Positions 1 to 64,000 of a stretch of DNA of 64,000 nucleotides are shown piece after piece. The translations under genes and the position numbers were made by a program. The stretch is from Bradyrhizobium mercantei (GTDB taxonomy: Bacteria; Pseudomonadota; Alphaproteobacteria; Rhizobiales; Xanthobacteraceae). The notes beneath the pieces were generated by a model, which saw only the letters and a list, made by a program, of their open reading frames with translations, was not told the DNA's origin and made no database searches. Each line of letters opens with the position of its first letter. Position 1 is the first letter of the stretch. Where the stretch lies: NCBI RefSeq assembly GCF_001982635.1, contig NZ_MKFI01000001.1, positions 1,444,891-1,508,890 of the forward strand, in the 5' to 3' direction.

Positions 1-167
1 TTACAAGTAATTCCGTACGGCCGTCCGTCGGCCGACATCGCCGTGACGATCGTTACACCGGTCGCGAAGGTCCCGAGCGCATTGCGGAAGTCACGAGGAT
101 CGATCGTCGAACTGTCGCTTGCGAGCTCACTGGCCGGATCCGGCGGATGTTTGGGCGAGTCAGACAT
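1..167 (-). CDS. Flavin reductase, HpaC-like (N-terminal part, cut by window edge)
   Basis: Only the first 55 codons are inside the window; the rest lies to the left. After a short polar leader the product reads DFRNALGTFATGVTIVT followed by DGRPYGITC, which is the start of the flavin reductase domain found in the small component of two-component flavin monooxygenases. The family reduces FMN or FAD with NAD(P)H and hands it to a partner oxygenase. The ATG has a good ribosome binding site (GAGGTGAG) that overlaps the stop of the upstream oxygenase-type gene, so the two are translationally coupled and probably form one enzyme system. The substrate is unknown. Confidence 0.8.
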   Translation of the reverse strand, partial: MSDSPKHPPDPASELASDSSTIDPRDFRNALGTFATGVTIVTAMSADGRPYGITC

Positions 168-177
168 CCTGCTCACC

Positions 178-1404
178 TCAAAGCGTCAGGTTTTCGGACG
201 GCAGCCCAAGGGCCACCCGCCCGTAATTGGTGCCTGCCGCATCGAAATTGAAGGCGAGATGCGAGTTCACCGCGTGTGCATCGCGGAATTGGCGCTGCAA
301 CGCTCCCGAGGTGAAAAGGCTGCGCGCCCCGCTCGCCGCAAACAGAAGGGACACGGCTTCAGTGCACAGATTGACCGCGAACGCGCCATCGCGCCGGAGC
401 TTCGTCTTCGCAGCAATGCTCGGGATATCGCCACGCCGGACTTCCGCAAGCACTTCAACGCAATTCGTGCGCATGATCAGCCGCGCGGCGTCTATCTTCG
501 CGGATGCCTCAGCGATCTTGATCTGCGTGCTTTGCAGGTCGCCTATCTTGGCGCGGTTATATGTCGAGGCGCGGTGCCGCGCGATCTCGACATAATCGTC
601 AAGGCAAGCCTGGGCATTTCCCAGTCCGACTCCAGACAGTACGTAGGGAAACAACGAAAATACCGGAAGCATGTACAGCGCATTCGGATTGACGACACTT
701 CCAGGCGTCGCGCCACCCGCAAGATCGCTGACGGCAACTGTCATATGGTCGGGAACGAATGCATCGGTTACCCGCACATCGTTCGATCCCGTTCCGCGTA
801 GACCGGCCGCATTCCAGGTGTCGTCAATACTGTAGTCCCGCCTGTTCAACAGGAACAGCCGATACTCGACACCATCGGCCTCATCATCCGTGGCGACCAC
901 GCTCGCGAGCATGTTCCATCCACAGGCCTCCACTCCGGACGAGAATGGCCAATGACCACTCAGCACATATCCGCCGCTTGCCTTTCTGGCGCGACCGGCC
1001 GGGAAAACGAAGGAGGACGCGATCAGCGTATCCGGATTTTCGCCCCACACCGCGTTCTGCGCCTCGGGCGCGAACATACCCAGCATCCAGTGGTGACTTG
1101 CAAGGTTTGCAAAATTCCAAGACACCGAGGCGTCGCCCTGCCCAAGGGCGTCGGCACAATCGACCAGCGCGACATAGTCGAGCTCGCTGCCCCCGACCCG
1201 CTTGGGCTGCAGGATCCGGAAGAGACCGCTATCTCGCAGATCGCGCTCTGTCTCCGGTGGCAAGCGGCGCAGTTCTTCGGTCCGCGACGCGCGTTCACGC
1301 AGGGCCGGCACGAGCGCCTTGGCTCGCGCGACCATGACCGAATAGCGATCCATATCCGGGCTTTGCGGCACGTTCGCGTCGAGCCCGCGGCCAACCTTAA
1401 CCAT
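178..1404 (-). CDS. Acyl-CoA-dehydrogenase-fold flavin-dependent monooxygenase (oxygenase component)
   Basis: The 408-residue protein has the acyl-CoA dehydrogenase fold: a helical N-terminal domain, a central beta domain (around SGHWPFSSGVEACGW and the GLRGTGSNDV loop, typical of flavin binding) and a C-terminal helical bundle. The family includes group D flavin monooxygenases such as HsaA, HpaB-like and DszC-like oxygenases, which use reduced flavin from a separate reductase. The reductase gene follows directly and overlaps its stop region, which supports this role over a true acyl-CoA dehydrogenase. I chose the ATG at 1404 because GGGAAGAG precedes it; the frame stays open 12 codons further. 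The substrate is not readable from sequence. Confidence 0.8.
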   Translation of the reverse strand: MVKVGRGLDANVPQSPDMDRYSVMVARAKALVPALRERASRTEELRRLPPETERDLRDSGLFRILQPKRVGGSELDYVALVDCADALGQGDASVSWNFANLASHHWMLGMFAPEAQNAVWGENPDTLIASSFVFPAGRARKASGGYVLSGHWPFSSGVEACGWNMLASVVATDDEADGVEYRLFLLNRRDYSIDDTWNAAGLRGTGSNDVRVTDAFVPDHMTVAVSDLAGGATPGSVVNPNALYMLPVFSLFPYVLSGVGLGNAQACLDDYVEIARHRASTYNRAKIGDLQSTQIKIAEASAKIDAARLIMRTNCVEVLAEVRRGDIPSIAAKTKLRRDGAFAVNLCTEAVSLLFAASGARSLFTSGALQRQFRDAHAVNSHLAFNFDAAGTNYGRVALGLPSENLTL

Positions 1405-1575
1405 GGTCTCTTCCCTTGTTCGACCTCCAACATTTCGCACGACCCGGCCGATCGGCTCAGTTTATCGAGCGATCACCAGAGATCAAGATGCGCCACGAAG
1501 CCCGGTGGCCAATCGACCACCGGGCGGCTCTAGGTCGTCAAACTGCCGGCGGCCGTCCAATCCACCTCGCAGGAT

Positions 1576-2004
1576 CTAAACAAGTTCCTTCCGCCAATAC
1601 AGCGTGTGCTGCCATGCCCACGGCGACGCAGGTTCGAAGAGCCTGTATCCTTGGCGAATAAAGTTGTTGGCCGAGAAACGATTATCGGTCGTATCCGACA
1701 CGATCACCTTCCAGCCGGCCCGCCGTGCTCGCGCTTCCAGCGCCCGAGTAAGCCGCACTTGCAGGCCGTGGCCGCAGTGCGGCATCACGACCCCAACGCG
1801 GCACAGATATCCGGCGTTGGCAACATGGGTTGATGGAACGACACCCGCGAATCCGATGGGCTTCAGCCCACGGAAAGCGATCCACCAGTACCCATGCTCG
1901 AAGTCGGGCACACGAGTCCCATCGCAGAAGGTCAGCTGATGAAGCTCGGCGAGCGCATCCGTAACCTCTTCGTCCTGCGGATCAACCTCGCGTATCCTGT
2001 ACAT
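1576..2004 (-). CDS. GNAT family N-acetyltransferase
   Basis: The 142-residue product carries the GNAT pattern: an N-terminal strand-helix, a central strand (YWWIAFRGLKPIGFAGVV), then the acetyl-CoA-binding region LCRVGVVMPHCGHGLQVRL and the late segment SANNFIRQGYRLFEP that is typical of the C-terminal GNAT strand-helix. The acetyl-CoA loop here is GHGLQV, a loose match to the usual Q/R-x-x-G-x-G/A. I prefer the ATG at 2004, which follows GAGGTG with good spacing, over a GTG three codons earlier. It sits next to the decayed prophage and may be cargo of it. The acceptor substrate is unknown. Confidence 0.7.
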   Translation of the reverse strand: MYRIREVDPQDEEVTDALAELHQLTFCDGTRVPDFEHGYWWIAFRGLKPIGFAGVVPSTHVANAGYLCRVGVVMPHCGHGLQVRLTRALEARARRAGWKVIVSDTTDNRFSANNFIRQGYRLFEPASPWAWQHTLYWRKELV

Positions 2005-2091
2005 TCTTCGCACCTCGATATGCCATTGTCCGCCAAAGTACTTGGCTCTTCAGTCTGGAGGGAGTTGCGCTCACCTCTCCCGGAGTACTGA

Positions 2092-2385
2092 TCATTTTCC
2101 AAGCGTTGCCTTGATACCTAGCCAGATGGCGCCGACGAATCCGGTAGCGATCACGGTGATAACTGCCTTGAATGTGTAACTTTGCGCCTGCTCTACGCTC
2201 TTTCGCCAGCGCCGCAGGTGCTGGAAGTCCGCGCGTAATTCTCGTTGGTCACCCTCTTCAAAACCGAATGACGTCAAGACAGTCGCAATGGTCTTGACCA
2301 CCACGGCGTCGATGTCGCTTCGGCGCACCCGGTCTTGTTCAATCAGCGTTTCCATCACAATTGCTTTGATATCGGCTTCATGCAT
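2092..2385 (-). CDS. Small prophage-type membrane protein
   Basis: This 97-residue protein has a charged, helical N-terminal part (about residues 1-70) and one hydrophobic helix near the C-terminus (AVITVIATGFVGAIWLGI). The ATG lies four bases after the stop of the preceding gene. Small proteins with this layout often sit beside holin-like genes in alphaproteobacterial prophages, so a role in lysis or the virion-exit module is possible. That is inference from position and shape only; I do not recognise a family. Confidence 0.5.
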   Translation of the reverse strand: MHEADIKAIVMETLIEQDRVRRSDIDAVVVKTIATVLTSFGFEEGDQRELRADFQHLRRWRKSVEQAQSYTFKAVITVIATGFVGAIWLGIKATLGK

Positions 2386-2389
2386 CGGA

Positions 2390-2626
2390 TCACCGTCGTA
2401 TGATGCGGGCGACATTCTCGAACGTTCGCTTTCCGAAATAGAATCCCATGATCATACCGGCCCAGGTGCTTACATCTCCCGCGAGTTGCGGTGTCATCCC
2501 AAGACCGAGAACTTTGTCCCAGACGACGCACTTTCCCGAGCCTCGACCGCCAAACGCCCCCTTATAACGCGCCGGCTGAAGCAACGGCTCGAACACTTTA
2601 GCGGTTGGAATTTTCAGGATCGACAA
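2390..2626 (-). pseudogene. Terminase large subunit remnant fused to a holin-like tail
   Basis: Residues 1-32 read like the start of a phage terminase large subunit (KIPTAKVFEPLLQPARYKGA, then the Walker A motif GGRGSGK). A real terminase continues for 400 or more residues with Walker B and a nuclease domain. Here the frame changes character right after the P-loop lysine, to a hydrophobic segment (TWAGMIMGFYFGKRTFENVARI) like the C-terminus of a small holin-type membrane protein, and ends at residue 78. The simplest reading is an in-frame deletion that joined the first codons of a terminase to the end of a downstream gene. A TTG start with GGGAG upstream is used. It cannot encode a working terminase. 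Confidence 0.65.
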
Positions 2627-3461
2627 GGTTGCTCCCGATAGGCAAAGCGGCTTGCGCGCCAGCGCCGGTGCCTCGGCCGATCGCGTCTCGTAAAGTGGTT
2701 GCGACGATGTCGCTGATCCCTGCGAAAACTGTCCGCCGGTACCGAACCGGCCGAAAGCGCCAGCCCCGCTTAGCGCAGGATTGAAATAGTCATAGCGCGG
2801 ATCGCGCCCCGGCCTCGCGCGGCAACAACCCGCTTGAAGGAGACGCCGGATGATTGCGCGAGTTCAGCGGATCATTATCTTTTCCCAAGAAGCAGGATCG
2901 GCATCATAGAGTGCCTGTGCTTGAGCGTGGTCGAGAAGGCCGCGAAATTCTCTCTGTATCCGATCAACAAAGGTCTCATCACGATTATGCGGCGAGGGCC
3001 ATCCTGCAAAATCGTTGCGTGCAGCTCAGATGGCTGCAGACCTGGCCCCACCTGGGCTCGTCCGCGATCGCGTCCGTGCTGAGGAGTAGAGCGTCAAGAA
3101 CACATCGACCTGGACGCAGTTCAGTGAATGAAGAACAGAATCACCATAAGCCCCGCACAAAAAACCAGGAGCCCGACCAGGGTGGCCAGAGTGGCTTCGA
3201 TCTCCAGACGGCCGTCTTCGCAATATCGATAGCCAAGCCAGTTGAACTTCTAAGAAGCCAGGACTTGCGCTCGGACACGCAATGATAGATATCATCCCGG
3301 ACTACGCGCTGGTAGAGCGATTCTGGCGAGCAATCACGCGATAGCGCAAGCGGCCCCGATAGCGGTCTGGGTTCTCGATGATGTGATTGAACGTGTCGGA
3401 AGGTTCCTCGACGAAGCGGCTTTAGCGATCCGCCGAATGGGACGGACTTCGGCCGCAGCTT
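2627..3461. other. Gene-poor decayed prophage stretch
   Basis: No intact gene is evident in these roughly 835 bases. Two minus-strand fragments look like former coding sequence. Around 2640-2830 an open stretch without a start reads RYDYFNPALSGAGAFGRFGT and continues in frame into the terminase remnant. Around 3309-3420 a fragment reads RFVEEPSDTFNHIIENPDRY before a stop. A 19-codon plus-strand frame at 2850 has a good ribosome site but stops early. The stretch is best read as prophage debris. Confidence 0.45.
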
Positions 3462-3716
3462 TCAAGTATCCTCGCCCTCAATTTCCTGTGGCTCAACGAT
3501 AATTCTCTCGATGCGGTGCACAAGCTCGAGCGCCCCATCACCATTCTCGATCGCCTGCGGAGCTTTGCCCCAGCCGCGATCGAGGATGGCATTGGCGGCG
3601 GACACGCGAGCAGCCGGTGTAGCGCTGGTCGATCGCATCACGCCGACCAACACGTTGATCGCGCTTCGCGTATGACTCCTTGCAAGTGACCGAATTTGCG
3701 TAATCGTCTTCGCCAC
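3462..3716 (-). CDS. Prophage protein upstream of terminase (possible small-subunit remnant)
   Basis: The 84-residue product is helical and basic at the N-terminus (MAKTITQIRSLARSHTRSAI), then has ATPAARVSAANAILDRGWGKAP. That second segment is common in short phage proteins encoded just before terminase and resembles DNA-binding small-terminase or adaptor proteins. It uses a GTG start preceded by AGGAG, and the start overlaps the stop of the 53-residue gene upstream, so they form one transcription unit. The terminase that should follow is broken. Function is inferred from this context. Confidence 0.5.
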   Translation of the reverse strand: MAKTITQIRSLARSHTRSAINVLVGVMRSTSATPAARVSAANAILDRGWGKAPQAIENGDGALELVHRIERIIVEPQEIEGEDT

Positions 3717-3717
3717 C

Positions 3718-3879
3718 TCACTTCTCCTGCCAATCGGACGGGAGGTATTCGCTCGGAGCCGTGTCCGCGTGATCCGGTTCGGGATCGGGCAACGCCGAGT
3801 GAAATGCGATCGTGGGAAAGTCCGTCTGCTCGCGATCCCTGCGCGGGCGCGGAATGAACTGGATGATCTCGGCGCTCAT
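3718..3879 (-). CDS. Small acidic hypothetical prophage protein
   Basis: A 53-residue protein starting MSAEIIQFIPRPRRDREQ and ending in an acidic, proline-rich tail (PDPEPDHADTAPSEYLPSDW). No domain is recognised. It overlaps the preceding 22-codon frame by ATGA and abuts the next gene, so it belongs to the same leftward unit. The open frame extends upstream to 4134, but that extension runs into a duplicated non-coding-like repeat, so I use the ATG at 3879. Confidence 0.5.
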   Translation of the reverse strand: MSAEIIQFIPRPRRDREQTDFPTIAFHSALPDPEPDHADTAPSEYLPSDWQEK

Positions 3880-3944
3880 GCGAACTCCGACAGGGCGATG
3901 GCAACCAAGCCCGCGAGCGCGAGCAATATCAGGTAGGCGGTCAT
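3876..3944 (-). CDS. 22-residue membrane peptide
   Basis: The frame encodes MTAYLILLALAGLVAIALSEFA, almost entirely one hydrophobic helix. The ATG is preceded by GAGGTTCTT, a usable ribosome site, and the stop overlaps the next gene's start (ATGA). Such tiny membrane peptides occur in phage lysis modules and as leader peptides; neither role can be decided here. It lies just downstream of the first copy of the duplicated repeat. Confidence 0.4.
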   Translation of the reverse strand: MTAYLILLALAGLVAIALSEFA

Positions 3945-3980
3945 AAGAACCTCGTTGATCGGCCGACAGCGCGCGAGACG

Positions 3981-4331
3981 GCCATAGAATGAAATGTGCG
4001 GCAGATCGCGCAGCGGGGGCGACCTTTGGGGCGCGAACCTTATCCCTGACGAGTGGGGCCGCGGGCGGCGCCGGCTTTCGCCGCGCCGCAGGACCGGCGC
4101 GTTCGCGCGCACCGGCCAATTCGTACTGTTTCAACAGGTTCGGACGGCGGCGCGCTGACGACGCTCAGGCGACGGGCTGGGAGGATGTGACGTCGTGACG
4201 TTGCGGCCGCCGTCCGATTGGTGAAACGGCAAAGAAAAAGCCCGCCGCGGATTGCTCCGCGCGGGATCAACAATTTCTGATTTTCCGATTATGCCCCTGA
4301 GTTGCCCGACGAGTCAACCCGTTTTTGCGAA
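3981..4331. repeat. Direct repeat, copy 1 (about 350 bp)
   Basis: From GCCATAGAA at 3981 to about 4331 this segment repeats at 4458 with only scattered differences and small indels. It contains a very GC-rich core, a terminator-like hairpin oriented to the left, and the short element CTGAGTTGCCCGACGAGTCAA at its right end. On the minus strand its left end lies just before a short frame and the 22-residue membrane peptide, so the unit could be a leader or promoter region. Confidence 0.8.
4233..4266 (-). terminator. Rho-independent terminator in repeat copy 1
   Basis: On the minus strand a GC-rich stem (CCCGCGCGGA against TCCGCGGCGGG, one bulge, loop GCAA) is followed directly by TTTTTCTTT. 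This is a good intrinsic terminator for leftward transcription and lies at the upstream end of repeat copy 1. Confidence 0.7.
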
Positions 4332-4457
4332 CCGAAGTCGGCGTCCGTGATCTCGGCAGATCAGTTCGCGAGGCCCTTACGAAAGAGCCGAGATAACAGC
4401 ACAAATTCCAGACCCTGCCCGGCATTCATCGCAACGGCAGTCATTGCAGTATAGGTA

Positions 4458-4812
4458 GCCATAGAAAGAAATGTGCGGCAGATCGCGCAGCGGGCGGCGA
4501 TCTTTTGGGGCGAGAACCTTATCCCTGGACGAACGGGGCCGCGGGCGGCGCCGGCTTTCGCCGCGCCGCAGGACCGGCGCGTTCGCGCGCGCCGGTCAAT
4601 TCGTACCCGCTTCAAAAGGGTTCGGACGGCAGCGCGCTGACGACGCTCAGGCGCGGGCTGGGAGGATGTGGCGTCGTGACGTTGCGGCCGCCGTCCGATT
4701 GGTGAAACGGCAAACAAAAAGCCCGCCGCGGATTGCTCCGCGCGGGCTCAACAATTTCTGATTTTCAGATTATGCCCCTGAGTTGCCCGACGAGTCAAAC
4801 CCTTTTTGCAAG
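4458..4812. repeat. Direct repeat, copy 2 (about 355 bp)
   Basis: This is the second copy of the repeat at 3981-4331, offset by about 477-481 bases. The 5' flank (GTAGCCATAGAAAGAAATG against GGCCATAGAATGAAATG), the GC-rich core, the hairpin and the right-end phrase are all retained. The spacing and high identity point to a fairly recent segmental duplication. Confidence 0.8.
4713..4748 (-). terminator. Rho-independent terminator in repeat copy 2
   Basis: This is the same hairpin as in copy 1: a GC-rich stem with one bulge followed on the minus strand by a TTTTTGTTT tract. It would stop leftward transcription entering the repeat. Confidence 0.7.
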
Positions 4813-5070
4813 CTGAACGCGATCGGTAAAATGTGATGCGTCAGCTTCGACGGTGAGAAACCGCCTTGATCGAAAGTCCGAGTCTGATCGGAAATCGCAA
4901 CACGAGCCGGCGCTGATCGCCTTATGCTTGTTGCGATGATGTCAGTGTGCCGCTGAGTTGCCCGACGCGTCAAGGGGACCAAGCAGCTTGCAACTTGGAC
5001 CGACATCAGGACAGTTTTGGCCCGCGTCGATCGACCCGCGCCGCAGTTCGATTGCAAGGAGGAAGCGTCG

Positions 5071-5256
5071 ATGTATTTCGTTGCTGCCGTGCTCGCGGTC
5101 CTGTCCGGCCTGTTCTATGCAGCGGGCCATCATCAGATCGGTTCGCTCGGTACCACCATGTGCCAGTATGGCGGCCTCTTCTGCGACAGCCCGGTGCTGG
5201 TTCTCGTCGGTGCGGGGTTCGCCGCGGCGTGGGGCATGCTCGTCAGCGTGCGCTGA
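5071..5256 (+). CDS. Small hydrophobic membrane protein
   Basis: A 61-residue protein with two hydrophobic helices (MYFVAAVLAVLSGLFYAAG and SPVLVLVGAGFAAAWGMLVS) around a short loop holding two cysteines (MCQYGGLFC). A strong AAGGAGG lies nine bases before the ATG at 5071, which decides the start over an earlier in-frame ATG. The loop cysteines could be disulfide-bonded outside the membrane. No family is recognised. Confidence 0.65.
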   Translation: MYFVAAVLAVLSGLFYAAGHHQIGSLGTTMCQYGGLFCDSPVLVLVGAGFAAAWGMLVSVR

Positions 5257-5279
5257 TCATCCCGCGCGAACGCCCGCAT

Positions 5280-5588
5280 CTACTGCGGCGGGATCGGATT
5301 TGCCGGTTGAGCGGGCTTGGGGCCAGGTGGAGCAGGCTCAATCGGCGCCTTGGGCTCGGTTGGCATCACCTTCGCGCCGGCCGCACGCGCCGCCTCGCCA
5401 GTCGTTGAATAATTGGCGGAAGCGGCCGGCTGCACCTTCGGCTTGCTCCACGGACCGTGGTCGACGACCAGCATGCCCAGCACGCCGAGGATCGCAACCA
5501 CTGCCGCAACCAGCAGCGGCGTGCCACCATGCCGATTTCGATGCTTGACCGAACCGCCTTCGGTCATGCCGTGCGCCTGCATTGTCAT
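5280..5588 (-). CDS. Single-span membrane protein with proline-rich tail
   Basis: The 102-residue product has a short basic N-terminus (KHRNRHGG), one transmembrane helix (LLVAAVVAILGVLGMLVV) and a C-terminal half rich in Pro, Ala and Lys (PTEPKAPIEPAPPGPKPAQP). It would be anchored in the inner membrane with the tail in the periplasm. I chose the ATG at 5588, which follows GGAGGAG; the frame extends upstream without support. The tail resembles envelope-spanning linkers, but function is unknown. Confidence 0.6.
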   Translation of the reverse strand: MTMQAHGMTEGGSVKHRNRHGGTPLLVAAVVAILGVLGMLVVDHGPWSKPKVQPAASANYSTTGEAARAAGAKVMPTEPKAPIEPAPPGPKPAQPANPIPPQ

Positions 5589-5786
5589 TGGTCGTCTCCT
5601 CCACCGAGACAAGCCGCGAGCCGCGCGCAGGTTTCCTGTTCCCCGATATGAAAGCGAGGCATCTCGGTGGAACCAATCCACAGCTACCGAATTTCCACGA
5701 TATGCGGTCGCTACCGGCCGTTCAAAGCATCCCCGGATTGCCAAAGGTGACGGCACCTGGGCTTCAGTGAAACCGCGGCACGGCAC

Positions 5787-6047
5787 ATGAGCTCCGAAAC
5801 ACCCGAGTCTCCGCTTCAACCCACGCTCGGTGAGCGAGCGATCGACACCGCGACGGACGTTTCTCGCACCATCACGGAGGTGTCGGACGGACTTCGCGCG
5901 GCCGCCGATCGCCTCAGCGAGGCCGTCGCAAGCTCGCGCCGGCCGGGCGGAGCCCTCGCCACCGTAAGCGCGGTCACGCGGGAAGCCCCGCTCGCAAGTC
6001 TGTTCGTCGCGTTTCTGCTCGGCGTTGCCGTCGCGCGCCGGCGCTAG
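5787..6047 (+). CDS. Small membrane-anchored helical protein (ElaB/DUF883-like shape)
   Basis: This 86-residue protein has a long amphipathic helix (about residues 16-55, TATDVSRTITEVSDGLRAAA...) and a C-terminal hydrophobic anchor ending in arginines (ASLFVAFLLGVAVARRR). The layout resembles ElaB/YqjD/DUF883 proteins, which tether ribosomes or other partners to the inner membrane under stress. The family link rests on shape, not on a diagnostic motif. Confidence 0.55.
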   Translation: MSSETPESPLQPTLGERAIDTATDVSRTITEVSDGLRAAADRLSEAVASSRRPGGALATVSAVTREAPLASLFVAFLLGVAVARRR

Positions 6048-6072
6048 ACGTCGATGCGCCGCGAATGCCGTT

Positions 6073-6426
6073 CTAGAACTTGCCCTTTGTGGCGTCCTTG
6101 GTCGCGGACATCACGCTTCCGCTGATCTGCCGCATGTGCTCGCCGGCGTTGGTGAACTGGCTGCGCAGGAATTCCGACTGGATCCGCATCGCCTCCTGCA
6201 GATCGGTCGCGTGCACGAGCTTGCGGGCATGCTCGAAGGCCGCCTTCATGTTCTGCTCGGTGAACGACAGCGCCTGTTTGGAAATTTCGGTACCGGTGCC
6301 CGGCATCGCCGTCATCGACTTGCTGGCGGCATCAAAGAACAGGCTGAAGGCCTGTTCGGCCTGGTCGATGGTTTTCTCCGCGAGATCGCGCAACTCGGCG
6401 GGAACTTCAAGCTTCGGCTCAATCAT
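6073..6426 (-). CDS. Phasin family protein
   Basis: The 117-residue protein is almost wholly amphipathic helix. It carries phasin hallmarks: PAELRDLAEKTIDQAEQAFS, then a second helix with SFTEQNMKAAFEHARKLVHA and DLQEAMRIQSEFLRSQF. Phasins coat polyhydroxyalkanoate granules and control their number and size; a few act as chaperones. The start at 6426 is preceded by CAGGGGG. The gene stands alone between small genes of unknown function, so granule association is inferred from the family. Confidence 0.85.
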   Translation of the reverse strand: MIEPKLEVPAELRDLAEKTIDQAEQAFSLFFDAASKSMTAMPGTGTEISKQALSFTEQNMKAAFEHARKLVHATDLQEAMRIQSEFLRSQFTNAGEHMRQISGSVMSATKDATKGKF

Positions 6427-6653
6427 GATCGCGCCCCCTGAAATAAGTGTCCGGCACGTTAGCATAGAATGTGACGGCGTCAGCGCCGTATCGCGACCCA
6501 TGCCAGGCCATGCCCGTTCGGCAGCCAAGGAAAAATTGCCTAGTCACGGCCGGACGGGGCCGCCGGCCGATTCCAATCATGTCAGCACTGTGGCATAGTG
6601 ATTCGGCTTTCTTCGTTGGTCGCGTTCGCGTCTCTGGGGAATAAGGGGATCCG

Positions 6654-6839
6654 ATGCTGCGCGCCGTTCGTCCAACACCGACCTGCACACGATTCAAGAC
6701 CAGCATAGAAATGCCGTGCATGAAGTGCGGCACGCAAATGCGGCTCGCCTTGATCGAGCCGCGCGACCAAGTCTACGATGTGCTGACCTATCAGTGCACG
6801 CCCTGCAATGCCGGCGAAAGCTTCCTGAACGCGCGCTAG
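6654..6839 (+). CDS. Small zinc-ribbon protein
   Basis: A 61-residue product with two CxxC pairs: CMKCG (about residues 22-26) and YQCTPCNAG near residue 47-52. Together they form a likely zinc ribbon. AAGGGG precedes the ATG at 6654; an internal ATG at 6711 is possible and would start right at the first Cys pair. Short single-ribbon proteins like this are common in Bradyrhizobium-type genomes and have no assigned role. Confidence 0.6.
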   Translation: MLRAVRPTPTCTRFKTSIEMPCMKCGTQMRLALIEPRDQVYDVLTYQCTPCNAGESFLNAR

Positions 6840-6851
6840 GTTGCCGCCCGT

Positions 6852-7055
6852 TCAGTCGCTCAGCACGGCGGCCCCCGCCTCCGTCAACGCAGGCGCGTCG
6901 TCATGCAATTCGACCAGACCGAGCTCGGTGAGGATGCGCAGATCGTCGTCGCTGACCGGTGACAATTTGAGCCTGCCGGCCTGGATATCGCGAAGGGTCC
7001 AGCGCAAGCCGATAGCGCGTTCAAGCGGGAATTCAGCGAATGGGTTGTCTGCCAT
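6852..7055 (-). CDS. Small hypothetical protein, winged-helix-like
   Basis: The 67-residue product has the pattern RWTLRDIQAGRLKLSPVSDD followed by DLRILTELGLVELHDDAPAL and TEAGAAVL. The run of a helix, 'ELGLVEL', then a beta hairpin ending in 'LTEAG' looks like the end of a winged helix. It has a good GAGGCGA ribosome site before the ATG at 7055. It is too short to be a typical regulator; no family was recognised. Confidence 0.5.
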   Translation of the reverse strand: MADNPFAEFPLERAIGLRWTLRDIQAGRLKLSPVSDDDLRILTELGLVELHDDAPALTEAGAAVLSD

Positions 7056-7198
7056 TCGCCTCGACTAGTGCCGCATTTGGATCAGACTTAGTCTCTGCCG
7101 CGGCGGCTTCATGGACATCACAGATTGATGGCATGATGACGCGATCAGGTGCCCAGCACCTTGATCCCGTCATCGCTCCATGCGTCCCGCGCCGCCGC

Positions 7199-8332
7199 TC
7201 AGTAGCGGTAGGGGTCGATATCGAGCAGCGGGAATGCGCTGAACACGCTCGGCAGGTTGGTCGGCATCGCCGGATGCAGATAGGACTTGTCCAGTTCGGC
7301 GAAGCTGGTGACACCGAGCAGCCCGAGGCAGCGGATCACCTCATCCTCCAGCAATTCAAGCATCCGGACGATGCCTGCCTCGCCGGCCGCAGCGAGCGCC
7401 CAGCATTGCAGACGGCCGATCCCGACAAGGTCGGCCCCCGAGACGATCGCCTTCACGATGTCCGTGCCGCGGCAGATCGAGCCGTCGACCATGATCTTGG
7501 CACGGCCGGCGACGGCCTGAACGATCTCGGGCAGGACATGCATGGAGCCGCGGCCGTGGTCGAGCTGCCGTCCGCCATGATTTGAAACATAGATCCAGTC
7601 GACCCCGTGATCGAGGGCGATTTTGGCGTCTTCGGCGGTAGCGATGCCCTTGAGAATGAGCGGAATCTTGAACTTGTCCTTGATCAACTTCACCGTTCGC
7701 CATTCCAGCCCCTTCTGGAAATCGCCGCCGGTGGCGCGGATGCGGCTTTCGCGGACATAGCGCTTGGCGATGTCGCGCTCACGCCGGCTGTAGTGGGCGG
7801 TGTCCACGGTGAGGCAGAACGCGGCGTAACCGTTGTCGATGCTGCGGCTGACCACATCCTCGACGAAAGCATCGTCGCCCCGCACATAGAGCTGGAAGAT
7901 GCGCAAGGCGTCAGGCGCAGCCTTGGCGGTGTTCTCCAGTCCAGGCTCGGACACCGAGCTCAGCATATGGGCCGCACCGAACGTCCCCGCTCCGCGCGCG
8001 ACGGCCGCACCCGCATCCGGATCGAAGATCTCGAGCGCGCCAACCGGCGCGATCATCACGGGAAGCCGCAGCTTGCGCCCGAAAACCGTGGTGGAAGAAT
8101 CGACGTTGATGACGTTGCGCAGGACGCGCGGCCGGAACGCGATCTCGTCGAGCGCCATTCTGTTGCGGCGCATCGTGGTCTCGGTCTCTGAGGCGCCGAC
8201 GATGTAATCCCAGGCGTTCTGGTTCAGCTTGGCGCGGGCCTTTTGCGCGAATTCGTGCAGGTTCTGGAATTCCTCGCCGCTGGCGCCGAGCTCGACATTG
8301 CGCGTCTGCCGAATGGGGGTCCCGTCATTCAT
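7199..8332 (-). CDS. FMN-dependent alpha-hydroxy-acid dehydrogenase/oxidase
   Basis: The 377-residue protein is a TIM-barrel flavoenzyme of the lactate dehydrogenase/glycolate oxidase family. The FMN-site strand PVMIAPVGAL is near residue 91. The active-site signature SNHGGRQLD (250-258) supplies the catalytic His252 and substrate-binding Arg255. The phosphate-binding region MVDGSICRGTDIVKA follows. Family members oxidise L-lactate, glycolate, mandelate or similar acids, passing electrons to oxygen or quinone. GGGAGAAG precedes the ATG. It stands alone between a small gene and a GlxA-type regulator, so the substrate is open. Confidence 0.88.
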   Translation of the reverse strand: MNDGTPIRQTRNVELGASGEEFQNLHEFAQKARAKLNQNAWDYIVGASETETTMRRNRMALDEIAFRPRVLRNVINVDSSTTVFGRKLRLPVMIAPVGALEIFDPDAGAAVARGAGTFGAAHMLSSVSEPGLENTAKAAPDALRIFQLYVRGDDAFVEDVVSRSIDNGYAAFCLTVDTAHYSRRERDIAKRYVRESRIRATGGDFQKGLEWRTVKLIKDKFKIPLILKGIATAEDAKIALDHGVDWIYVSNHGGRQLDHGRGSMHVLPEIVQAVAGRAKIMVDGSICRGTDIVKAIVSGADLVGIGRLQCWALAAAGEAGIVRMLELLEDEVIRCLGLLGVTSFAELDKSYLHPAMPTNLPSVFSAFPLLDIDPYRY

Positions 8333-8497
8333 GGTGTTTCTTCTCCCGATTTGGCCGGCACATTAGCCGCAGACAAACCGGAAAAGCTACCACCTTAACC
8401 CACGAATCCGGCCAGCGAAGGCCAGCTATTCGCTTGTGAGATAGATCGGATCTCGACGCGAAACGGCTGCGTCCGAACCGATCGCGCCCGAGGCGTG

Positions 8498-9517
8498 CTA
8501 GCTGCCCGAGAATCGGTTTCTGTACTCGGTCGGCGATACGCCGAGGTGGCGAAGGAACGCCCGCCGCATGCGTTCGTCATCGCCGAACCCTGCGCGCTTG
8601 GCGACCTCGACCACGCCACCGATCTGCCGGCTTTCGAGCAGCAAGCGCGCGGTCTCCACACGGAGCGCCTCGACGCCGCTCGCGGGTGTCATGCCGGTGC
8701 GGCTGACATAGGTCCGGGCAAACGTGCGCGGCGTCATGCCGGCCCTCTCCGCGAGAGTCTCGACCTTGAGGTCTTCGGTGATGTTCTCGATGATCCAGGC
8801 ATGCAGCGCGCTGAAGCGTCCCTCGACGTCGGACGCCTGGGCCGCAAGGACGGTCGAGAACTGGCTCTGACCGCCAGGCCGCTTCAGAAACACCACAAGT
8901 CTGCGCGCGACATCAAGCGCGATGGTATGGCCGAAATCCTCCTCGATCATGGCGAGCGCGAGGTCGATGCCGGCGCTGACACCGGCCGACGACCAGACCC
9001 GTCCGTCCTTGACGAAGATGGCGTTGGGCTCGACGCGGATGTTTGGAAAGTTGTCCTGCAGGCGCGGACAGTAGCGCCAGTGCGTTGCAGCACGCTTGCC
9101 GTCCAAGATCCCGGTCCAGGCCAGCGCAAAAGCGCCGAGGCATACCGACGCGATACGGCGCGCCTTCGGCAATGCTTCCGCAATCCACCCCATCAATTTG
9201 GCGTCGTTCCGGATCTTCCAAATGCCGGGCCCGCCGGGGATGACAAGCGTGTCGACCTCGACGGGAGCAACACTGTCGATCGGCGCCGTGTCGATCATCA
9301 TGCCGACATCGGTCGGCACCAATCCGCCCGCGGTCGACAGATAGGATATCGAGTAGCCGGGCCCGGGCAGCTCGATCGCTTCCAGTTCAGCGAACACCTG
9401 CGCCGGCCCGGAAATATCGAGCAAGGTCACGCCCGGAAAGGCGACGATCGCGATCGATCGCATCGCTTTCTTGTCGCGCGGCTCAGGTCGGGGCGCTTTG
9501 GCAGTTTTCGAGGGCAT
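8498..9517 (-). CDS. GlxA family transcriptional regulator (DJ-1/PfpI + AraC domains)
   Basis: The 339-residue protein has an N-terminal DJ-1/PfpI-like amidotransferase fold (about 20-190), with IVAFPGVTLLDISGPAQVF at the start and SVCLGAFALA as the nucleophile-elbow region (cysteine present). A C-terminal AraC helix-turn-helix pair follows (about 240-335, LAERAGMTPRTFARTY and VAKRAGFGDDERMRRAF). The family senses small nitrogen compounds or metabolites. It is divergent from the four-gene operon that starts at 9581, with about 60 bases between starts, so it is the likely regulator of that operon. Confidence 0.9.
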   Translation of the reverse strand: MPSKTAKAPRPEPRDKKAMRSIAIVAFPGVTLLDISGPAQVFAELEAIELPGPGYSISYLSTAGGLVPTDVGMMIDTAPIDSVAPVEVDTLVIPGGPGIWKIRNDAKLMGWIAEALPKARRIASVCLGAFALAWTGILDGKRAATHWRYCPRLQDNFPNIRVEPNAIFVKDGRVWSSAGVSAGIDLALAMIEEDFGHTIALDVARRLVVFLKRPGGQSQFSTVLAAQASDVEGRFSALHAWIIENITEDLKVETLAERAGMTPRTFARTYVSRTGMTPASGVEALRVETARLLLESRQIGGVVEVAKRAGFGDDERMRRAFLRHLGVSPTEYRNRFSGS

Positions 9518-9580
9518 ATTGTCCTTTAAGCCATTCGAGGCTGCCCTGTATAGCTCGCGGTGGAATTCTGGAGTTCTGCC

Positions 9581-10294
9581 ATGTCGCGAAATCTGGGCAG
9601 CGGATACGAGGCGATCAAATCGCCTTGGGCGGATTACGCGGTCTACAGCCTACCCGACGCCTCCCGGATCGAAGCCTGCGACCGTCAGCCGCTGATGGAC
9701 GCCATGAACGGCATCATTGCCGTCAACTGGCAGGCCACCGAGCCGCACTGGACAGCGACCTCCTCGCCCTTCGACAAGAAGTACAGCCTGATCCTCGTCT
9801 ATGACGGCTCTGGCCTCGTGGCGTTCTCGGTCTACCGCATCCTGCAGATGTCGGCCGGACTTGGAATCTATCGAAGCGGCACTGAAGTACTCCCGGCACA
9901 CCAGGGCCGCGGCCTCTACGGCTTCTTCACATCGGAAGTGTTGAAATGTTCGGGTGCGACCGAGAGAGCCGACGGCAACGTGCTCTATGGCTGGCGAACC
10001 CGCAATCCGATCGTCTGGGCGGCGAACGCTAAGATTTGCGAAAAAGTGTCTCCATCATTGCTCGACGATGCACAGGATCTCGCTTTGCAGGCGGCCTGTG
10101 TCGAGATGTGTACCTCGCTCTATCCGGGCAAGCCTCTCGAACTGCCCGACATGATCATGCGTGGCGCTTACGGCCACATTAAGCACCATCGGCAGGCCTA
10201 TCATGGCACCGCGTCGCTGGTCGATGCCGCGATGTCGCGCAAGATTCCGAATTCAGCGGATGCCCTTTTCTCGGTCGGTTACGCGAGGGTTTGA
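9581..10294 (+). CDS. GNAT-fold acyltransferase-like protein, first gene of N-hydroxylase operon
   Basis: The 237-residue product contains a GNAT-type core: a strand LILVYDGSGLVAFSVYRI, then LPAHQGRGLYGFFTSEVL, which matches the acetyl-CoA-binding motif A (Q-G-R-G), then a late segment RTRNPIVWAANAKI. Length is greater than a plain GNAT and no closer family is recognised. The ATG at 9581 follows TGGAG. Its stop overlaps the next start (TGATG), so it is coupled to the MFS gene. In this operon it could acylate or otherwise tailor the small molecule made by the N-hydroxylase-like enzyme; this is inference. Confidence 0.6.
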   Translation: MSRNLGSGYEAIKSPWADYAVYSLPDASRIEACDRQPLMDAMNGIIAVNWQATEPHWTATSSPFDKKYSLILVYDGSGLVAFSVYRILQMSAGLGIYRSGTEVLPAHQGRGLYGFFTSEVLKCSGATERADGNVLYGWRTRNPIVWAANAKICEKVSPSLLDDAQDLALQAACVEMCTSLYPGKPLELPDMIMRGAYGHIKHHRQAYHGTASLVDAAMSRKIPNSADALFSVGYARV

Positions 10295-11586
10295 TGTCGA
10301 TGCTCGGACAACAAGCGGTATACGCGCCGACGTCGCGCTTCACCGATCGCGCCTATCTGGCCTGGACCGCAGTGGCGATCGCCTACGCCATAGCCTTCCT
10401 GCAGCGCGTGTCGCCGCAATCGGTGAGCCTCAGCTTCATGCACGACTTCAACACCGACGCGGCCGGTGTTGCGATGCTCGCCTCGAGCTACTTCTGGGGC
10501 TACACCCTGATGCAGATTCCGGCCGGCCTCCTGGTCGACCGTTTCGGCGTCAAGCGCGTCGTCCTCGTCAGCATGATCGCCTCGTCGCTCGGCAGCGCCG
10601 CGTTCGCCTTGGCGCCGAACCTGCTCAATGTCTTTGCAGCGCGCCTGATCGTTGCCTGCGGTGACGCGCTGGTCTTCACCGCCCTCCTGAAACTCGTTGC
10701 GCAGAGCTTCGCGGACGAGCGGTTCGGCATGATGTCGGGCATCTCGCAGGTCTCCGGCTATGTCGGAGGCGTGATCGCGACCACGCCGCTTGCCGCCGCG
10801 GTCTCGGGATTCGGCTGGCGGGCCTGCTTCCTGTTCATCGCCTGCATCGGCCTCGCCAACCTCGCCTTCGCCAAGCTCGCGCTCAAGCCCGATCCGGCCT
10901 CGCACAGCAACAAGACGCTGAAGGGTGTGGTGCTCGCTGCGCGGCAATCGCTGGCCCATGTCGCGAACTGGGGCTGCGCAATGACCTTTGCGTCGCACTT
11001 CGCGGTCGTGACGACGCTGTCAGGCGTCTGGGGCATTCCGATGGTCGCCCACCTCTTCAATATCTCACCGACAGCTGCCGGTACGCCCCTGCTTGCCTTC
11101 ATGATCGGCAATGCACTCGGCTCGATCTTCCTGGGTCACGCGGCCGATCATGCCGCAGCGGCGCTCGACCGCGCGTTGATCGGCATTTGCGTGTTGCGCA
11201 TGCTGCTGATCGCGCTGCTGCTGCCGCCGATCGCCCAGACGTTTGGTCTCGCCTACGTCACCGTCGTGTTCACGGCGCTGGGCCTCGTCGCCGGCGGCAC
11301 CGTCCCGCTGGTGCTGAAATGCGTCAAGAAACTCTACACCGCCGACCTTATCGGTGTCGGGGCTTCCGTGAACACCACGGCCGCCGGAATCTTCGCCGGC
11401 GTTTCGCAGCCCATCATTGGCTTCGCAATGCTCGCTGCAAGCCACGCTTCCGGGACCGATGCCGTGCACAACACGGCCGCGATCGGTGACGGCGGCTACA
11501 GCGCCTTGATTGTCATTCTGCTTCTCATGTCGCTGCCGGGCATCGCTGGACCGCTGCTGATGAGAAGCAAGTTGATAGCTCGTTAG
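10294..11586 (+). CDS. MFS transporter
   Basis: The 430-residue protein has about 12 hydrophobic helices. The loop between helices 2 and 3 carries the MFS motif (GLLVDRFGVKRVV, matching G-x-L-x-D-R-x-G-x-R/K). The N-terminal half (LASSYFWGYTLMQIPAGLL) is like the anion-cation symporter/sugar-acid branch. The start at 10294 overlaps the upstream stop by one base. Placed between an acyltransferase-like and an N-hydroxylase-like gene, it may export the product or import the substrate of the operon. Direction of transport cannot be read from sequence. Confidence 0.85.
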   Translation: MSMLGQQAVYAPTSRFTDRAYLAWTAVAIAYAIAFLQRVSPQSVSLSFMHDFNTDAAGVAMLASSYFWGYTLMQIPAGLLVDRFGVKRVVLVSMIASSLGSAAFALAPNLLNVFAARLIVACGDALVFTALLKLVAQSFADERFGMMSGISQVSGYVGGVIATTPLAAAVSGFGWRACFLFIACIGLANLAFAKLALKPDPASHSNKTLKGVVLAARQSLAHVANWGCAMTFASHFAVVTTLSGVWGIPMVAHLFNISPTAAGTPLLAFMIGNALGSIFLGHAADHAAAALDRALIGICVLRMLLIALLLPPIAQTFGLAYVTVVFTALGLVAGGTVPLVLKCVKKLYTADLIGVGASVNTTAAGIFAGVSQPIIGFAMLAASHASGTDAVHNTAAIGDGGYSALIVILLLMSLPGIAGPLLMRSKLIAR

Positions 11587-11611
11587 TGTCGTTATGAGTG
11601 TAGGGGGTGTT

Positions 11612-12367
11612 ATGGAGCGCTTGTTTTTGAGAAAAGGCGAAGTCGCGTCAAACTTTCCGGTCTCCAGCTGGCAAAGCGTGATGTTTTCCGAGTTCGAAGC
11701 GCAGATGAGCAGCGAGGCCAGGCCGTTTCCTTGCGTGTTCGGGGTGACCGGACATCGCCAGGACCAGCTCCGCTACCTCTTTCTCGATCCCTATGATGTC
11801 GCGGTGCTCGGCGAACAGCTCGCACAATATGTCTCCGAGGCCCGCTCGTTCGGTCCCAATACATCGCTGATCGTGTTCACGCGGCCCCGCCCGGTGCAGA
11901 CGCTCGATGCCTATTATCGCAAGATGTGGCTGACGCTCGACCAGCTCGCGCGCCTGGACAAGAACCCGTGGCCTTCGGAGATTCCGGAGCAGATCGACCA
12001 CCCGATGTGGGAGTTCTCGTTCGCGGGCGAGCCGATCTTCGTGGTGTGCACGACACCCGCGCATGTGATGCGCCAAAGCCGCCGATCCAGTGCATTCATG
12101 CTCACCTTTCAGCCGCGCTGGGTGTTCGAGAAAATTCTCGGGACCGAAAAGGCGGCGAATGCCGCGTTCGCCGAGGTACGCAAGCGTCTGATCCCTTACG
12201 ACAGCGCGAGCCCCTCTCCGCTTCTTGGTCGCTACGGCGCAACCGACGGCCGCGAATACCTGCAGTACTTCCTGCACGACGACAACAATGCGAGCTCAGG
12301 CTGTCCTTTCGCCAAGCTCGCGCAGAACAAGGCGCCACCCATCGCGAACAAGGAACAGGCAGCATGA
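11612..12367 (+). CDS. YqcI/YcgG (GntA-type) family protein, putative N-hydroxylase
   Basis: The 251-residue protein fits the YqcI/YcgG family: an early ARPFPCVFGVTGHRQDQLRY (about 36-55), then SFGPNTSLIVFTRP, the middle DHPMWEFSFAGEPIFVV, and a C-terminal GCPFAKLA. One member, GntA from cyanobacteria, is a haem-dependent N-hydroxylase in guanitoxin synthesis; most of the family is uncharacterised. AGGGGGTG precedes the ATG at 11612 and is better than an in-frame ATG at 11594. The stop overlaps the cupin start. I infer an N-oxygenation role by homology; the substrate is unknown and it need not be guanitoxin-related. Confidence 0.75.
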   Translation: MERLFLRKGEVASNFPVSSWQSVMFSEFEAQMSSEARPFPCVFGVTGHRQDQLRYLFLDPYDVAVLGEQLAQYVSEARSFGPNTSLIVFTRPRPVQTLDAYYRKMWLTLDQLARLDKNPWPSEIPEQIDHPMWEFSFAGEPIFVVCTTPAHVMRQSRRSSAFMLTFQPRWVFEKILGTEKAANAAFAEVRKRLIPYDSASPSPLLGRYGATDGREYLQYFLHDDNNASSGCPFAKLAQNKAPPIANKEQAA

Positions 12368-12684
12368 CCCGGATCATCGCAAGCACGAAGACCGAATTTG
12401 CCATCGATCCGGAGATACTGAACCTGCTCCCGGCCCAGGGCTCCGTCGAGTTGCAGCATGATGCGGCCGGCAAGGTGCATCAGTTCCATACCCACCCCGT
12501 CGACGAAATCCTGATGATCATCAGCGGCAGGCTGAACTTCATCTGGGACGGCGGCGAGCGGGTGGTCGGCGCGGGCGACACCATCCTGCTGCCGGCCGGC
12601 ACCCGGCATCAATCCGAGGCGCTCGAGGGTGGTGCGATCTACGTGATCGCGACGCAGCCGCCCGCCAAGCCGATGAACAACTGA
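12364..12684 (+). CDS. Small single-domain cupin
   Basis: This 106-residue protein is a compact cupin with both motifs intact: H42-x-H44-xxx-E48 (QFHTHPVDEIL) and PAGTRH with His82, giving a full 3-His/1-Glu metal site. Its start overlaps the stop of the putative N-hydroxylase by ATGA. Cupins next to N-hydroxylases catalyse N-N bond formation or further oxidation in several natural-product pathways (for example the cupin half of hydrazine synthetases), so a metal-dependent step on the hydroxylated product is plausible. It ends the operon. Confidence 0.8.
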   Translation: MTRIIASTKTEFAIDPEILNLLPAQGSVELQHDAAGKVHQFHTHPVDEILMIISGRLNFIWDGGERVVGAGDTILLPAGTRHQSEALEGGAIYVIATQPPAKPMNN

Positions 12685-12707
12685 GATCAAGGGAAAACGC
12701 GAACACC

Positions 12708-12890
12708 TCAGGACAGTGAAGGATCGCGCGGCGGTTCAACCGCCAAACGTTCGACCAGCTCGATGACCTCGCAACGCTGGTCGGGCGCAAGCCGAAGGAA
12801 GGCCTTCAACAGTCGCAGGCTTTCCAGTGTTTCGCTCGATGGAGCTCCGAGCTTGTTCTGCAGCTCTGCAACATATGTGGGATTTTTCAT
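12708..12890 (-). CDS. Small helical hypothetical protein
   Basis: The 60-residue protein (MKNPTYVAELQNKLGAPSSE, then LRLLKAFLRLAPDQRCEVIE) is charged and mostly helical. The ribosome site AAGGTG precedes the ATG at 12890. It is divergent from the next small gene with 25 bases between starts, so the two share a promoter region. The segment LAPDQRCEVIELVERLA resembles the helix that ends many short regulator-like proteins, but no family is certain. Confidence 0.55.
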   Translation of the reverse strand: MKNPTYVAELQNKLGAPSSETLESLRLLKAFLRLAPDQRCEVIELVERLAVEPPRDPSLS

Positions 12891-12915
12891 CTCGCACCTT
12901 AAGTGAGGATTACGA

Positions 12916-13101
12916 ATGGCATACCCAGGTAAACGTGAAGGCTTGGCCCAGAAGGTCGACACCGCGGCGCAAGAGGCCGAACGCCTCGGCCTGACCACGG
13001 CAACCCTGATACTCCGGATGGCCCGCCTCGAGATTGATCGCGCGGAGCCCGAGGAAGTTGAAAGTATGCCAAGGAACAACTTGCGCAGCAAGCCGAACTG
13101 A
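12916..13101 (+). CDS. Small hypothetical protein
   Basis: A 61-residue protein beginning MAYPGKREGLAQKVDTAAQE with a likely helix (RLGLTTATLILRMARLEI) and a basic C-terminus. GTGAGG lies before the ATG at 12916. It is paired head-to-head with the 60-residue gene. No family is recognised; the two may form a small regulatory or toxin-antitoxin-like pair, but divergent orientation argues against a classical toxin-antitoxin operon. Confidence 0.5.
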   Translation: MAYPGKREGLAQKVDTAAQEAERLGLTTATLILRMARLEIDRAEPEEVESMPRNNLRSKPN

Positions 13102-13181
13102 GTTCCGGAAACGGGCGAGTTCCAGCTTGAGGGCCGTCGGCGCGCGCCGAAGGCCGGACGGTGTCCGGACGACATCCTGCG

Positions 13182-13204
13182 AGGCGAGAGGCCTTCTCTC
13201 GCCT
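13182..13204. terminator. Stem-loop between convergent genes
   Basis: A perfect 9-bp stem (AGGCGAGAG with CTCTCGCCT, loop GCCTT) lies between two converging genes. No T-run follows directly, so it may act as a bidirectional pause or RNA-end stabiliser and not as a strong intrinsic terminator. Confidence 0.4.
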
Positions 13205-13254
13205 ACGCGCAGGTCGCTTTTCCGATATTTGATCTTCGCTGGCGGCTGATCGAG

Positions 13255-14514
13255 CTAGCCGGTGTTGCCGGCCTTGCCGAACGCACCAGCCTCCGTCAAC
13301 GCTGCGATGCGCCGGTCGTCGTAGCCAAGCGTCTTGCTCAACACGTCCCGCGTGTGCTGACCGAGCAGCGGAGCGGCAACAGGATCGACCGTCGGCGTCA
13401 GGCTCATATGGACCGGCGACTCGATGTTCGGAACCGAGCCGGCGGTCGGATGCGCGATTTTGCTCAGACGATGGCGATCGCGCACCTCGGGTGCGTTGAA
13501 CCCCTCCTCCACGGTCCGCAGATAGCCGACCGGAATATTGGCCTTCTTCATCTTCGCCATCCAGTGCTCGAGCGTATCGCTCGCAAACACGCTGGCGATG
13601 ATGCCGCGCAGCTTCTCCTTGTTGGCCGTCCGCGCCTTGCGGTGAGCAAACTCGGGGTCGGTGACGAGATCCGGACGCTCCAGCACGTCGGTGACAAGCC
13701 GGCGATAGAGCCGGTCGTTGGCACAGGCCATGTAGAGCGGTCCGTCGGACGCCCGGTAGACGCCGACGGTCGGTGAACCGTTCGGAGAGTTGCCGAAGCG
13801 ACCGGGATTGTTGCCGTTGATGAGATAAGCCATGCCGTAGAAGCCGGTCATCGACACCGCGGTGTCGATCAGCGCGACCTCGACCTGCTGGCCGCGACCG
13901 AGCCGATCACGCGCAATCAGCGCCAGCAGGATGGCGTTGCAGGCCGACATTCCCGTCGCCATGTCCACGATCGGAGGACCGGTGCGCACCGGCTCGCCAT
14001 CCGGAAAACCGTTGAGCGACATGAAACCGCTTTCGGCCTGCGTGATCGGGTCGAAGCCCGGGCGCAGCGCAAATTCGCCCTTGCGGCCGTAGGCGGAGAT
14101 TGAGCAATAAATCAGCCGCGGATTGGTCGGCGCCACCGACGCATAATCGAGACCGAATTTCTTCATCACGCCACCGGAGAAGTTCTCCACCACGACGTCG
14201 GCCTTGGCAATCAACGCGCGCGCGACTTCGAGCGCTGCCGGATTGTTGAAATCGAGCGCAATGCCGCGCTTGTTGCGATTGAGGCTCAGATACGCCGCGC
14301 TCTCCCCGCCGATTTCGGCGTGCTCATAGGCCCGCGTGTCATCACCACCGTCCGGATTCTCGATCTTGATGACCTCGGCCCCGAAGTCGGCCAGCGTCTG
14401 CGTGCAGGCCGGGCCGGCGACGACGCGGGTGAAGTCGACGACCAGCAGGCCATCGAGCGCCGTCGGAACTCCCTCCCCGCGCGGCGCGCGCTCCGGCAGT
14501 TCTGGTCTGGTCAT
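13255..14514 (-). CDS. CaiB/BaiF family CoA-transferase
   Basis: The 419-residue protein is a class III CoA-transferase. The N-terminal LLVVDFTRVVAGPACTQTLADF is followed by FGAEVIKIENPDGGDDTR. The catalytic Asp lies in PPIVDMATG (near residue 180), and the C-terminal part has VPVGYLRTVEE-like sequence (IPVGYLRTVEEGFNAPEV). The family moves CoA between carboxylic acids such as formate/oxalate, succinate/malate or carnitine. AGAGGAAG precedes the ATG. It has no obvious operon partner here, so donor and acceptor are unknown. Confidence 0.9.
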   Translation of the reverse strand: MTRPELPERAPRGEGVPTALDGLLVVDFTRVVAGPACTQTLADFGAEVIKIENPDGGDDTRAYEHAEIGGESAAYLSLNRNKRGIALDFNNPAALEVARALIAKADVVVENFSGGVMKKFGLDYASVAPTNPRLIYCSISAYGRKGEFALRPGFDPITQAESGFMSLNGFPDGEPVRTGPPIVDMATGMSACNAILLALIARDRLGRGQQVEVALIDTAVSMTGFYGMAYLINGNNPGRFGNSPNGSPTVGVYRASDGPLYMACANDRLYRRLVTDVLERPDLVTDPEFAHRKARTANKEKLRGIIASVFASDTLEHWMAKMKKANIPVGYLRTVEEGFNAPEVRDRHRLSKIAHPTAGSVPNIESPVHMSLTPTVDPVAAPLLGQHTRDVLSKTLGYDDRRIAALTEAGAFGKAGNTG

Positions 14515-14828
14515 GATCTGACGCTTCCTCTGTTATTTTATCAGGCGAAATACCGCGCCCTTTGGCAAGACCGGCGCTGCTCGCCTTTTAGCGGAAGCCC
14601 ATCACCAAAACCAAACCCGGATTTTGCAGGGCGGGACCTTCGTCTGACATGGCTGTCATCGGCCAGGACGGTCCCGCGGTGCGGGCAGCACCGGCATGGT
14701 CGGATTGTGCGAATGTCGAGGAAACCTGCCGGATAGCGATCTGTCGGGGGACCGCCCGGCGGAAGACACACATATTGACGGGTAGCGACGCCCGTCGCTA
14801 CCCGCCTTCATCATGGAGAGCAGTCGCG
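14515..14828. other. Intergenic stretch with one hairpin
   Basis: No gene is supported here. Apart from the hairpin at 14779-14804, which belongs to the leftward gene ending at 14829, nothing stands out. The 3' part is transcribed as the tail of that gene and the 5' part holds the promoter side of the CoA-transferase gene. Confidence 0.5.
14779..14804 (-). terminator. Strong hairpin after the GFA-family gene
   Basis: A perfect inverted repeat (CGGGTAGCGACG with CGTCGCTACCCG) begins about 24 bases past the stop of the leftward gene. There is no clear T-tract, so it is a probable transcript end or stabilising hairpin. Confidence 0.5.
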
Positions 14829-15251
14829 CTATTCAGCGATCACTTCACCGGAGCCGCCGAACTCGGCCGGAAAGTCCTTCAACTTCGGCAGGCCATCGCG
14901 TATCGGCAGCACCGCCTCGGAATAGTTGACGTGAACGCCAGGGCTGAACTTCAGCGTCGGGATCGTCGCCGTGAACACGTCGACGAGCCCAAGCGTCGGG
15001 TGGTTGGTCATCAAGTGGCCGCCGCACTTGGTGCAGTATTTGCGCTGGCTCATCGCGGTCTTTTCGAAGGTTTCGATATGATCGGCGCCCTTGGTGACCT
15101 CGACGGCCTCGGGCTTCCAGAGGCTGAACGCATTCACCGGACCGCCGGACCAGGAACGGCATGAACGGCAGTGGCAGTAGCCCATCGCCTCAGGTTCTCC
15201 CGTGACCTTGAGTTCGACAGCGCCGCAAAAGCAGTTTCCAGTGTGATTCAT
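14829..15251 (-). CDS. GFA family (glutathione-dependent formaldehyde-activating fold) protein
   Basis: The 140-residue protein has the GFA zinc fold: NCFCGAVELKV near the N-terminus, the CHCRSCRSWSGG site (about 27-38), and KYCTKCGGHLMTNH (about 70-84). These cysteines bind structural and catalytic zinc. The family includes Gfa (S-hydroxymethylglutathione synthase) and centromere protein V homologues; most bacterial copies have no proven substrate. A different, fuller Gfa lies in the XoxF cluster at 47750, so this copy probably does something else. AAGGAGA precedes the ATG. Confidence 0.88.
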   Translation of the reverse strand: MNHTGNCFCGAVELKVTGEPEAMGYCHCRSCRSWSGGPVNAFSLWKPEAVEVTKGADHIETFEKTAMSQRKYCTKCGGHLMTNHPTLGLVDVFTATIPTLKFSPGVHVNYSEAVLPIRDGLPKLKDFPAEFGGSGEVIAE

Positions 15252-15621
15252 CGGTCGATTCTCCTTGGGTGAATTTGATCGGACTCCGCGCCGGCATCGA
15301 CCCACGTTACTCGTGATGTTTGCGATGCTGGACAAGACGTAAACGGGCGTAGCCGCTGCGAACTCCCTTGTGGACGTACCAGACCATTCCCCGCGCAAGA
15401 GGCAATCACTGCACTCGAATGCAGGCAGGTCGTCGACACAAGCAAAGCTACATGAGAGTCCGCGCCGCTGTCGACCATCTTCGACACGGCCTGACCGGAC
15501 ACATCTGCCATCGCAGACAAGATGGAGCTCAGTGTGAGGCAATTGCACAGTGCCGCATGTGAAGATTGCCGGCGCGCCGGAAGCCTGCGCGGCGACCGGC
15601 ACGTCAGCACTTCACGCTAGA
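15252..15621. other. Intergenic region without a supported gene
   Basis: About 370 bases between two leftward genes. Short frames exist on both strands but none has a ribosome site or protein-like composition. The right part should hold the promoter of the GFA-family gene. Confidence 0.45.
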
Positions 15622-16197
15622 TCAGCATTGCCGGTCCTTTGCGGGAACTCGATTGACCGTGGCAAGCCCATACATCAGCGCCAGCCGATCCAGGCATTCC
15701 TTGAGACGCCGTGCAAAATAGTCCTGCCAGCGCTGCGTGCGCAGTCCGCGTCGCTGTCCAACCTGCTCCATGGTCATGCCGAGGATCAAGACGTCGTGCA
15801 CCAGCGCCGAACCGTCAGCGCCAAGCTCGTGCTCGGCGCGGTTCAAACGCAATGTCGCCTGGCGCTGCCCCTCCGTGATCGCCTCGCGTTGCTGACCGCC
15901 ATCGACGTATTCGCGTGTCGTATCCACCGCGCGAGGGCCGCGCTCGGCCTTTTCCCAATCGTACTGGAAGGCCCGACCGCTCCGATACTGCGTGTCGTCG
16001 ATCTGCCGGTGTGCGTGCAGCCGTCCCAGCGGATCGCTACGGATCGAGCGAAACGCCACGATCTTATCGCCGGGCTCGAGCGCAAGGGGATCGTCCACCT
16101 CGATGGTCGCCACCTCGGCATTAAAGGGCAGATCCCGGGAGCACCGGTCATGTGTTCCTGCGGGATCGTATGGCTTCCGGCGTTTTGCGCGCGGCAT
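15622..16197 (-). CDS. Hypothetical phage-like protein (possible DUF6456-type)
   Basis: The 191-residue protein is basic at the N-terminus (MPRAKRRKPYDPAGTHDRCS). It has a central helix-rich part (YRSGRAFQYDWEKAERGPRA) and a C-terminal region MTMEQVGQRRGLRTQRWQDY that looks like a sigma-region-4-type helix-turn-helix. Proteins of this shape, including DUF6456-type ones, occur in alphaproteobacterial prophages next to gcrA genes. The start follows a strong GGAGGTAA. It lies downstream of the gcrA-like gene and is probably co-transcribed with it. Confidence 0.6.
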   Translation of the reverse strand: MPRAKRRKPYDPAGTHDRCSRDLPFNAEVATIEVDDPLALEPGDKIVAFRSIRSDPLGRLHAHRQIDDTQYRSGRAFQYDWEKAERGPRAVDTTREYVDGGQQREAITEGQRQATLRLNRAEHELGADGSALVHDVLILGMTMEQVGQRRGLRTQRWQDYFARRLKECLDRLALMYGLATVNRVPAKDRQC

Positions 16198-16291
16198 TGG
16201 TTACCTCCAAGACCTCTGATGATGGGCGCGCGGAGGCTTCCGCGCGACCGCGGTTGCGGGCCGACGTCCGTCGGCCGGGAGATGGATTCCC

Positions 16292-16852
16292 TCAGATGGC
16301 CTCGACGGCCTGAAGCCAGGCGTCGCTCAAGACTGGCCTCGCCGAGGCCTCGGGGTCGCGGCTCAGGTGAAAATGCGGGGAGCAGTAGCTCGAGTCCGGC
16401 CGGCACGGGTGACCGCAGAAGGTAACGGCTTCGCCGTCGGCATCCCCGCCATAGGGATAGCGGCAGTCTCCGCGCTTGAGGTCGAGCAGGGACAGGTGCC
16501 GCGGCTCGACTGCCGCGCAACGAAGCTGAGGCATCTCCTCCGGTTCGACGAAGATCTTCGGCCAGCGAAGCCAATCGGGCTTCAGCTCGGCCTGCCCCGC
16601 ACCGAGACGGCCGATCTTCGGAAGCTCCGGCAAGGCCGGTTTGGGCGGGTCGAGGTGCCCCGGCAGGGACGGCTCGAACCGACCGAGGCCCGCCAACCCC
16701 ATGCGCTGGGCCCGGCTGAGCGCCGCGTAACGTGTATAGGCCGTGTTGAAGGTTGCGTTGATCGCGTCAGCGATTTCCGAATAGGACAAGCCGCGGGCGC
16801 GCAGGTCCTGCAAGGCTGCCGAATGCTCCGGCAGCCAATTCATCATTTCCAT
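16292..16852 (-). CDS. GcrA family cell-cycle regulator (accessory copy)
   Basis: The 186-residue protein has both GcrA ends. The N-terminal HTH reads EHSAALQDLRARGLSYSEIA with NATF following. The C-terminal sigma-binding part has LLDLKRGDCRYPYGG, then FCGHPCRPDSSYCSPHFHL. The middle is Pro-rich and longer than in the core GcrA. GcrA binds RNA polymerase sigma-70 and activates promoters with methylated GANTC sites in Caulobacter and relatives; phages carry copies. This copy sits in a phage-like switch, divergent from an S24 repressor, so it is probably a phage-derived paralogue that redirects host transcription. Confidence 0.85.
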   Translation of the reverse strand: MEMMNWLPEHSAALQDLRARGLSYSEIADAINATFNTAYTRYAALSRAQRMGLAGLGRFEPSLPGHLDPPKPALPELPKIGRLGAGQAELKPDWLRWPKIFVEPEEMPQLRCAAVEPRHLSLLDLKRGDCRYPYGGDADGEAVTFCGHPCRPDSSYCSPHFHLSRDPEASARPVLSDAWLQAVEAI

Positions 16853-16895
16853 TCCAAATTCCCATTTTTGTCATTCCGCCGGCGCCTCGCACAAC

Positions 16896-16953
16896 TTCCG
16901 ATATTCCGAACAAAAAGTCAAGCTTGATTTCTGATAATCGTAACGGTAGTAAT
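16896..16953. promoter_or_regulatory. Back-to-back promoters with repressor operators
   Basis: Two divergent -35 boxes lie two bases apart: TTGACT on the minus strand (16916-16921) for the gcrA side and TTGATT on the plus strand (16924-16929) for the repressor side, with TAGTAA at 16947 as its -10 (17-base spacer). Each spacer holds a variant of the palindrome TTTCCGATNATCGGAAA: TTCGGAATATCGGAA (minus strand, 16896-16910) and TTTCTGATAATCGTAA (16928-16943). This is what an autoregulated phage-type switch would look like. Confidence 0.65.
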
Positions 16954-16979
16954 GTATCCAGGCTTGGAGAGGATGAAAC

Positions 16980-17615
16980 ATGCTGGATGCGGCACTGATC
17001 GAACGGGCACTGGAAAAGACAGGGAAGAGCAAAGGCGGGCTGGCCCGCGCAATGGGCGTTCGGGCCGGGGCGGTTTCCGAAATTCTTTCGGGAATCAGGT
17101 TGATCAAGGCATCGGAGATCGCCCCGATCATGGAATATCTGGAGCTGAACTCGGTCCCGATCGTGGGCCGGGTCGGCGCCGGCGCATCGATCCAGCCGGA
17201 GCTCGAGCAGGTACCGCCGGAAGGGCTCGGGGAGATCGAACTCCCGTTCCCGATGACGGAGGAGACCGTTGCTTTCGAGGTCTCGGGCGATTCGATGCTG
17301 CCGAAATACGAGAACGGCGACGTCATCGTGGTCTATCGCGAGCAGCGCTATCCGCTGTCGAGCTTCTACGGAGAGGAGGCTGCGGTCCGGCTGAAGAGCG
17401 GCGAGCGTTACCTGAAGACGATCGAACGCGGCAGTTCTTCCGGCACCGTCAACCTCAAGAGCTTCAACGCCAAGCCGATCAACGGCGTCAAGCTCGAATG
17501 GATCGGCGAAATCTGCGTCACCCTGCCCCGCGGCCAGATCGAAAGGCTGCGCGGCAAGACGGCGGCGAAGGGCCGCAAATCCACTTCCAAGGGCGGCCGA
17601 TCGTCCGAGAAGTAG
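16980..17615 (+). CDS. S24 family repressor (LexA/CI-like, HTH plus autoprotease)
   Basis: The 211-residue protein has an N-terminal helix-turn-helix (about 10-45, KGGLARAMGVRAGAVSEIL) and a C-terminal S24 protease domain. The catalytic Ser is in SGDSMLPKY (Ser105) and the Lys in GERYLKTIERG (Lys146). A candidate self-cleavage Ala-Gly occurs in RVGAGAS (67-68). In this family RecA filament contact triggers cleavage and derepression. GGAGAGG lies before the ATG at 16980. Palindromes resembling its expected operator lie in its own promoter, in the divergent gcrA promoter and downstream at 17708. Confidence 0.88.
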   Translation: MLDAALIERALEKTGKSKGGLARAMGVRAGAVSEILSGIRLIKASEIAPIMEYLELNSVPIVGRVGAGASIQPELEQVPPEGLGEIELPFPMTEETVAFEVSGDSMLPKYENGDVIVVYREQRYPLSSFYGEEAAVRLKSGERYLKTIERGSSSGTVNLKSFNAKPINGVKLEWIGEICVTLPRGQIERLRGKTAAKGRKSTSKGGRSSEK

Positions 17616-17677
17616 AGCGCTGCTTCGGCACCTGCCTGACCGATTCGGAGCACGAATCGGTCGGAGCGCCCGCCCGA

Positions 17678-17730
17678 ATTCCGATTATCGGCGACCCCTC
17701 TTGACATATTTCCGATTATCGGAAATAATG
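17678..17730 (+). promoter_or_regulatory. Strong promoter with palindromic operator in its spacer
   Basis: A consensus -35 TTGACA (17701-17706) is followed 17 bases later by AATAAT (17724-17729). The spacer is filled by the near-perfect palindrome ATTTCCGATTATCGGAAAT (17708-17726). A second copy of the core, TTCCGATTATCGG, lies just upstream at 17679-17691. It should be shut off when the S24 repressor is bound. Because the -10 lies at 17724, the ATG at 17728 cannot be the start of the next gene. Confidence 0.75.
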
Positions 17731-17763
17731 GTCGATGACAGTCAACGCATCGAACCATCAGGC

Positions 17764-18039
17764 ATGCAGTATTTTGTCGTCATGATCGACTATGGCCGCC
17801 GTGGCCGCGAGGCGATCGTCGATCCTGAAATGACACGGCGCGAGGTCGTCTCGCGGGTCGCATCGGGAGAATACACAAACATCAGCTTCATCCACGAGAT
17901 CGCCGAGTGCTCGGTCGAAGATGTCACGGTCGACATCCTTACCGAGGCCGCCCTGCCGGAGATCGCCCCGACCGGCGCCGACCTGCAGGCCAATACGCTG
18001 GATCACGCCCGTGACCTGCGCAAACACGAGCCGGTCTGA
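17764..18039 (+). CDS. Hypothetical 91-residue protein under the repressor operator
   Basis: The product reads MQYFVVMIDYGRRGREAIVD and later TNISFIHEIAECSVEDVTVD, with an acidic C-terminal half. No family is recognised. I start it at 17764 because the earlier in-frame ATG lies inside the promoter -10. The ribosome site is weak. Its promoter carries the palindrome expected for the S24 repressor, so it is likely induced together with the gcrA copy; it could be a phage anti-repressor or host-takeover protein, but nothing in the sequence proves that. Confidence 0.6.
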   Translation: MQYFVVMIDYGRRGREAIVDPEMTRREVVSRVASGEYTNISFIHEIAECSVEDVTVDILTEAALPEIAPTGADLQANTLDHARDLRKHEPV

Positions 18040-18204
18040 CCTCAGTCACGTGCCGATTGCGAAACCGTGATCTTTCTTGAGCCGACCACTTGGCCGGAAC
18101 CCGAAACGGACTAGATAGGGTTCACGCAGAGTCTATTCGGACCGGGCGTGGGTTCCCTCTAGATTGACGATTCGTTTTCTCGGGCCGGCAGATTTCAGCT
18201 TCAG

Positions 18205-19359
18205 ATGACTCCGACAACAAACGCCGAGATCGCGAAGGCCGATGGCGATCTCAGGATCGCGCTGCTGCTTGGCATCGCGAACTGGTTTCTGTTCCTGGAC
18301 CATATTCCGCACAACGTCGTCAGCGCGCTGACCATGCGCAACTTCGGCTTTAGCGGCGCCACCGACCTGTTTGTGTTCGTCGGTGGCTACACGACAACGC
18401 TGATCTACACGAGGATGGCCGCGGAACGCGGAATGCTGGTAGCGGCCACCCGCATCTTCAGGCGCGTGTGGCAGCTCTACGCGGCCTACATCGTTCTGTT
18501 CGTCATCTATGTCGAGTTGATCAGCTACGTTGCGGCCCGGACCGCGGCGCCCGAGATCATCAGCGAGTTCAACATCACCGGCTTTATCGATCACGGGATT
18601 CGAACGCTGATCTACGGCCTGTTCCTGCAGGCCAAGCCGCTCAATCTCGACGTGCTGCAACTCAGCATCGTCCTGATGGCGTTCCAGCCCATTGTCATAT
18701 GCGGGTTGTTCTATGTACCCAACGCGACGCTCGCCGGCTCCGCGGCGCTTTATGCGACCGCCCGCGTGCTCGACTGGAACCTGATGTCATACCCCGACGG
18801 ATACTGGTACCTGAACCCGTTCTGCTGGCAATTGCTGTTTGTGATGGGCGGCTGGCTCGCGCTGGTCGGCAAGCGGTACGCGCCCGAGATTCGCGCGATG
18901 CAGGCCATGCCGACGCTGCGCGCTGCGGCCCTGTTGTATCTGGTGTTCGCGCTCGCGATCGTCTCCAGCAGCGAGATCCCGGCCCTCGCCCAGATGATGC
19001 CGACTGAATTGAGTGATGTGCTCTTGCCCAGCGACCGGGAGGACATCGCGCCGCACCGCATCCTGCATTTCCTGGCCCTGACATTCCTGTTTACCTTGCT
19101 GGTGCCGTGCAATTGGGGGTACCTGCGCTCCTACGCCTTGCAGCCGATCATCAAGTGCGGCGAGGAGTGGCTCGCCGTGTTTTGTGCAGGCGTGTTCCTC
19201 TCCTTTGCCGCGCACCTGATCCTGATCACCGGCCCGAACTCGGTGATCAGGCAGGTTGTGGTCAGCGTCGCCGGCATCGCGGCGATGATTGCGGTTGCCT
19301 ACTACGTCTCGTGGTCGAAGCAGCAGGACAATAAATCGGCCGTCGGAGCTCATTCCTGA
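18205..19359 (+). CDS. opgC: OpgC family membrane protein (glucan succinyltransferase-like)
   Basis: The 384-residue protein has about ten transmembrane helices and starts with the OpgC family pattern RIALLLGIANWFLFLDHIPH, then FGFSGATDLFVFVGGYTTTL. The family transfers succinyl groups to osmoregulated periplasmic glucans in Brucella and Agrobacterium (OpgC). Ribosome site support for the ATG is weak, but family N-termini start close to here. The next gene is a convergent GH3 enzyme. The gene symbol reflects the family name; the actual substrate is not proven. Confidence 0.85.
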   Translation: MTPTTNAEIAKADGDLRIALLLGIANWFLFLDHIPHNVVSALTMRNFGFSGATDLFVFVGGYTTTLIYTRMAAERGMLVAATRIFRRVWQLYAAYIVLFVIYVELISYVAARTAAPEIISEFNITGFIDHGIRTLIYGLFLQAKPLNLDVLQLSIVLMAFQPIVICGLFYVPNATLAGSAALYATARVLDWNLMSYPDGYWYLNPFCWQLLFVMGGWLALVGKRYAPEIRAMQAMPTLRAAALLYLVFALAIVSSSEIPALAQMMPTELSDVLLPSDREDIAPHRILHFLALTFLFTLLVPCNWGYLRSYALQPIIKCGEEWLAVFCAGVFLSFAAHLILITGPNSVIRQVVVSVAGIAAMIAVAYYVSWSKQQDNKSAVGAHS

Positions 19360-19368
19360 ATTTGCTCC

Positions 19369-20685
19369 CTAGTCGATCAGCAAGGCGCGGCCCAGCCGCG
19401 TCTCGCTGTCGTGCAGCATTGCGGCGTCGAGCTCCCCTCGCGCGGCCGCATCGGTCGCACAAGCGAACAGACGGTAAAATTGCAACCCGTCATAGGCGAC
19501 CAGCAGGAGATCGACGCCCGCGTTCAACGCCTCCACGACCGCGGTGCAGACATCGTGCTGATAGATCGCGCCCATCACCAGATCGTCCGTCATGACGATG
19601 CCCTGGTAGTTCCAGGTCTTCCGGAGCAGCCCATCGACGACGACCTTTGAGTGCGATGCAGGCCGACCGGGGTCGAGCGCACTCACCGCGACATGCCCGA
19701 CCATCAGGCGTGCGCCGGTCGTTGACAGCACATCGCGGAACGGACGCCAGTCGGTCGCGTCCAGTTCGCCGACCGGCGTATCGAGATCGGCGTCGAAGTG
19801 GTGCGTGTCGGCGCGCACGCGGCCCAATCCCGGAAAGTGCTTCACCGTGGCGCTGACGCCTGCGGATTCGAGACCATGAATGTAGGCGCCTGCGACCGCG
19901 CTCACCTTGGCCGGGTCAGCGGAAATCGCCCGCTGATTGATCAGCGTATTGAAATCGAGCCGATCGTGCCTGGCGTCCGGCCGCAGGTCGAGCACCGGGG
20001 CAAGATTAAGATTGATGCCAAGCGACGCCAGTTCGCGTCCATGGATGCGGCCGAACTCCTCGGCTTTTGCCTTGCGCTCATCCGGCGCCAGGTCGGCCAA
20101 TGAGGCAAGCGCGGGCAGCCGCGTCAGCGGCGGCACGAGGTGTGAAACAATGCCGCCTTCCTGATCCGTCGCGACCATCAGTGGCGGCAGCCCCGCGGCC
20201 CCCCTCCTGGCCTGCAGCGCGGCGATTTCCGTCTTCAGCGCGTCAGCCGTCCTGCCGGCGACGTTGCGCCCGGTGACATAGATGCCGGCAATGAACCCCT
20301 TCTCCACAAGTGGCGCGACCTCGTCAAACGACCGGTAGCCGACGATGAAATGCTGTCCGAGCGACCGCGCGAGAACCGGCTCAGTCCGGAGAACACGGTG
20401 CTTTCGCAGCTCGAACACACCATGCGCGGCGAGCACCGCGAGCGGCGGCAGGCACCACAGGATGACCAGCAGCCTCCCCGCTAGCGTCCGCCTGCGCCAC
20501 CCGGTGCGGCGAACCAGCAAAAGCACGACGGCTGCGCTCGCCACCACGAGGAGAAGATTGCCCGTCCCGCGCAACGGGACCAGATACGGATCGTTGTTGC
20601 TGATGCCTGCGCAGACCAATACGAAGCCGACGATCCAGAGCAGGCTAATGCCGATGCTTTTGCTGACTTGCATGGGAGCACGCAT
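19369..20685 (-). CDS. Membrane-anchored glycoside hydrolase family 3 enzyme (NagZ-like)
   Basis: The 438-residue protein has an N-terminal hydrophobic region with about three helices (to about residue 75), then a GH3 domain: VATDQEGGIVSHL (about 175-187), KHFPGLGRVRADTHHFD (with the NagZ-type His of the catalytic dyad) and GIVMTDDLVMGAI carrying the nucleophile Asp. NagZ cuts beta-N-acetylglucosamine from muropeptides; it is normally cytosolic and about 340 residues. The membrane anchor is unusual and suggests a periplasmic-side role in wall or glucan turnover. Start is uncertain: two Met codons four apart, both with weak ribosome sites. Confidence 0.82.
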   Translation of the reverse strand: MRAPMQVSKSIGISLLWIVGFVLVCAGISNNDPYLVPLRGTGNLLLVVASAAVVLLLVRRTGWRRRTLAGRLLVILWCLPPLAVLAAHGVFELRKHRVLRTEPVLARSLGQHFIVGYRSFDEVAPLVEKGFIAGIYVTGRNVAGRTADALKTEIAALQARRGAAGLPPLMVATDQEGGIVSHLVPPLTRLPALASLADLAPDERKAKAEEFGRIHGRELASLGINLNLAPVLDLRPDARHDRLDFNTLINQRAISADPAKVSAVAGAYIHGLESAGVSATVKHFPGLGRVRADTHHFDADLDTPVGELDATDWRPFRDVLSTTGARLMVGHVAVSALDPGRPASHSKVVVDGLLRKTWNYQGIVMTDDLVMGAIYQHDVCTAVVEALNAGVDLLLVAYDGLQFYRLFACATDAAARGELDAAMLHDSETRLGRALLID

Positions 20686-20993
20686 GATGGAGAGGGACGC
20701 TCGGCCTCGTCCGTATCAGACGAGATTCACCAGCACGAGCCGATAAGCTGCGTCTGCACGCAATCTGCATAAGAATCCTGAACTCCTGCTGGCAGCGTTC
20801 TCACCCGCTGCACATGCAAGGCTCAATTTTGCCGGGCTGCGGGCCGGGTCTGATCCGCCCGCGATGGACGTAGCCAGATGAGCCGACCGTCTTGATGCCG
20901 ATCCGTTCTTGTCTCCCGCGGCAGTTGCCTTGTAAGACAATTGCATCAAGCGAGCGCAAAGGCGTGACCAGCACGCCGCATTCGGAGATCCCG
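20686..20993. other. Intergenic region before the CreB-like gene
   Basis: About 300 bases between a leftward gene and the rightward two-component pair. No gene is supported. It should hold the promoters of both; I did not find a convincing -35/-10 pair or inverted repeat. Confidence 0.4.
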
Positions 20994-21695
20994 TTGACCC
21001 ACCGAATTCTCGTCGTCGACGATGACCCGCATATCCGCGAGGTCATCCGTGTCGCCCTCAAGAAAGCCGGCATGAGTGTGACCGAAGCGCGCGACGGCAA
21101 GGACGCCCTGGCCCGATTTGCCGGCGAACGGCCGGACCTCCTCGTGCTCGACATCGGCATGCCGGAGTTCGATGGCCTCGACGTCTGCCGCGAGATCCGC
21201 AAATCGTCCGACGTGCCGATCCTGTTCCTTTCCGCCCGCGACGAGGAAATCGATCGCGTCCTCGGCCTTGAGATCGGCGGCGACGACTATGTGACCAAGC
21301 CGTTCAGTCCGCGCGAGCTCGTCGCGAGGATCAATGTCATCCTGCGGCGTCTGATGCCGCGTGCAGGTGCGATGCCGGAGGCGGCCGTGCTGTCGCGGGG
21401 ACAGCTTTCGATCGATCCCGAGCAGCACGTTGCGACCTTCGCCGGCACGGCGCTTCATCTCACCGCGATCGAATTCGGGATCCTGCGCGCCTTCCTGACC
21501 CGGCCGACGGCGGTGTTCAACCGCGAGCAGATCATGAGTGCGGCATATCACCTCAACATCCAGGTCTCCGACCGCACGATCGACAGCCACATCCGCAACA
21601 TCAGGGCCAAGCTCGCCGCGGCGCAGTGTGAGAACGTCATCGAGACCGTGCACGGCGTCGGCTTCAAGCTCGGGCGCTGCGAGCCCCCGGCATGA
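20994..21695 (+). CDS. OmpR-family response regulator (CreB-like)
   Basis: The 233-residue protein has a receiver domain (acidic pair in VVDDDPHI, phospho-acceptor Asp53 in LLVLDIGMPEFDG, KPFSPRE lysine) and a C-terminal OmpR/PhoB winged helix (about 130-230, ending in VSDRTIDSHIRNIRAKL and TVHGVGFKL). It has a TTG start at 20994 with GGAG before it; the open frame goes further left but has no family-like sequence there. The kinase gene overlaps its stop by ATGA. The pairing is like CreB-CreC, but the signal is unknown. Confidence 0.88.
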   Translation: MTHRILVVDDDPHIREVIRVALKKAGMSVTEARDGKDALARFAGERPDLLVLDIGMPEFDGLDVCREIRKSSDVPILFLSARDEEIDRVLGLEIGGDDYVTKPFSPRELVARINVILRRLMPRAGAMPEAAVLSRGQLSIDPEQHVATFAGTALHLTAIEFGILRAFLTRPTAVFNREQIMSAAYHLNIQVSDRTIDSHIRNIRAKLAAAQCENVIETVHGVGFKLGRCEPPA

Positions 21696-23284
21696 CGTCC
21701 TTCCGCGCCGACCAGAAGTGGCGACCGTCGCTCAGCTTCGTGATATTCACCGTGCTCGCCTTGGTCGCGATGCTGCCGCTGATGGGGCTGTTCTTCTTCC
21801 GCCTCTACGACAACCAGCTGATTCATCAGACCCAGGCCGAGCTGATCGCGCAGAGCCGCGTGCTGGCTGCGATCTATGCAACGGACGTGCAGGCGCAGCT
21901 CGACAAGGGCATCCCGCTCGGCGCGATCGTGCCGCCGGAGGCATTACCCGATCCCGGCGATCAGGTGACCCCGATCCGGCCTGCGCTCGATCTCGCCGGC
22001 AACGACTTGCTACGGCGACGGCCCGATGCGCTGCCTGCGCCAAAGCCCGCGGATCCGGCCTATGTCGAGATCGGTGCCCGGCTGATGCCCATCATCCTGG
22101 AGACGCAAAAAGTCACGCTTGCGGGCTTCCGCATCCTCGACCCGCAAGGCGTGGTGATCGCCGGTCGCCAGGAGGTCGGACAGTCGCTCGCCCATATCGA
22201 GGAAGTCGCCGCGGCGCTCGGAGGCCAGTACAGCGCCGCGTTGCGCATCCGCATGCCGGACAAGCCTCCGCCGCCGATCTATTCGATCAGCCGTGGCGTC
22301 GGCGTTCATGTCTTCTCCGCGATGCCCGTGATCGTCAACGATCACGTTGCCGGCGTGATCTACACGTCGCGAACGCCGAGCAACATCTTCGACCATCTCT
22401 ATCAGGAGCGCGGCAAGTTCCTGCTCGCCACATTGGCGGTGCTGCTGGCGACGGTTGCGATCGGGCTGATGTTCTCACGCACGGTCACCCGTCCGATGCG
22501 CGAGCTCGTCGATCGCGCCGTGCGGATCGGCCGCGGCGACCGCAACGCGTTTCGGCCGCTGCAGCACTATGGCACCCGGGAGCTCGCCCAACTCTCCGAT
22601 AGCTTTCTCGAGATGGCCCAGCAATTGTCGCGCCGCTCCGACTACATCGCCACCTTCTCGGCACACCTGACCCACGAGTTGAAATCACCGCTGACATCGA
22701 TCAGGGGCGCAGCTGAGCTGCTGCAGGATTCCCTCCAGAGCAAATCGGATATCCTGACCCGATCCGAGCAACAGAGCTTCATCTCGAACATTATTGGCGA
22801 CGTCGAACGGCTCGATGCGATGAGCCAGCGGCTGCGCGAGCTTGCGCGCGCGGAAAGTGCGCCGCAGAACGAGCAGACCCCTCTCTCGACCGTCATCGAG
22901 ACCCTGAAGAGCCGCTTTGCCGGGCGGACGATCGTGGCTAGCGGCAGCCTCGATCGCTCAATCGGGATGTCCGGCGAAAAGGCGCTGATCGTGCTGGCGC
23001 ATCTGGCCGACAATGCGTTCCGTCACAATGCGACATCCGTGCGGCTGGAGGCACGCGGCGAAGCTTCCATCATCAGCATGACGGTGAGCAACGACGGCGA
23101 CCCGATCTCCGATGCCAACAGCGACAAGGTCTTCGACGCCTTCTTCACCACCCGACGCGATAGCGGCGGCACGGGCATGGGGCTCGCCATCGCGCAGGCC
23201 GTCATGGCGACCCATGGCGGCACGATCCGTCTTTTACCATCCAGCCGGGGCGTCGCCTTCGCGCTGGAGTTCCCGGCCGTCTGA
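21692..23284 (+). CDS. Sensor histidine kinase (CreC-like)
   Basis: The 530-residue protein has a short cytoplasmic tail, a transmembrane helix (about 17-37), a long periplasmic sensor region (about 40-243), a second helix (244-262), HAMP linker, then the HisKA domain with HLTHELKSPL (His328) and an ATPase domain (N-box AHLADNAFRHN, G-boxes SGGTGMGLAIAQAV). The periplasmic region is PAS/Cache-like by its pattern (LDPQGVVIAGRQEVGQSL). It is coupled to the response regulator upstream. The stimulus is not readable; CreC responds to carbon state in enterics. Confidence 0.9.
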   Translation: MTSFRADQKWRPSLSFVIFTVLALVAMLPLMGLFFFRLYDNQLIHQTQAELIAQSRVLAAIYATDVQAQLDKGIPLGAIVPPEALPDPGDQVTPIRPALDLAGNDLLRRRPDALPAPKPADPAYVEIGARLMPIILETQKVTLAGFRILDPQGVVIAGRQEVGQSLAHIEEVAAALGGQYSAALRIRMPDKPPPPIYSISRGVGVHVFSAMPVIVNDHVAGVIYTSRTPSNIFDHLYQERGKFLLATLAVLLATVAIGLMFSRTVTRPMRELVDRAVRIGRGDRNAFRPLQHYGTRELAQLSDSFLEMAQQLSRRSDYIATFSAHLTHELKSPLTSIRGAAELLQDSLQSKSDILTRSEQQSFISNIIGDVERLDAMSQRLRELARAESAPQNEQTPLSTVIETLKSRFAGRTIVASGSLDRSIGMSGEKALIVLAHLADNAFRHNATSVRLEARGEASIISMTVSNDGDPISDANSDKVFDAFFTTRRDSGGTGMGLAIAQAVMATHGGTIRLLPSSRGVAFALEFPAV

Positions 23285-23294
23285 CCGGGTCGCC

Positions 23295-24149
23295 CTATTT
23301 CCTGCGCGACGCCAGGATCTTCTCGGCGGCACGCAGGTGAGGCTTATCCAGCATCTTGCCGTCCATCTTGGCGACACCCGACGGATTGTCGGCGAACGCG
23401 GCGATCACCCGCTCCGACCATGCGATCTCCTCATCGGTCGGCATGAATGCCGCGTTGACGACATCGACATGCTTGGGATGGATCACGGCCTTGGCGAGGA
23501 AGCCGTCCTGCCGCGCGGCGATCGCCTCGGCCTTCAGCGCATCGAGATCGTTGATGTCGGTCGCGATGGTGTCGATCGCCACCACCCCGGCCGCGGCCGC
23601 GCCGATCAGGCAGAGATCGCGGGCCAGAATGAAGGGTGAGTGATAGCGGCCGTCAGTGCGGTTGCGGGTAGCGCCGAGCGAGGCTGCGAGATCCTCCGCG
23701 CCCCACATCATGCCCCACAGCCGCGGGCTCATATTCTCGAAGTCGAGGATTTTCAGCACCGCGCGCGCCGTTTCGGTCGCGACCGTGACGATCCGTGTGG
23801 ACCCCTGCGGGATACCTGAAGCAGCCTCGAACGCATCGAGATAGAGCGCCAGCTTGTTGACGTCGGCGGCGCCGGCGCATTTCGGCAGCACGATGCCATC
23901 GGGCTTGCCGGGCATTACGGCGGCGAGATCGCCGAGCGTCAGGTCGGTGTCGAGCGCATTGACGCGGATATAGAGCTTCTGGTCCGGATTGCGCGCATCG
24001 AGCATTGCGCGCGTGATGCCGCGCGCGACGACCTTCTGGTCCGGCGCGATGGAATCCTCGAGATCGAGGATCAGCGCATCGGCCGCGGTCTTCTTCGCGC
24101 TCTCATATTTCCGGGTGCTGTCGCCGGGAACGAACAGGAACGATCGCAT
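23295..24149 (-). CDS. HpcH/HpaI aldolase / CitE-like lyase
   Basis: The 284-residue protein is a CitE-type TIM-barrel lyase: RSFLFVPGDSTRKYES at the N-terminus, LILDLEDSIAPDQK with the metal-binding Glu/Asp, LYIRVNALDT and MMWGAEDLAASLGA. The family cleaves acyl-CoA beta-hydroxy acids such as citryl-CoA, malyl-CoA or methylmalyl-CoA. It is the last gene of a leftward catabolic operon (CoA-transferase, enoyl-CoA hydratase, MaoC, lyase) and would fit as the C-C cleavage step after hydration. Which acyl-CoA it uses is open. Confidence 0.88.
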   Translation of the reverse strand: MRSFLFVPGDSTRKYESAKKTAADALILDLEDSIAPDQKVVARGITRAMLDARNPDQKLYIRVNALDTDLTLGDLAAVMPGKPDGIVLPKCAGAADVNKLALYLDAFEAASGIPQGSTRIVTVATETARAVLKILDFENMSPRLWGMMWGAEDLAASLGATRNRTDGRYHSPFILARDLCLIGAAAAGVVAIDTIATDINDLDALKAEAIAARQDGFLAKAVIHPKHVDVVNAAFMPTDEEIAWSERVIAAFADNPSGVAKMDGKMLDKPHLRAAEKILASRRK

Positions 24150-24152
24150 CGT

Positions 24153-24608
24153 CTATGCCTTCGGCTTGCAGTGCATCAGGCCGGTGCGGCGGCAGCTTGC
24201 CACCACCTCACCACGCTGATTGGTCATGGTGTGCTCGAATTCGACAATGCCCTGGGTCGGGCGCGACTTGCTGGCGCGCTTGCCGATGATCTTCGTGTGC
24301 GCTTTCAGCGTGTCGCCATGGAACACCGGCTTTGGGAACTTGACGTCGGTCATGCCGAGATTGCCGACCGTGGTGCCCAGGGTCGTGTCATACACGCTCA
24401 TGCCGATCATGATACCGAGCGTGTAGAGGCTGTTGAACAGCCGTTGCCCGAACTCGGTCTTCTCGGCGAAATGCGCGTCGATGTGCAACGGCTGCGGATT
24501 CATTGTCAGCAGGCTGAACATGGTGTTGTCCATTTCTGTCACGGTCCGGCTGAACTCGTGATGGAATTCCTGCCCAACCTCGAACTCCTCGAAATACAAT
24601 CCAGCCAT
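24153..24608 (-). CDS. MaoC-like hydratase
   Basis: The 151-residue protein has the hot-dog fold signature of MaoC dehydratases: FEVGQEFHHEFSRTVTEMDN, then NPQPLHIDAHFAEKTEFGQR (the catalytic Asp-His pair N-P-x-P-x-H-x-D) and FPKPVFHGDTLKAHTKI. Such enzymes hydrate enoyl-CoA or mesaconyl-CoA to the beta-hydroxyacyl-CoA. The ATG follows directly on the stop of the upstream enoyl-CoA hydratase gene (TAAATG). With the CitE-like lyase downstream it suggests a hydration then cleavage pair as in mesaconyl-CoA/methylmalyl-CoA chemistry. Confidence 0.88.
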   Translation of the reverse strand: MAGLYFEEFEVGQEFHHEFSRTVTEMDNTMFSLLTMNPQPLHIDAHFAEKTEFGQRLFNSLYTLGIMIGMSVYDTTLGTTVGNLGMTDVKFPKPVFHGDTLKAHTKIIGKRASKSRPTQGIVEFEHTMTNQRGEVVASCRRTGLMHCKPKA

Positions 24609-25385
24609 TTAACGTCCCTTGTAGTTGGGCGTCCGCTTCTCGACGAACGCATTCAGCCCTTCCTGGCAATCTTCCGTCGACGCGACCACCACGAAACTCT
24701 CCGCCGTGTTCTCGACCGAGCGGCGGAAATCGGCATCCACCGCACGCATGAAGGCGTCGCGGCCGATCTTCATGACGATCGGCGATTTCGCCGCCAGTTT
24801 GCGCGCGATCTCGCGGGCACGCGCCAGCGCGGTGCCCTTCGGCACCACTTCGCTGAGCAGGCCCATCCGAAAGGCGGTTGCCGCATCGAATGGCTCGCCG
24901 AGGAACAACGGGCCGAATGCCTGATGCTTTCCGACCAGCCGTGGCAATTGCACGAAGTGGATCGCCGGAATCAGGCCGACATCGATCTCTGGATAGCCGA
25001 AGGTCGAACTGTCGCCCGCGACGATCATGTCGCAGGAGATCGCGATGGTCATGCCGCCGGCCCGCACCGCGCCGTCGATCGCCGCGATCGTCGGCTTACC
25101 CATGCGGTACTGCGTATCGTTTAGCGCGAAGTACAGCCGCTCGAGGAATGTCTTGGTCTCGATCGCGGGCTTGCCCCTGACGATGTCGAGATCGAGACCG
25201 GCGCAAAACACCTTGTGGGCGCTGCTGATGATCACGGCGCGCACCGCCTCATCATCGCGCGCCTTCGCCAGCGCCGCCAGCAGCGCGTCGATCAGGGGAA
25301 TGCTGAGCGCGTTCACCGGCGCGCGATCCAGCACGATCTCCGCAATCTGCTCAGTGACCGAGTAACGAACCAGGTTTGTGCTCAT
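24609..25385 (-). CDS. Enoyl-CoA hydratase/isomerase family protein
   Basis: The 258-residue crotonase-fold protein shows the oxyanion-hole region SSAHKVFCAGLDLDIVRGKP (about 52-71) and AIDGAVRAGGMTIAISCDMI (about 101-120). The usual catalytic glutamates are not obvious at the normal spots: the segment GYPEIDVGLIPAIHF carries one Glu. The C-terminal helix is typical. It probably acts on an unsaturated or ring acyl-CoA in the pathway. GGGGAGG precedes the ATG. It is coupled to the MaoC gene. Confidence 0.87.
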   Translation of the reverse strand: MSTNLVRYSVTEQIAEIVLDRAPVNALSIPLIDALLAALAKARDDEAVRAVIISSAHKVFCAGLDLDIVRGKPAIETKTFLERLYFALNDTQYRMGKPTIAAIDGAVRAGGMTIAISCDMIVAGDSSTFGYPEIDVGLIPAIHFVQLPRLVGKHQAFGPLFLGEPFDAATAFRMGLLSEVVPKGTALARAREIARKLAAKSPIVMKIGRDAFMRAVDADFRRSVENTAESFVVVASTEDCQEGLNAFVEKRTPNYKGR

Positions 25386-25401
25386 GATCTGCTACCTCCC
25401 C

Positions 25402-26607
25402 TCATCGCTTGGCCTGCCGCACCGCGCCCGACAGCAGCAGGCCGTCGATCTCCGCGGAGCCAAATCCAGCCTCTGTCAGCACAGCCCGGCTGTCCTGTCC
25501 AACGTCCGGCGCGGGACACAGGTGATCCTCGGACAGGCTCGCGATCCCCGGTGTCCGCGGCGAATAGACCGCGCCGACGCCCGGCGTATCCTGGCGGACC
25601 GACGCCCTGGTCGCCTCGACATGGGCATTGCGCAGCCATTCGCCGGGATTGAGGATCCGCTCCGCGATGATGTCGGCGGCGTGCAGGTACGTCAGCCAGG
25701 CGTCCGTCGGCTGCGTCCGGAACACCTCGCGCAGCTGCGGGATGAGAGCGTCGGCGGCATCGGCGCGGCGGGCGAAGTCGGCGAAGCGCGGATCGCTGGC
25801 GAGATCCTCGCGGCCGATCGCACCGCACAGCCGCTTGTATTGCGGCTCGTTCACCAGCGTCACCATCATCCAGCCGTCCTGCGTCTGGTAGGTGCCGGCC
25901 GGCACGTTCAGCGCGCGCGGCGCACCGCCCTCGAGGATGAACTCCGCGACCTTGTGACCGAGCAGCGCCGATGTCGACTGGCAAAGATTGACGTCGATCC
26001 AGCGGCCGGTGCCGACCGTTGCGCGCGCAAACAACGTCGTCGCGATCGCCTGGAAAGCGTAGACGCCGGTGACGACGTCGGAGATCGTGGTGCCGACCCG
26101 ATGCGGCACGCCATCGGTGCCGACATTGACCGAGACCAGTCCCGAGAACGCCTGCGCCACCGAATCCGAGCCGGGCCGCTTGGCATAAGGCCCGCTTTGC
26201 CCGAAGCCGCTGACCGACAGGTAGACCAAGCCCGGATTGTCGCACGCCAGGCTCTCGTAGCCGAGCCCAAGCCGCTCGGCGACACCGGGGCGAAACCCTT
26301 CAATGAGCACGTCGGCCTCGCGCGCCAACCGCTGCGCGATCGCGATCCCGTCCTTGTGTTTCATGTCGAGGCACAGGCTACGCTTGCCGCGGTTGTAGAC
26401 CGCCGACAGGGTCGTGTGATTGCCGTAGGTCGTGCCCAGATAGCGCGACCAGTCGCCTTCCGGCGGCTCGACCTTGATGACGTCGGCGCCATAGACCCCG
26501 AGCAGCATCGCGCAATAGGGTGAGGCGATCCCTTGCCCGAAATCGAGCACCTTCAGCCCGCGATACGGCGCCTCGTGCGTCGGCGTCAGCTTGCGTTCGC
26601 CCGCCAT
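25402..26607 (-). CDS. CaiB/BaiF family CoA-transferase (catabolic operon)
   Basis: The 401-residue class III CoA-transferase starts YRGLKVLDFGQGIASPYCAM and has YGADVIKVEPPEGDWSRYLG, the catalytic Asp in GTTISDVVTGVYA, and the C-terminal SPRTPGIASL. It would activate a carboxylic acid by taking CoA from an intermediate. GTGGGAGGACAA precedes the ATG at 26607. The reading frame runs upstream into the gap to livF, but that part is not family-like. It leads the operon of hydratase, MaoC and lyase genes and follows the transporter genes. Confidence 0.9.
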   Translation of the reverse strand: MAGERKLTPTHEAPYRGLKVLDFGQGIASPYCAMLLGVYGADVIKVEPPEGDWSRYLGTTYGNHTTLSAVYNRGKRSLCLDMKHKDGIAIAQRLAREADVLIEGFRPGVAERLGLGYESLACDNPGLVYLSVSGFGQSGPYAKRPGSDSVAQAFSGLVSVNVGTDGVPHRVGTTISDVVTGVYAFQAIATTLFARATVGTGRWIDVNLCQSTSALLGHKVAEFILEGGAPRALNVPAGTYQTQDGWMMVTLVNEPQYKRLCGAIGREDLASDPRFADFARRADAADALIPQLREVFRTQPTDAWLTYLHAADIIAERILNPGEWLRNAHVEATRASVRQDTPGVGAVYSPRTPGIASLSEDHLCPAPDVGQDSRAVLTEAGFGSAEIDGLLLSGAVRQAKR

Positions 26608-26705
26608 TTGTCCTCCCACGTCTGTCGAAGGCCTCTGGGGCATGATCCGATCGGAAACCGCTACACACTTTGCGCTAACGCGACCGTGCCGGTCCGGATC
26701 ATGCC

Positions 26706-27418
<713 letters not shown>

Positions 27419-27422
<4 letters not shown>

Positions 27423-28177
27423 GCCACCGCTCCCGCATGGTCGTCGCTGCCGAGATAGGCCTCGATGACGGCCTCGTTGGTGCGGATCGCGTCGGGCGTC
27501 CCGGTCGCAAGGATCCGGCCGTAGCACAGCACGACAATCTGCGGCGCGATCTTGAACACGATATCCATGTCGTGCTCGATGAACACGACCGTGATCTTCT
27601 GCTTCTCCCAGAGCTCGCGCACCTTGTCGATCATGCGCCAACGCTCCTCCGTGCCCATGCCAGCCGTGGGCTCGTCCAACAACAGCACCTTGGGCTCGAG
27701 CACCAGCGCGAGCGCAATATCGAGCAGCTTCTGGTCGCCATGCGACAGCGTCGCCGCGGTCCTGTTGCGCTTGCCGGCAAGGCCGAGCAGCTCCATTGCA
27801 TGCTCGGCGCGGTCGCGCGTCTCGGCCAATGGAAAGCAGCGATGCATCACACCGGCGCGGCGCTGATCGGCACAGACCGCGGCCAGCATCGTCTCCTCGA
27901 CCGTCAGCGACGGGAAGATGCTCGCAACCTGGAAGGCGCGACCGATGCCGTGGCGCACGATCTCCGGCGGCGCCCTGCCCGCCATGTCGACACCGTTCAG
28001 CAAAATCTGCCCGGCGTCGGGCCGCAGCGCGCCGGTGATCAGGTTGAAGAATGTGCTCTTGCCGGCGCCGTTGGGCCCGATCACGGCGGTGAGCGAACCG
28101 TCGGCAAAGTCGAGCGAGACGTTGTCGGTCGCCTTGACGCCGCCAAAGGATTTTGAAAGCCCGCGAATCTCCAGCAT
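27419..28177 (-). CDS. Branched-chain-type ABC transporter ATPase (LivG-like)
   Basis: The 252-residue ATPase has Walker A GPNGAGKST, a LivG-type degenerate signature LSHGDQKLLDIALAL, Walker B VLLLDEPTAGM and the C-terminal LivG region GTPDAIRTNEAVIEAYLG. The ATG at 28177 follows the LivM stop by two bases and has GAGGGG in front. It pairs with LivF to power the importer. Confidence 0.92.
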
Positions 28178-28179
28178 CG

Positions 28180-29199
28180 CTAGCCGCGCCCCTCGCCGCG
28201 TCGCTGCGCGAACCATTCGACGACAAAGTCCATCAGGCCCTTGCGCAGGCCGATGGCGAAAAACAGGATCACGACGCCGAGTACGATGCCGTGATACTCG
28301 GTCAGGCGCGTGACCGTGTCGTTGAGGATCAGCAGCAGAACCGTGCCGACCATCGGCCCGAGGAAGGTGGTCACGCCGCCGAGCATGTTGATGAAGATGC
28401 CCTCGCCCGAGATCGTCCAGTAGGCGAATTCGGGATAGGCGCCGGAGACGAACAGCGCCATGATCATGCCGCCGGTCGCGGCGAACAGCGCCGCCAGCAC
28501 GAAGATCACAAGCTTCGCACGCCAGACGTCGATGCCGATGAAGCTCGCCCGCGTGGCGTTGTCGCGGATCATGCGCAGCGTGTAGCCGAACGGCGACTGC
28601 GCGATCTGGCGCATCAGGAAGAGCCCGATCACCAGCAGCGCGCAGCTCGTGATGTAGAGATGCAGATGGTTCGACAAATCGATGCCGAGAAACGGCGGCC
28701 GCGGAATGCCGCCGCGCAGGCCCTGGTCGCCGCCTGTCAGCGACTGCCACGACAGGATCGTCGAGTGGATCAGCATCTGGAACGCCAGCGTGACGAAGGC
28801 GAAGTAGATCTCCTTCAGCCGCACGCAGATTGCGCCGATCACGATGGCGACCACGAAGGTCATCGCCAGCGTGGCGACGAAGGCCACCGGGATCGCCACG
28901 CCGGTCTTCTGCATCATCAGGCCGAAGCCATAGGCGCCGAGGCCGAAGAACATGCCGTGGCCGAACGAGATCAGGCCGGTGTAGCCGACCAGCAGGTTGA
29001 GCGACGTCGCGAACAATCCGTAAGCCGCGCAGCGGATCACGAAGTCGAGCAGCTGCTTGCTGCCGAAGATGAACGGCAGCAGCGCGAGCAGGACGAAGGC
29101 CACGAGCGCAATCAGCACATCGCGGTAGCGCTGCGGTCTGGCGTCGATTCGGGGCACCTTAAGGGGCTGCGCGCCCTGCCCGGCCTGCAACTCGGTCAT
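28180..29199 (-). CDS. Branched-chain-type ABC transporter permease (LivM-like)
   Basis: The 339-residue permease has about ten hydrophobic helices and the Liv permease pattern (LNLLVGYTGLISFGHGMFFGLGAYG, and EGIFINMLGGVTTFLGPMVG with the conserved EAA-like segment). It forms the membrane channel with LivH. A strong AAGGAGG precedes the ATG, and the start overlaps the LivH stop by ATGA. Confidence 0.92.
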   Translation of the reverse strand: MTELQAGQGAQPLKVPRIDARPQRYRDVLIALVAFVLLALLPFIFGSKQLLDFVIRCAAYGLFATSLNLLVGYTGLISFGHGMFFGLGAYGFGLMMQKTGVAIPVAFVATLAMTFVVAIVIGAICVRLKEIYFAFVTLAFQMLIHSTILSWQSLTGGDQGLRGGIPRPPFLGIDLSNHLHLYITSCALLVIGLFLMRQIAQSPFGYTLRMIRDNATRASFIGIDVWRAKLVIFVLAALFAATGGMIMALFVSGAYPEFAYWTISGEGIFINMLGGVTTFLGPMVGTVLLLILNDTVTRLTEYHGIVLGVVILFFAIGLRKGLMDFVVEWFAQRRGEGRG

Positions 29200-30107
29200 G
29201 CGACCTCCTTGCCGAACAGGCCTGTCGGCCGCGACACCAGAACGATCACCATGAAGAGATACATCAGCCCCTCGGTGAACAGCGGGAAGCCGAGCGATCC
29301 GAACGAGCGGATCAGGCCGATCAAGAGCGCACCGATCAATGCCCCGAGGATCGAGCCCATACCTCCGATCACCGTGACGATGAAGGACTCGATCAGCACC
29401 GAGAACCCCATGCCCGGCGTCAGCGAGCGCACCGGCGCGGCAAGCGCTCCGGCCAGGCCCGCCAGCATGCCGCCGAGGGCGAACACGCCGCCATAGATCA
29501 GCCCGGTGTTGATGCCGAGCGCGGAGACCATTCCGGGGTTATGCGCGGCCGCACGGATCACCTTGCCAATTCTTGAGCGCGCCAGTCCTAGGCCGAGAAC
29601 CACCGCGGCGGCGAGCGCCACACCGATCAGCAGCAGATAATAGGGCGGCACGACGCCGCCGGCGATGAACAGCGGCGGCACCTGGAACGCGGCCGGCATG
29701 CCCATCGACCTGAATTCAGGCCCCCAGATCATGCGGACGACATCATCGAAGATCAGCACGAAGGCGTAACAGACCAGGAGCTGCATCAGCACGTCGCGGC
29801 CGTAGACCCGGCTCATGAACACGCGCTCGAAGATCAGGCCGAGGATTGCGGTACCCACTGCGCCGCTCAGGATCGCCAGCGCAAAGCTGCCGGTGAGCTG
29901 GTAGGCCGTCATCGCGAAATAGGCGCCGAACATGTAGAAGGCGCCATGGCTGAAATTGACCACCTTGAGCACGCCGAAGATCAGGGTCAGCCCGACGGCG
30001 ACGAGAAACAGCAGCATGCCGATGATCAGGCCGCTGGTGGTTTGCGTCACCAGGCAGGCAGGGCTGGCGAGACAACTGGCGAGCGCGTCGAGGTCCACGG
30101 GAATCAT
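29196..30107 (-). CDS. Branched-chain-type ABC transporter permease (LivH-like)
   Basis: The 303-residue permease has eight to nine helices, with SGLIIGMLLFLVAVGLTLIF and GVLKVVNFSHGAFYMFGAYF typical for LivH, and the coupling segment SFIVTVIGGMGSILGALIGA. It starts 88 bases after the binding-protein gene, separated by a hairpin. Together with LivM it forms the pore. Confidence 0.9.
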   Translation of the reverse strand: MIPVDLDALASCLASPACLVTQTTSGLIIGMLLFLVAVGLTLIFGVLKVVNFSHGAFYMFGAYFAMTAYQLTGSFALAILSGAVGTAILGLIFERVFMSRVYGRDVLMQLLVCYAFVLIFDDVVRMIWGPEFRSMGMPAAFQVPPLFIAGGVVPPYYLLLIGVALAAAVVLGLGLARSRIGKVIRAAAHNPGMVSALGINTGLIYGGVFALGGMLAGLAGALAAPVRSLTPGMGFSVLIESFIVTVIGGMGSILGALIGALLIGLIRSFGSLGFPLFTEGLMYLFMVIVLVSRPTGLFGKEVA

Positions 30108-30154
30108 CCATTACGGCGAGCCGCAACGCCGGCACGCGAGAAAACTCAGATGAA

Positions 30155-30185
30155 AGGCGGAGGCAGCTGGCTGCTTCCTCCGCCT
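30155..30185 (-). terminator. Attenuator-like hairpin between binding-protein gene and livH
   Basis: On the minus strand a 9-bp perfect stem (AGGCGGAGG with CCTCCGCCT, extended by further pairing of the inner bases) lies just past the binding-protein stop, followed by TTTC. Such hairpins after a binding-protein gene usually make its transcript more abundant than the permease part. Confidence 0.6.
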
Positions 30186-30195
30186 CACATGCGGA

Positions 30196-31455
30196 TCAGG
30201 TGTAGCCCTTGCTCTTCTTCCACTCGGCTTCGAGCTCGAAGATGGTCTTCCAGTCACCGGCCTTCACATCAGGAACGTAAGGCTCTTTCGGGATCGTGGT
30301 GCCCCAGCCGATCGCGTAGCCGACCAGCGTGTGATCGTCCGCACGCATGGTGACGGTGCCGTCGGCGCCGAACGGGCACTTGATGGTGAGCCCGGTAAGA
30401 ACCTCTGCGACCTTCTTGCCATCGGTCGAGTTCGCCTTCTTGACGGCCTCGTTGAGGAACATGACCGCGGTTGCGTTCTGCCAGGACCAGTTGGTCGGAT
30501 ACTCGTTGTACTTCGCCTTGTAGGCATCGCCCCAGGCGGCATTCTCCGGCGTCGCCGGGAACGTCTTGATGTAGCGATCACCGGAGTGGATGCCCTTCGG
30601 CAGGTTCTTCACCACGGTGAGCGCGGTGTAGTCGGCCATGTTGACCGCGAACACCTCCATCTGGGTGAACAGCGCGTAGATGTTTGCCTGGTCGATATAG
30701 GACGTGAGATCGCCGCCCCACAGGCAGGAATACAGCGCCTGCGGCTTGGCCTGCAGGATCTTGGTCACCACCTCGGTGTAGTCGGGCTGGAACAGTTTTG
30801 GCCAGGACTCGCTGATGATCTCGACATCGGGCGCGAACTTCTTGAGGTACAGCACGAACTCGCCGGTGGTGTCGCGGCCGTAGGCATAGTCAGGCGAACA
30901 GGTCGCCCACTTCTTCAGGCCCTTGGCCTTGGCGATCCCTGCCGCGTAGCCGGCGCCGACGATCGAGTCATGAATACCCTGCCGAACGCAACGGAAGGCG
31001 TTCGGGATGTGTTGCTTGGGATCGGCCGTCAGCGACGAGGCTTCCGAGCAGGTGTGGATGCAGAGCACGCCGAGATCGCGCGCCACCTCGTGAACCGCGA
31101 ACGATCCCGACGATGCCTCACCGTCCAGCAGCATCTCGCAGCCGTCGGTATTGACGAGCTCGCGGGCGATACGCGCGGCTTCCTGCGGCTGTCCCTTGGA
31201 GTCGCGGATCACCATCTCGATCTGTCGCCCGGCAAGGCCGCCGGCAGCATTGACCTTCTCGACTTCCAGCATCACCGCATTGCGCGAGGAGGTGCCGAGC
31301 TGCGCGACGCGGCCCGACAGAATGGTCGGCATGCCGATCTTGATCGTCTTGGCCTGCGCGCGCGCCACCCATGGCGCGGCCAAGGTCGCCGCGCCGGCGC
31401 CCATCAGCGCAAGCGTGGCGCGCCGGCTGATGCCCGGCTTCCGCGTCTTCTTCAT
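30196..31455 (-). CDS. Liv-type ABC transporter substrate-binding protein
   Basis: The 419-residue protein has a signal sequence with a twin-arginine (SRRATLALMGAGAATLAAPW, cut after AQA) and then the type I periplasmic binding fold: IKIGMPTILSGRVAQLGTSS, AAGGLAGRQIEMVIRDSKGQ. The GDLTSYIDQANIYALFTQME region and RDTTGEFVLYLKKFAPDVEI lie in the ligand cleft. GACAGGGAGGGG precedes the ATG. It leads the Liv operon, divergent from the ligase gene across a TetR-like operator. The ligand is unknown. Confidence 0.92.
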   Translation of the reverse strand: MKKTRKPGISRRATLALMGAGAATLAAPWVARAQAKTIKIGMPTILSGRVAQLGTSSRNAVMLEVEKVNAAGGLAGRQIEMVIRDSKGQPQEAARIARELVNTDGCEMLLDGEASSGSFAVHEVARDLGVLCIHTCSEASSLTADPKQHIPNAFRCVRQGIHDSIVGAGYAAGIAKAKGLKKWATCSPDYAYGRDTTGEFVLYLKKFAPDVEIISESWPKLFQPDYTEVVTKILQAKPQALYSCLWGGDLTSYIDQANIYALFTQMEVFAVNMADYTALTVVKNLPKGIHSGDRYIKTFPATPENAAWGDAYKAKYNEYPTNWSWQNATAVMFLNEAVKKANSTDGKKVAEVLTGLTIKCPFGADGTVTMRADDHTLVGYAIGWGTTIPKEPYVPDVKAGDWKTIFELEAEWKKSKGYT

Positions 31456-31559
31456 ATTCCCCTCCCTGTCGGGTCGCGTTCCCAAAATCGCTTGCGGAGA
31501 TCGTTCCGTCTCCATGGCCACAATGTTTTCAGAGCAAGGGGGGTGACGTCAAGCCAAAT

Positions 31560-31582
31560 ATGAATTACGAGTCATAGTTCAT
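31560..31582. promoter_or_regulatory. Inverted repeat between divergent catabolic operons, likely TetR operator
   Basis: The sequence ATGAATTACGAGTCATAGTTCAT shows the inverted ends ATGAA/TTCAT, with an inner ATGA/TCAT pair. It lies between the binding-protein gene (31455) and the ligase gene (31626), whose operon encodes a TetR regulator, so it is a good candidate operator for both directions. Confidence 0.55.
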
Positions 31583-31625
31583 CTAGGGAGAACACGGCGC
31601 CGGAAATCGGCCCGACGGGCGGCAA

Positions 31626-33122
31626 ATGATCAATCTTTCCAGCTTCATCGCATTTCACGCCAGGCGGACTCCGGACCGCTGTGCGCTGAAATATCGCGGC
31701 GAGGACGTCTCCTACGCCGACTTTGACCTGCGGATCCGGCAAGTCGGCGGCTGGCTCACGGCACGCGGGATTGCGCCCGGCGATGTCGTCGCTGTCCTGA
31801 TGAAGAACAGCACGGCCTTTCTCGAGCTGGTGTTCGCGACCAGCCATATCGGCGCGGTGTTCCTGCCGATCAACTATCGCCTGTCGGCCGATGAAGTCGG
31901 TTACATCGTCGGCAATTCCGGCGCGCGCCTGCTGGTCGCCGACGAGGAATTTGCCGCGATCGCAAGCGGCGGTGCGCCTGTCGTGCTGCTCGATGAAGTC
32001 GCGCAATCCAGCGTCACCAACCTTGCACCCGACATCGCACCGGCGCCGATCCATGTGCGCCGGCCGCGCGACCTGATGCGGCTGATGTACACCTCGGGCA
32101 CGACGGATCGGCCCAAAGGGGTGATGCTCACCTACGAGAACATCTACTGGAAATCCGCCGACCAGACCCTGGTGCTCGGACTGAATGCCGACACGCGGCT
32201 GCTCGTGGTCGGTCCGCTCTATCATGTTGGCGCGCTCGACCTGCCCGGCATCGCCGTGCTCTGGCATGGCGGCATGCTGTGCATCCACCGCAGCTTCGAG
32301 CCCGAGCCGGCGCTCGCCGCCATCGAGCGCGAAAAACTCAACGCCGCATGGTTCGCACCGGTCATGACCACGGCCCTCCTCACCTGTCCGAACCGCGACC
32401 GCTACGACGTCTCCAGCCTGCGCTGGGCGATCGGCGGCGGCGAGAAGACACCGGAGGTCCGCATCCGCGCCTTCTCGGATTATTTCAAGAACGCGCGCTA
32501 CATCGATGCCTACGGCCTCACCGAAAGCTGCGGCGGCGATACCTTCATGGACGCAGGCCGCGAGATCGAGAAGATCGGCTCGACCGGCCGCGCCATCGCC
32601 CATGTCGAGATCGAGATCCGCGACGATGCCGGCAAGCGACTGCCTGCCGACCAGGACGGCGAGATCTGCCTGCGCGGCCCGAAGGTCACGCAGGGCTATT
32701 GGAAGGATCAGGAGAAGACCGCATCGGCATTCTTCGGCGACTGGTTCCGCACCGGCGACATCGGCTATCTCGACGATGACGGCTTTCTCTATCTGACCGA
32801 CCGCAAGAAGGACATGATCATCTCCGGCGGCGAGAACATCGCCTCCTCCGAGGTCGAGCGCGTCATCTATGAAATGCCTGAGGTGCGCGAGGTCGCGGTG
32901 ATAGGCCTGCCGGACGCGCGCTGGGGTGAGAAGCCGGTCGCCATCGTGGTGCTCGCCGACGACGCCAGGCTCGATCTCCCAAATCTTGCCGATTTCTGCC
33001 GCTCGCGGCTCGCCGCCTTCAAGGTGCCACGGCAACTCATCATCCGAGACAGCCTGCCGCGCAATCCATCCGGCAAGGTGCTCAAACGCGTGCTCCGCGC
33101 CGAACTCGAGGCCTCCGCATGA
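31626..33122 (+). CDS. Acyl-CoA synthetase (AMP-binding)
   Basis: The 498-residue enzyme has the adenylation motifs: the P-loop MYTSGTTDRPKGVML (about 155), DAYGLTESCGGDTFM (A5), FRTGDIGYLDDDGFLYLTDRKKDMIISGGENI (split at the hinge) and the C-terminal Lys in PRNPSGKVLKR. It activates a fatty or aromatic carboxylate as the acyl-AMP and then acyl-CoA. It is the first gene of the rightward operon with TetR, SDR and the Baeyer-Villiger enzyme. The ribosome site is weak. Confidence 0.92.
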   Translation: MINLSSFIAFHARRTPDRCALKYRGEDVSYADFDLRIRQVGGWLTARGIAPGDVVAVLMKNSTAFLELVFATSHIGAVFLPINYRLSADEVGYIVGNSGARLLVADEEFAAIASGGAPVVLLDEVAQSSVTNLAPDIAPAPIHVRRPRDLMRLMYTSGTTDRPKGVMLTYENIYWKSADQTLVLGLNADTRLLVVGPLYHVGALDLPGIAVLWHGGMLCIHRSFEPEPALAAIEREKLNAAWFAPVMTTALLTCPNRDRYDVSSLRWAIGGGEKTPEVRIRAFSDYFKNARYIDAYGLTESCGGDTFMDAGREIEKIGSTGRAIAHVEIEIRDDAGKRLPADQDGEICLRGPKVTQGYWKDQEKTASAFFGDWFRTGDIGYLDDDGFLYLTDRKKDMIISGGENIASSEVERVIYEMPEVREVAVIGLPDARWGEKPVAIVVLADDARLDLPNLADFCRSRLAAFKVPRQLIIRDSLPRNPSGKVLKRVLRAELEASA

Positions 33123-33763
33123 CACAAGCGACATCCGCCAAGGTGACCAAACTCAACCGGGTCGAGCGCAACGCCTGGACCAAGCAGAAGATCTTCGACG
33201 CCGCGACCAAGATCGTCGGCAAATACGGCTATGCCGAAGCCTCGGTTGCCCGCATCACCGAAGCCGCCGGTGTCGCGCAGGGCACCTTTTACAACCACTT
33301 CGAGAATCGCCAGGAACTGCTCGACCAGCTGCTGCCGAAGATCGGCCTCGACATGGTCCGCTTCATCCATGCCCGCACCGGCACCGCCAGCGAAGCCCGC
33401 CAGGAGGTCGAGCGCTTCAGCGCCTTCTTCGATTTCATCCGCGAAGTGCCGGAGTTTCTCCGCATCCTCAACGAAGCCGAGTTCTTCGCGCCGATCGGCT
33501 ACCAGAAGCATTTCGACAACATCTCGAACGCCTACGTCCGGATCCTCCAGCGCGCGCGCGCCGCGGGCGCGACCAACGATTTCAGCGACGAGGAATTCGA
33601 GGCCATCGTCCAGGTCCTGATGGGCGCGCGCGGTTATCTCAGCCGCCGCTACTCCTATTCCGAGCGCGGCGTCACCGCCGTGCCCGACTATGTCATCACG
33701 GCGTACCAGAAGCTGGTGACGCGCGGCCTGTTCACCACGAGCGACAAGGGAAGAAAGTCATGA
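33119..33763 (+). CDS. TetR family transcriptional regulator
   Basis: The 214-residue protein has the TetR helix-turn-helix near the N-terminus (IFDAATKIVGKYGYAEASVA, then AAGVAQGTFYNHFENRQELL) and a helical ligand domain. Its start overlaps the ligase stop by ATGA and its stop overlaps the SDR start. It probably represses this operon and the divergent Liv arm through the inverted repeat at 31560. The inducer is likely a pathway acyl-CoA or ketone (inference). Confidence 0.9.
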   Translation: MTQATSAKVTKLNRVERNAWTKQKIFDAATKIVGKYGYAEASVARITEAAGVAQGTFYNHFENRQELLDQLLPKIGLDMVRFIHARTGTASEARQEVERFSAFFDFIREVPEFLRILNEAEFFAPIGYQKHFDNISNAYVRILQRARAAGATNDFSDEEFEAIVQVLMGARGYLSRRYSYSERGVTAVPDYVITAYQKLVTRGLFTTSDKGRKS

Positions 33764-34533
33764 GTGCTGATGGCACCATCCTCGTCACCGGCGGCAGCCG
33801 CGGCATTGGCGCCGCCACCGCCACGCTGCTCGCCGACCAAGGGCATCGCGTCGTCATCGTCGACATCGCGCCCGAGCCGTTGGTCGGTACAGCGGCCATC
33901 CTGTGGCCCGCGCCGTTCGACGTCGCGAGCGAGAGCGCCGTCGTCGCCGGCATCGCCGATATCGAGAAGGCGCACGGCCCGATCACCGGCCTCGTCAACG
34001 CGGCCGGCGTGTTCGGCAAGATGCACACGATCGACCGGGTGCGGATGGAGCAATGGGACCGCGAGGTCAACATCGACCTGCGCGGCACCTTCCTGGTCGC
34101 GCGCAGCGTCGGCATCGGCATGGCGAAGCGGCGTCACGGCGCGATCGTCAATGTCGCCTCGGTGGCCGGCATGACGTCGGGTCCGATCCATGCCTATACC
34201 GCGGCGAAGGCCGGCGTCATCCAGATCACGCAGACGCTCGCGGCCGAATGGGGACGGAGCGGCGTGCGCGTCAACGCGGTGTCGCCCGGCTTCACCCGCA
34301 CGGCTGCGCTTGAAGCAGGTATCGCGTCGGGCGCCCTGAACAAGGACCTGCTGGCGAGCCCCACCGCGATGAACCGGCTGGTCGAGCCGATCGAAGTGGC
34401 GCAGGCGATCGCCTGGCTGCTCTCGCCGCAGAGCAGCGGCGTGACCGGCATCAACCTGCCGGTCGATGCCGGCTACATCGCAGGCACCACTTGGGCCGCC
34501 TATGGCGGCCTGCCGGACGCTCCACGCAGCTGA
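33760..34533 (+). CDS. Short-chain dehydrogenase/reductase (SDR)
   Basis: The 257-residue protein has the Rossmann motif TGGSRGIGAAT (10-20), the active site Ser134, Tyr146 and Lys150 (NVASVAGMT then AYTAAKAG), and SPGFTRT near residue 180. It is a classical SDR with NAD(P) preference not decided. In this operon it would interconvert a secondary alcohol and a ketone just upstream of the Baeyer-Villiger enzyme. It overlaps the TetR gene by ATGA. Confidence 0.92.
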   Translation: MSADGTILVTGGSRGIGAATATLLADQGHRVVIVDIAPEPLVGTAAILWPAPFDVASESAVVAGIADIEKAHGPITGLVNAAGVFGKMHTIDRVRMEQWDREVNIDLRGTFLVARSVGIGMAKRRHGAIVNVASVAGMTSGPIHAYTAAKAGVIQITQTLAAEWGRSGVRVNAVSPGFTRTAALEAGIASGALNKDLLASPTAMNRLVEPIEVAQAIAWLLSPQSSGVTGINLPVDAGYIAGTTWAAYGGLPDAPRS

Positions 34534-34542
34534 GGACAATCC

Positions 34543-36465
34543 ATGAATATCGAGCTTTCGCGCCAACACCTCGATTTATCCTCCGCCATTGCTGAGGGCG
34601 ACATCCGCGTGCTGCTAATGGTGCTGGTGCACATGACCGGCGACGAGAAGTGGCTCGAGCCGCCCTACAAGCCCAAGCGCGACGTCCGCCTGATCCCCGA
34701 TCCGGATGCCGGCGTGCCGAAGGAGATCCAGGACGAGATCCGCGCCGCCGTGCTGAACCTGTTCGCGAGCGGGACGCCGAAGCCCGTCATCACCGATCCC
34801 GGCGATGAGCTGATGCTGCGGATGATGCGCGCGACGCTCGGCGAGGACGTCACGCCCGAATATGCCCCGCTGATGCGGGAGGAGATGGGATTCGTTCCCC
34901 GCGAAGCCCGCTGGCGCGAGCGCCCGTCGGGCGAAAAGCTGGCGCAGCAGCACGTACTGATCGTCGGTGCCGGAGTCTGCGCGATTGCGCTTGGCGTTGC
35001 GCTGGGGCGGCTCGGAATTCCCTACACGATCGTCGAGAAGCAGGACGAGATCGGCGGCACCTGGTACGTCAACCGCTATCCCGGCTGCGGCGTCGATACG
35101 CCGAACCATTCCTATTCCTTCTCCTTCGGTGCTCGCAATCCGTGGACGCGCTATTTCGCGCAGCGCCAGGAATTGCTGGATTATCTGCTCAAAGTCGTGC
35201 GCGAGTACGACATCCGCAAGCACGTCCGTCTCTCGACCGAGCTCGTCGCTTCGCGGTGGGACGAAGCCAAGCGCCGCTGGATTTCGACGCTGAAGACCGC
35301 GGACAGCGAGGAGAGTTTCGAATCCACCGCGCTGGTCAGCGCGATCGGCCAGCTCAACGATCCCCTGCCCGCCCGCTTTAACGGCGACGAGGATTTCACC
35401 GGCCTCAAGGTCCATTCGGCGCTGTGGTCCGACGACATCAAGCTCGACGGCAAGCATGTCGCCGTGATCGGCACCGGCGCGACCGCGATGCAGCTGGTGC
35501 CGTCGATCGCCGATCGCGTCGCCTCGGTCACCGTCTATCAGCGCACCGCGCAATGGGCGCGGCCGGTGAAGGGCTATTCCGATCCGATTACCGAGGGCGC
35601 GCAGTGGCTGCTCGCCCATCTGCCGTTCTATGTGCAGTGGTATCGCTTCAACATGTTTTGGCGTTACGGCGACGGGCTACTGCCGTTCCTGCGCAAGGAT
35701 CCGGCCTGGCCGCATCCCGACCGGGCCGTCAACAAGGGCAATGACCGGCATCGCCAGGAACTGGCCGAGTTCATCCTCTCCGAATTGAAGGATCGCCCCG
35801 ACCTGATCGAGAGGTGCATGCCGACCTATCCGCCCTATGGCAAGCGCATCCTGCTCGACAACAACTGGTTCAAGACGTTGACCAAACCGAATGTCGAGCT
35901 GGTCACCGACACGATCGACCATTTCGCACCGGAAGGAATCGTCACGGCCGACGGCACATCGCGCGAGCACGACATCATCGTGATCTCGACCGGCTTCAAG
36001 GTCTCGGAGATGGCGGCACGCCTCAACATCACCGGGCGCGACGGCAAGAACCTCAAGCAGGTCTGGAGCCACGACAATCCGACCGCTTATCTCGGCCTCA
36101 CCGTGCCTGACTTCCCAAATCTGTTTCTGATGCTCGGTCCCAACTCGGGGCCGGCGCATGGCGGCAGCGTGATCTTTCAGTCGGAATGCCAGAGCCGCTA
36201 CATCTCCGCGTGTCTGGTCGAGATGATCGAGAACGCCATCGCAGCGATCGACGTCGATCCACGCGCGCATGACGAATACATCCGCAATGTCGATGCCGAG
36301 CATGAGCAACTCATCTGGACGCATCCGGGAATGACGACCTACTACCGCAACAGCCGCGGTCGCGTGTTCTCGGCGATGCCGTGGCGGTTCGTGGACTACT
36401 GGAAAATGACGCACGATCCGGATTTCACGCAGTATCGAAAGACCAAGGCGCGACAGGAAAGCTGA
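34543..36465 (+). CDS. Baeyer-Villiger monooxygenase, 4-hydroxyacetophenone monooxygenase type
   Basis: The 640-residue flavoprotein matches the length and layout of HAPMO, including its extra N-terminal domain of about 135 residues (EGDIRVLLMVLVHMTGDEKW). The first FAD motif reads VGAGVCAIALG (141-151). Then come the Baeyer-Villiger fingerprint F285-x-G-xxx-H291-xxx-W295 and the NADP motif VIGTGATAMQ (about 308). The enzyme inserts oxygen next to a ketone to give an ester or lactone using NADPH and O2. First-motif Cys/Ala in place of the usual Ser/Gly is a minor oddity. It ends the operon. Confidence 0.92.
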   Translation: MNIELSRQHLDLSSAIAEGDIRVLLMVLVHMTGDEKWLEPPYKPKRDVRLIPDPDAGVPKEIQDEIRAAVLNLFASGTPKPVITDPGDELMLRMMRATLGEDVTPEYAPLMREEMGFVPREARWRERPSGEKLAQQHVLIVGAGVCAIALGVALGRLGIPYTIVEKQDEIGGTWYVNRYPGCGVDTPNHSYSFSFGARNPWTRYFAQRQELLDYLLKVVREYDIRKHVRLSTELVASRWDEAKRRWISTLKTADSEESFESTALVSAIGQLNDPLPARFNGDEDFTGLKVHSALWSDDIKLDGKHVAVIGTGATAMQLVPSIADRVASVTVYQRTAQWARPVKGYSDPITEGAQWLLAHLPFYVQWYRFNMFWRYGDGLLPFLRKDPAWPHPDRAVNKGNDRHRQELAEFILSELKDRPDLIERCMPTYPPYGKRILLDNNWFKTLTKPNVELVTDTIDHFAPEGIVTADGTSREHDIIVISTGFKVSEMAARLNITGRDGKNLKQVWSHDNPTAYLGLTVPDFPNLFLMLGPNSGPAHGGSVIFQSECQSRYISACLVEMIENAIAAIDVDPRAHDEYIRNVDAEHEQLIWTHPGMTTYYRNSRGRVFSAMPWRFVDYWKMTHDPDFTQYRKTKARQES

Positions 36466-36969
36466 CCTGAAATACCCCGCTCGTTAACTTGACAGCAGGG
36501 CATAACTGCCGCAGCATTTCGATGACTGCACCTGTCGGGGTGCTGGAGCGTCTGCTCCTCGCGTCGCAGGAATTGACGGACGATTATGGGATCGGCCGCC
36601 AGGCAGCAGAAAGCGGACAGAGGTCCGTCGGCCCACCCTTGGAGAGGAGCATGACGCCACCGGCGAAAGCCAGCGACCTTGCTCAGCGGCAAGGTCTCGG
36701 TGCACGTGAGGCTGATAGCAGCTGCTAGCTGCGTGCACTGCCGACAATCTGAACATATCCGCAGGACGAGAGCGCAAAGGCCAAGCGCTTTTGGGTCCAG
36801 AAACACCACTGGTCTATACCAGAGATCCTTCGCTAAAACGAAGTAGCAGGGCCCCGCGATGCTTGACTGCACCGGGGCCCGTTCGTTTGAGTGCCATCCC
36901 TCTATCGTCGCCTCATTGCGTCACCGCACGGGATCAGGAACAATTGTCCTGACCGGATCAGGAGCGATG
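36466..36969. other. Intergenic region of about 500 bases
   Basis: No gene is supported. Open frames on both strands lack ribosome sites and protein-like composition. The region contains the hairpin at 36849-36880 and the leader of the next gene. Confidence 0.5.
36849..36880 (+). terminator. Hairpin before the isomerase-like gene
   Basis: An inverted repeat GGGCCCCG/CGGGGCCC with a 16-base loop, followed by GTTCGTTTG. It could end transcription from the catabolic operon, though it lies nearly 400 bases past the stop, or act on the downstream leader. Confidence 0.4.
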
Positions 36970-37599
36970 ATGGAAAAGCCGCTTGTACGCATCTACACCG
37001 ACTACAAGTCTCCCTACGCCTATGTCGCCAACAAGCGGCTATTCGAACTCGAGGAGGTCTACGGCGTCGAGCTGCAATGGCTGCCCTACACGCTGCGCAT
37101 TCCCGAGTTCATGGGCACGGTCGAGGCGCGCACGCCGCATTTCTGGCGCAAGGTGCGCTACGCCTATATGGATGCGCGACGGTTCGCCAACGCGCAGGGG
37201 CTCACCATGAAGGGGCCGCGCCGGATCTACGACGCCTTCTACGCCAGCGCCGGGATGCTGTTCGCGCAGCGCCATGGGCTGTTCCGGCCCTATCATGACA
37301 CGGTGTTCCAGAAATTCTGGAACCACGAGCTGGAGATCGACGAGTTGTCGGAGATTGCCGCCGTGATTGCCGCGATCGGTGGTTCCGTCGACGCTTTCGA
37401 GTCCTACGTTCACGGCCCCGCCCGCGCCGAGCACGATCGCATCATCGATGAGGCCGAGGCGCTCGGCGTGTTCGGTGTTCCAACCATGGTGTTCAACGGC
37501 GAGCTGTTCTGGGGCGGCGACCGCATCGACATGCTGACCGAGCGGATCAAGAAACCCGAGACGATCGCCGTCGCGCTCGGCAGCAGGCACCGGACCTGA
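36970..37599 (+). CDS. DsbA-fold isomerase (2-hydroxychromene-2-carboxylate isomerase/kappa GST-like)
   Basis: The 209-residue protein has the kappa-GST/HCCA-isomerase pattern: TDYKSPYAYVANKRL with the active-site Ser (in place of a CxxC), helix insert, and EAEALGVFGVPTMVFNGELF with the cis-Pro loop, then WGGDRIDML. The family uses glutathione to isomerise ring-opened chromene acids in naphthalene-type catabolism, or other thiol chemistry. AGGAG before the second of two adjacent ATGs (36970) favours that start. It is not coupled to the next gene. Confidence 0.85.
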   Translation: MEKPLVRIYTDYKSPYAYVANKRLFELEEVYGVELQWLPYTLRIPEFMGTVEARTPHFWRKVRYAYMDARRFANAQGLTMKGPRRIYDAFYASAGMLFAQRHGLFRPYHDTVFQKFWNHELEIDELSEIAAVIAAIGGSVDAFESYVHGPARAEHDRIIDEAEALGVFGVPTMVFNGELFWGGDRIDMLTERIKKPETIAVALGSRHRT

Positions 37600-37634
37600 G
37601 TTCACGTGGTTTTGAACCTGATTGCCGTGATCGA

Positions 37635-38645
37635 TCAGCCGCCATCCAGGTCCGCCCAGCACCCGGTGCGTTCCAGCACCGGCTTCAATGCCGCGCGATC
37701 GTCGGCAGCGAGCGCGGCAAACTTCGTGCGCAGCTGCTGCAGGCACTTGACCTGATATTTGAACGGCGCCAGCGCGTAAGGCAGTCCCCAGACGTTGAGC
37801 TCAAGGCGCTCGAGGCCTTTCGCGAATGCATCCGCATTGGCAGCAAGGAAAGGCAGATAGAGTTCGCCCGCGATCCGCAGCAGCGCCTCGGCGAATCCGC
37901 CGAGCGCCTGCTCACGCGGATACCAGTGGCCCTCGACGCCGGACGCATCATCGAGCCGCCGCACCCAATGATCGGTGAACGGCGCACGCTGCCGCATGAT
38001 CCGCATCGGAGTCGGGTCGGTCGCCATCTCGCTGAGCTGGCCGAACCAGGCGAAATCCGCCAGCGATGGCCGGCTGCCGAATAGATAGCTCGTCATGCCG
38101 ACATGCGGCTCGAACGCCGCAAGCGTCCGGCGATAGCTCTCCTCAAGCAGTGGTCTGTTCTCGTCCGTCGCGCCTAGAATGCCCATGCGCGAAATCTGCC
38201 GCTGCCGGAATTCCTCGATCTCCTCGCGGCTGCCGGCCTCGGCTTCCGAGGTCGACCATTCCTCGCCGGCCCAGCGCGACACATAGGCCTGGTCTTCCGG
38301 ATCCCACCAGCGATAGAGAAACAGCGGTTTCACCGCCCATTCGTCGGCGAGGTCCTCGAGCAGATCGCAGACGAATGCGACGGCCTGGTCCTCGGGGATG
38401 ACCGAGCGTCCCTGGCAGCGCGCTTCCAGATCATAGGCGAGCGTCGTCGTCTCGCCGCGGTAGCTACCGTCGGGATATTGCAGCACCGGGATCAGCATCG
38501 GCTTCAGATGCGCGGTCGCCTCGCGCAGCGCCTTGGTCATGATCACCCAGTCGTGCGGAATCCGCCGGTAGCGCATCAGCGCGCGTAGCTTGATCGCATA
38601 AGGCGATGCGGTCGAACCGATCAGGCGATAGCGGCCTTCCGTCAT
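37635..38645 (-). CDS. Glutathione S-transferase family protein
   Basis: The 336-residue protein has a thioredoxin-like N-terminal domain (RLIGSTASPYAIKLRALMRY, about 7-26; Ser in the position of the catalytic residue) followed by a long helical domain (about 90-336). It is much longer than a plain GST (about 220), so it resembles the extended GST group with an extra C-terminal domain (AAFEPHVGMTSYLFGSRPSL). Its start overlaps the M81 peptidase stop. The pairing may mean detoxification of a conjugated substrate. Confidence 0.8.
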   Translation of the reverse strand: MTEGRYRLIGSTASPYAIKLRALMRYRRIPHDWVIMTKALREATAHLKPMLIPVLQYPDGSYRGETTTLAYDLEARCQGRSVIPEDQAVAFVCDLLEDLADEWAVKPLFLYRWWDPEDQAYVSRWAGEEWSTSEAEAGSREEIEEFRQRQISRMGILGATDENRPLLEESYRRTLAAFEPHVGMTSYLFGSRPSLADFAWFGQLSEMATDPTPMRIMRQRAPFTDHWVRRLDDASGVEGHWYPREQALGGFAEALLRIAGELYLPFLAANADAFAKGLERLELNVWGLPYALAPFKYQVKCLQQLRTKFAALAADDRAALKPVLERTGCWADLDGG

Positions 38646-40138
38646 GACGATTGCTCCGAAAACGCCGGATTGCCGTAGGGGTAGAACCGCGTGAGGTCGA
38701 CATTCCTGTAAGGCAGCTTGTCGAGACGCGTGGTGCCGAGGAACGGTTGCTCGGGCTCGACCAGCAGGATCGTCCTGGCAAAGCCATTGTCGTCAAAGCC
38801 GCGCCGGAAATGCACCCGCGACTTGATCGCCATCACCTCGAAGCTGCCAATGTCTGGCACCAGCGCCTTCAGCGAGAACGGCTCCATCACCTGCACCAGA
38901 TAGGTGGAGAGGATCAGCACATTGTTGCGCCCGAAGCGCACGCAGACCCAGAACTGCCCATAGCCCTCGCCCGCGGCCGAGATGGTGCCCTGAATGCGAA
39001 CGGGATCGCCCGCCGACTCGTCGGCGCGACCGCCGATCTCCATGTCGAAGGCATCGCCGGCCTTGGCGCCGGCCGCCTTCAGGCTGGCCGTTGCCTTGGC
39101 ATCCGCAATGGTCGCGATGACAGTGTTGGCGAGGTCCTGCGCGATGATCTCGCGCAGCAGCCAGGTCGCCGATCCCGAGCGGTCGCTGTGATCGGCCAGC
39201 ACCACCGGCGTGCTGCCATCGGCTGTTGCCTGCTTTGCCAGCGTCACACCTTCGGCAATGCCGTGCAATTTGGTCGACTGCAGCAGCGCTTCGCGCAGGC
39301 GCCAGATCGTGCCTGCAAGATCGCGCGCGACCTGCTCGGCAAGCTTCGGGTTGCCGTTGGTCAGCACCTGCACGGTCATGCCGACATCCGGCACATCGGC
39401 GAACGGGAAGCCGAAGAAGATGTTGACGTAGACGTCGACCTCGCGGGCCTCCCAGACCAGCGCGCGCTGCACGAGATCCATCCACGGACGCGCCCCGGTC
39501 CATTGCAGCACGGTGGGCGAGATCACCGGAACCTTGATGGTTTTATGCGCCGGCTTGTAGTCGCCGCGGATCGCCCGCACCAGCATCCGCGCCGCCCGCT
39601 CGCCCTGCAGATGCGCGTCGTAATGCGGGAAATATTTAACCGCGAACGCCATGTCCGCCTGTTCGAGGAACGCCTCGTCCTCATTGCCGTGCGGGTCGAA
39701 GGTCGCCGCGATGAAGGCGGAGCGGCCAACTACCTCGCGGACCTGCCGCGCCAGATCGGCCTCCGGCCGCGGCACGTCGCGCACGGCCATGGCGCCATGC
39801 AGGCACAGATAGACACCGTCGAACGGCCCCTCCTCCTTCAGCCCTGCGATCATCTTGCCGGTGAAGGTGCGATAGGCTTCCTGGGTGATCCAGCCCGATC
39901 CGGTGTAGGTTTTCGGCCAGAGCGGGGATTCGATGCCAACCAGCTCCACCTCGGAGAACTCGCGCGCCACCTGCACGAAGCCGCCCATGTAGTTCTTGGG
40001 ATCGAATTGCAGCAGCGCCTCGCCCTTGGCCGGCGAGCCGGGATAGATGAAGTCGTCGAGCGTGGTCTCGTTCGGCAGGAACGAGACGGTTTCGTGGGAG
40101 AAATGCAGGACGGCGATACGTATCTTGCGATCGCTCAT
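38642..40138 (-). CDS. M81 family metallopeptidase (MlrC-like)
   Basis: The 498-residue protein matches MlrC, the zinc enzyme of microcystin breakdown: RIAVLHFSHETVSFLP at the N-terminus, TFDPHGNEDEAFLEQADMAF with metal ligands, VVLADHSDRSGSATWLLREI and a C-terminal domain. Most bacterial members have no proven peptide substrate. It is followed by the extended GST gene (ATGA overlap) and is divergent from a class II aldolase, which suggests a shared, unknown catabolic use. Confidence 0.88.
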   Translation of the reverse strand: MSDRKIRIAVLHFSHETVSFLPNETTLDDFIYPGSPAKGEALLQFDPKNYMGGFVQVAREFSEVELVGIESPLWPKTYTGSGWITQEAYRTFTGKMIAGLKEEGPFDGVYLCLHGAMAVRDVPRPEADLARQVREVVGRSAFIAATFDPHGNEDEAFLEQADMAFAVKYFPHYDAHLQGERAARMLVRAIRGDYKPAHKTIKVPVISPTVLQWTGARPWMDLVQRALVWEAREVDVYVNIFFGFPFADVPDVGMTVQVLTNGNPKLAEQVARDLAGTIWRLREALLQSTKLHGIAEGVTLAKQATADGSTPVVLADHSDRSGSATWLLREIIAQDLANTVIATIADAKATASLKAAGAKAGDAFDMEIGGRADESAGDPVRIQGTISAAGEGYGQFWVCVRFGRNNVLILSTYLVQVMEPFSLKALVPDIGSFEVMAIKSRVHFRRGFDDNGFARTILLVEPEQPFLGTTRLDKLPYRNVDLTRFYPYGNPAFSEQSS

Positions 40139-40323
40139 TTTGGTGCGCCTCGGCTGTTTTGCCGCAGTGTGGCATCGAAGACGCGGCGCGCCAATCCGCA
40201 TTCGGTTTTCGCCCGACAGACCTGCAAATACGCAGACGCACGCGAGCTTGCCGCCGCGCGGATTCTGCTATGTTCCGCGGCTACAATCAGGCCTCGGCCC
40301 AGATTTCCCAAGGAGAGAACGCC

Positions 40324-41118
40324 ATGAATCCCCCCGTCAGCTCGCCCGCGATCAAGGTCGTCAAATCCGTTCGCGAGCAGGTGAGCGCCGAGGAGTGGCA
40401 GGCCCGCGTCGATCTCGCCGCTTGCTATCGGCTGACGGCGATGTACGGCATGACCGAGATGATCGCGAACCACATCTCGTGCCGGGTACCCGGCACCACC
40501 GACCAGTTCCTGATCAACGCCTACGGCATGCTGTATGAGGAGATCGACGCCTCCAGCCTGATCAAGGTCGACGTCGAGGGCAATACGCTACTCAACGCGA
40601 CCGACTATGACGTCAATGTCGCGGGCTTCGTCATTCACAGCGCCATCCATATGGCCAAGCACGACATGGACTGCGTCGCGCACACCCACACCCCCGCCGG
40701 CATGGCGGTCTCGGCGATGGAATGCGGCCTGCTGCCGCTCGCGCAGACCTCGATGCGCTTCCTGCACATCGCCTATCACGACTTCGAAGGCATCGCCGAC
40801 AATGTCGACGAGCGCGAGCGGCTGGTCCGCGACCTCGGCGATAACGAGGCGATGATCCTGCGCAACCATGGCCTGTTGGTCGTCGGCCGCACCGTGCCTG
40901 CCGCCTTCAACGTACTATTCCGCCTCGAGCGCGCCTGCCAGACCCAGGTGATGGCGTTGTCCTGCAACACCAAGCTGATCTATCCGCCGCAAAACATTCT
41001 CGAAGACACCTATGAGCGGATGCTGCCGAAGCCCGGCCGCGCCGCGCGCAACGGCGAGCTCGCCTGGCCGGCGCTGCTGCGCAAGCTCGATCGGGCCGAT
41101 CCATCGTATCGGGATTGA
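40324..41118 (+). CDS. Class II aldolase/adducin family protein
   Basis: The 264-residue protein has the class II aldolase zinc site: CVAHTHTPAGMAVSAMECGL (about 117-136; His-x-His) and AMILRNHGLLVVGRTV (about 176-191; third His), with Glu in the LINAYGMLYEEI region. Family members cleave sugar phosphates or dehydrate small hydroxy acids (fuculose phosphate aldolase, methylthioribulose-P dehydratase). AAGGAGAG precedes the ATG. It is divergent from the M81 peptidase gene with about 185 bases between. Confidence 0.87.
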   Translation: MNPPVSSPAIKVVKSVREQVSAEEWQARVDLAACYRLTAMYGMTEMIANHISCRVPGTTDQFLINAYGMLYEEIDASSLIKVDVEGNTLLNATDYDVNVAGFVIHSAIHMAKHDMDCVAHTHTPAGMAVSAMECGLLPLAQTSMRFLHIAYHDFEGIADNVDERERLVRDLGDNEAMILRNHGLLVVGRTVPAAFNVLFRLERACQTQVMALSCNTKLIYPPQNILEDTYERMLPKPGRAARNGELAWPALLRKLDRADPSYRD

Positions 41119-41150
41119 GGCCGTTGAGCGCAAAGCACCGTTCTCGATAG

Positions 41151-41182
41151 CGGTGTCGTCCCTGCGAACGCAGGGACCCATA
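41151..41182. repeat. Intergenic palindromic repeat, forward copy
   Basis: The unit CGGTGTCGTCCCTGCGAACG with its completing CAGGGACCCATA forms a hairpin (TCCCTGCG/CGCAGGGA) and reappears inverted at 41250. Units of this type are scattered through Bradyrhizobium genomes as small non-coding repeats. Confidence 0.75.
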
Positions 41183-41249
41183 CTCCGCGGCTTTCGTTGC
41201 TGAAGGGACTCGTCGTTCCAACACCACTCACCGACAACTATTCGTGGTC

Positions 41250-41280
41250 ATGGGTCCCTGCTTTCGCAGGGACGACACCG
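41250..41280. repeat. Intergenic palindromic repeat, inverted copy
   Basis: ATGGGTCCCTGC then TTTCGCAGGGACGACACCG is the reverse complement of the unit at 41151 with a few changes. The two copies frame about 67 bases and could fold together in RNA. Confidence 0.75.
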
Positions 41281-41348
41281 AATGTGTTGCACGGGCTGTG
41301 AGTCAAACAGCCACCGTCGAGTTGATTTGTCGCAGGCGATGCGCTCCC

Positions 41349-42281
41349 TCACATTTCAGCTGCCAGCTGCACCACCTGGTTTCGCAACCAGGCATGGGCC
41401 GGATCGCGATCGTAGGAGGCGTGCCAGAGCAACGTCACCGGCATCTCGCTCAACTCCACCGGAGGCGGGCTGAGGCTGAGCCCGAATTCGGCGGAAAAGC
41501 GGGTGGCCAGCCGCGCCCCCATGGTGACGATGACGGGCGCCTGCGCCACCAGATGCGGCACGGTGAAGAAACGCGGCGTGGTCAGCGCAACGGTGCGCTG
41601 CAGACCGAGCTTGTCGAGCGCGTCGTCGACAATTCCGCGCACGCTGCGGCCCGGCCGCAGGCTGGTCAGCACATGCGGAAGCCGCACGTAATCATCGAGC
41701 GAGATCGGCGGCGTGATACCGGTCTTCTCGGCGTTGAACATGCACAGGAAGCGCTCGGTCAACAGCGTGCGCCGCTTGTGATGCATTTGTCCCTGCGGGA
41801 GCGGCCCATGGGCGACGGCGAGATCCAGTTCGTCGGCGTCGAGATCATCGAGCAGTCGAGACGAATCGACATTGTAGAGCCGGAAGTGAACACCCGGCGC
41901 AGCCTCGCGCACGCGCGCCAGCAGAGCGGGCATGATCAGGATCTCCATACTGTCCGACAGTCCGAGCCTGAACGTCCGCACCGCCGTGGCCGGATCGAAG
42001 GTCTGGTCGCGCAACACCACCGTCTCGATCTGCGCCAGCGCAGTCCGCACTGGCTCGAGCAGGGTCATCGCGCGCGGGGTCAGCCGCATACCATCGGCTC
42101 CACGCGTCAGAAGCTCGTCAGCGAACAGCTCGCGCAGGCGGGCAAGATTATGACTCATCGCGGATTGGCCGATGCCGACGCAGGCCGCCGCCCTCGTCAC
42201 GCTTCGTTCGGTCAGCAGCGCATCGAGATGAACGAGCAAATTCAAGTCGATACGACCTAAATTGACGATATCGATGGCCAT
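41349..42281 (-). CDS. LysR family transcriptional regulator
   Basis: The 310-residue protein has the LysR helix-turn-helix (LVHLDALLTERSVTRAAACV then GQSAMSHNLARLRELFADEL) and a periplasmic-binding-like effector domain (about 90-300). NodD-like features are present in the early LDLNLL-type motif (IDLNLLVHLDALL), which is common to this subgroup. Start is at 42281 or 42293. It is divergent from the small secreted-protein gene at 42395 and may control it. Confidence 0.9.
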   Translation of the reverse strand: MAIDIVNLGRIDLNLLVHLDALLTERSVTRAAACVGIGQSAMSHNLARLRELFADELLTRGADGMRLTPRAMTLLEPVRTALAQIETVVLRDQTFDPATAVRTFRLGLSDSMEILIMPALLARVREAAPGVHFRLYNVDSSRLLDDLDADELDLAVAHGPLPQGQMHHKRRTLLTERFLCMFNAEKTGITPPISLDDYVRLPHVLTSLRPGRSVRGIVDDALDKLGLQRTVALTTPRFFTVPHLVAQAPVIVTMGARLATRFSAEFGLSLSPPPVELSEMPVTLLWHASYDRDPAHAWLRNQVVQLAAEM

Positions 42282-42298
42282 TATCGATCCCATCTATT

Positions 42299-42311
42299 TG
42301 ATCGATGATCA
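42299..42311. promoter_or_regulatory. Candidate LysR-binding inverted repeat
   Basis: TGATCGATGATCA shows inverted TGATC/GATCA half-sites separated by three bases, between the LysR gene and the divergent gene at 42395. It is too short and simple to be sure. Confidence 0.35.
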
Positions 42312-42394
42312 TAGCCTGACCATCTCCTGCGGCAAGGGGTCAGACGGGCAATCGCTCGCTGCCCAAATCGTCACCGAAGCCAAAGGAGGATCTC

Positions 42395-42721
42395 ATGTCG
42401 ATCCGCAGCATCGTTTTCGCAAGCGCCTTCACCCTCGCCTCGCTGGGAGCCGCGCACGCGGCTGGTCTCAAGCCGATCGCGGGCCAGAGCATCCATCTCG
42501 GCGACGTGTCCGGCGTCGCCTACTACACCGTCGAGCCCGAAGGATATCGCGTCGTCACCACGCTCGCACAGGGCGCGGCTGGAACGCCGGTCCGCTTTGT
42601 GTCGGTGCTGGCGCCCGGTCAGCGGGCCCTGCTGTCGACGCCGAACCAGGCAGGCTCGCTGGAGATCAGCCGGAACGGCGACAGCCTCACCATCCGCAAG
42701 TCGGGCGCACTCTCCAACTAG
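42395..42721 (+). CDS. Small secreted protein
   Basis: The 108-residue protein has a clear Sec signal peptide (MSIRSIVFASAFTLASLGAA, cut near AHA-AGL) and a short beta-rich mature part (GQSIHLGDVSGVAYYTVEPE ... VLAPGQRALLSTPNQAGSLE). AAAGGAGG precedes the ATG. It starts a two-gene unit with the SRPBCC-like gene. No family is recognised; it should be periplasmic. Confidence 0.65.
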   Translation: MSIRSIVFASAFTLASLGAAHAAGLKPIAGQSIHLGDVSGVAYYTVEPEGYRVVTTLAQGAAGTPVRFVSVLAPGQRALLSTPNQAGSLEISRNGDSLTIRKSGALSN

Positions 42722-42761
42722 CCCCGACGCCGCCGGTGCCTTCCAATTGCAGGAGCCGCAG

Positions 42762-43235
42762 ATGTCCACCATCCGCCTTCATCGCACGACGAGCCTGACA
42801 CCCGAGCAGTACGTTGCCGGTCTCACCGACTTCGGGCCGGGCCGCTCAAAGCTCTTCGGCAACAGTGCGGACGCCTATCTCAAGGTGCATCATCGCGGCC
42901 CCTCGCATGCCGACGTGACAGAAGGCTCGGGCGGCATCTGGGAACGCCTGCGCTACGACTGGTCCGATCCCGATCACGTCGTCCTGACGACGACCGACTC
43001 CAATGTATGGGGCGGAGCGTCGGGCCACATCTACAATTTTGTGCGCCGGCCCGACGGCACGACCGATATCGACGTGGTCGTGGTACGCGACGGCAAGAAC
43101 CTCAAGGGATGGATCCTCGGCCTCGTGCTTCGTACCGTCGGCAGAGGCGTGCTGGAGAAAGCGTTCGAGAACTCCGTCAAGGCGATCGAAGCCCGGAATG
43201 CCGCCGTGACCGATGGCGATCGGTTCGCTGCCTGA
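42762..43235 (+). CDS. SRPBCC-fold-like protein
   Basis: The 157-residue protein begins with RLHRTTSLTPEQYVAGLTDF and has a beta-rich core (VTEGSGGIWERLRYDWSDPD, then HIYNFVRRPDGTTDIDVVVV) ending in a long helix (LEKAFENSVKAIEARN). This order suggests the SRPBCC (START-like) ligand-binding fold. AGGAGCC precedes the ATG at 42762, which I prefer to earlier in-frame codons. The ligand is unknown. Confidence 0.65.
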   Translation: MSTIRLHRTTSLTPEQYVAGLTDFGPGRSKLFGNSADAYLKVHHRGPSHADVTEGSGGIWERLRYDWSDPDHVVLTTTDSNVWGGASGHIYNFVRRPDGTTDIDVVVVRDGKNLKGWILGLVLRTVGRGVLEKAFENSVKAIEARNAAVTDGDRFAA

Positions 43236-43287
43236 GTCCGAGTAGCCTTGTGGGCTCACGGGGCGAGCTCACAGCGCGGCGTACTGG

Positions 43288-43920
43288 TCAGCTGCCGAGC
43301 TGAATGGTGCGCTCCAGCGCTGCGGCAAAGCCGTTGAGCGGGATATTGAAGACGACCGCCTGCCCGGTGTTGATGTTCTGTGCGGCAACGGTGAGCGTAT
43401 TGGCCTTGCTCATGGTGTCGGTCACGACGGTCGGAAAAGAGACCGGAAGCAAACAGCCTTGCGCCGTGCAGGTGGAGAAGCGCGTCTGCTCCAGGTCCTT
43501 GCCGTCAAGCTTGACGACGGCTCCGGCGTCGAGCTTCAGCCCAAATGGCATCAGCATGTTGCCCTCGGCTTTTCCGTTGCGGAGCAGCAGTTCGATCGCG
43601 AAGACTTGCTGATTGGTCTCCTTGGAGGTCTGCGTCTGACTGAGGGTGCACAACCTTGCACCGCCGTCGAGCTGGCATTTGACGATCCAGTCTCCGTAGG
43701 TCTCGCTGATCGCGGAAGCGCCGCGCGGAAGCTGGACGGCCCTGACAGCACCATCCGCCGCGGACGCCTGGCCTCGCGTGTCGCTCGGCACGGAAACGAC
43801 ACCCCCGCTGGCATCCGATTTTTCGGCGGTTCGAGCCGCCTGTGCCGACCCGATGCCGGCCAGGACGACGAGAGCGACGATCGCCCGACGACGCCAGTCT
43901 GTTGCGTTGACTCTCACCAT
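43288..43920 (-). CDS. Invasion associated locus B (IalB) family protein
   Basis: The 210-residue protein has a signal peptide (RRAIVALVVLAGIGSAQA) and the IalB domain: SAISETYGDWIVKCQLDGGA with C-x-L-x-Q (RLCTLSQTQTSK) and FSTCTAQGCLLPVSF cysteines that would form disulfides, then AQNINTGQAVVFNIPLNGFA. IalB proteins are periplasmic and linked to host cell entry in Bartonella; soil relatives are of unknown use. GGAG lies before the ATG at 43920. Confidence 0.85.
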   Translation of the reverse strand: MVRVNATDWRRRAIVALVVLAGIGSAQAARTAEKSDASGGVVSVPSDTRGQASAADGAVRAVQLPRGASAISETYGDWIVKCQLDGGARLCTLSQTQTSKETNQQVFAIELLLRNGKAEGNMLMPFGLKLDAGAVVKLDGKDLEQTRFSTCTAQGCLLPVSFPTVVTDTMSKANTLTVAAQNINTGQAVVFNIPLNGFAAALERTIQLGS

Positions 43921-44018
43921 GCCTGCGCTCCGCCTAGCCACATCTCGAAACCGATTTTCACTTTACGTGGGTATAATTCCCACGAATTTGAGGTACGTGT
44001 ACTTGGAGAACCGCGGAT

Positions 44019-44135
44019 ATGCAAGAGATTATCGCCGCCACTGTGATTGTTGCGATCGTCGCATTCTGCGGCGGGTACTATTGGGCGATTGTGCGTGAGG
44101 TGAAGGCCGCGAATAAGCAACAGCGGAAGTGGTAG
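44019..44135 (+). CDS. 38-residue single-span membrane protein
   Basis: The frame encodes MQEIIAATVIVAIVAFCGGY followed by YWAIVREVKAANKQQRKW, one transmembrane helix with a basic C-terminal tail. GGAG lies ten bases upstream of the ATG. Its composition (helix plus K/R-rich cytoplasmic end) is protein-like. It is too short for usual gene finders and no family is known. Confidence 0.5.
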   Translation: MQEIIAATVIVAIVAFCGGYYWAIVREVKAANKQQRKW

Positions 44136-44227
44136 CGGCACGGCCCGTATTCCGGCACGCGAGACCGCCATTCCGGGGCTCGCCAACGGGTCGCGCGAAT
44201 GCGCGCCGATGACAGGTTCCGCGAGAA

Positions 44228-44274
44228 CCCGGAATCCATTGATCCGCAGAGCCCGCGACGCGGTGGATTCCGGG
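44228..44274. repeat. Intergenic inverted repeat
   Basis: CCCGGAATCCA and TGGATTCCGGG form an 11-bp stem with a 25-base loop, inside a 230-base gene-free stretch. The unit resembles palindromes scattered in Bradyrhizobium intergenic DNA. Confidence 0.7.
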
Positions 44275-44367
44275 CTCGTGCTGCGCACGCCCCGTAATGA
44301 CGAAGCGACGCAGGACGGGCCGTGTCATGATTTGCCCGCGGGGCGCCTTTTCAACTAAGGTCGCGGG

Positions 44368-44832
44368 ATGGATATGCTCGTCAAGCTCTATGCCCTGCCC
44401 GATTCCCGGCCCGCCTACGATCGCTTGCAGCAGGCCGGGATAGTCATGCGCCGCGCGCTCGCCCCCGAAAAGCACAAGGTCACAGCCTGGGTGCGGGAGA
44501 CATTCAGCGAGGCATGGGCGAGCGAGACCGAGGTCGCGTTCAGCCGCCAACCGGTCGCCTGCTTCATCGCGATCCAGCACAAGAAGATCGTGGGCTTCGC
44601 CTGCCACGACGCGGCCTGTCGCAACTTCTTCGGTCCTACCGGAGTCGCGCCAAAGGCTCAGCAGGGCGGAATCGGCAAGGCGCTGCTGTTCGCCTGTCTT
44701 GAAGACATGAAACACCAGGGCTTCGGCTACGCGATCATCGGCGGCGTCGGGCCAGCCGACTTCTATGCGAAGGCAGTCGGCGCGGTGGCGATCGAAGGCT
44801 CTGCACCTGGGATCTATCGGGGACTGCTGTAG
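44368..44832 (+). CDS. GNAT family N-acetyltransferase
   Basis: The 154-residue protein has a GNAT core: CFIAIQHKKIVGFACHDAAC, then GPTGVAPKAQQGGIGKALLF, where QQGGIG is the acetyl-CoA pyrophosphate loop, and YAIIGGVGPADFYAKAVGA as the last strand-helix. The acceptor is unknown. It is convergent with the epoxide hydrolase gene. Confidence 0.82.
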   Translation: MDMLVKLYALPDSRPAYDRLQQAGIVMRRALAPEKHKVTAWVRETFSEAWASETEVAFSRQPVACFIAIQHKKIVGFACHDAACRNFFGPTGVAPKAQQGGIGKALLFACLEDMKHQGFGYAIIGGVGPADFYAKAVGAVAIEGSAPGIYRGLL

Positions 44833-44850
44833 TTCGTAGCTGCCTTAGCT

Positions 44851-45993
44851 TCAGCGCAGCTTCCCGAAAAACGCCCGCACCTCGCGAACGAATAGTTCGG
44901 GCTGCTCGAATGCCGAGAAATGCCCGCCCTTCGGCATCTCGCTCCAGTGCTGGATGTTGGTGAAGCTCGTCTCCATCCATTTGCGTACCGGCGTGACGAT
45001 CTCCTTGGGAAACACGGCAACGCCGGTCGGCACACTCACTTTGTGCGGGGTTCGCTTGCCCGGCCCGAAGCTTTCCCAATAGAGCCGCGCCGACGACGCG
45101 GCCGTCGCGGTGACCCAGTACAGCATGACGTTGTCGAGCAGCTCGTCGCGGCTCAGGATGTTTTCCGGATGCCCGTCGCAGTCGGTCCAGGCCCAGAATT
45201 TTTCCAGGATCCAGGCGGCCTGCCCGCTCGGCGAATCCGTGAGCCCGTAGCCGAGCGTCTGCGGCCGGGTGGATTGCTGCTTGGAATAGCCGGAGTCCCA
45301 CGCGGCATAATATTTGATGCCGTTGAGCGCGCGGGTTTCCTCCGGCGTCGGCTGGCCCTCGACATTGGGCCGGGTCGACATCGCAAGCGTGATGTGAATG
45401 CCAGCGCAATGGACTGAGTCCTGTCCGCCGATCGCGGTGGTGACGGCGGAACCCCAATCGCCGCCTTGCGCGAAATAGCTGCTGTAGCCGAGCCGCTCCA
45501 TCAGGACCGCCCAGGCCTTGGCGATCCGGTCGACGCCCCAGCCTGTCGCAACCGGCTTGGCGGAGAAGCCGAAGCCCGGCAGCGACGGACACACCACATG
45601 GTAGGCATCGGCGGCGCTGCCGCCATGCGCGGTCGGATCGGTCAGAGGTTCGATCACCTTGTGGAATTCGACCACCGAACCCGGCCAGCCATGGGTGATG
45701 ATCAAGGGCCGCGCCTCCGGATGCTTTGAGCGGACATGGATGAAGTGGATGTCGAGCCCGTCGATTTCGGTGGTGAACTGGCTGAAGCGATTGAGCTGCG
45801 CCTCGCGCTGCCGCCAATCATAGGTCTCGGCCCAATAGTGGCAGACATCCTTGATCCATTGCAGCGGCGCGCCCTGGCTCCAGTCGTCGACCAGCTCGGC
45901 TTCCGGCCAGCGGGTCCGTCGCAGCCGGCTGCGGAGATCCTCGAGGACATCGTCGCTGACGGCGATGCGAAACGGGCTGATGGTGGAATTCAT
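44851..45993 (-). CDS. Epoxide hydrolase family protein (alpha/beta hydrolase with EHN domain)
   Basis: The 380-residue enzyme has the EHN N-terminal lid (FRIAVSDDVLEDLRSRLRRT, about 8-27), the oxyanion motif HGWPGS (101-106), the nucleophile Asp179 in QGGDWGSAV and a C-terminal catalytic His near GGHFSAFE. It hydrates epoxides to diols, like microsomal or juvenile hormone epoxide hydrolase. GGGGAGAC precedes the ATG. It is a stand-alone gene. Confidence 0.9.
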   Translation of the reverse strand: MNSTISPFRIAVSDDVLEDLRSRLRRTRWPEAELVDDWSQGAPLQWIKDVCHYWAETYDWRQREAQLNRFSQFTTEIDGLDIHFIHVRSKHPEARPLIITHGWPGSVVEFHKVIEPLTDPTAHGGSAADAYHVVCPSLPGFGFSAKPVATGWGVDRIAKAWAVLMERLGYSSYFAQGGDWGSAVTTAIGGQDSVHCAGIHITLAMSTRPNVEGQPTPEETRALNGIKYYAAWDSGYSKQQSTRPQTLGYGLTDSPSGQAAWILEKFWAWTDCDGHPENILSRDELLDNVMLYWVTATAASSARLYWESFGPGKRTPHKVSVPTGVAVFPKEIVTPVRKWMETSFTNIQHWSEMPKGGHFSAFEQPELFVREVRAFFGKLR

Positions 45994-46214
45994 GTGCGTC
46001 TCCCCGGGGATGCAGAGCTTTCCGGAGAAGATAGGCGCACGCGGGTCGCCGATCAAACCTGCGACAAGCGCCGCCTGCACGAGGTCTGCACGACAAACCG
46101 CGAAATCTGCACGACAAAATCCACGATCGGCGGCGCCGTGTTGCTAATGGAGGCCTCGACAACATGAAGCGCAGGCGGTCGAGACGCTGACGTCGCAGCC
46201 GATGGGGGCTTGTT

Positions 46215-46646
46215 GTGGCAATCTATCTGACGAGCATCCATGACGGACAAGACGCTCTGTTGAAGTTGGGATTGCCGCTGACCATCGTGTTCCTGTCCGC
46301 CTGGCTCACCATCAGGACATGGGTGAAAAGACCCGACATCGATCCGACGGGGTTTTCACCGGCCGTCACGTCCGCGCTGTTTGCGCCCGTGCTGCTCGTC
46401 GCCTACTTGTTCGTGCTGCAATCCATCATAGAGACAGGCATTGCTGCTCACGCGTCGCGCGTCATACTCTATGGCGGACTTTTCGCACCGACATTCCTTC
46501 TGCTGGTACCATTCGGGGTCGCCTCCATCGTGAAAGTGCGCCGAGCGCGGAAGCCGCTCCCCTATTGGCTCTTGTGTATCGTATTTGCAGCCTGGCCGAT
46601 CATGCAGGTGATCTGGGCGTTATGGCTGTTGGGAGATTTGGAGTAG
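46215..46646 (+). CDS. Hypothetical membrane protein with four helices
   Basis: The 143-residue protein has hydrophobic helices near residues 16-33, 52-72, 83-104 and 117-138 (for example LFAPVLLVAYLFVLQSIIE and YWLLCIVFAAWPIMQVIWAL). It uses a GTG start with GGGGG upstream. No family is recognised. It is convergent with the next gene, six bases away. Confidence 0.55.
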   Translation: MAIYLTSIHDGQDALLKLGLPLTIVFLSAWLTIRTWVKRPDIDPTGFSPAVTSALFAPVLLVAYLFVLQSIIETGIAAHASRVILYGGLFAPTFLLLVPFGVASIVKVRRARKPLPYWLLCIVFAAWPIMQVIWALWLLGDLE

Positions 46647-46652
46647 CCCGCT

Positions 46653-47609
46653 CTACTGTTTGCCGATCGCCGTCTCCAGCAGCGCCTGAGCCTGCTTCGC
46701 GGCCGCGGCAAATGCCGGCTGCTGCGGTGCGCGCTCGGTGAAGCAGCGCTTGAAGGAATCCTCGCCCTGCTGGCGAAGGTCGCCGAGCTTGGCATACGCC
46801 GCCCTGGTGATCTGCTTGCGCTCGAGCTTCTCGGCGGCCGCGTCGGCCTTCTTGTTGTAGTCGGTCCGGATCGCGCTGCAGGCCGCCACCTGCACGGCTG
46901 GCTCGATCTCGCCGTAGACGACATACATCTTGCCGCCGGCGAGCGCCGCCACGAACACCTCGTCGGCCTTGTCGGGGAACGAATCCTGGGTGCGGCCGGC
47001 AAGGAAGCCGTAAGCCAAAGTGGCGGACGCCGGTTTGGTGACCGGCAGGTCGTCGAAATTGACCACGGCGGCATCGGTCGAGATCGCCTGGGTGTAAAGG
47101 CCCTCGAACTTCAGCGCCGCATCGACCTGCTGCGGCACGTTCTTGCTGCCCTTGTCCCACCAGGTCTTGTGTTCATGCAGCCAGCGCGTGAACAGGGCTT
47201 CGGTGGTGACGATGATATGGGCCTTCGGCTCGACAAAGCTGCCGTCGGCGCGCTTTTCTCCGATTTTTGCCCCTTCCCTGCCGGTATCGGCATCGAAGCG
47301 CAGGCCGTCCAGCATGCCGAACCCCATATCGCCCTTATATAGAGTGTCGAGGTTGAGCTGGGCAGGCGCAAAGCCCGGCCGGGCGGGCTGGGACAGGATG
47401 GCATTCAGCTGCCCCTTCAGCTCGGCGCGCGCGGCCGCTTCGGCCTTGTCGGCGGCCTCGTCGATCTTGTTGTCGCTCGACAGCTTGGCGAATTTGGCGA
47501 TCGCAGCGTCGCGCGCGGCGATGTAGCGGTCTTCCGGCGACGCCGCATGGGCGTTCGCGAGGAGCAGGATCGGGGAAAGGACGAGGGCAAGGCGGAAAAT
47601 AAAATGCAT
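46653..47609 (-). CDS. Periplasmic hypothetical protein; start codon lies in a hairpin
   Basis: The 318-residue protein has a signal peptide (MHFIFRLALVLSPILLLANA, cut after HA) and a long alpha/beta mature part with two cysteines (AACSAIRTDYNKK and FKRCFTERAP). No family is recognised; paralogues are not in the window. The start ATG at 47609 is inside a perfect 10-bp stem, and another in-frame ATG at 47633 lies in the other arm. It lies downstream of gfa in the same direction but after this hairpin. Confidence 0.6.
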   Translation of the reverse strand: MHFIFRLALVLSPILLLANAHAASPEDRYIAARDAAIAKFAKLSSDNKIDEAADKAEAAARAELKGQLNAILSQPARPGFAPAQLNLDTLYKGDMGFGMLDGLRFDADTGREGAKIGEKRADGSFVEPKAHIIVTTEALFTRWLHEHKTWWDKGSKNVPQQVDAALKFEGLYTQAISTDAAVVNFDDLPVTKPASATLAYGFLAGRTQDSFPDKADEVFVAALAGGKMYVVYGEIEPAVQVAACSAIRTDYNKKADAAAEKLERKQITRAAYAKLGDLRQQGEDSFKRCFTERAPQQPAFAAAAKQAQALLETAIGKQ

Positions 47610-47635
47610 GCCCTGTGGTCGCCCGCAGGGCATGC
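47606..47635 (-). terminator. Hairpin overlapping a start codon, with T-rich tail
   Basis: On the minus strand GCATGCCCTG and CAGGGCATGC form a perfect 10-bp stem with a 10-base loop, followed by ATTTTATTTT. It looks like an intrinsic terminator for the xoxF-xoxG-adh-gfa direction, yet the 3' arm contains the start codon of the next gene. Confidence 0.7.
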
Positions 47636-47749
47636 AAGGTTCAAGGTCACGGGTACTACCAGCATATCCGTTGCCGGCAGGCCCGCTGCCGGCGCAGGAT
47701 CCCTTCAGGGGCCGGGCCATCAGGCCGCGCCTGTTCGACTGCCTCTTCT

Positions 47750-48313
47750 TTAGGCCGCCTTGGAGTTCGCCACGTGGGTGGCGATGGCGTCCATCAGCGG
47801 CGGCGACAGGCAGTCATAGGGCTCGAGCCCAAGCTCCTTCAGCCGCGACCTGATCCCGGCCATATCGGCCGGCTTGACGCCGGATTCGATCACCGACGAG
47901 ACGAAAGCAGCAAACCCTGGAGCCGCCGAGCCGGACTCTTGGAACAGCTCGGGATGGATGAAGTCGAGGCCGTAGAACGGGTGGCCCTTGTTCTCGATCC
48001 GGCCGTACATATGGGTGCCGCAGCCGGTGCAGGCGTGGCGCTGGATCACCGCAGCCGCGTCGACGATCTTCAGCTTGTCGCCGTTCTCCAGCACGGTGAC
48101 GTTCTCGCGCGGAACCACCGCGACCACCGAGAAGGTGGCGCCCGAGGGCTTCCAGCATTTGGTGCAGCCGCAGGCGTGGTTATGGGCAACGTCGCCCTTG
48201 ACCCCGACCTTGACCTTCTTGTCCGCGCATTTGCAGACCAGCGTGCCGCCGGCAAAACTGCCGGAGCCTTGCTTGACGCCACTGTCGACCGACGGGTGGA
48301 TATGAACAGTCAT
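47750..48313 (-). CDS. gfa: S-(hydroxymethyl)glutathione synthase Gfa
   Basis: The 187-residue protein matches Gfa: [20 protein letters not shown] (Cys27/29-type zinc ligands), [20 protein letters not shown] and [18 protein letters not shown]. The family joins formaldehyde and glutathione to S-hydroxymethylglutathione ahead of the dehydrogenase. It follows the dehydrogenase gene in the same direction, as in Paracoccus (gfa-flhA). It is a real, full-length copy, unlike the short GFA-fold protein at 14829. Confidence 0.92.
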
Positions 48314-48346
48314 TGACCTATCCTCCTAGTGCTTGGTGTTTTGATT

Positions 48347-49456
48347 TCAGAATACGACGACCGAACGGATCGATTTTCCCTCGTGCATCAGGTCGAAGCC
48401 CTTGTTGATCTCATCGAGCTTCAGCACATGGGTGATCATCGGATCGATCTGGATCTTTCCGCCCATGTACCAGTCGACGATCTTCGGCACGTCGGTGCGG
48501 CCGCGCGCGCCGCCGAACGCAGTGCCCTTCCAGACGCGTCCGGTGACGAGCTGGAACGGACGCGTCGCGATCTCCTTGCCGGATTCAGCCACGCCGATCA
48601 CCACCGAGACACCCCAGCCGCGGTGACAGGCTTCCAGCGCCTGCCGCATCACGGTCGTGTTGCCGGTGCAGTCGAAGGTGTAGTCGGCGCCGCCGTCGGT
48701 GAGGCCGACCAGGTGCTGGACGATGTCGCCGCTCACCTTGGTCGGGTTGACGAAATGCGTCATGCCGAACTGTTTGCCCCAGGCGTCCTTTGAATCGTTG
48801 ATGTCGACGCCGATGATTTTATCCGCACCGACCATCTTGGCGCCCTGGATCACGTTGAGGCCGATGCCGCCGAGACCGAACACCACGACGTTTGAGCCCG
48901 GCGTCACCTTGGCGGTGTTGACGACCGCACCGACGCCGGTGGTGACGCCGCAGCCGATGTAGCAGCTCTTGTCGAACGGCGCGTCCTCGCGAATCTTCGC
49001 GACCGCAATCTCTGGCAGCACGGTGAAGTTCGAGAAGGTCGAGCAGCCCATATAGTGGAAGACCGTCTTGCCCTTGTAGCTGAAGCGCGAGGTGCCGTCC
49101 GGCATCACGCCCTTGCCTTGCGTCGCGCGGATCGCGGTGCAGAGATTGGTCTTCTGGCTCAGGCAGCTTTTGCACTGCCGGCACTCGGGCGTATAGAGCG
49201 GGATCACGTGATCGCCCGGCTTCACCGACGTCACGCCGGCCCCGACCTCACGAACGATGCCGGCGCCTTCGTGGCCGAGGATCGAGGGGAAGATGCCTTC
49301 GCTGTCGAAACCGTCGAGCGTGTAGGCATCGGTGTGGCAGATGCCCGTCGCCATGATCTCGACAAGGACCTCGCCGGCCTTGGGGCCTTCCAGATCCAGC
49401 TCGACGATCTCAAGCGGCTTCTTTGCTTCGAATGCGACTGCGGCGCGGGTCTTCAT
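48347..49456 (-). CDS. adhC: S-(hydroxymethyl)glutathione dehydrogenase (class III alcohol dehydrogenase)
   Basis: The 369-residue enzyme is a textbook class [20 protein letters not shown] (catalytic zinc Cys39-type), [15 protein letters not shown] (61-), the structural zinc cysteines in [17 protein letters not shown], the Rossmann [10 protein letters not shown] and the C-terminal [13 protein letters not shown]. It oxidises S-hydroxymethylglutathione to S-formylglutathione with NAD. I use the ATG at 49456 after TGGAGAC. Called flhA in Paracoccus, adhC or frmA elsewhere. Confidence 0.95.
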
Positions 49457-49506
49457 CTTGGTCTCCACTAAACATCAAACAGGTTTGTCGTTCGCGCCGG
49501 TCACGC

Positions 49507-50040
49507 TCACTTCTTGTCGTTGTGGCCCATGCAGGCGTCTTCCGCCTTGCCGTAGGCTTCTGACTTGTCTTCGTGCTTGGCCGGCCGTACGCGCCCAACC
49601 GCGTCATTGGAACGAGCGCGCAGGTAGACATAGAGGTCGTCCATGTAGCAAGCAACGTTCGGATTGTCGCCGAACGCCGGCATGACGTTCTCCTGCGACG
49701 TCGAAACGTTCTTGCGTCCGCTCGCGACCACGCCAAGAAAATCGGCATAGTTCATACTCTTCAGCGAGTCCTTCAGCGCAGGCGCATAAGTCGAACCCAT
49801 GCCATCGGGCCCGTGGCAGACGTGGCACTCCGAATGGTATCGGCGATATCCGGAGTAGGTGTACCAATCCACGGTCCCGTCAGGTTCGACCTTGTAGGTC
49901 GGGTTACCGTCCTTATCGAGATACTTGCCGTCCTCGGATTTGACCGCCGTCGGGTCGCCGGGAGCTTCGGCAGAGGCAACTCCTCCCATTGCCACGACGA
50001 AGATCGCAGCAGTCACAAACCAGATCTTACGCAAAAGCAT
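49507..50040 (-). CDS. xoxG: Cytochrome c of the XoxF system (XoxG-like)
   Basis: The 177-residue protein has a signal peptide (cut after ASA), the haem site CHVCH (72-76) and the axial Met120 in NVMPAFGD, plus an acidic patch. It is the electron acceptor of XoxF-type methanol dehydrogenases and is encoded directly after xoxF. Its C-terminal tail (KSEAYGKAEDACMGHNDKK) is short and charged. A hairpin lies between the two genes. Confidence 0.88.
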   Translation of the reverse strand: MLLRKIWFVTAAIFVVAMGGVASAEAPGDPTAVKSEDGKYLDKDGNPTYKVEPDGTVDWYTYSGYRRYHSECHVCHGPDGMGSTYAPALKDSLKSMNYADFLGVVASGRKNVSTSQENVMPAFGDNPNVACYMDDLYVYLRARSNDAVGRVRPAKHEDKSEAYGKAEDACMGHNDKK

Positions 50041-50065
50041 ATCCTCGCGTGCGATTGAAGACGGA

Positions 50066-50094
50066 CCGGCGCATGGAGGTGGTCCATGCGCCGG
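50066..50094 (-). terminator. Attenuator hairpin between xoxF and xoxG
   Basis: A perfect 12-bp stem (CCGGCGCATGGA with TCCATGCGCCGG, five-base loop) lies in the 71-base gap. There is no real U-tract. It may lower xoxG expression relative to xoxF or protect the 3' end of xoxF mRNA. Confidence 0.6.
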
Positions 50095-50111
50095 AACGAG
50101 GTTCGTTCAGC

Positions 50112-51917
50112 TCACTGCTGCGGCAGCGAGAACACGGTGAGCGTTCCACCGAGCGCGGTGTAGTTGCTCAGCGCGGCGTAGCCACCGACTGCACCGAGAC
50201 CGGCCGTCGGATCAGTCAGACCGGCCGCGAGGCCGATGCCTGCCCAACCGCCAACACCCGACAGAACTGCGACGTACTGCTTGCCGCCATGTTCATAGGT
50301 GGTGACGTTGCCGATAATGCCGGACGGAGTCTTGAACTTGTAGAGCTCCTTGCCCGTCTTGGCATCGACAGCCTTCAGGTAGCCTTCCAGCGTGCCGTAG
50401 AACACCACGCCGCCGGCGGTCGCGAGTGCACCCGACCAGACCGAGAACTGCTCCTTGTTCGACCAGACGATCTTGCCGGTCTTGCCGTCCCAGGCAATGA
50501 AGTTGCCCATGTTGGTCTCACCGGGAGGCGGATACATCGACAGTGTCGCGCCGACATAGGGCTGACCTGCGGTGTAGCTCACCTTGAACGGCTCGTAGTC
50601 CATGCAGACGTGGTTGGTCGGCACATAGAACAGCTGGGTATCCGGCGAGTACGCCGCCGGCTGCTCGTCCTTCGAACCAAGCGCTGCCGGGCAGATGCCC
50701 TTGACGTTGTGGTCCTCGCCGGCCTTGTCGGTCGACGCTGCGTCAAGAACCTTCGGACGACCATAGGTCGGCGAGCTCTTGTTCATGTCGACGCCGGAGG
50801 TCCAGTTCACCTTCGGATCATACTTGTCGGCGACCAGCAACTCGCCGGTGGCGCGATCGAGCGTATAGCCGAGGCCGTTACGATCGAAGTGCGTCAGCAG
50901 CTTGCGCGGCTTGCCGTCGATCGACTGATCCGAGAGGATCATCTCGTTGACGCCGTCATAGTCCCATTCGTCATGGGGCGTCATCTGGTAGACCCACTTG
51001 GCGACACCGGTATCCGGGTTACGCGCCCAGATCGTCATCGACCACTTGTTGTCGCCGGGACGCTGCTTCGGATTCCAAGTCGAGGGGTTGCCCGACCCGT
51101 AATACACGAGGTTCAGCTCGGGATCGTAGGAGATCCAGCCCCAAGTCGCGCCGCCGCCGATCTTCCACTGATCGCCTTGCCACGTCTTCAGGCTCGAGTC
51201 CTTGCCGATCGGCTTGCCGAGCTCGGTGGTCTTATCGTCGACCAGGATTTGGTCATCCGGACCTTCCGAGTATCCACGCCAGACCAGCTTGCCGGTCTTG
51301 AGATCGTAGGCCGTCATGTGGGCCTGAACGCCGAACTCGCCGCCGGAGATGCCGACCAGGACCTTGTCCTTGACCACCATCGGCGCCGAGGTACCCGTCG
51401 ATCCCTTGCTCGGATCGCCGTTCTTGACGCTCCATTCCACCTTGCCGGTCTTGGCATCGAGCGCGACCAGCGTGGTGTCGGCCTGGTGCAGGATGATCTT
51501 GCCGTCACCATAGGCAACGCCGCGGTTGACCGTGTCACAGCACATCACCGGAATGACGTTCGGATCCTGCTTCGGCTCGTACTTCCAGACGATCTGATTG
51601 TCCTTGGAAAGGTCAATAGCGTAGACCTTGTTCGGGAACGGGGTGTGCACGTACATCATGTTGCCGATGATCAGCGGGCCGCCTTCGTGGCCGCGCAGCA
51701 CGCCGGTCGAAAACGTCCAGGCAACCTGCAACTTTCCGACGTTCGAGGCGTTGATCTGATTCAGCTTGGAGAAACGTGTATTCGCGTAGTCTCCGGTCGG
51801 CATCACCCAGTCTTTCGGGTTCTGCGCCATCTTGTGGAGCTCGTCATTGGCATTGGCCGCTCCGACGGCAAATACCGCCATAGCCCCAAGACCGGTCGCG
51901 TAAAGCAACTTGCGCAT
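50112..51917 (-). CDS. xoxF: Lanthanide-dependent methanol dehydrogenase XoxF
   Basis: The 601-residue PQQ protein has a signal peptide (cut near ANA), the vicinal disulfide Cys126-Cys127 (VMCCDT), and the metal ligands Glu194 ([10 protein letters not shown]), Asn278 (GSGNPST) and catalytic Asp319. The next-but-one residue is Asp321 ([10 protein letters not shown]), the extra Asp that all XoxF enzymes use to hold a rare-earth ion; calcium-dependent MxaF has Ala. W-motif propeller repeats follow. It oxidises methanol (and formaldehyde) in the periplasm. No mxaF or mxaI is in the window. Confidence 0.96.
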
Positions 51918-52338
51918 CGTGGTTTTCCTCCCAGGTTCAAGAGCTCAAGGGTTTCCGCCGAAACGGCCCCACTTCTTCCATTTTGGTGTCCCAGTCGTAG
52001 TCCCATCAAAGCCTGCTGACTTGCCCAATAGAGAAGAGCCGTTTGCTCAAAAGCGAAGCTTCGCCAGATTTTTGCCGGCCATGCCGCGAATTGGCGGGAA
52101 AGATTGCTTCATGTTGCAGGGCATCAATCGTAGGCCGGCGTAATTCGAGCGCCAGATTGACGCGTTCTAAGGTTGCGCTTGACGAGCCCAGAACTAAGTC
52201 GGAGGATCACCCGACACTAACCGGGAAGAAATCCCGCCGCCTCCCTAACCTATTCAGAATCAGGGAGAAGGCGCATCATCCGGACCAGACTCAAGCGCGG
52301 TGGCAGTCACGTTGGGGATCGAATCGGTGGCTGGAAAG
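51918..52338. promoter_or_regulatory. xoxF / AraC intergenic control region
   Basis: About 420 bases separate the divergent xoxF and AraC genes and should hold both promoters. A 12-base perfect palindrome, GCGAAGCTTCGC, lies at 52053-52064; I saw no clear repeated operator. Lanthanide- or methanol-responsive sites cannot be assigned from sequence alone. Confidence 0.45.
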
Positions 52339-53313
52339 ATGACCGATACAGTCCATTCACTCAGCACGAACGGATTGACGCCGAAGCGGCAAATCCAGCG
52401 CTGGTCGGATGCGCTCACTGACCTCTGCGGTCAGTTCGACGTCGATGCACTCGAGGGATCCTCGCTCGAGGGCCGGATCAATTTCACGACGGTGTCGCGG
52501 CTGAAGCTGTGCCAGATCGAGGCAAGCCAGCATCGCATCGCCCATACCATCTCGCGCATCAAACTGAGCGAGCACCCCTACATCAAGATCGTGTTCCAGA
52601 CCCACGGCGTCTCGCATTTCGAGCAGGACGGCCTGCACTTCGACATCATGCCGGGCGACTGCTTCGCCTACGACGTGTCGTGTCCGCACACGATCATCAG
52701 CCCGTCCCTGACGCGTCACGAGGTTGTCATCGTGCCGAAGGACCTGCTCAAGGAGCGCGGCTTCCAGCTCTCCAAGATGGCGCCGTGCAAACTGTCGGCA
52801 CGTAACGGCACCGGCCGCATCGCTTATGATTTCGTCCATGCGGCTTTCGGCGAGGCCCCGACGTTGACCCCGGTAAACGCGGTCGGCGTGGCCGATGCGC
52901 TGATCGACCTCTTGCTGCTGCCGCTGCGCGAAACCGGCGCCATGTTCGACCGCGGCAGCGCCGAGGCGACCTATGTGCGCGCCCAGGGCTTCATCCGCGA
53001 GCATTTGCGCGATCCCGATCTCTGCATCGACCGCATTTCCGCAGCGCTCGGCTGCTCGAAGCGCTATCTGCACATGCTGTTCAGCGATCGCGGCATGACG
53101 GTCAGCGACTACATCTGGAAGGCGCGCCTGCAGAATTGCCGGCAGGAGTTGGAATCCCAGAACGGCAAGACCATTACGGACGTCGCGTTCTCCTGGGGCT
53201 TCTCGAGTTCCTCGCATTTCAGCCGCGTCTTCCGGAAGTATTTCGGCATCGCGCCCTCCTCCGTCCACAAGGGTCTGCACGGCGGCATGCCGGTGGACGT
53301 GGTACTGGAATAG
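52339..53313 (+). CDS. AraC family regulator (divergent from xoxF)
   Basis: The 324-residue protein has a cupin-like N-terminal sensor half (IKIVFQTHGVSHFEQDGLHF and MPGDCFAYDVSCPHTI) and a C-terminal AraC DNA-binding domain (RISAALGCSKRYLHMLFSDR and DVAFSWGFSSSSHFSRVFRK). It faces xoxF across the shared intergenic region, so it is the probable regulator of the C1 operon. The start is not certain (ATG 52339 or GTG 52300); neither has a strong ribosome site. Confidence 0.87.
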   Translation: MTDTVHSLSTNGLTPKRQIQRWSDALTDLCGQFDVDALEGSSLEGRINFTTVSRLKLCQIEASQHRIAHTISRIKLSEHPYIKIVFQTHGVSHFEQDGLHFDIMPGDCFAYDVSCPHTIISPSLTRHEVVIVPKDLLKERGFQLSKMAPCKLSARNGTGRIAYDFVHAAFGEAPTLTPVNAVGVADALIDLLLLPLRETGAMFDRGSAEATYVRAQGFIREHLRDPDLCIDRISAALGCSKRYLHMLFSDRGMTVSDYIWKARLQNCRQELESQNGKTITDVAFSWGFSSSSHFSRVFRKYFGIAPSSVHKGLHGGMPVDVVLE

Positions 53314-53345
53314 CGCGTATCAGCCTGGCGTGCAGGCGTCGCGCC

Positions 53346-53750
53346 ATGCTGTCCGTCATCAACCTTTCTTCAATCAAGGCCTGGGCGCGCAACCTCAAGC
53401 GGGACAGTGTCGCGCTCTATCTCGCCTCGCGTGATCCGCGCGTGCCGTGGTACGCCAAGGCGCTTGCGGTCGCCGTCGCGGCCTATGCGCTCTCGCCGAT
53501 CGACCTGATTCCGGACTTCATCCCCGTCGTCGGCTATCTCGACGATCTGATCCTGCTGCCGCTCGGAATCTGGATTGCCATCTCGCTCGTTCCGGACGAG
53601 GTGATGGCGGAATGCCGCGCCAAGGCCGGCGACCTGCTGCAGCGTCCGACCAGCCGCGCCGGGATGATCGCGATCATCGTGCTCTGGATCGCCGGCGCGC
53701 TGGCGCTGGCGTGGATCGCCTTCACCTACTGGCTGAGGTCCGCGCCCTAG
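53346..53750 (+). CDS. DUF1232 (YkvA-like) membrane protein
   Basis: The 134-residue protein has the YkvA/DUF1232 motif: DPRVPWYAKALAVAVAAYAL then SPIDLIPDFIPVVGYLDDLI (about 57-75), followed by two more hydrophobic segments (LLPLGIWIAISLVP and AIIVLWIAGALALAWIAFTY). The role of the family is unknown. It ends in a four-base overlap with the convergent kinase gene. Confidence 0.85.
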   Translation: MLSVINLSSIKAWARNLKRDSVALYLASRDPRVPWYAKALAVAVAAYALSPIDLIPDFIPVVGYLDDLILLPLGIWIAISLVPDEVMAECRAKAGDLLQRPTSRAGMIAIIVLWIAGALALAWIAFTYWLRSAP

Positions 53751-55111
53751 GCTGGCGCGGCCTTCGGCACCAGCGCCTCGACCGTCACGCCATCATCGCT
53801 GGAATTGATGTTGAGGGTGCCGCCAAGCGCGAGGATCCGTTCCTGCATGCCGGTCAGACCGCGGCCAAGCCGGTGATCCCTGAGCAGGCCGCGGCCGTTG
53901 TCGCGCACCCTCACCAGCGCGCAGCCGCGGCTGCCGCGCAGGCCGGTCTGCCGCTCCGCGGGTTCGATCGTGATATCGACCGCCGTCGCGCCGGCGTGGC
54001 GGAACACATTGGTGAGCGCTTCCTGGACGATGCGATAGATCGTCAGGTCGGCCATCTCGCCGGTATCGCCGAGCTCGGGCGATACGTTGCTCTCGATCTC
54101 CACCTCCGGGTGAGTTTCGCTCCACATCCGCACCAGCGCGCCGAGCGCTTCCCTGAGCCCGAGTTCGGCCAATCCCACCGGCCGCAATCGCTCCAGGATG
54201 CGTCGGGTGAACTGCTGCAGCGCATTGACCTGCTCGAGGATGGCGTTGCCGTGCTTGCGCAGTGCCGCGGGATCGGGCCGCTCGACCTCCGACAGCCGGG
54301 TCAACGCGCCGGCATGCGCGCGCAGCGCGAACAAATAAGGCCCGAACTCATCGTGCAATTCGCGCGCGATTTCCTTGCGCTCGGAATCCTGCAGCGACAC
54401 CGCACGTTCGGCCAGCTGCCGCTTGCTGTCGACGGCCTCACCCAGCGTCGCCGCCAAATGGTTCAGTTTGGCACAGATCGCGGCCAATTCCGGCGACCCG
54501 CCGGGCTCGACGCGGGCATCGTAATCGCCGGCTTCAATGCTGATCATCGCCTGCGACAGCGCCTCCAGCGGCGCAAGCGCGCGGCCGACCACCAGCATGG
54601 TGACCAGAAGCAGCGCGATCGCGATCGCGGAGCCGACCTCGAGCTGGGTGACGATGCCATCCCAGATCTCGGCGATTTCATCGTCGGGATGCGAGGTGAT
54701 GACAAGCGATTGCGGCTTGCCGTGAACCGAGATCGGCACCCGCACCGAGGTCTGCTCGGGATGGACCAGCGCGACGAACCACTCCGGCGGCGCGCGCAAA
54801 TCGCCGGCGCTCTCGGGTCGCCCGGTAGACTTTGCGATCGCGCCGTTCTGCCGCGTGATGCTGACATGACGCAGCCGGCTCAGGTCCTGGACGATCTGGT
54901 CGAGCCGCGCATCCGGATCCGGCGCTTCGTCCAGACCGGCCACGATCGTCGCTACGAACTCGCGTGCCAGCCGGATAACGCTTTGATCTTCTGCCTGAAC
55001 ACGAGGTCCCGCCTCCAGCACTAGCCGTGCGATATTGATGCCCAACCCGAGCGCCAAAATCAGCGCCAGCAGCAGGTTGATCCGTGCGCGCAAGGATAGC
55101 TTTTGCCACAT
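53747..55111 (-). CDS. NarL-type sensor histidine kinase (FlhS-like)
   Basis: The 454-residue kinase has an N-terminal membrane helix (9-31), a sensor region, a second helix (158-180), HAMP, then the HisKA_3 motif SERKEIARELHDEFG (His253) and an ATPase domain (VQEALTNVFRHAGA and GRGLTGMQERI). It is divergent from a LuxR-type response regulator (55290). This pair next to adhC/fghA resembles the Paracoccus FlhS-FlhR system, which controls formaldehyde and methylamine/methanol oxidation genes; the symbol is not proven. The ATG at 55111 follows GGGGGC. Confidence 0.88.
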   Translation of the reverse strand: MWQKLSLRARINLLLALILALGLGINIARLVLEAGPRVQAEDQSVIRLAREFVATIVAGLDEAPDPDARLDQIVQDLSRLRHVSITRQNGAIAKSTGRPESAGDLRAPPEWFVALVHPEQTSVRVPISVHGKPQSLVITSHPDDEIAEIWDGIVTQLEVGSAIAIALLLVTMLVVGRALAPLEALSQAMISIEAGDYDARVEPGGSPELAAICAKLNHLAATLGEAVDSKRQLAERAVSLQDSERKEIARELHDEFGPYLFALRAHAGALTRLSEVERPDPAALRKHGNAILEQVNALQQFTRRILERLRPVGLAELGLREALGALVRMWSETHPEVEIESNVSPELGDTGEMADLTIYRIVQEALTNVFRHAGATAVDITIEPAERQTGLRGSRGCALVRVRDNGRGLLRDHRLGRGLTGMQERILALGGTLNINSSDDGVTVEALVPKAAPA

Positions 55112-55289
55112 GACGTTGCCCCCGACCGCGATCCCTCCTCTGAGAGGATCGTTGACAGCCAAATTTGCCCGGCTATCTAATCGCACCCTATCGCAATCTC
55201 GCGCGAGCTGCACAACCGGTCGGAACCGAGCTGTTCTTCGCGCAAACCGACATGATGATGAGTGAATCGAAGGTCGCCGGAACAACGCC

Positions 55290-55910
55290 ATGCGCATTCT
55301 GATCGTTGATGATCATCCCATCGTTGCCTCCGGTTGTCGCACCGTGTTCGCTGACGATCCCGAGATCACGCTGCTCGAAGCCGCGGACGCCGAAAGCGGC
55401 GAGCGGGCCTTCGTTGCGGAAAAGCCCGATCTCTGCGTCATCGACATCAACCTGCCGACGGTCTCGGGCTTCGAGCTGGCGCGCCGCATCCTGTCCCACG
55501 ATGCATCGGCGCGCCTCATCATGTTCAGCATGAACGACGACCCGGTGTTTGCCGCTCGCGCCATCGACATCGGCGCCAAGGGCTACGTCTCGAAGACCGG
55601 CGATCCCAACGATCTTGTGGAGGCGGTGCGCGAAGTCGGCAATGGCGGCGTCTATCTGCCGCCCGCGATCGCGCGTAACGTCGCCTTTGCGCGGCCGGGC
55701 TTTGCGCAGAATCCGCTGTCCAAGCTCACCTCGCGCGAGATGGAGATCCTGCGCCTGCTCAGTTCCGGCAAGAGCCTGTCGGAGATCGCCTGGCTGGTGC
55801 ATTCGTCATACAAGACGGTCGCGAATACGTCATCGATCATGCGCCAGAAGCTTGGCGTGCGCACCTCGGCAGAGCTGGTGCGCCTGGCGATCGAGAGCGG
55901 CGTCGCCTGA
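55290..55910 (+). CDS. LuxR-family response regulator (FlhR-like)
   Basis: The 206-residue protein has a receiver domain (VDDHPIV, phospho-Asp52 in CVIDINLPTVSG, Lys in YVSKTGDP) and a C-terminal LuxR helix-turn-helix (LTSREMEILRLLSSGKSLSE, YKTVANTSSIMRQKLGVRT). It pairs with the divergent kinase and lies 30 bases before fghA, with which it probably forms one unit. By analogy with FlhR it may activate the C1 genes (inference). Confidence 0.9.
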   Translation: MRILIVDDHPIVASGCRTVFADDPEITLLEAADAESGERAFVAEKPDLCVIDINLPTVSGFELARRILSHDASARLIMFSMNDDPVFAARAIDIGAKGYVSKTGDPNDLVEAVREVGNGGVYLPPAIARNVAFARPGFAQNPLSKLTSREMEILRLLSSGKSLSEIAWLVHSSYKTVANTSSIMRQKLGVRTSAELVRLAIESGVA

Positions 55911-55940
55911 CGCAGCGCTCCAACCGAGAGGAATACGACA

Positions 55941-56780
55941 ATGCAGATGGTTTCCCAGAACAAGTCGCATGGCGGCACGCAAGGCGTCTATCGGCATCCA
56001 AGCCGCGAGACCAAGACCGACATGACGTTCTCGGTGTTCGTTCCCGAGCACACGGCCGGCGCCAAATTGCCAGTCGTGACCTATCTGTCGGGCCTGACCT
56101 GCACCCACGCCAACGTCACCGAGAAGGGTGAATTCCGCCAGGCCTGCGCCGAGCTCGGCCTGATCTTCGTCGCGCCCGACACCAGCCCGCGCGGGGAAGG
56201 CGTCCCCGGCGATCCCGCCAATTCCTACGATTTCGGCCTCGGCGCCGGCTTCTATGTCGATGCGACGGAGCAGCCGTTCGCGGCCAATTACCGGATGTGG
56301 AGCTACGTGATCGAGGAATTGCCGAAGCTGATCGCCGAACAATTCCCGGTCGACACGGCGCGGCAATCGATACTCGGTCATTCCATGGGCGGCCATGGCG
56401 CGCTGACGGTTGCGCTGCGCCACCCCGATCGCTATCGCGCGGCGAGCGCATTTGCGCCGATCGTGGCGCCGTCGCAGGTGCCGTGGGGCAACAAGGCGCT
56501 CGGCGGCTATCTCGGCAGCAACAAACAGGCGTGGCGCAAGCACGACGCGGTGGCATTGATCGAGGACGGCGCCCGCTTCCCCGACCTGCTGGTCGATTAC
56601 GGCGATGCCGACGGATTTCTCACCGAGCAGTTGCGGCCCGAGTTGCTGAAGGCCGCCTGCGAGAAGGCCAACATTCCACTCACCCTGCGGCGTCAACCCG
56701 GCTACGACCACAGCTATTACTTCATCTCGACCTTCATGGCCGATCACCTGCGCTGGCACGCCGCACGGCTGAAGGCGTGA
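55941..56780 (+). CDS. fghA: S-formylglutathione hydrolase
   Basis: The 279-residue esterase D family protein has LSGLTCTHANVTEKGEFRQA (about 49-68), the nucleophile Ser148 in GHSMGGHG, DDFLTEQ-like Asp (YGDADGFLTEQ) and catalytic His in RQPGYDHSYYFI. It splits S-formylglutathione to formate and glutathione, completing the glutathione-linked formaldehyde route with Gfa and the class III ADH at 47.7-49.5 kb. Paracoccus calls it fghA. Confidence 0.94.
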   Translation: MQMVSQNKSHGGTQGVYRHPSRETKTDMTFSVFVPEHTAGAKLPVVTYLSGLTCTHANVTEKGEFRQACAELGLIFVAPDTSPRGEGVPGDPANSYDFGLGAGFYVDATEQPFAANYRMWSYVIEELPKLIAEQFPVDTARQSILGHSMGGHGALTVALRHPDRYRAASAFAPIVAPSQVPWGNKALGGYLGSNKQAWRKHDAVALIEDGARFPDLLVDYGDADGFLTEQLRPELLKAACEKANIPLTLRRQPGYDHSYYFISTFMADHLRWHAARLKA

Positions 56781-56811
56781 CGCCTCGCGCGGCGATCGCA
56801 CCAGTCGATCC

Positions 56812-56937
56812 CCGTCACCCTGAGGAGACCGCGCAGCGGCCGTCTCGAAGGGTCGACGGGCCCGACTTTCTCCGCGCGGCTGTAGCCGGGCCGATCCATC
56901 CTTCGAGGCTCGCTTCGCTCGCGCCTCAGGATGACGG
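56812..56937. repeat. Long inverted repeat after fghA
   Basis: The left end CCGTCACCCTGAGGAG and CGTCTCGAAGG, and the right end CCTTCGAGGC...CCTCAGGATGACGG, form a long imperfect hairpin. Units of this type are scattered in Bradyrhizobium intergenic DNA. It could end the fghA and 56958-57473 transcripts, which converge on it. Confidence 0.75.
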
Positions 56938-56957
56938 AGAAAATCTGTGCACGCACG

Positions 56958-57473
56958 CTACCTTGCTTGCGGCGCGCCGTAGTTCGGCGCGAGCAGGCGG
57001 TTGCGCACGAGGTAATCGGTGGCGCGCGACCAGGATTCGTCGGTATTGCCGCGCATGTCGGCGCTGGCCGCGGCGACCAATTGCCCGGTGTGCACGTCGC
57101 GCAGATAGAGATTGATGTTGAGGATGAGGTTGGAGACCTTCTGCACCACGCCTGTCATCGCAAGGTCAGCCCCGAGTTCGCCGGCCAGTTTCACATCGCA
57201 TCCGCCGCAGGCCTGAAGATTGCTGCCGTGCGCCGCAGCATTGACTGGCGAGATATCGAGCACACGGAACTTGCCTGAATCGGCGAGCTCCTTGCGCACC
57301 TGATCGCCGGTCCGGAGCAGCCGCGCCTGCTCGTCGGTCCGCGGTCCGTTCACCTCGCCTTGCAAGCTGGTGTCGATCATCTCGAGGTCGAACACCGCAA
57401 GCTTGGGCGGTTCGGCGCGCGCTGCCGCAGACACCAACAGCAAAGATACGGCGAAAGCAAACGCTGATCTCAT
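56958..57473 (-). CDS. DUF2380/DUF3280 family secreted protein
   Basis: The 171-residue protein has a signal peptide (MRSAFAFAVSLLLVSAAARA) and the family core: PKLAVFDLEMIDTSLQGEVN, LADSGKFRVLDISPV and GADLAMTGVVQKVSNLILNI, with CGGCD between. The fold resembles proteins that assemble with outer-membrane components (TolB N-terminal-like). It is often found near PQQ-linked alcohol oxidation genes, as here, and it faces the binding-protein gene at 57633. Confidence 0.8.
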   Translation of the reverse strand: MRSAFAFAVSLLLVSAAARAEPPKLAVFDLEMIDTSLQGEVNGPRTDEQARLLRTGDQVRKELADSGKFRVLDISPVNAAAHGSNLQACGGCDVKLAGELGADLAMTGVVQKVSNLILNINLYLRDVHTGQLVAAASADMRGNTDESWSRATDYLVRNRLLAPNYGAPQAR

Positions 57474-57632
57474 GATTGTGAACCAATCGAAATTTGTAAC
57501 CTCGCAACGACAAAAAGCGGGGTTGCAAGCCAGGCCAATTCCGGCATCTTGCACGTCAACGCAAGGCAAGAAAAGCGGAAGCCCGCCTTTCGACAACGCC
57601 ATGCCCGGTGAAGAATGACTGCGGGAGGAATT

Positions 57633-58814
57633 ATGTTCCGATGGCTGATCGGCACGATCGCGCTCAGCATGATGGCGTCCGGAGCGCTGGCGGCTGATCC
57701 CGTCGAGATCCATATCGGCTATCTCGGTCATGCCGGCGTCAAATCGACGCTCTCGCTGGTCCAGCAACCGGCCGACAATGACGGGATCGCCGGCGCGCGG
57801 CTTGCGATCGAGGACAACAATACAACCGGGAAATTCCTCAACCAGCGCTTCACGCTCGACGAGGTCAAGGTCAAGGACAGCGACGATGTCGCCAAGATCG
57901 CGACCGATCTCGCCGCCCATAACGACTATATCATCACCGACCTGCCCGCCGATGCCCTGCTCAAGGTCGCCGATGCCTTGCGCGACCGCGGCACTGTGCT
58001 GCTGAACGCGGGTGCGATCGACGATCGGCTGCGCGAGCAGGATTGCCGCGGCAATGTCATCCACGTCGCGCCGACCCGCTCGATGCTGGCGGACGCGCTC
58101 GGCCAGTATCTGGTGTGGAAGCAGTGGAAGCGCTGGCTGCTGGTGAGCGGCTCGCACGATCAGGACAAGCTTTACGCCGACGCGCTGCGCCGCGCCGCCA
58201 CGCGTTTCGGCGCCAAGATCGTGCAGGAGCGGACATTCGAGGACACCGGCGGCGCACGCCGCACCGACTCTGGCGTGACGCTGATCCAGCGCCAGATGCC
58301 GGTGTTCACGCAGCAGGCCCCGGCTTACGACGTGCTCGTCGCCGCCGACGAGAGCGAGGTGTTCGCGAACTACCTGCCTTACCGCACCTGGGACCCGCGG
58401 CCCGTGGCGGGTTCGGCCGGCCTGGTGCCGACCAGCTGGGACGCCGCGCATGATCAATGGGGCGCCGTCCAGATCCAGAACCGCTTCGTCAAGCTGAACA
58501 TGCGCCGCATGACGGCGCTCGACATGCAGGCCTGGACCGCGGCGCGCATGATCGGCGAAGCCACTTCGCGAACCAATTCGGGCGATCCCAAGAAGGTCAT
58601 CGCCTTCCTCAAGAGCCCGGATTTCTCGATCGCCGCCTTCAAGGGCACGCGGTTGACCCTGCGAGACTGGAATCTGCAGCTCCGCCAACCGATCCTGCTG
58701 GCCGATGGTCGTATGGTCGTTTCGGTCTCGCCGCAGGAAGGTTTCCTGCATCAGGTCTCCGAACTCGACACGCTCGGTGTTGACCGGCCTGAAACGAAAT
58801 GCAAGCTGCAGTGA
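57633..58814 (+). CDS. PQQ-dependent catabolism-associated ABC substrate-binding protein
   Basis: The 393-residue protein has a signal peptide (cut after ALAA) and the Liv-type binding fold adapted to this family: IHIGYLGHAGVKSTLSLVQQ, ARLAIEDNNTTGKFLNQRFT and DYIITDLPADALLKVADALR. The family is found with PQQ alcohol dehydrogenases, beta-propeller and ABC genes, all in order here. GGGAGGAATT precedes the ATG at 57633. The ligand is unknown; its role is linked to quinoprotein use, not to amino acids. Confidence 0.88.
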   Translation: MFRWLIGTIALSMMASGALAADPVEIHIGYLGHAGVKSTLSLVQQPADNDGIAGARLAIEDNNTTGKFLNQRFTLDEVKVKDSDDVAKIATDLAAHNDYIITDLPADALLKVADALRDRGTVLLNAGAIDDRLREQDCRGNVIHVAPTRSMLADALGQYLVWKQWKRWLLVSGSHDQDKLYADALRRAATRFGAKIVQERTFEDTGGARRTDSGVTLIQRQMPVFTQQAPAYDVLVAADESEVFANYLPYRTWDPRPVAGSAGLVPTSWDAAHDQWGAVQIQNRFVKLNMRRMTALDMQAWTAARMIGEATSRTNSGDPKKVIAFLKSPDFSIAAFKGTRLTLRDWNLQLRQPILLADGRMVVSVSPQEGFLHQVSELDTLGVDRPETKCKLQ

Positions 58815-58828
58815 GGGAGATGAAACGC

Positions 58829-59797
58829 ATGTGGCGCCGCTGTCTGTTGACCGGGATGCTCGTTTGGCTTGCCGCGACACCGGCGTCCGCCTTCGTTGCC
58901 TATGTCTCCAACGAGAAAGGCAACACCGTCACGGTGATCGACACCAATAGCTGGACGGTGACAAAGACCATCAAGGTCGGCCAGCGGCCGCGCGGCATCG
59001 AGTTCTCGCGCGACGGCAAGTTCGTGATGGTCGCGGTCGGCGACGACGACACCATCCAGGTGATCGACACCAAGACGCAGGAGATCGTCGACACCCTGCC
59101 CTCCGGCCCCGACCCCGAATTGTTCACGCAGGATGCCGCCGGCAAGACCATGTATGTCGCCAACGAGAACGACAACACGGTCACCGTGATCGATCTCGAA
59201 AAGCGCGCCCGCATCGGCGACATCCAGGTCGGCGTCGAGCCCGAGGGCATGACGATCAGCCCGGACGGCAAGATCCTGATCAACACGTCCGAAACCACCA
59301 ACATGGCGCATTTCATCGACACCACGACGCGCCAGATCGTCGCCAACGTGCTGGTCGATTCGCGGCCACGCTTCGCCCAGTTCAAGCATGACGGCTCCGA
59401 GTTGTGGGTCTCCTCCGAGATCGGCGGCACCGTCTCGATCATCGATCCAGTCAAGCACGTGGTGACCGGCAAAGTCACCTTCGAAATCCCGGGACTGCGC
59501 AACGAGGCAATCCAGCCGGTCGGCATCGGCATGACCAAGGACGACAAGATCGCGTTCGTCGCGCTGGGCCCGGCGAACCGGGTCGCGGTGGTCGATGCCA
59601 CGACCCACAAGGTGCTCAAATATCTCCTGGTCGGCCAGCGGGTCTGGCACATGGATTTCACCCCGGACGAAAAATATCTGATGGTCACCAACGGCGTCTC
59701 CAACGATGTCTCGGTGATCGATATCGCCTCCCAGAAGGTGATCAAGACCATTCAGGTCGGCGAATTGCCCTGGGGGATCACGATCGCGCAGCCATGA
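58829..59797 (+). CDS. PQQ-dependent catabolism-associated beta-propeller protein
   Basis: The 322-residue protein has a signal peptide (cut near ASA) and about seven YVTN-type beta-propeller repeats (AYVSNEKGNTVTVIDTNSWT, MYVANENDNTVTVIDLEKRA, YLMVTNGVSNDVSVIDIASQ). Family members accompany PQQ alcohol oxidation systems; a scaffold or ligand role is likely. GAGGGAG nine bases upstream favours the ATG at 58829 over 58820. It overlaps the binding-protein gene's end region only by spacing and is coupled to the ATPase (ATGA). Confidence 0.9.
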   Translation: MWRRCLLTGMLVWLAATPASAFVAYVSNEKGNTVTVIDTNSWTVTKTIKVGQRPRGIEFSRDGKFVMVAVGDDDTIQVIDTKTQEIVDTLPSGPDPELFTQDAAGKTMYVANENDNTVTVIDLEKRARIGDIQVGVEPEGMTISPDGKILINTSETTNMAHFIDTTTRQIVANVLVDSRPRFAQFKHDGSELWVSSEIGGTVSIIDPVKHVVTGKVTFEIPGLRNEAIQPVGIGMTKDDKIAFVALGPANRVAVVDATTHKVLKYLLVGQRVWHMDFTPDEKYLMVTNGVSNDVSVIDIASQKVIKTIQVGELPWGITIAQP

Positions 59798-60609
59798 CCG
59801 CAACCGACGCCCATATCGCGAACGAGCCCTCGCCGGACGCAGGTCCCACAGCGGCGGTGCAGCCGGCGCTGTCGATCGGCAATGTCAGCCACAGCTACGG
59901 CCCGCGCCGCGCCCTGATCGATGTCAACTTCACCGTCGCACCGGCGAGCTTCACCGCATTGCTCGGCCTCAACGGCGCCGGCAAGAGTACGCTGTTCTCG
60001 CTGGTGACGCGGCTGTTCGGCATCCAGAACGGCCAGATCAAGATCTTCGGCCACGACATCAGCCGGACGCCCGGTGAAGCGCTGCGGCTGATGGGCGTCG
60101 TGTTCCAGCCGCGCACGCTCGACCTCGACCTCTCGCTGACGCAGAACCTGTTGTATCACGCCGCGCTGCACGGCATCTCCAGGCGCGAGGCGCGGACGCG
60201 CAGCGCCGAGGTGCTCGGCCGCATCGGCCTTGCCGACCGCGCGGCCAGCAAGGTGCGCGATCTCTCGGGCGGCCAGATGCGGCGGCTCGAGATCGCCCGC
60301 GCGCTGCTGCACCGTCCCCGGCTGCTGCTGCTCGACGAGGCGACCGTCGGGCTTGACGTCAAGGCGCGCGCCGACATTCTCGACCATGTCCGGCAGCTCG
60401 TCACCGAACAGGGCATCGGCGTGCTCTGGGCGACGCATCTGTTCGACGAGATCATGCCGGGCGACGACCTTGTCGTGCTGCATCAGGGCCGGATGCTGGC
60501 GCATGGCCCGATGTCGCGCGTGATCACTGATGCCGGCGCGCAGGACGTCAACACCGCGTTCATGCGCCTGACCGGAACGGCAACCCTCACCGGAAAGCCG
60601 CCAACATGA
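59794..60609 (+). CDS. ABC transporter ATPase, PQQ-associated
   Basis: The 271-residue ATPase has Walker A GLNGAGKST, the signature LSGGQMRRLEIARAL and Walker B LLLLDEATVGLD, after a variable N-terminal tail (TATDAHIANEPSPDAGPTAA). The H-loop is VLWATHLFDEI. It drives the permease that follows (overlap ATGA). Systems of this set may move a small molecule needed by, or made by, quinoprotein alcohol oxidation. Confidence 0.92.
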   Translation: MTATDAHIANEPSPDAGPTAAVQPALSIGNVSHSYGPRRALIDVNFTVAPASFTALLGLNGAGKSTLFSLVTRLFGIQNGQIKIFGHDISRTPGEALRLMGVVFQPRTLDLDLSLTQNLLYHAALHGISRREARTRSAEVLGRIGLADRAASKVRDLSGGQMRRLEIARALLHRPRLLLLDEATVGLDVKARADILDHVRQLVTEQGIGVLWATHLFDEIMPGDDLVVLHQGRMLAHGPMSRVITDAGAQDVNTAFMRLTGTATLTGKPPT

Positions 60610-61454
60610 GCAGCACGACGGTCACACCCGAGCGCAGCGGCTTCTCGCTGTCCGAATACATCGTCTGCCTGAACGGCATCGTATGGCGCGAGGCGCTGCG
60701 CTTCCTGCATCAGCGCGAACGTTTCGTCTCGGCGTTGGTCAGGCCGCTGGTCTGGCTGTTCATCTTCGCGGCCGGCTTCCGCCAGGTACTCGGCATCTCG
60801 ATCATCCCGCCCTATGAGACCTACATCCTCTACGAGGTCTATATCGCGCCCGGCCTGATGGCGATGATCCAGCTGTTCAACGGCATGCAATCCTCGCTGT
60901 CGATGGTCTATGACCGCGAGATGGGCAACATGCGCACGCTGCTGGTCAGCCCGCTGCCGCGCGGCTATCTGCTGTTCTGCAAACTGCTCGCCGGCACGGC
61001 GGTGTCGCTGCTGCAGGTCTACGCGTTCCTGCTGATCGCGTGGTTCTGGGACATCACGCCGCCGACCATCGGCTACCTCACCGTGCTTCCGGCGCTGGTG
61101 CTGTCGGGCCTGATGCTCGGCGCATTGGGCATGCTGATCTCGGCCAGCATCAAGCAGTTGGAAAATTTCGCCGGCGTGATGAACTTTGTGATCTTCCCGA
61201 TGTTCTTCGCTTCGTCGGCCCTCTATCCGCTCTGGCGGGTGCAAGAAGGCAGCCCAATGCTGTACTATGTCTGCCAATGCAATCCGTTCACGCATGCGGT
61301 GGAGCTGATCCGGTTTGCGTTGTACGGCAAGATGAACTGGGTTTCGCTCGCGGTGGTCGGCGGGTGCACGGTGGTGTTCATGATCGGCGCGATCCTGGCT
61401 TACGATCCATCGCGCGGCCTAGTGCGCCGCGGACCCGGCGGAGGCGAGGCATGA
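60606..61454 (+). CDS. ABC transporter permease (ABC-2 type), PQQ-associated
   Basis: The 282-residue permease has about six helices and the ABC-2 pattern (FVSALVRPLVWLFIFAAGFR, MVYDREMGNMRTLLVSPLPR, LLFCKLLAGTAVSLLQVYAF). It belongs to the exporter-like ABC-2 class. Its start overlaps the ATPase gene and its stop overlaps the next start (ATGA), so all are coupled. Confidence 0.9.
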   Translation: MSSTTVTPERSGFSLSEYIVCLNGIVWREALRFLHQRERFVSALVRPLVWLFIFAAGFRQVLGISIIPPYETYILYEVYIAPGLMAMIQLFNGMQSSLSMVYDREMGNMRTLLVSPLPRGYLLFCKLLAGTAVSLLQVYAFLLIAWFWDITPPTIGYLTVLPALVLSGLMLGALGMLISASIKQLENFAGVMNFVIFPMFFASSALYPLWRVQEGSPMLYYVCQCNPFTHAVELIRFALYGKMNWVSLAVVGGCTVVFMIGAILAYDPSRGLVRRGPGGGEA

Positions 61455-62068
61455 CAGGTTGGCGTTTCGGACTGGGCATGCTGTTCGCGATGGTTCTGTC
61501 GAACCAGGCCGCGTTCGGCGCCGACCCGCGCTATCCGGACTGGCCCTGCCAGCAGGCCAAGGTGCCCGAGATCTCGCTTGCCGCGGTCTGGGCCGGCCCG
61601 CCGCTCGGCGATGCCGAGACCAAGTGGAGGGACGATCCGAAGATCAGCGCACTTGCGGCCAAGCTCGCGGCACGCCGCATTCCGTTGGAGGATGCGCAGA
61701 AGGAGATCACCGAGTTCCTCTCCGCTGCCGCGGCCGACAAGGCCAATGCGGGAAAACTGCTGTTCGCGGGCCTGTTCGATACGCTCAACGGGCAGCGCGC
61801 CTCCGTCATGAACGGGCTGGAGCGCGTGATGCGCAAGCAGCGCGAGGCCGCGGAAAAGATCCGCGACGACACGATCAGGCTCCAGGCGCTGCAGGACGCC
61901 ACGCCGCCGGACCAAGCCAAGGTCGATGAGCTCGGCAACCAGCTGGTCTGGGAGACGCGGATCTTCGAGGACCGCGGGCGGGTGGTGAAATTCGTTTGCG
62001 AGGTGCCGACCGCCATCGATCAGCGGCTGTTCGCGCTGGGCCGCACCATCCAGCAGGAGCTGGATTGA
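61451..62068 (+). CDS. Secreted helical protein at the end of the PQQ-ABC operon
   Basis: The 205-residue protein has a signal peptide (cut near FGA), then PRYPDWPCQQAKVPEISLAA and a mostly helical body with many charged residues (ITEFLSAAAADKANAGKLLF). Two cysteines could pair. It is coupled to the permease gene. No named family is certain, but its place suggests a periplasmic partner of the transporter. Confidence 0.75.
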   Translation: MTGWRFGLGMLFAMVLSNQAAFGADPRYPDWPCQQAKVPEISLAAVWAGPPLGDAETKWRDDPKISALAAKLAARRIPLEDAQKEITEFLSAAAADKANAGKLLFAGLFDTLNGQRASVMNGLERVMRKQREAAEKIRDDTIRLQALQDATPPDQAKVDELGNQLVWETRIFEDRGRVVKFVCEVPTAIDQRLFALGRTIQQELD

Positions 62069-62181
62069 GGCCTGCGACCGATCGCCCCGGGGATCATTAA
62101 TGCCGCCGGATCGCAGCAGTCCGGAACCAACTGCGCTCCCCGCTCGTTGTCTTCAACTATATCTGAAGTTGGGAGACCTCG

Positions 62182-62478
62182 ATGAGAGCAGCCAAGATCG
62201 TCATGACCAGCCTCGCCGCCGCGAGCCTGATCACCACAGCGGCTTTGGCCCAGCAATCCATGTCGGGAATGGTCACCAAGATTGACCGACTGCGCAGCAC
62301 CATCTCGATCCAGCAGACACAGAGCGGCACGGTGGGCGCAGCCGGCGGCGCGATACAGGAATACAAGGTGCCCAAGGGGCAGTCGCTCGAAGCCTTCCAC
62401 GCCGGTGACAAGGTGACGTTCACGGCGTCAGACAGCGATGGCGGCAAGACCATCGACAAGCTCGACAAGGAAAAATAA
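62182..62478 (+). CDS. Small periplasmic CusF/DUF1344-like protein
   Basis: The 98-residue protein has a signal peptide (cut after ALA) and a small beta-barrel: SGMVTKIDRLRSTISIQQTQ, EYKVPKGQSLEAFHAGDKVT. The order G-x-V-T-K-I-D and the late G-D-K-V-T-F-T-A match CusF and DUF1344 OB-fold proteins; copper-binding Met/His residues of true CusF are not obvious. It sits alone after the PQQ-ABC operon. Confidence 0.6.
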   Translation: MRAAKIVMTSLAAASLITTAALAQQSMSGMVTKIDRLRSTISIQQTQSGTVGAAGGAIQEYKVPKGQSLEAFHAGDKVTFTASDSDGGKTIDKLDKEK

Positions 62479-62501
62479 CCCACAAGCCGCGTGAGGACGG
62501 G

Positions 62502-63056
62502 CTATTGCTCGCCCTCACGCGGCTCGGGCTCCGCATCCGCCAGCGGCAATTTGGCACGGTCCCAGCCATCGGTCCCATCCGGATACCACGCGACATTGCG
62601 GTAGCCGTAAGAGAGCACGCGCTTGGCCGCGTTCCACGACATCCAGCAATTCTCCTGGCAGTAGACCACCAGCAATTTTGCTTTGTCGCCGCCGGAGGCG
62701 CGCGCCAGGCCGCGCCGCAGATAGTCCTCGGTCGAGGCGGCAAGCCTGCCGTAGCCCGTGTCGGGCAGCCAGATGCTGCCGGGAATATCGAGATGCGGCC
62801 GCTCGCGCCACACCGTTCCGGCGGGCAGATTTGGCTTCGGCGCGCGCGGCAGCACGTCGACGAAGGCACCGGACTTGTCGTGCCAGATCGCTTCCGCTTC
62901 CGCGGTCGTGAGCACGCGTGCGCCGGCCAGCGTCACCGGCACCGGCGCGCGGTAATCCTCGGTCCGATAGCCCTCGGGCTCTGCGGGCGCGTCCTGCGCG
63001 CGGACAGGCGAAGCGGCGAGCAACATCACCGCAAGCATGGCCGCGAGCTTGGTCAT
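62502..63056 (-). CDS. PQQ-dependent catabolism-associated CXXCW-motif rhodanese-like protein
   Basis: The 184-residue protein has a signal peptide (cut after VRA) and a rhodanese fold with the family motif YCQENCWMSWNAAKRVLSYG, in which the conserved cysteines are spaced C-x3-C-W. Despite the motif name, three residues lie between the cysteines. It is found with PQQ alcohol oxidation genes and could carry sulfur or a redox thiol in the periplasm. The start overlaps the end of the XoxJ-like gene (ATGA). Confidence 0.88.
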   Translation of the reverse strand: MTKLAAMLAVMLLAASPVRAQDAPAEPEGYRTEDYRAPVPVTLAGARVLTTAEAEAIWHDKSGAFVDVLPRAPKPNLPAGTVWRERPHLDIPGSIWLPDTGYGRLAASTEDYLRRGLARASGGDKAKLLVVYCQENCWMSWNAAKRVLSYGYRNVAWYPDGTDGWDRAKLPLADAEPEPREGEQ

Positions 63057-63934
63057 GGCGACTTGGTGGCGGTCTCCGGCCCGATCGGGCGGTCGTTCTC
63101 GTCGAGCAGCGGAACACCGTAATCGAGCAGGATCTTGTTGATCGCCGGCTGGTTCTCCTGGATCAGGCGATTGAGCTGGCGCTTCCAGTTCTGGTCGGAC
63201 CCGCGCACGCCCATGCCGATGCGATAGACCAGCTTCGGTCCCGTGGTCTCCTTGACCAGCGGCGTAATGTGCAGCGGCGGATTCGCCTTCTTGGCATAGA
63301 AGCCCGCCATCGGCCCCCACAGGATGCCGGCGTCGATCTCACCCTTGGCCAGATCGTTCATCATCGCCTCGGCCGACGAATCGTAGCGCGTATCGATCAT
63401 CAGCGGATAGGGCTTGGCGTTGCCCATCAGGCCGTTCAAGGCCATGTTGGTCGCAGGCGGCGTTCCCGCCACGATGCCGATATGCTTGCCCTTCAGCCGC
63501 TCGTCTTCGAGCGTCGTGACCTCATCGAGCCCAGTGCCCGGCTTCGCGACGATCGCGTAGGACGTGCGGTAATAGGGATTCGTGCCCTGCGCGAGGTCAT
63601 CGCCTTGCGGAAACCCCATGATCACGTCGCAGCGATGCGCGCCGAGTGTCATTCGCACGAAGCCGGTGGCCTGCGGAAAGTACATGTAGTCGAGCTTCTT
63701 CTGCAGCTTCTCGGCAAACAGCTCGCCGATCTTGTTCTCAAAGCCCTCGCCCTTGTCGTTCGAGAACGGCAAATTGCGCGGATCGGCGCAGATGCGCAGC
63801 ACCCTGGCATCGACCAGCTCGATCGAGAGTTCGCCCTGATCATTCACCTGCGCCTGCGCGATATCGCGACCGGCAAGACAGGCAATGAAGCCCGCAAGCG
63901 CGAGCAGAACAGGACGGCATCCGACAACTCTCAT
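63053..63934 (-). CDS. xoxJ: XoxJ/MxaJ-like periplasmic binding protein (quinoprotein-associated)
   Basis: The 293-residue protein has a signal peptide (cut after AQA) and a SBP_bac_3-type fold: VLRICADPRNLPFSNDKGEG, then FENKIGELFAEKLQKKLDYM and IGIVAGTPPATNMALNGLMG. It is the binding-like partner of XoxF systems (XoxJ), where MxaJ helps MxaF activation. It is transcribed away from the rest of the window and its start overlaps the stop of a gene that runs off the right edge. Confidence 0.88.
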   Translation of the reverse strand: MRVVGCRPVLLALAGFIACLAGRDIAQAQVNDQGELSIELVDARVLRICADPRNLPFSNDKGEGFENKIGELFAEKLQKKLDYMYFPQATGFVRMTLGAHRCDVIMGFPQGDDLAQGTNPYYRTSYAIVAKPGTGLDEVTTLEDERLKGKHIGIVAGTPPATNMALNGLMGNAKPYPLMIDTRYDSSAEAMMNDLAKGEIDAGILWGPMAGFYAKKANPPLHITPLVKETTGPKLVYRIGMGVRGSDQNWKRQLNRLIQENQPAINKILLDYGVPLLDENDRPIGPETATKSP

Positions 63935-64000
63935 TACGCGGTCTCCTCTTGATCGGACGGGTCACCATCAGCCACCAATTGCCCGGCGCAGCACGACGTG
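63934..64000 (-). CDS. C-terminal end of an unknown gene running off the window
   Basis: The last 21 codons read TSCCAGQLVADGDPSDQEET before Ala and a TAA stop that overlaps the XoxJ start (TAATG). The acidic tail gives no family. The coupling suggests it belongs to the same quinoprotein operon. Only the end is visible, so this call is tentative. Confidence 0.4.
   Translation of the reverse strand, partial: TSCCAGQLVADGDPSDQEETA

Follow-up and report, generated by a model that had tools for sequence, protein, structure and literature searches.

The closest described relatives of the locus studied here belong to the pathways of chalkophomycin and gramibactin. As here, a YqcI/YcgG N-oxygenase is paired in each of them with a cupin-bearing partner: ChmN with ChmM (PMC10849742), and GrbE, a homologue of AglA, with GrbD (PMC9679993). 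In the available accounts of these pathways, arginine is the source of graminine and the N–N bond lies between N-delta and N-omega (PMC10849742, PMC9679993, PMC6771848); ChmN makes N-delta-hydroxy- and N-delta,N-omega-dihydroxyarginine (PMC10849742). The same logic, N-oxygenation followed by rearrangement in a cupin, is shared by SznF, the N-nitrosourea synthase of streptozotocin, in which a diiron domain performs the N-oxygenation. The hydrazine synthases PyrN and RHS1 exist as fused or stand-alone proteins too, and their partner enzymes are a MetRS-like ligase and a lysine N6-hydroxylase. The closest solved relative of our hydroxylase is AglA of the argolaphos pathway, described as a thiolate-haem guanidine N-hydroxylase (PMC12866846), which acts on AMPn-Arg.

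Operons combining SznF-like oxygenase–cupin proteins with YqcI/YcgG proteins and NRPS were predicted from gene context in 2010, a conserved cysteine being taken, as a guess, for an acyl anchor (PMC2922099). The family partnership is the same as here, and the accessible parts of that paper contain neither a stand-alone pair nor a direct fusion. No stand-alone or fused YqcI/YcgG–cupin pair was present among the matches listed by a literature search with coverage mostly outside subscription journals. The original prediction had stated that no four-gene pathway of this kind was known. This has to be narrowed, as the general logic had already been reported from the chalkophomycin and gramibactin pathways (PMC10849742, PMC9679993), and only the small pair, separate or fused, was absent from the literature covered. 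Compared by description with ChmN/ChmM and GrbE/GrbD, which use an SznF-like partner, the present system has a single cupin of 106 residues or a fused cupin domain.

Organization and conservation of the operon in Bradyrhizobium

The window is the whole stretch of DNA analysed, 64 000 nucleotides of Bradyrhizobium mercantei. Positions 8498..12684 carry a real operon composed of a divergent GlxA-type regulator, a GNAT-fold protein (ORF1), an MFS transporter, a YqcI/YcgG protein (below, the hydroxylase) and a cupin:

8498..9517, minus strand: GlxA/FtrA-like regulator, DJ-1/PfpI domain and AraC-type HTH, divergent (Pfam)
9518..9530, no strand: block ATTGTCCTTTAAG, conserved between the divergent genes, possibly belonging to an operator or promoter (intergenic alignment)
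9546..9553, no strand: second conserved block of the same intergenic region, CTGTATAG, possibly a -10-like element (intergenic alignment)
9581..10294, plus strand: GNAT-fold protein ORF1, without Pfam family (AlphaFold model, fold matches)
10294..11586, plus strand: MFS transporter (PF07690, E 1.8e-34)
11612..12367, plus strand: YqcI/YcgG protein, predicted haem-thiolate guanidine N-oxygenase (PF08892, AglA similarity)
12364..12684, plus strand: small single-domain cupin, 106 residues, H42/H44/E48/H82 and Y93 (PF07883, alignment, model, fold matches)

A scan of the species-genome collection, with the best 80 kept of 190 stretches encoding a relative, gave 79 loci: 44 of Bradyrhizobium type (L011–L054, including L037, labelled Hyphomicrobiales) and 35 from outside Bradyrhizobium. 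The regulator, ORF1, the MFS transporter, the hydroxylase and the cupin are all found at each of the 44 fetched Bradyrhizobium-type loci. The operon is thus conserved, as had been proposed, and its restriction to a single genome, named beforehand as a ground for rejection, is not what was observed.

Within the genus, the hydroxylase is present in 29 of 146 genomes (E 1e-60) and the cupin in 30 (E 1e-15). The cupin is the next gene in all 29 hydroxylase genomes, and its match begins on the final base of that of the hydroxylase. The one remaining cupin, a fragment starting at base 4 of a contig (G506), is the sole cupin match without a hydroxylase in these 146 genomes; apart from it, conservation of the cupin alone, the other ground for rejection, was not seen. 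Close orthologues of ORF1 occur in exactly the same 29 genomes. Among 398 genomes of the phylum, the YqcI/YcgG profile (E 1e-20) gave a match in just one besides this genome, and that second match contains an internal stop codon; the hydroxylase–cupin module is rare and patchy in the phylum. The cupin is split into two pieces in different frames in G493:C20, and its match in L013 is truncated or split; the hydroxylase is intact in both, and the broken matches could be due to sequencing error or natural loss.

The GNAT fold of ORF1 is seen in its predicted model and in the fold matches. A paralogue with near 30 per cent identity is carried additionally by six of the 29 genomes, and one further genome has the paralogue only. 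The copy located elsewhere in the B. mercantei genome (L093:3233-3955, minus strand, 30%) has no Pfam match and contains an invariant WRTRNP motif; its neighbourhood provided no clue. ORF1 and this paralogue perhaps form an undescribed GNAT family.

The regulator scores 232.5 bits against the NCBIfam FtrA family (NF006902), below the cut-off of 425, and is therefore not assigned to it. The region between the regulator and ORF1 was aligned for the window and 43 of the 44 loci, L014 being left out because its ORF1 match is partial. In these 44 rows, 12 of the 13 bases of ATTGTCCTTTAAG are invariant, including the first 11, as are seven of the eight bases of CTGTATAG. The conservation pattern suggests that the segment 9518–9553 likely contains a promoter or operator. 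On the other side of the operon, just past the cupin, a 60-residue reading frame (12708–12890, minus strand) has no Pfam match, and has tblastn matches in 38 of the 44 Bradyrhizobium-type loci (53–98%).

Neither an SznF-like partner nor an NRPS is found at the window locus; no NRPS-sized reading frame overlaps positions 5500–16500, where the longest listed frame has 431 codons' worth of amino acids (431 aa). The eight genes scanned at the locus include neither the MetRS-like ligase that partners PyrN and RHS1, nor a lysine N6-hydroxylase, nor a reductase; the lack of a reductase among them counts against the pathway that we favour below.

Distribution and fusion of the hydroxylase–cupin pair

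Taxonomically, the 35 loci from outside the genus are spread over Rhodobacteraceae, Acidiphilium, Allorhizobium, Burkholderiales, Acetobacteraceae, Bacillota and Actinomycetota. A small cupin directly follows the hydroxylase in 26 of them, and in five of these 26 the two proteins are encoded in one reading frame (L066, L077, L078, L079, which is from Geomicrobium, and L084). In eight others, all actinobacterial, the small cupin is replaced by an SznF/ChmM-like protein with a C-terminal cupin; seven of these proteins are 46–79 per cent identical to the copy in L088, which is itself the eighth, and a tblastn search with the L088 protein (1e-3) matches only these eight loci. L089, a contig of only 3001 bases, has neither type of cupin protein. 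ORF1 and the window-type MFS transporter have no tblastn match at 1e-5 in any of the 35 loci. The four-gene pathway of the original prediction is consequently ruled out as the basic unit: the unit conserved across phyla is the two-gene hydroxylase–cupin pair. Its adjacency in 29 of 29 genomes and its natural fusions rule out a chance association of neighbours.

The L078 fusion, used as a protein query, retrieved 312 proteins. By a rule based on length and motif, applied to the 120 listed, 65 of these 120 are fusions. Priestia megaterium is represented in the list by both forms, separate and fused (P0299, P0253). In the phylogenetic tree, the fusions of Bacillota fall into one clade (100/99) and that of Acetobacteraceae groups with Pseudomonadota (95/90). 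Since the two sit apart, the fusion probably arose twice, with the caveat that L077 has a long branch whose placement drew a program warning. Some proteins have other domain combinations. Three actinobacterial YqcI/YcgG proteins (P0334, P0341 and P0347) carry a second, MbtH-like domain (PF03621), fitting an NRPS-linked use of the same enzyme, and P0256 (513 residues) combines YqcI/YcgG and cupin domains with a further domain, PF21621.

The genes surrounding the pair outside Bradyrhizobium include APC permeases (13 of 35 loci), LysE-type translocators (11), Lrp/AsnC regulators (7), isochorismatases (7) and GNAT proteins (5); one to three members of each neighbour cluster were identified by Pfam and the rest by similarity. 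In Allorhizobium (L055), the pair adjoins a GlxA-type regulator 47 per cent identical to that of the window, and the locus encodes an ATP-grasp protein that weakly matches an amino-acid ligase, as well as a protein whose MFS match is sub-threshold. These gene types suggest a small amino-acid-like product that would be exported and, in two lineages, tailored by a GNAT protein.

The operon could be read in the opposite direction, as serving uptake followed by degradation or detoxification of a guanidino compound or N-hydroxy amino acid from plants or soil, which the MFS transporter would import, the GNAT protein and the cupin process, and the regulator sense. Regulators of GlxA type often respond to amino-acid derivatives, the pair is found with APC permeases at other loci, and presence in 29 of the 146 genomes of the genus is what is expected of an accessory trait. 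However, the LysE-type translocators of bacilli suggest export, and the characterized YqcI/YcgG proteins named in the accessible text of PMC12866846 act in biosynthesis. We consider catabolism unlikely.

Active-site residues and the predicted reaction

The original prediction had classed the hydroxylase as a putative N-hydroxylase of GntA type. The family assignment stands, with a score of 217.2 bits against PF08892 (E 2.8e-64, gathering cut-off 27), and the GntA label is ruled out, the score against NF041366 being 57.3 bits for an equivalog cut-off of 145. AglA (E 5e-31) is the only solved relative found by sequence.

Its catalytic pocket is kept in the window hydroxylase, as seen when 38 family rows, the window protein included, were aligned with AglA and three paralogues, and the AglA residues named in PMC12866846 were mapped. 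The haem-ligand cysteine of AglA, Cys44 (Cys41 in the window protein, counted from the start at 11612), is kept in 38 of 38 rows, as are Phe152, Arg166, Gln177, Arg179, Phe182 and Gln228; Arg200 is kept in 37. The position of Lys225, in contrast, is occupied by Glu in all 38 rows, and a corresponding E-x-x-Q-(Y/F) motif is present in 116 of the 120 homologues listed for the L078 fusion. The K225E mutant of AglA is described as able to hydroxylate free L-arginine at N-delta, with the amino group held by the introduced Glu (PMC12866846). This residue therefore suggests that the substrate of the family carries a free amino group. At the position of AglA Lys196, Bradyrhizobium, Acidiphilium and Allorhizobium have Phe, Rhodobacteraceae have Leu, bacilli have Lys, Gln or Arg, and Actinomycetota have Arg, so the exact substrate may differ between lineages. 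With Phe or Leu at this position, the substrate in Bradyrhizobium and Rhodobacteraceae may not be free arginine, which counts against the reaction that we favour.

The cupin has the complete metal site that had been claimed for it. Its ligands H42, H44, E48 and H82, together with E29, Q31, D33, H39 and Y93, are the same in all 30 aligned sequences, and its predicted model has a pLDDT of 91. H42, H44, H82 and Y93 correspond to the three His ligands and Tyr459 of SznF, the latter being among the essential residues of that enzyme (PMC11705231). The diiron HDO domain joined to the cupin in SznF is absent from this 106-aa protein, the partner of which belongs to PF08892. The ligand spacing is that of PyrN (His50/His52/Glu56/His90). 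The shared ligands prove little, since the H50A and H90A mutants of PyrN keep much activity. RHS1 differs in having Asp at the first His; its absence among the 60 listed of 109 cupin profile matches is not taken as a difference.

Structural and profile comparisons gave mixed results. VIA-align, used with a single cupin model and without a control cupin model, placed RHS1 in the first row, with RHS1 and SznF at the top and within 1 Z of generic cupins. With the same model, Foldseek ranked SznF 27th and RHS1 32nd, the N–N-forming cupins spanning ranks 27 to 33 below uncharacterized cupins and KdgF; the triazine-forming cupin AzcA is also among the Foldseek rows. A combined SznF/ChmM profile scored the window cupin at 18.8 bits and the best background cupin at 17.4, for sequences and genomes that are mutually related and without P values. 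With SznF alone as the query, the AUC was 0.88 with one background cupin in second place, and the window cupin scored 13.3 bits against 24.1 for the best background. The Foldseek ranks, the tie in VIA-align and the SznF-alone scores count against an N–N-forming cupin. The ham-cluster cupin HamB was set aside as a comparison, being described as non-essential for valdiazen.

Taken together, we favour a sequential model, to which we give an even chance, and which keeps the originally proposed N–N bond as a plausible product. With haem and oxygen, the YqcI/YcgG protein would add a hydroxyl group to a guanidine nitrogen of arginine or a close relative, the role that falls to the diiron domain in SznF, and the cupin would then likely rearrange the N-hydroxyguanidine into a product with an N–N bond. 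The pair would represent a compact version of the SznF and ChmN/ChmM systems, lacking both the diiron domain and an NRPS. In Bradyrhizobium, the GNAT-fold protein would handle the product (acylation or self-protection), the MFS transporter would export it and the GlxA-type regulator would control the operon in response to some effector. Of this picture, the gene order, the pairing, the fusions, the family assignments, the conserved residues and the GNAT fold of the model are observed; haem binding, the substrate, the N–N bond, the direction of transport and the effector are inferred. According to PMC10849742, N–N activity in vitro has yet to be seen for ChmM, the closest partner described, which counts against the model.

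Lyase chemistry and the catabolism discussed above are the main rivals to the sequential model. The cupin could be a lyase or hydrolase cutting the N-hydroxyguanidine into an amine or urea and a small nitrogen species, for example hydroxylamine or NO, without formation of an N–N bond. A full 3-His/1-Glu site suits many cupin reactions, and the cupin has matches to the hydroxylaminobenzoate lyase PnbB (Pfam, 19.7 bits of 26.9) and to mandelonitrile lyase (NCBIfam, 23.9 of 140). Both are under the cut-off, and the PnbB lead was dropped for this reason; Y93 and the SznF/ChmM profile ranking point instead to the N–N group, and we regard a lyase as rather unlikely. Small cupins can also bind ligands without catalysis, and this one might be a sensor or stability partner, the product being simply a hydroxyguanidine. 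Argolaphos B, the AglA product, is indeed described as keeping its hydroxyguanidine (PMC12866846). The 30 of 30 invariance of the metal ligands and of E29, Q31, D33, H39 and Y93 suggests catalysis, and makes a non-catalytic cupin improbable.

Extending the sequential model, two small proteins, or one fusion, might constitute a haem-plus-cupin N–N synthase whose product, formed from arginine or a related molecule without an NRPS or diiron enzyme, is a free diazeniumdiolate or N-nitroso amino acid, the Bradyrhizobium product being a signal or metallophore, possibly NO-releasing, that is exported for use in the rhizosphere; we put this forward tentatively, as a possibility on the doubtful side. 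If true, N–N chemistry would not be confined to NRPS clusters: Bradyrhizobium and bacilli would apply it to small free amino acids, where searches starting from NRPS genes would miss it. Graminine and graminine siderophores are described as able to release NO when combined with plant-root material (PMC6771848), so the production of such a compound by a symbiont would interest many. The minimal pair and the one-chain fusions of bacilli would provide a simple system to settle how N–N-bond work is divided between YqcI/YcgG proteins and cupins.

Divergent YqcI/YcgG paralogues

The three paralogues of the residue alignment (L002, L009 and L010) have Gln at the position of AglA Lys225, and no cupin match was found at 1e-3 in the fetched regions around them. 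A divergent paralogue of about 30 per cent identity is located in the B. mercantei genome itself, on contig C72 (L130:5833-9191), and in L131:11302-14754. It has Asn in place of Gln177, Gln at the AglA 225 position and no cupin match. At both loci it lies ahead of genes for an amino acid permease and a radical-SAM protein, an order seen for the B. mercantei copy and for one of the two copies in G009. These loci look like a different N-oxygenation pathway. Upstream of the paralogue in L130 lie two ORFs, each in its own frame, with matches to LRR and NEL effector families.
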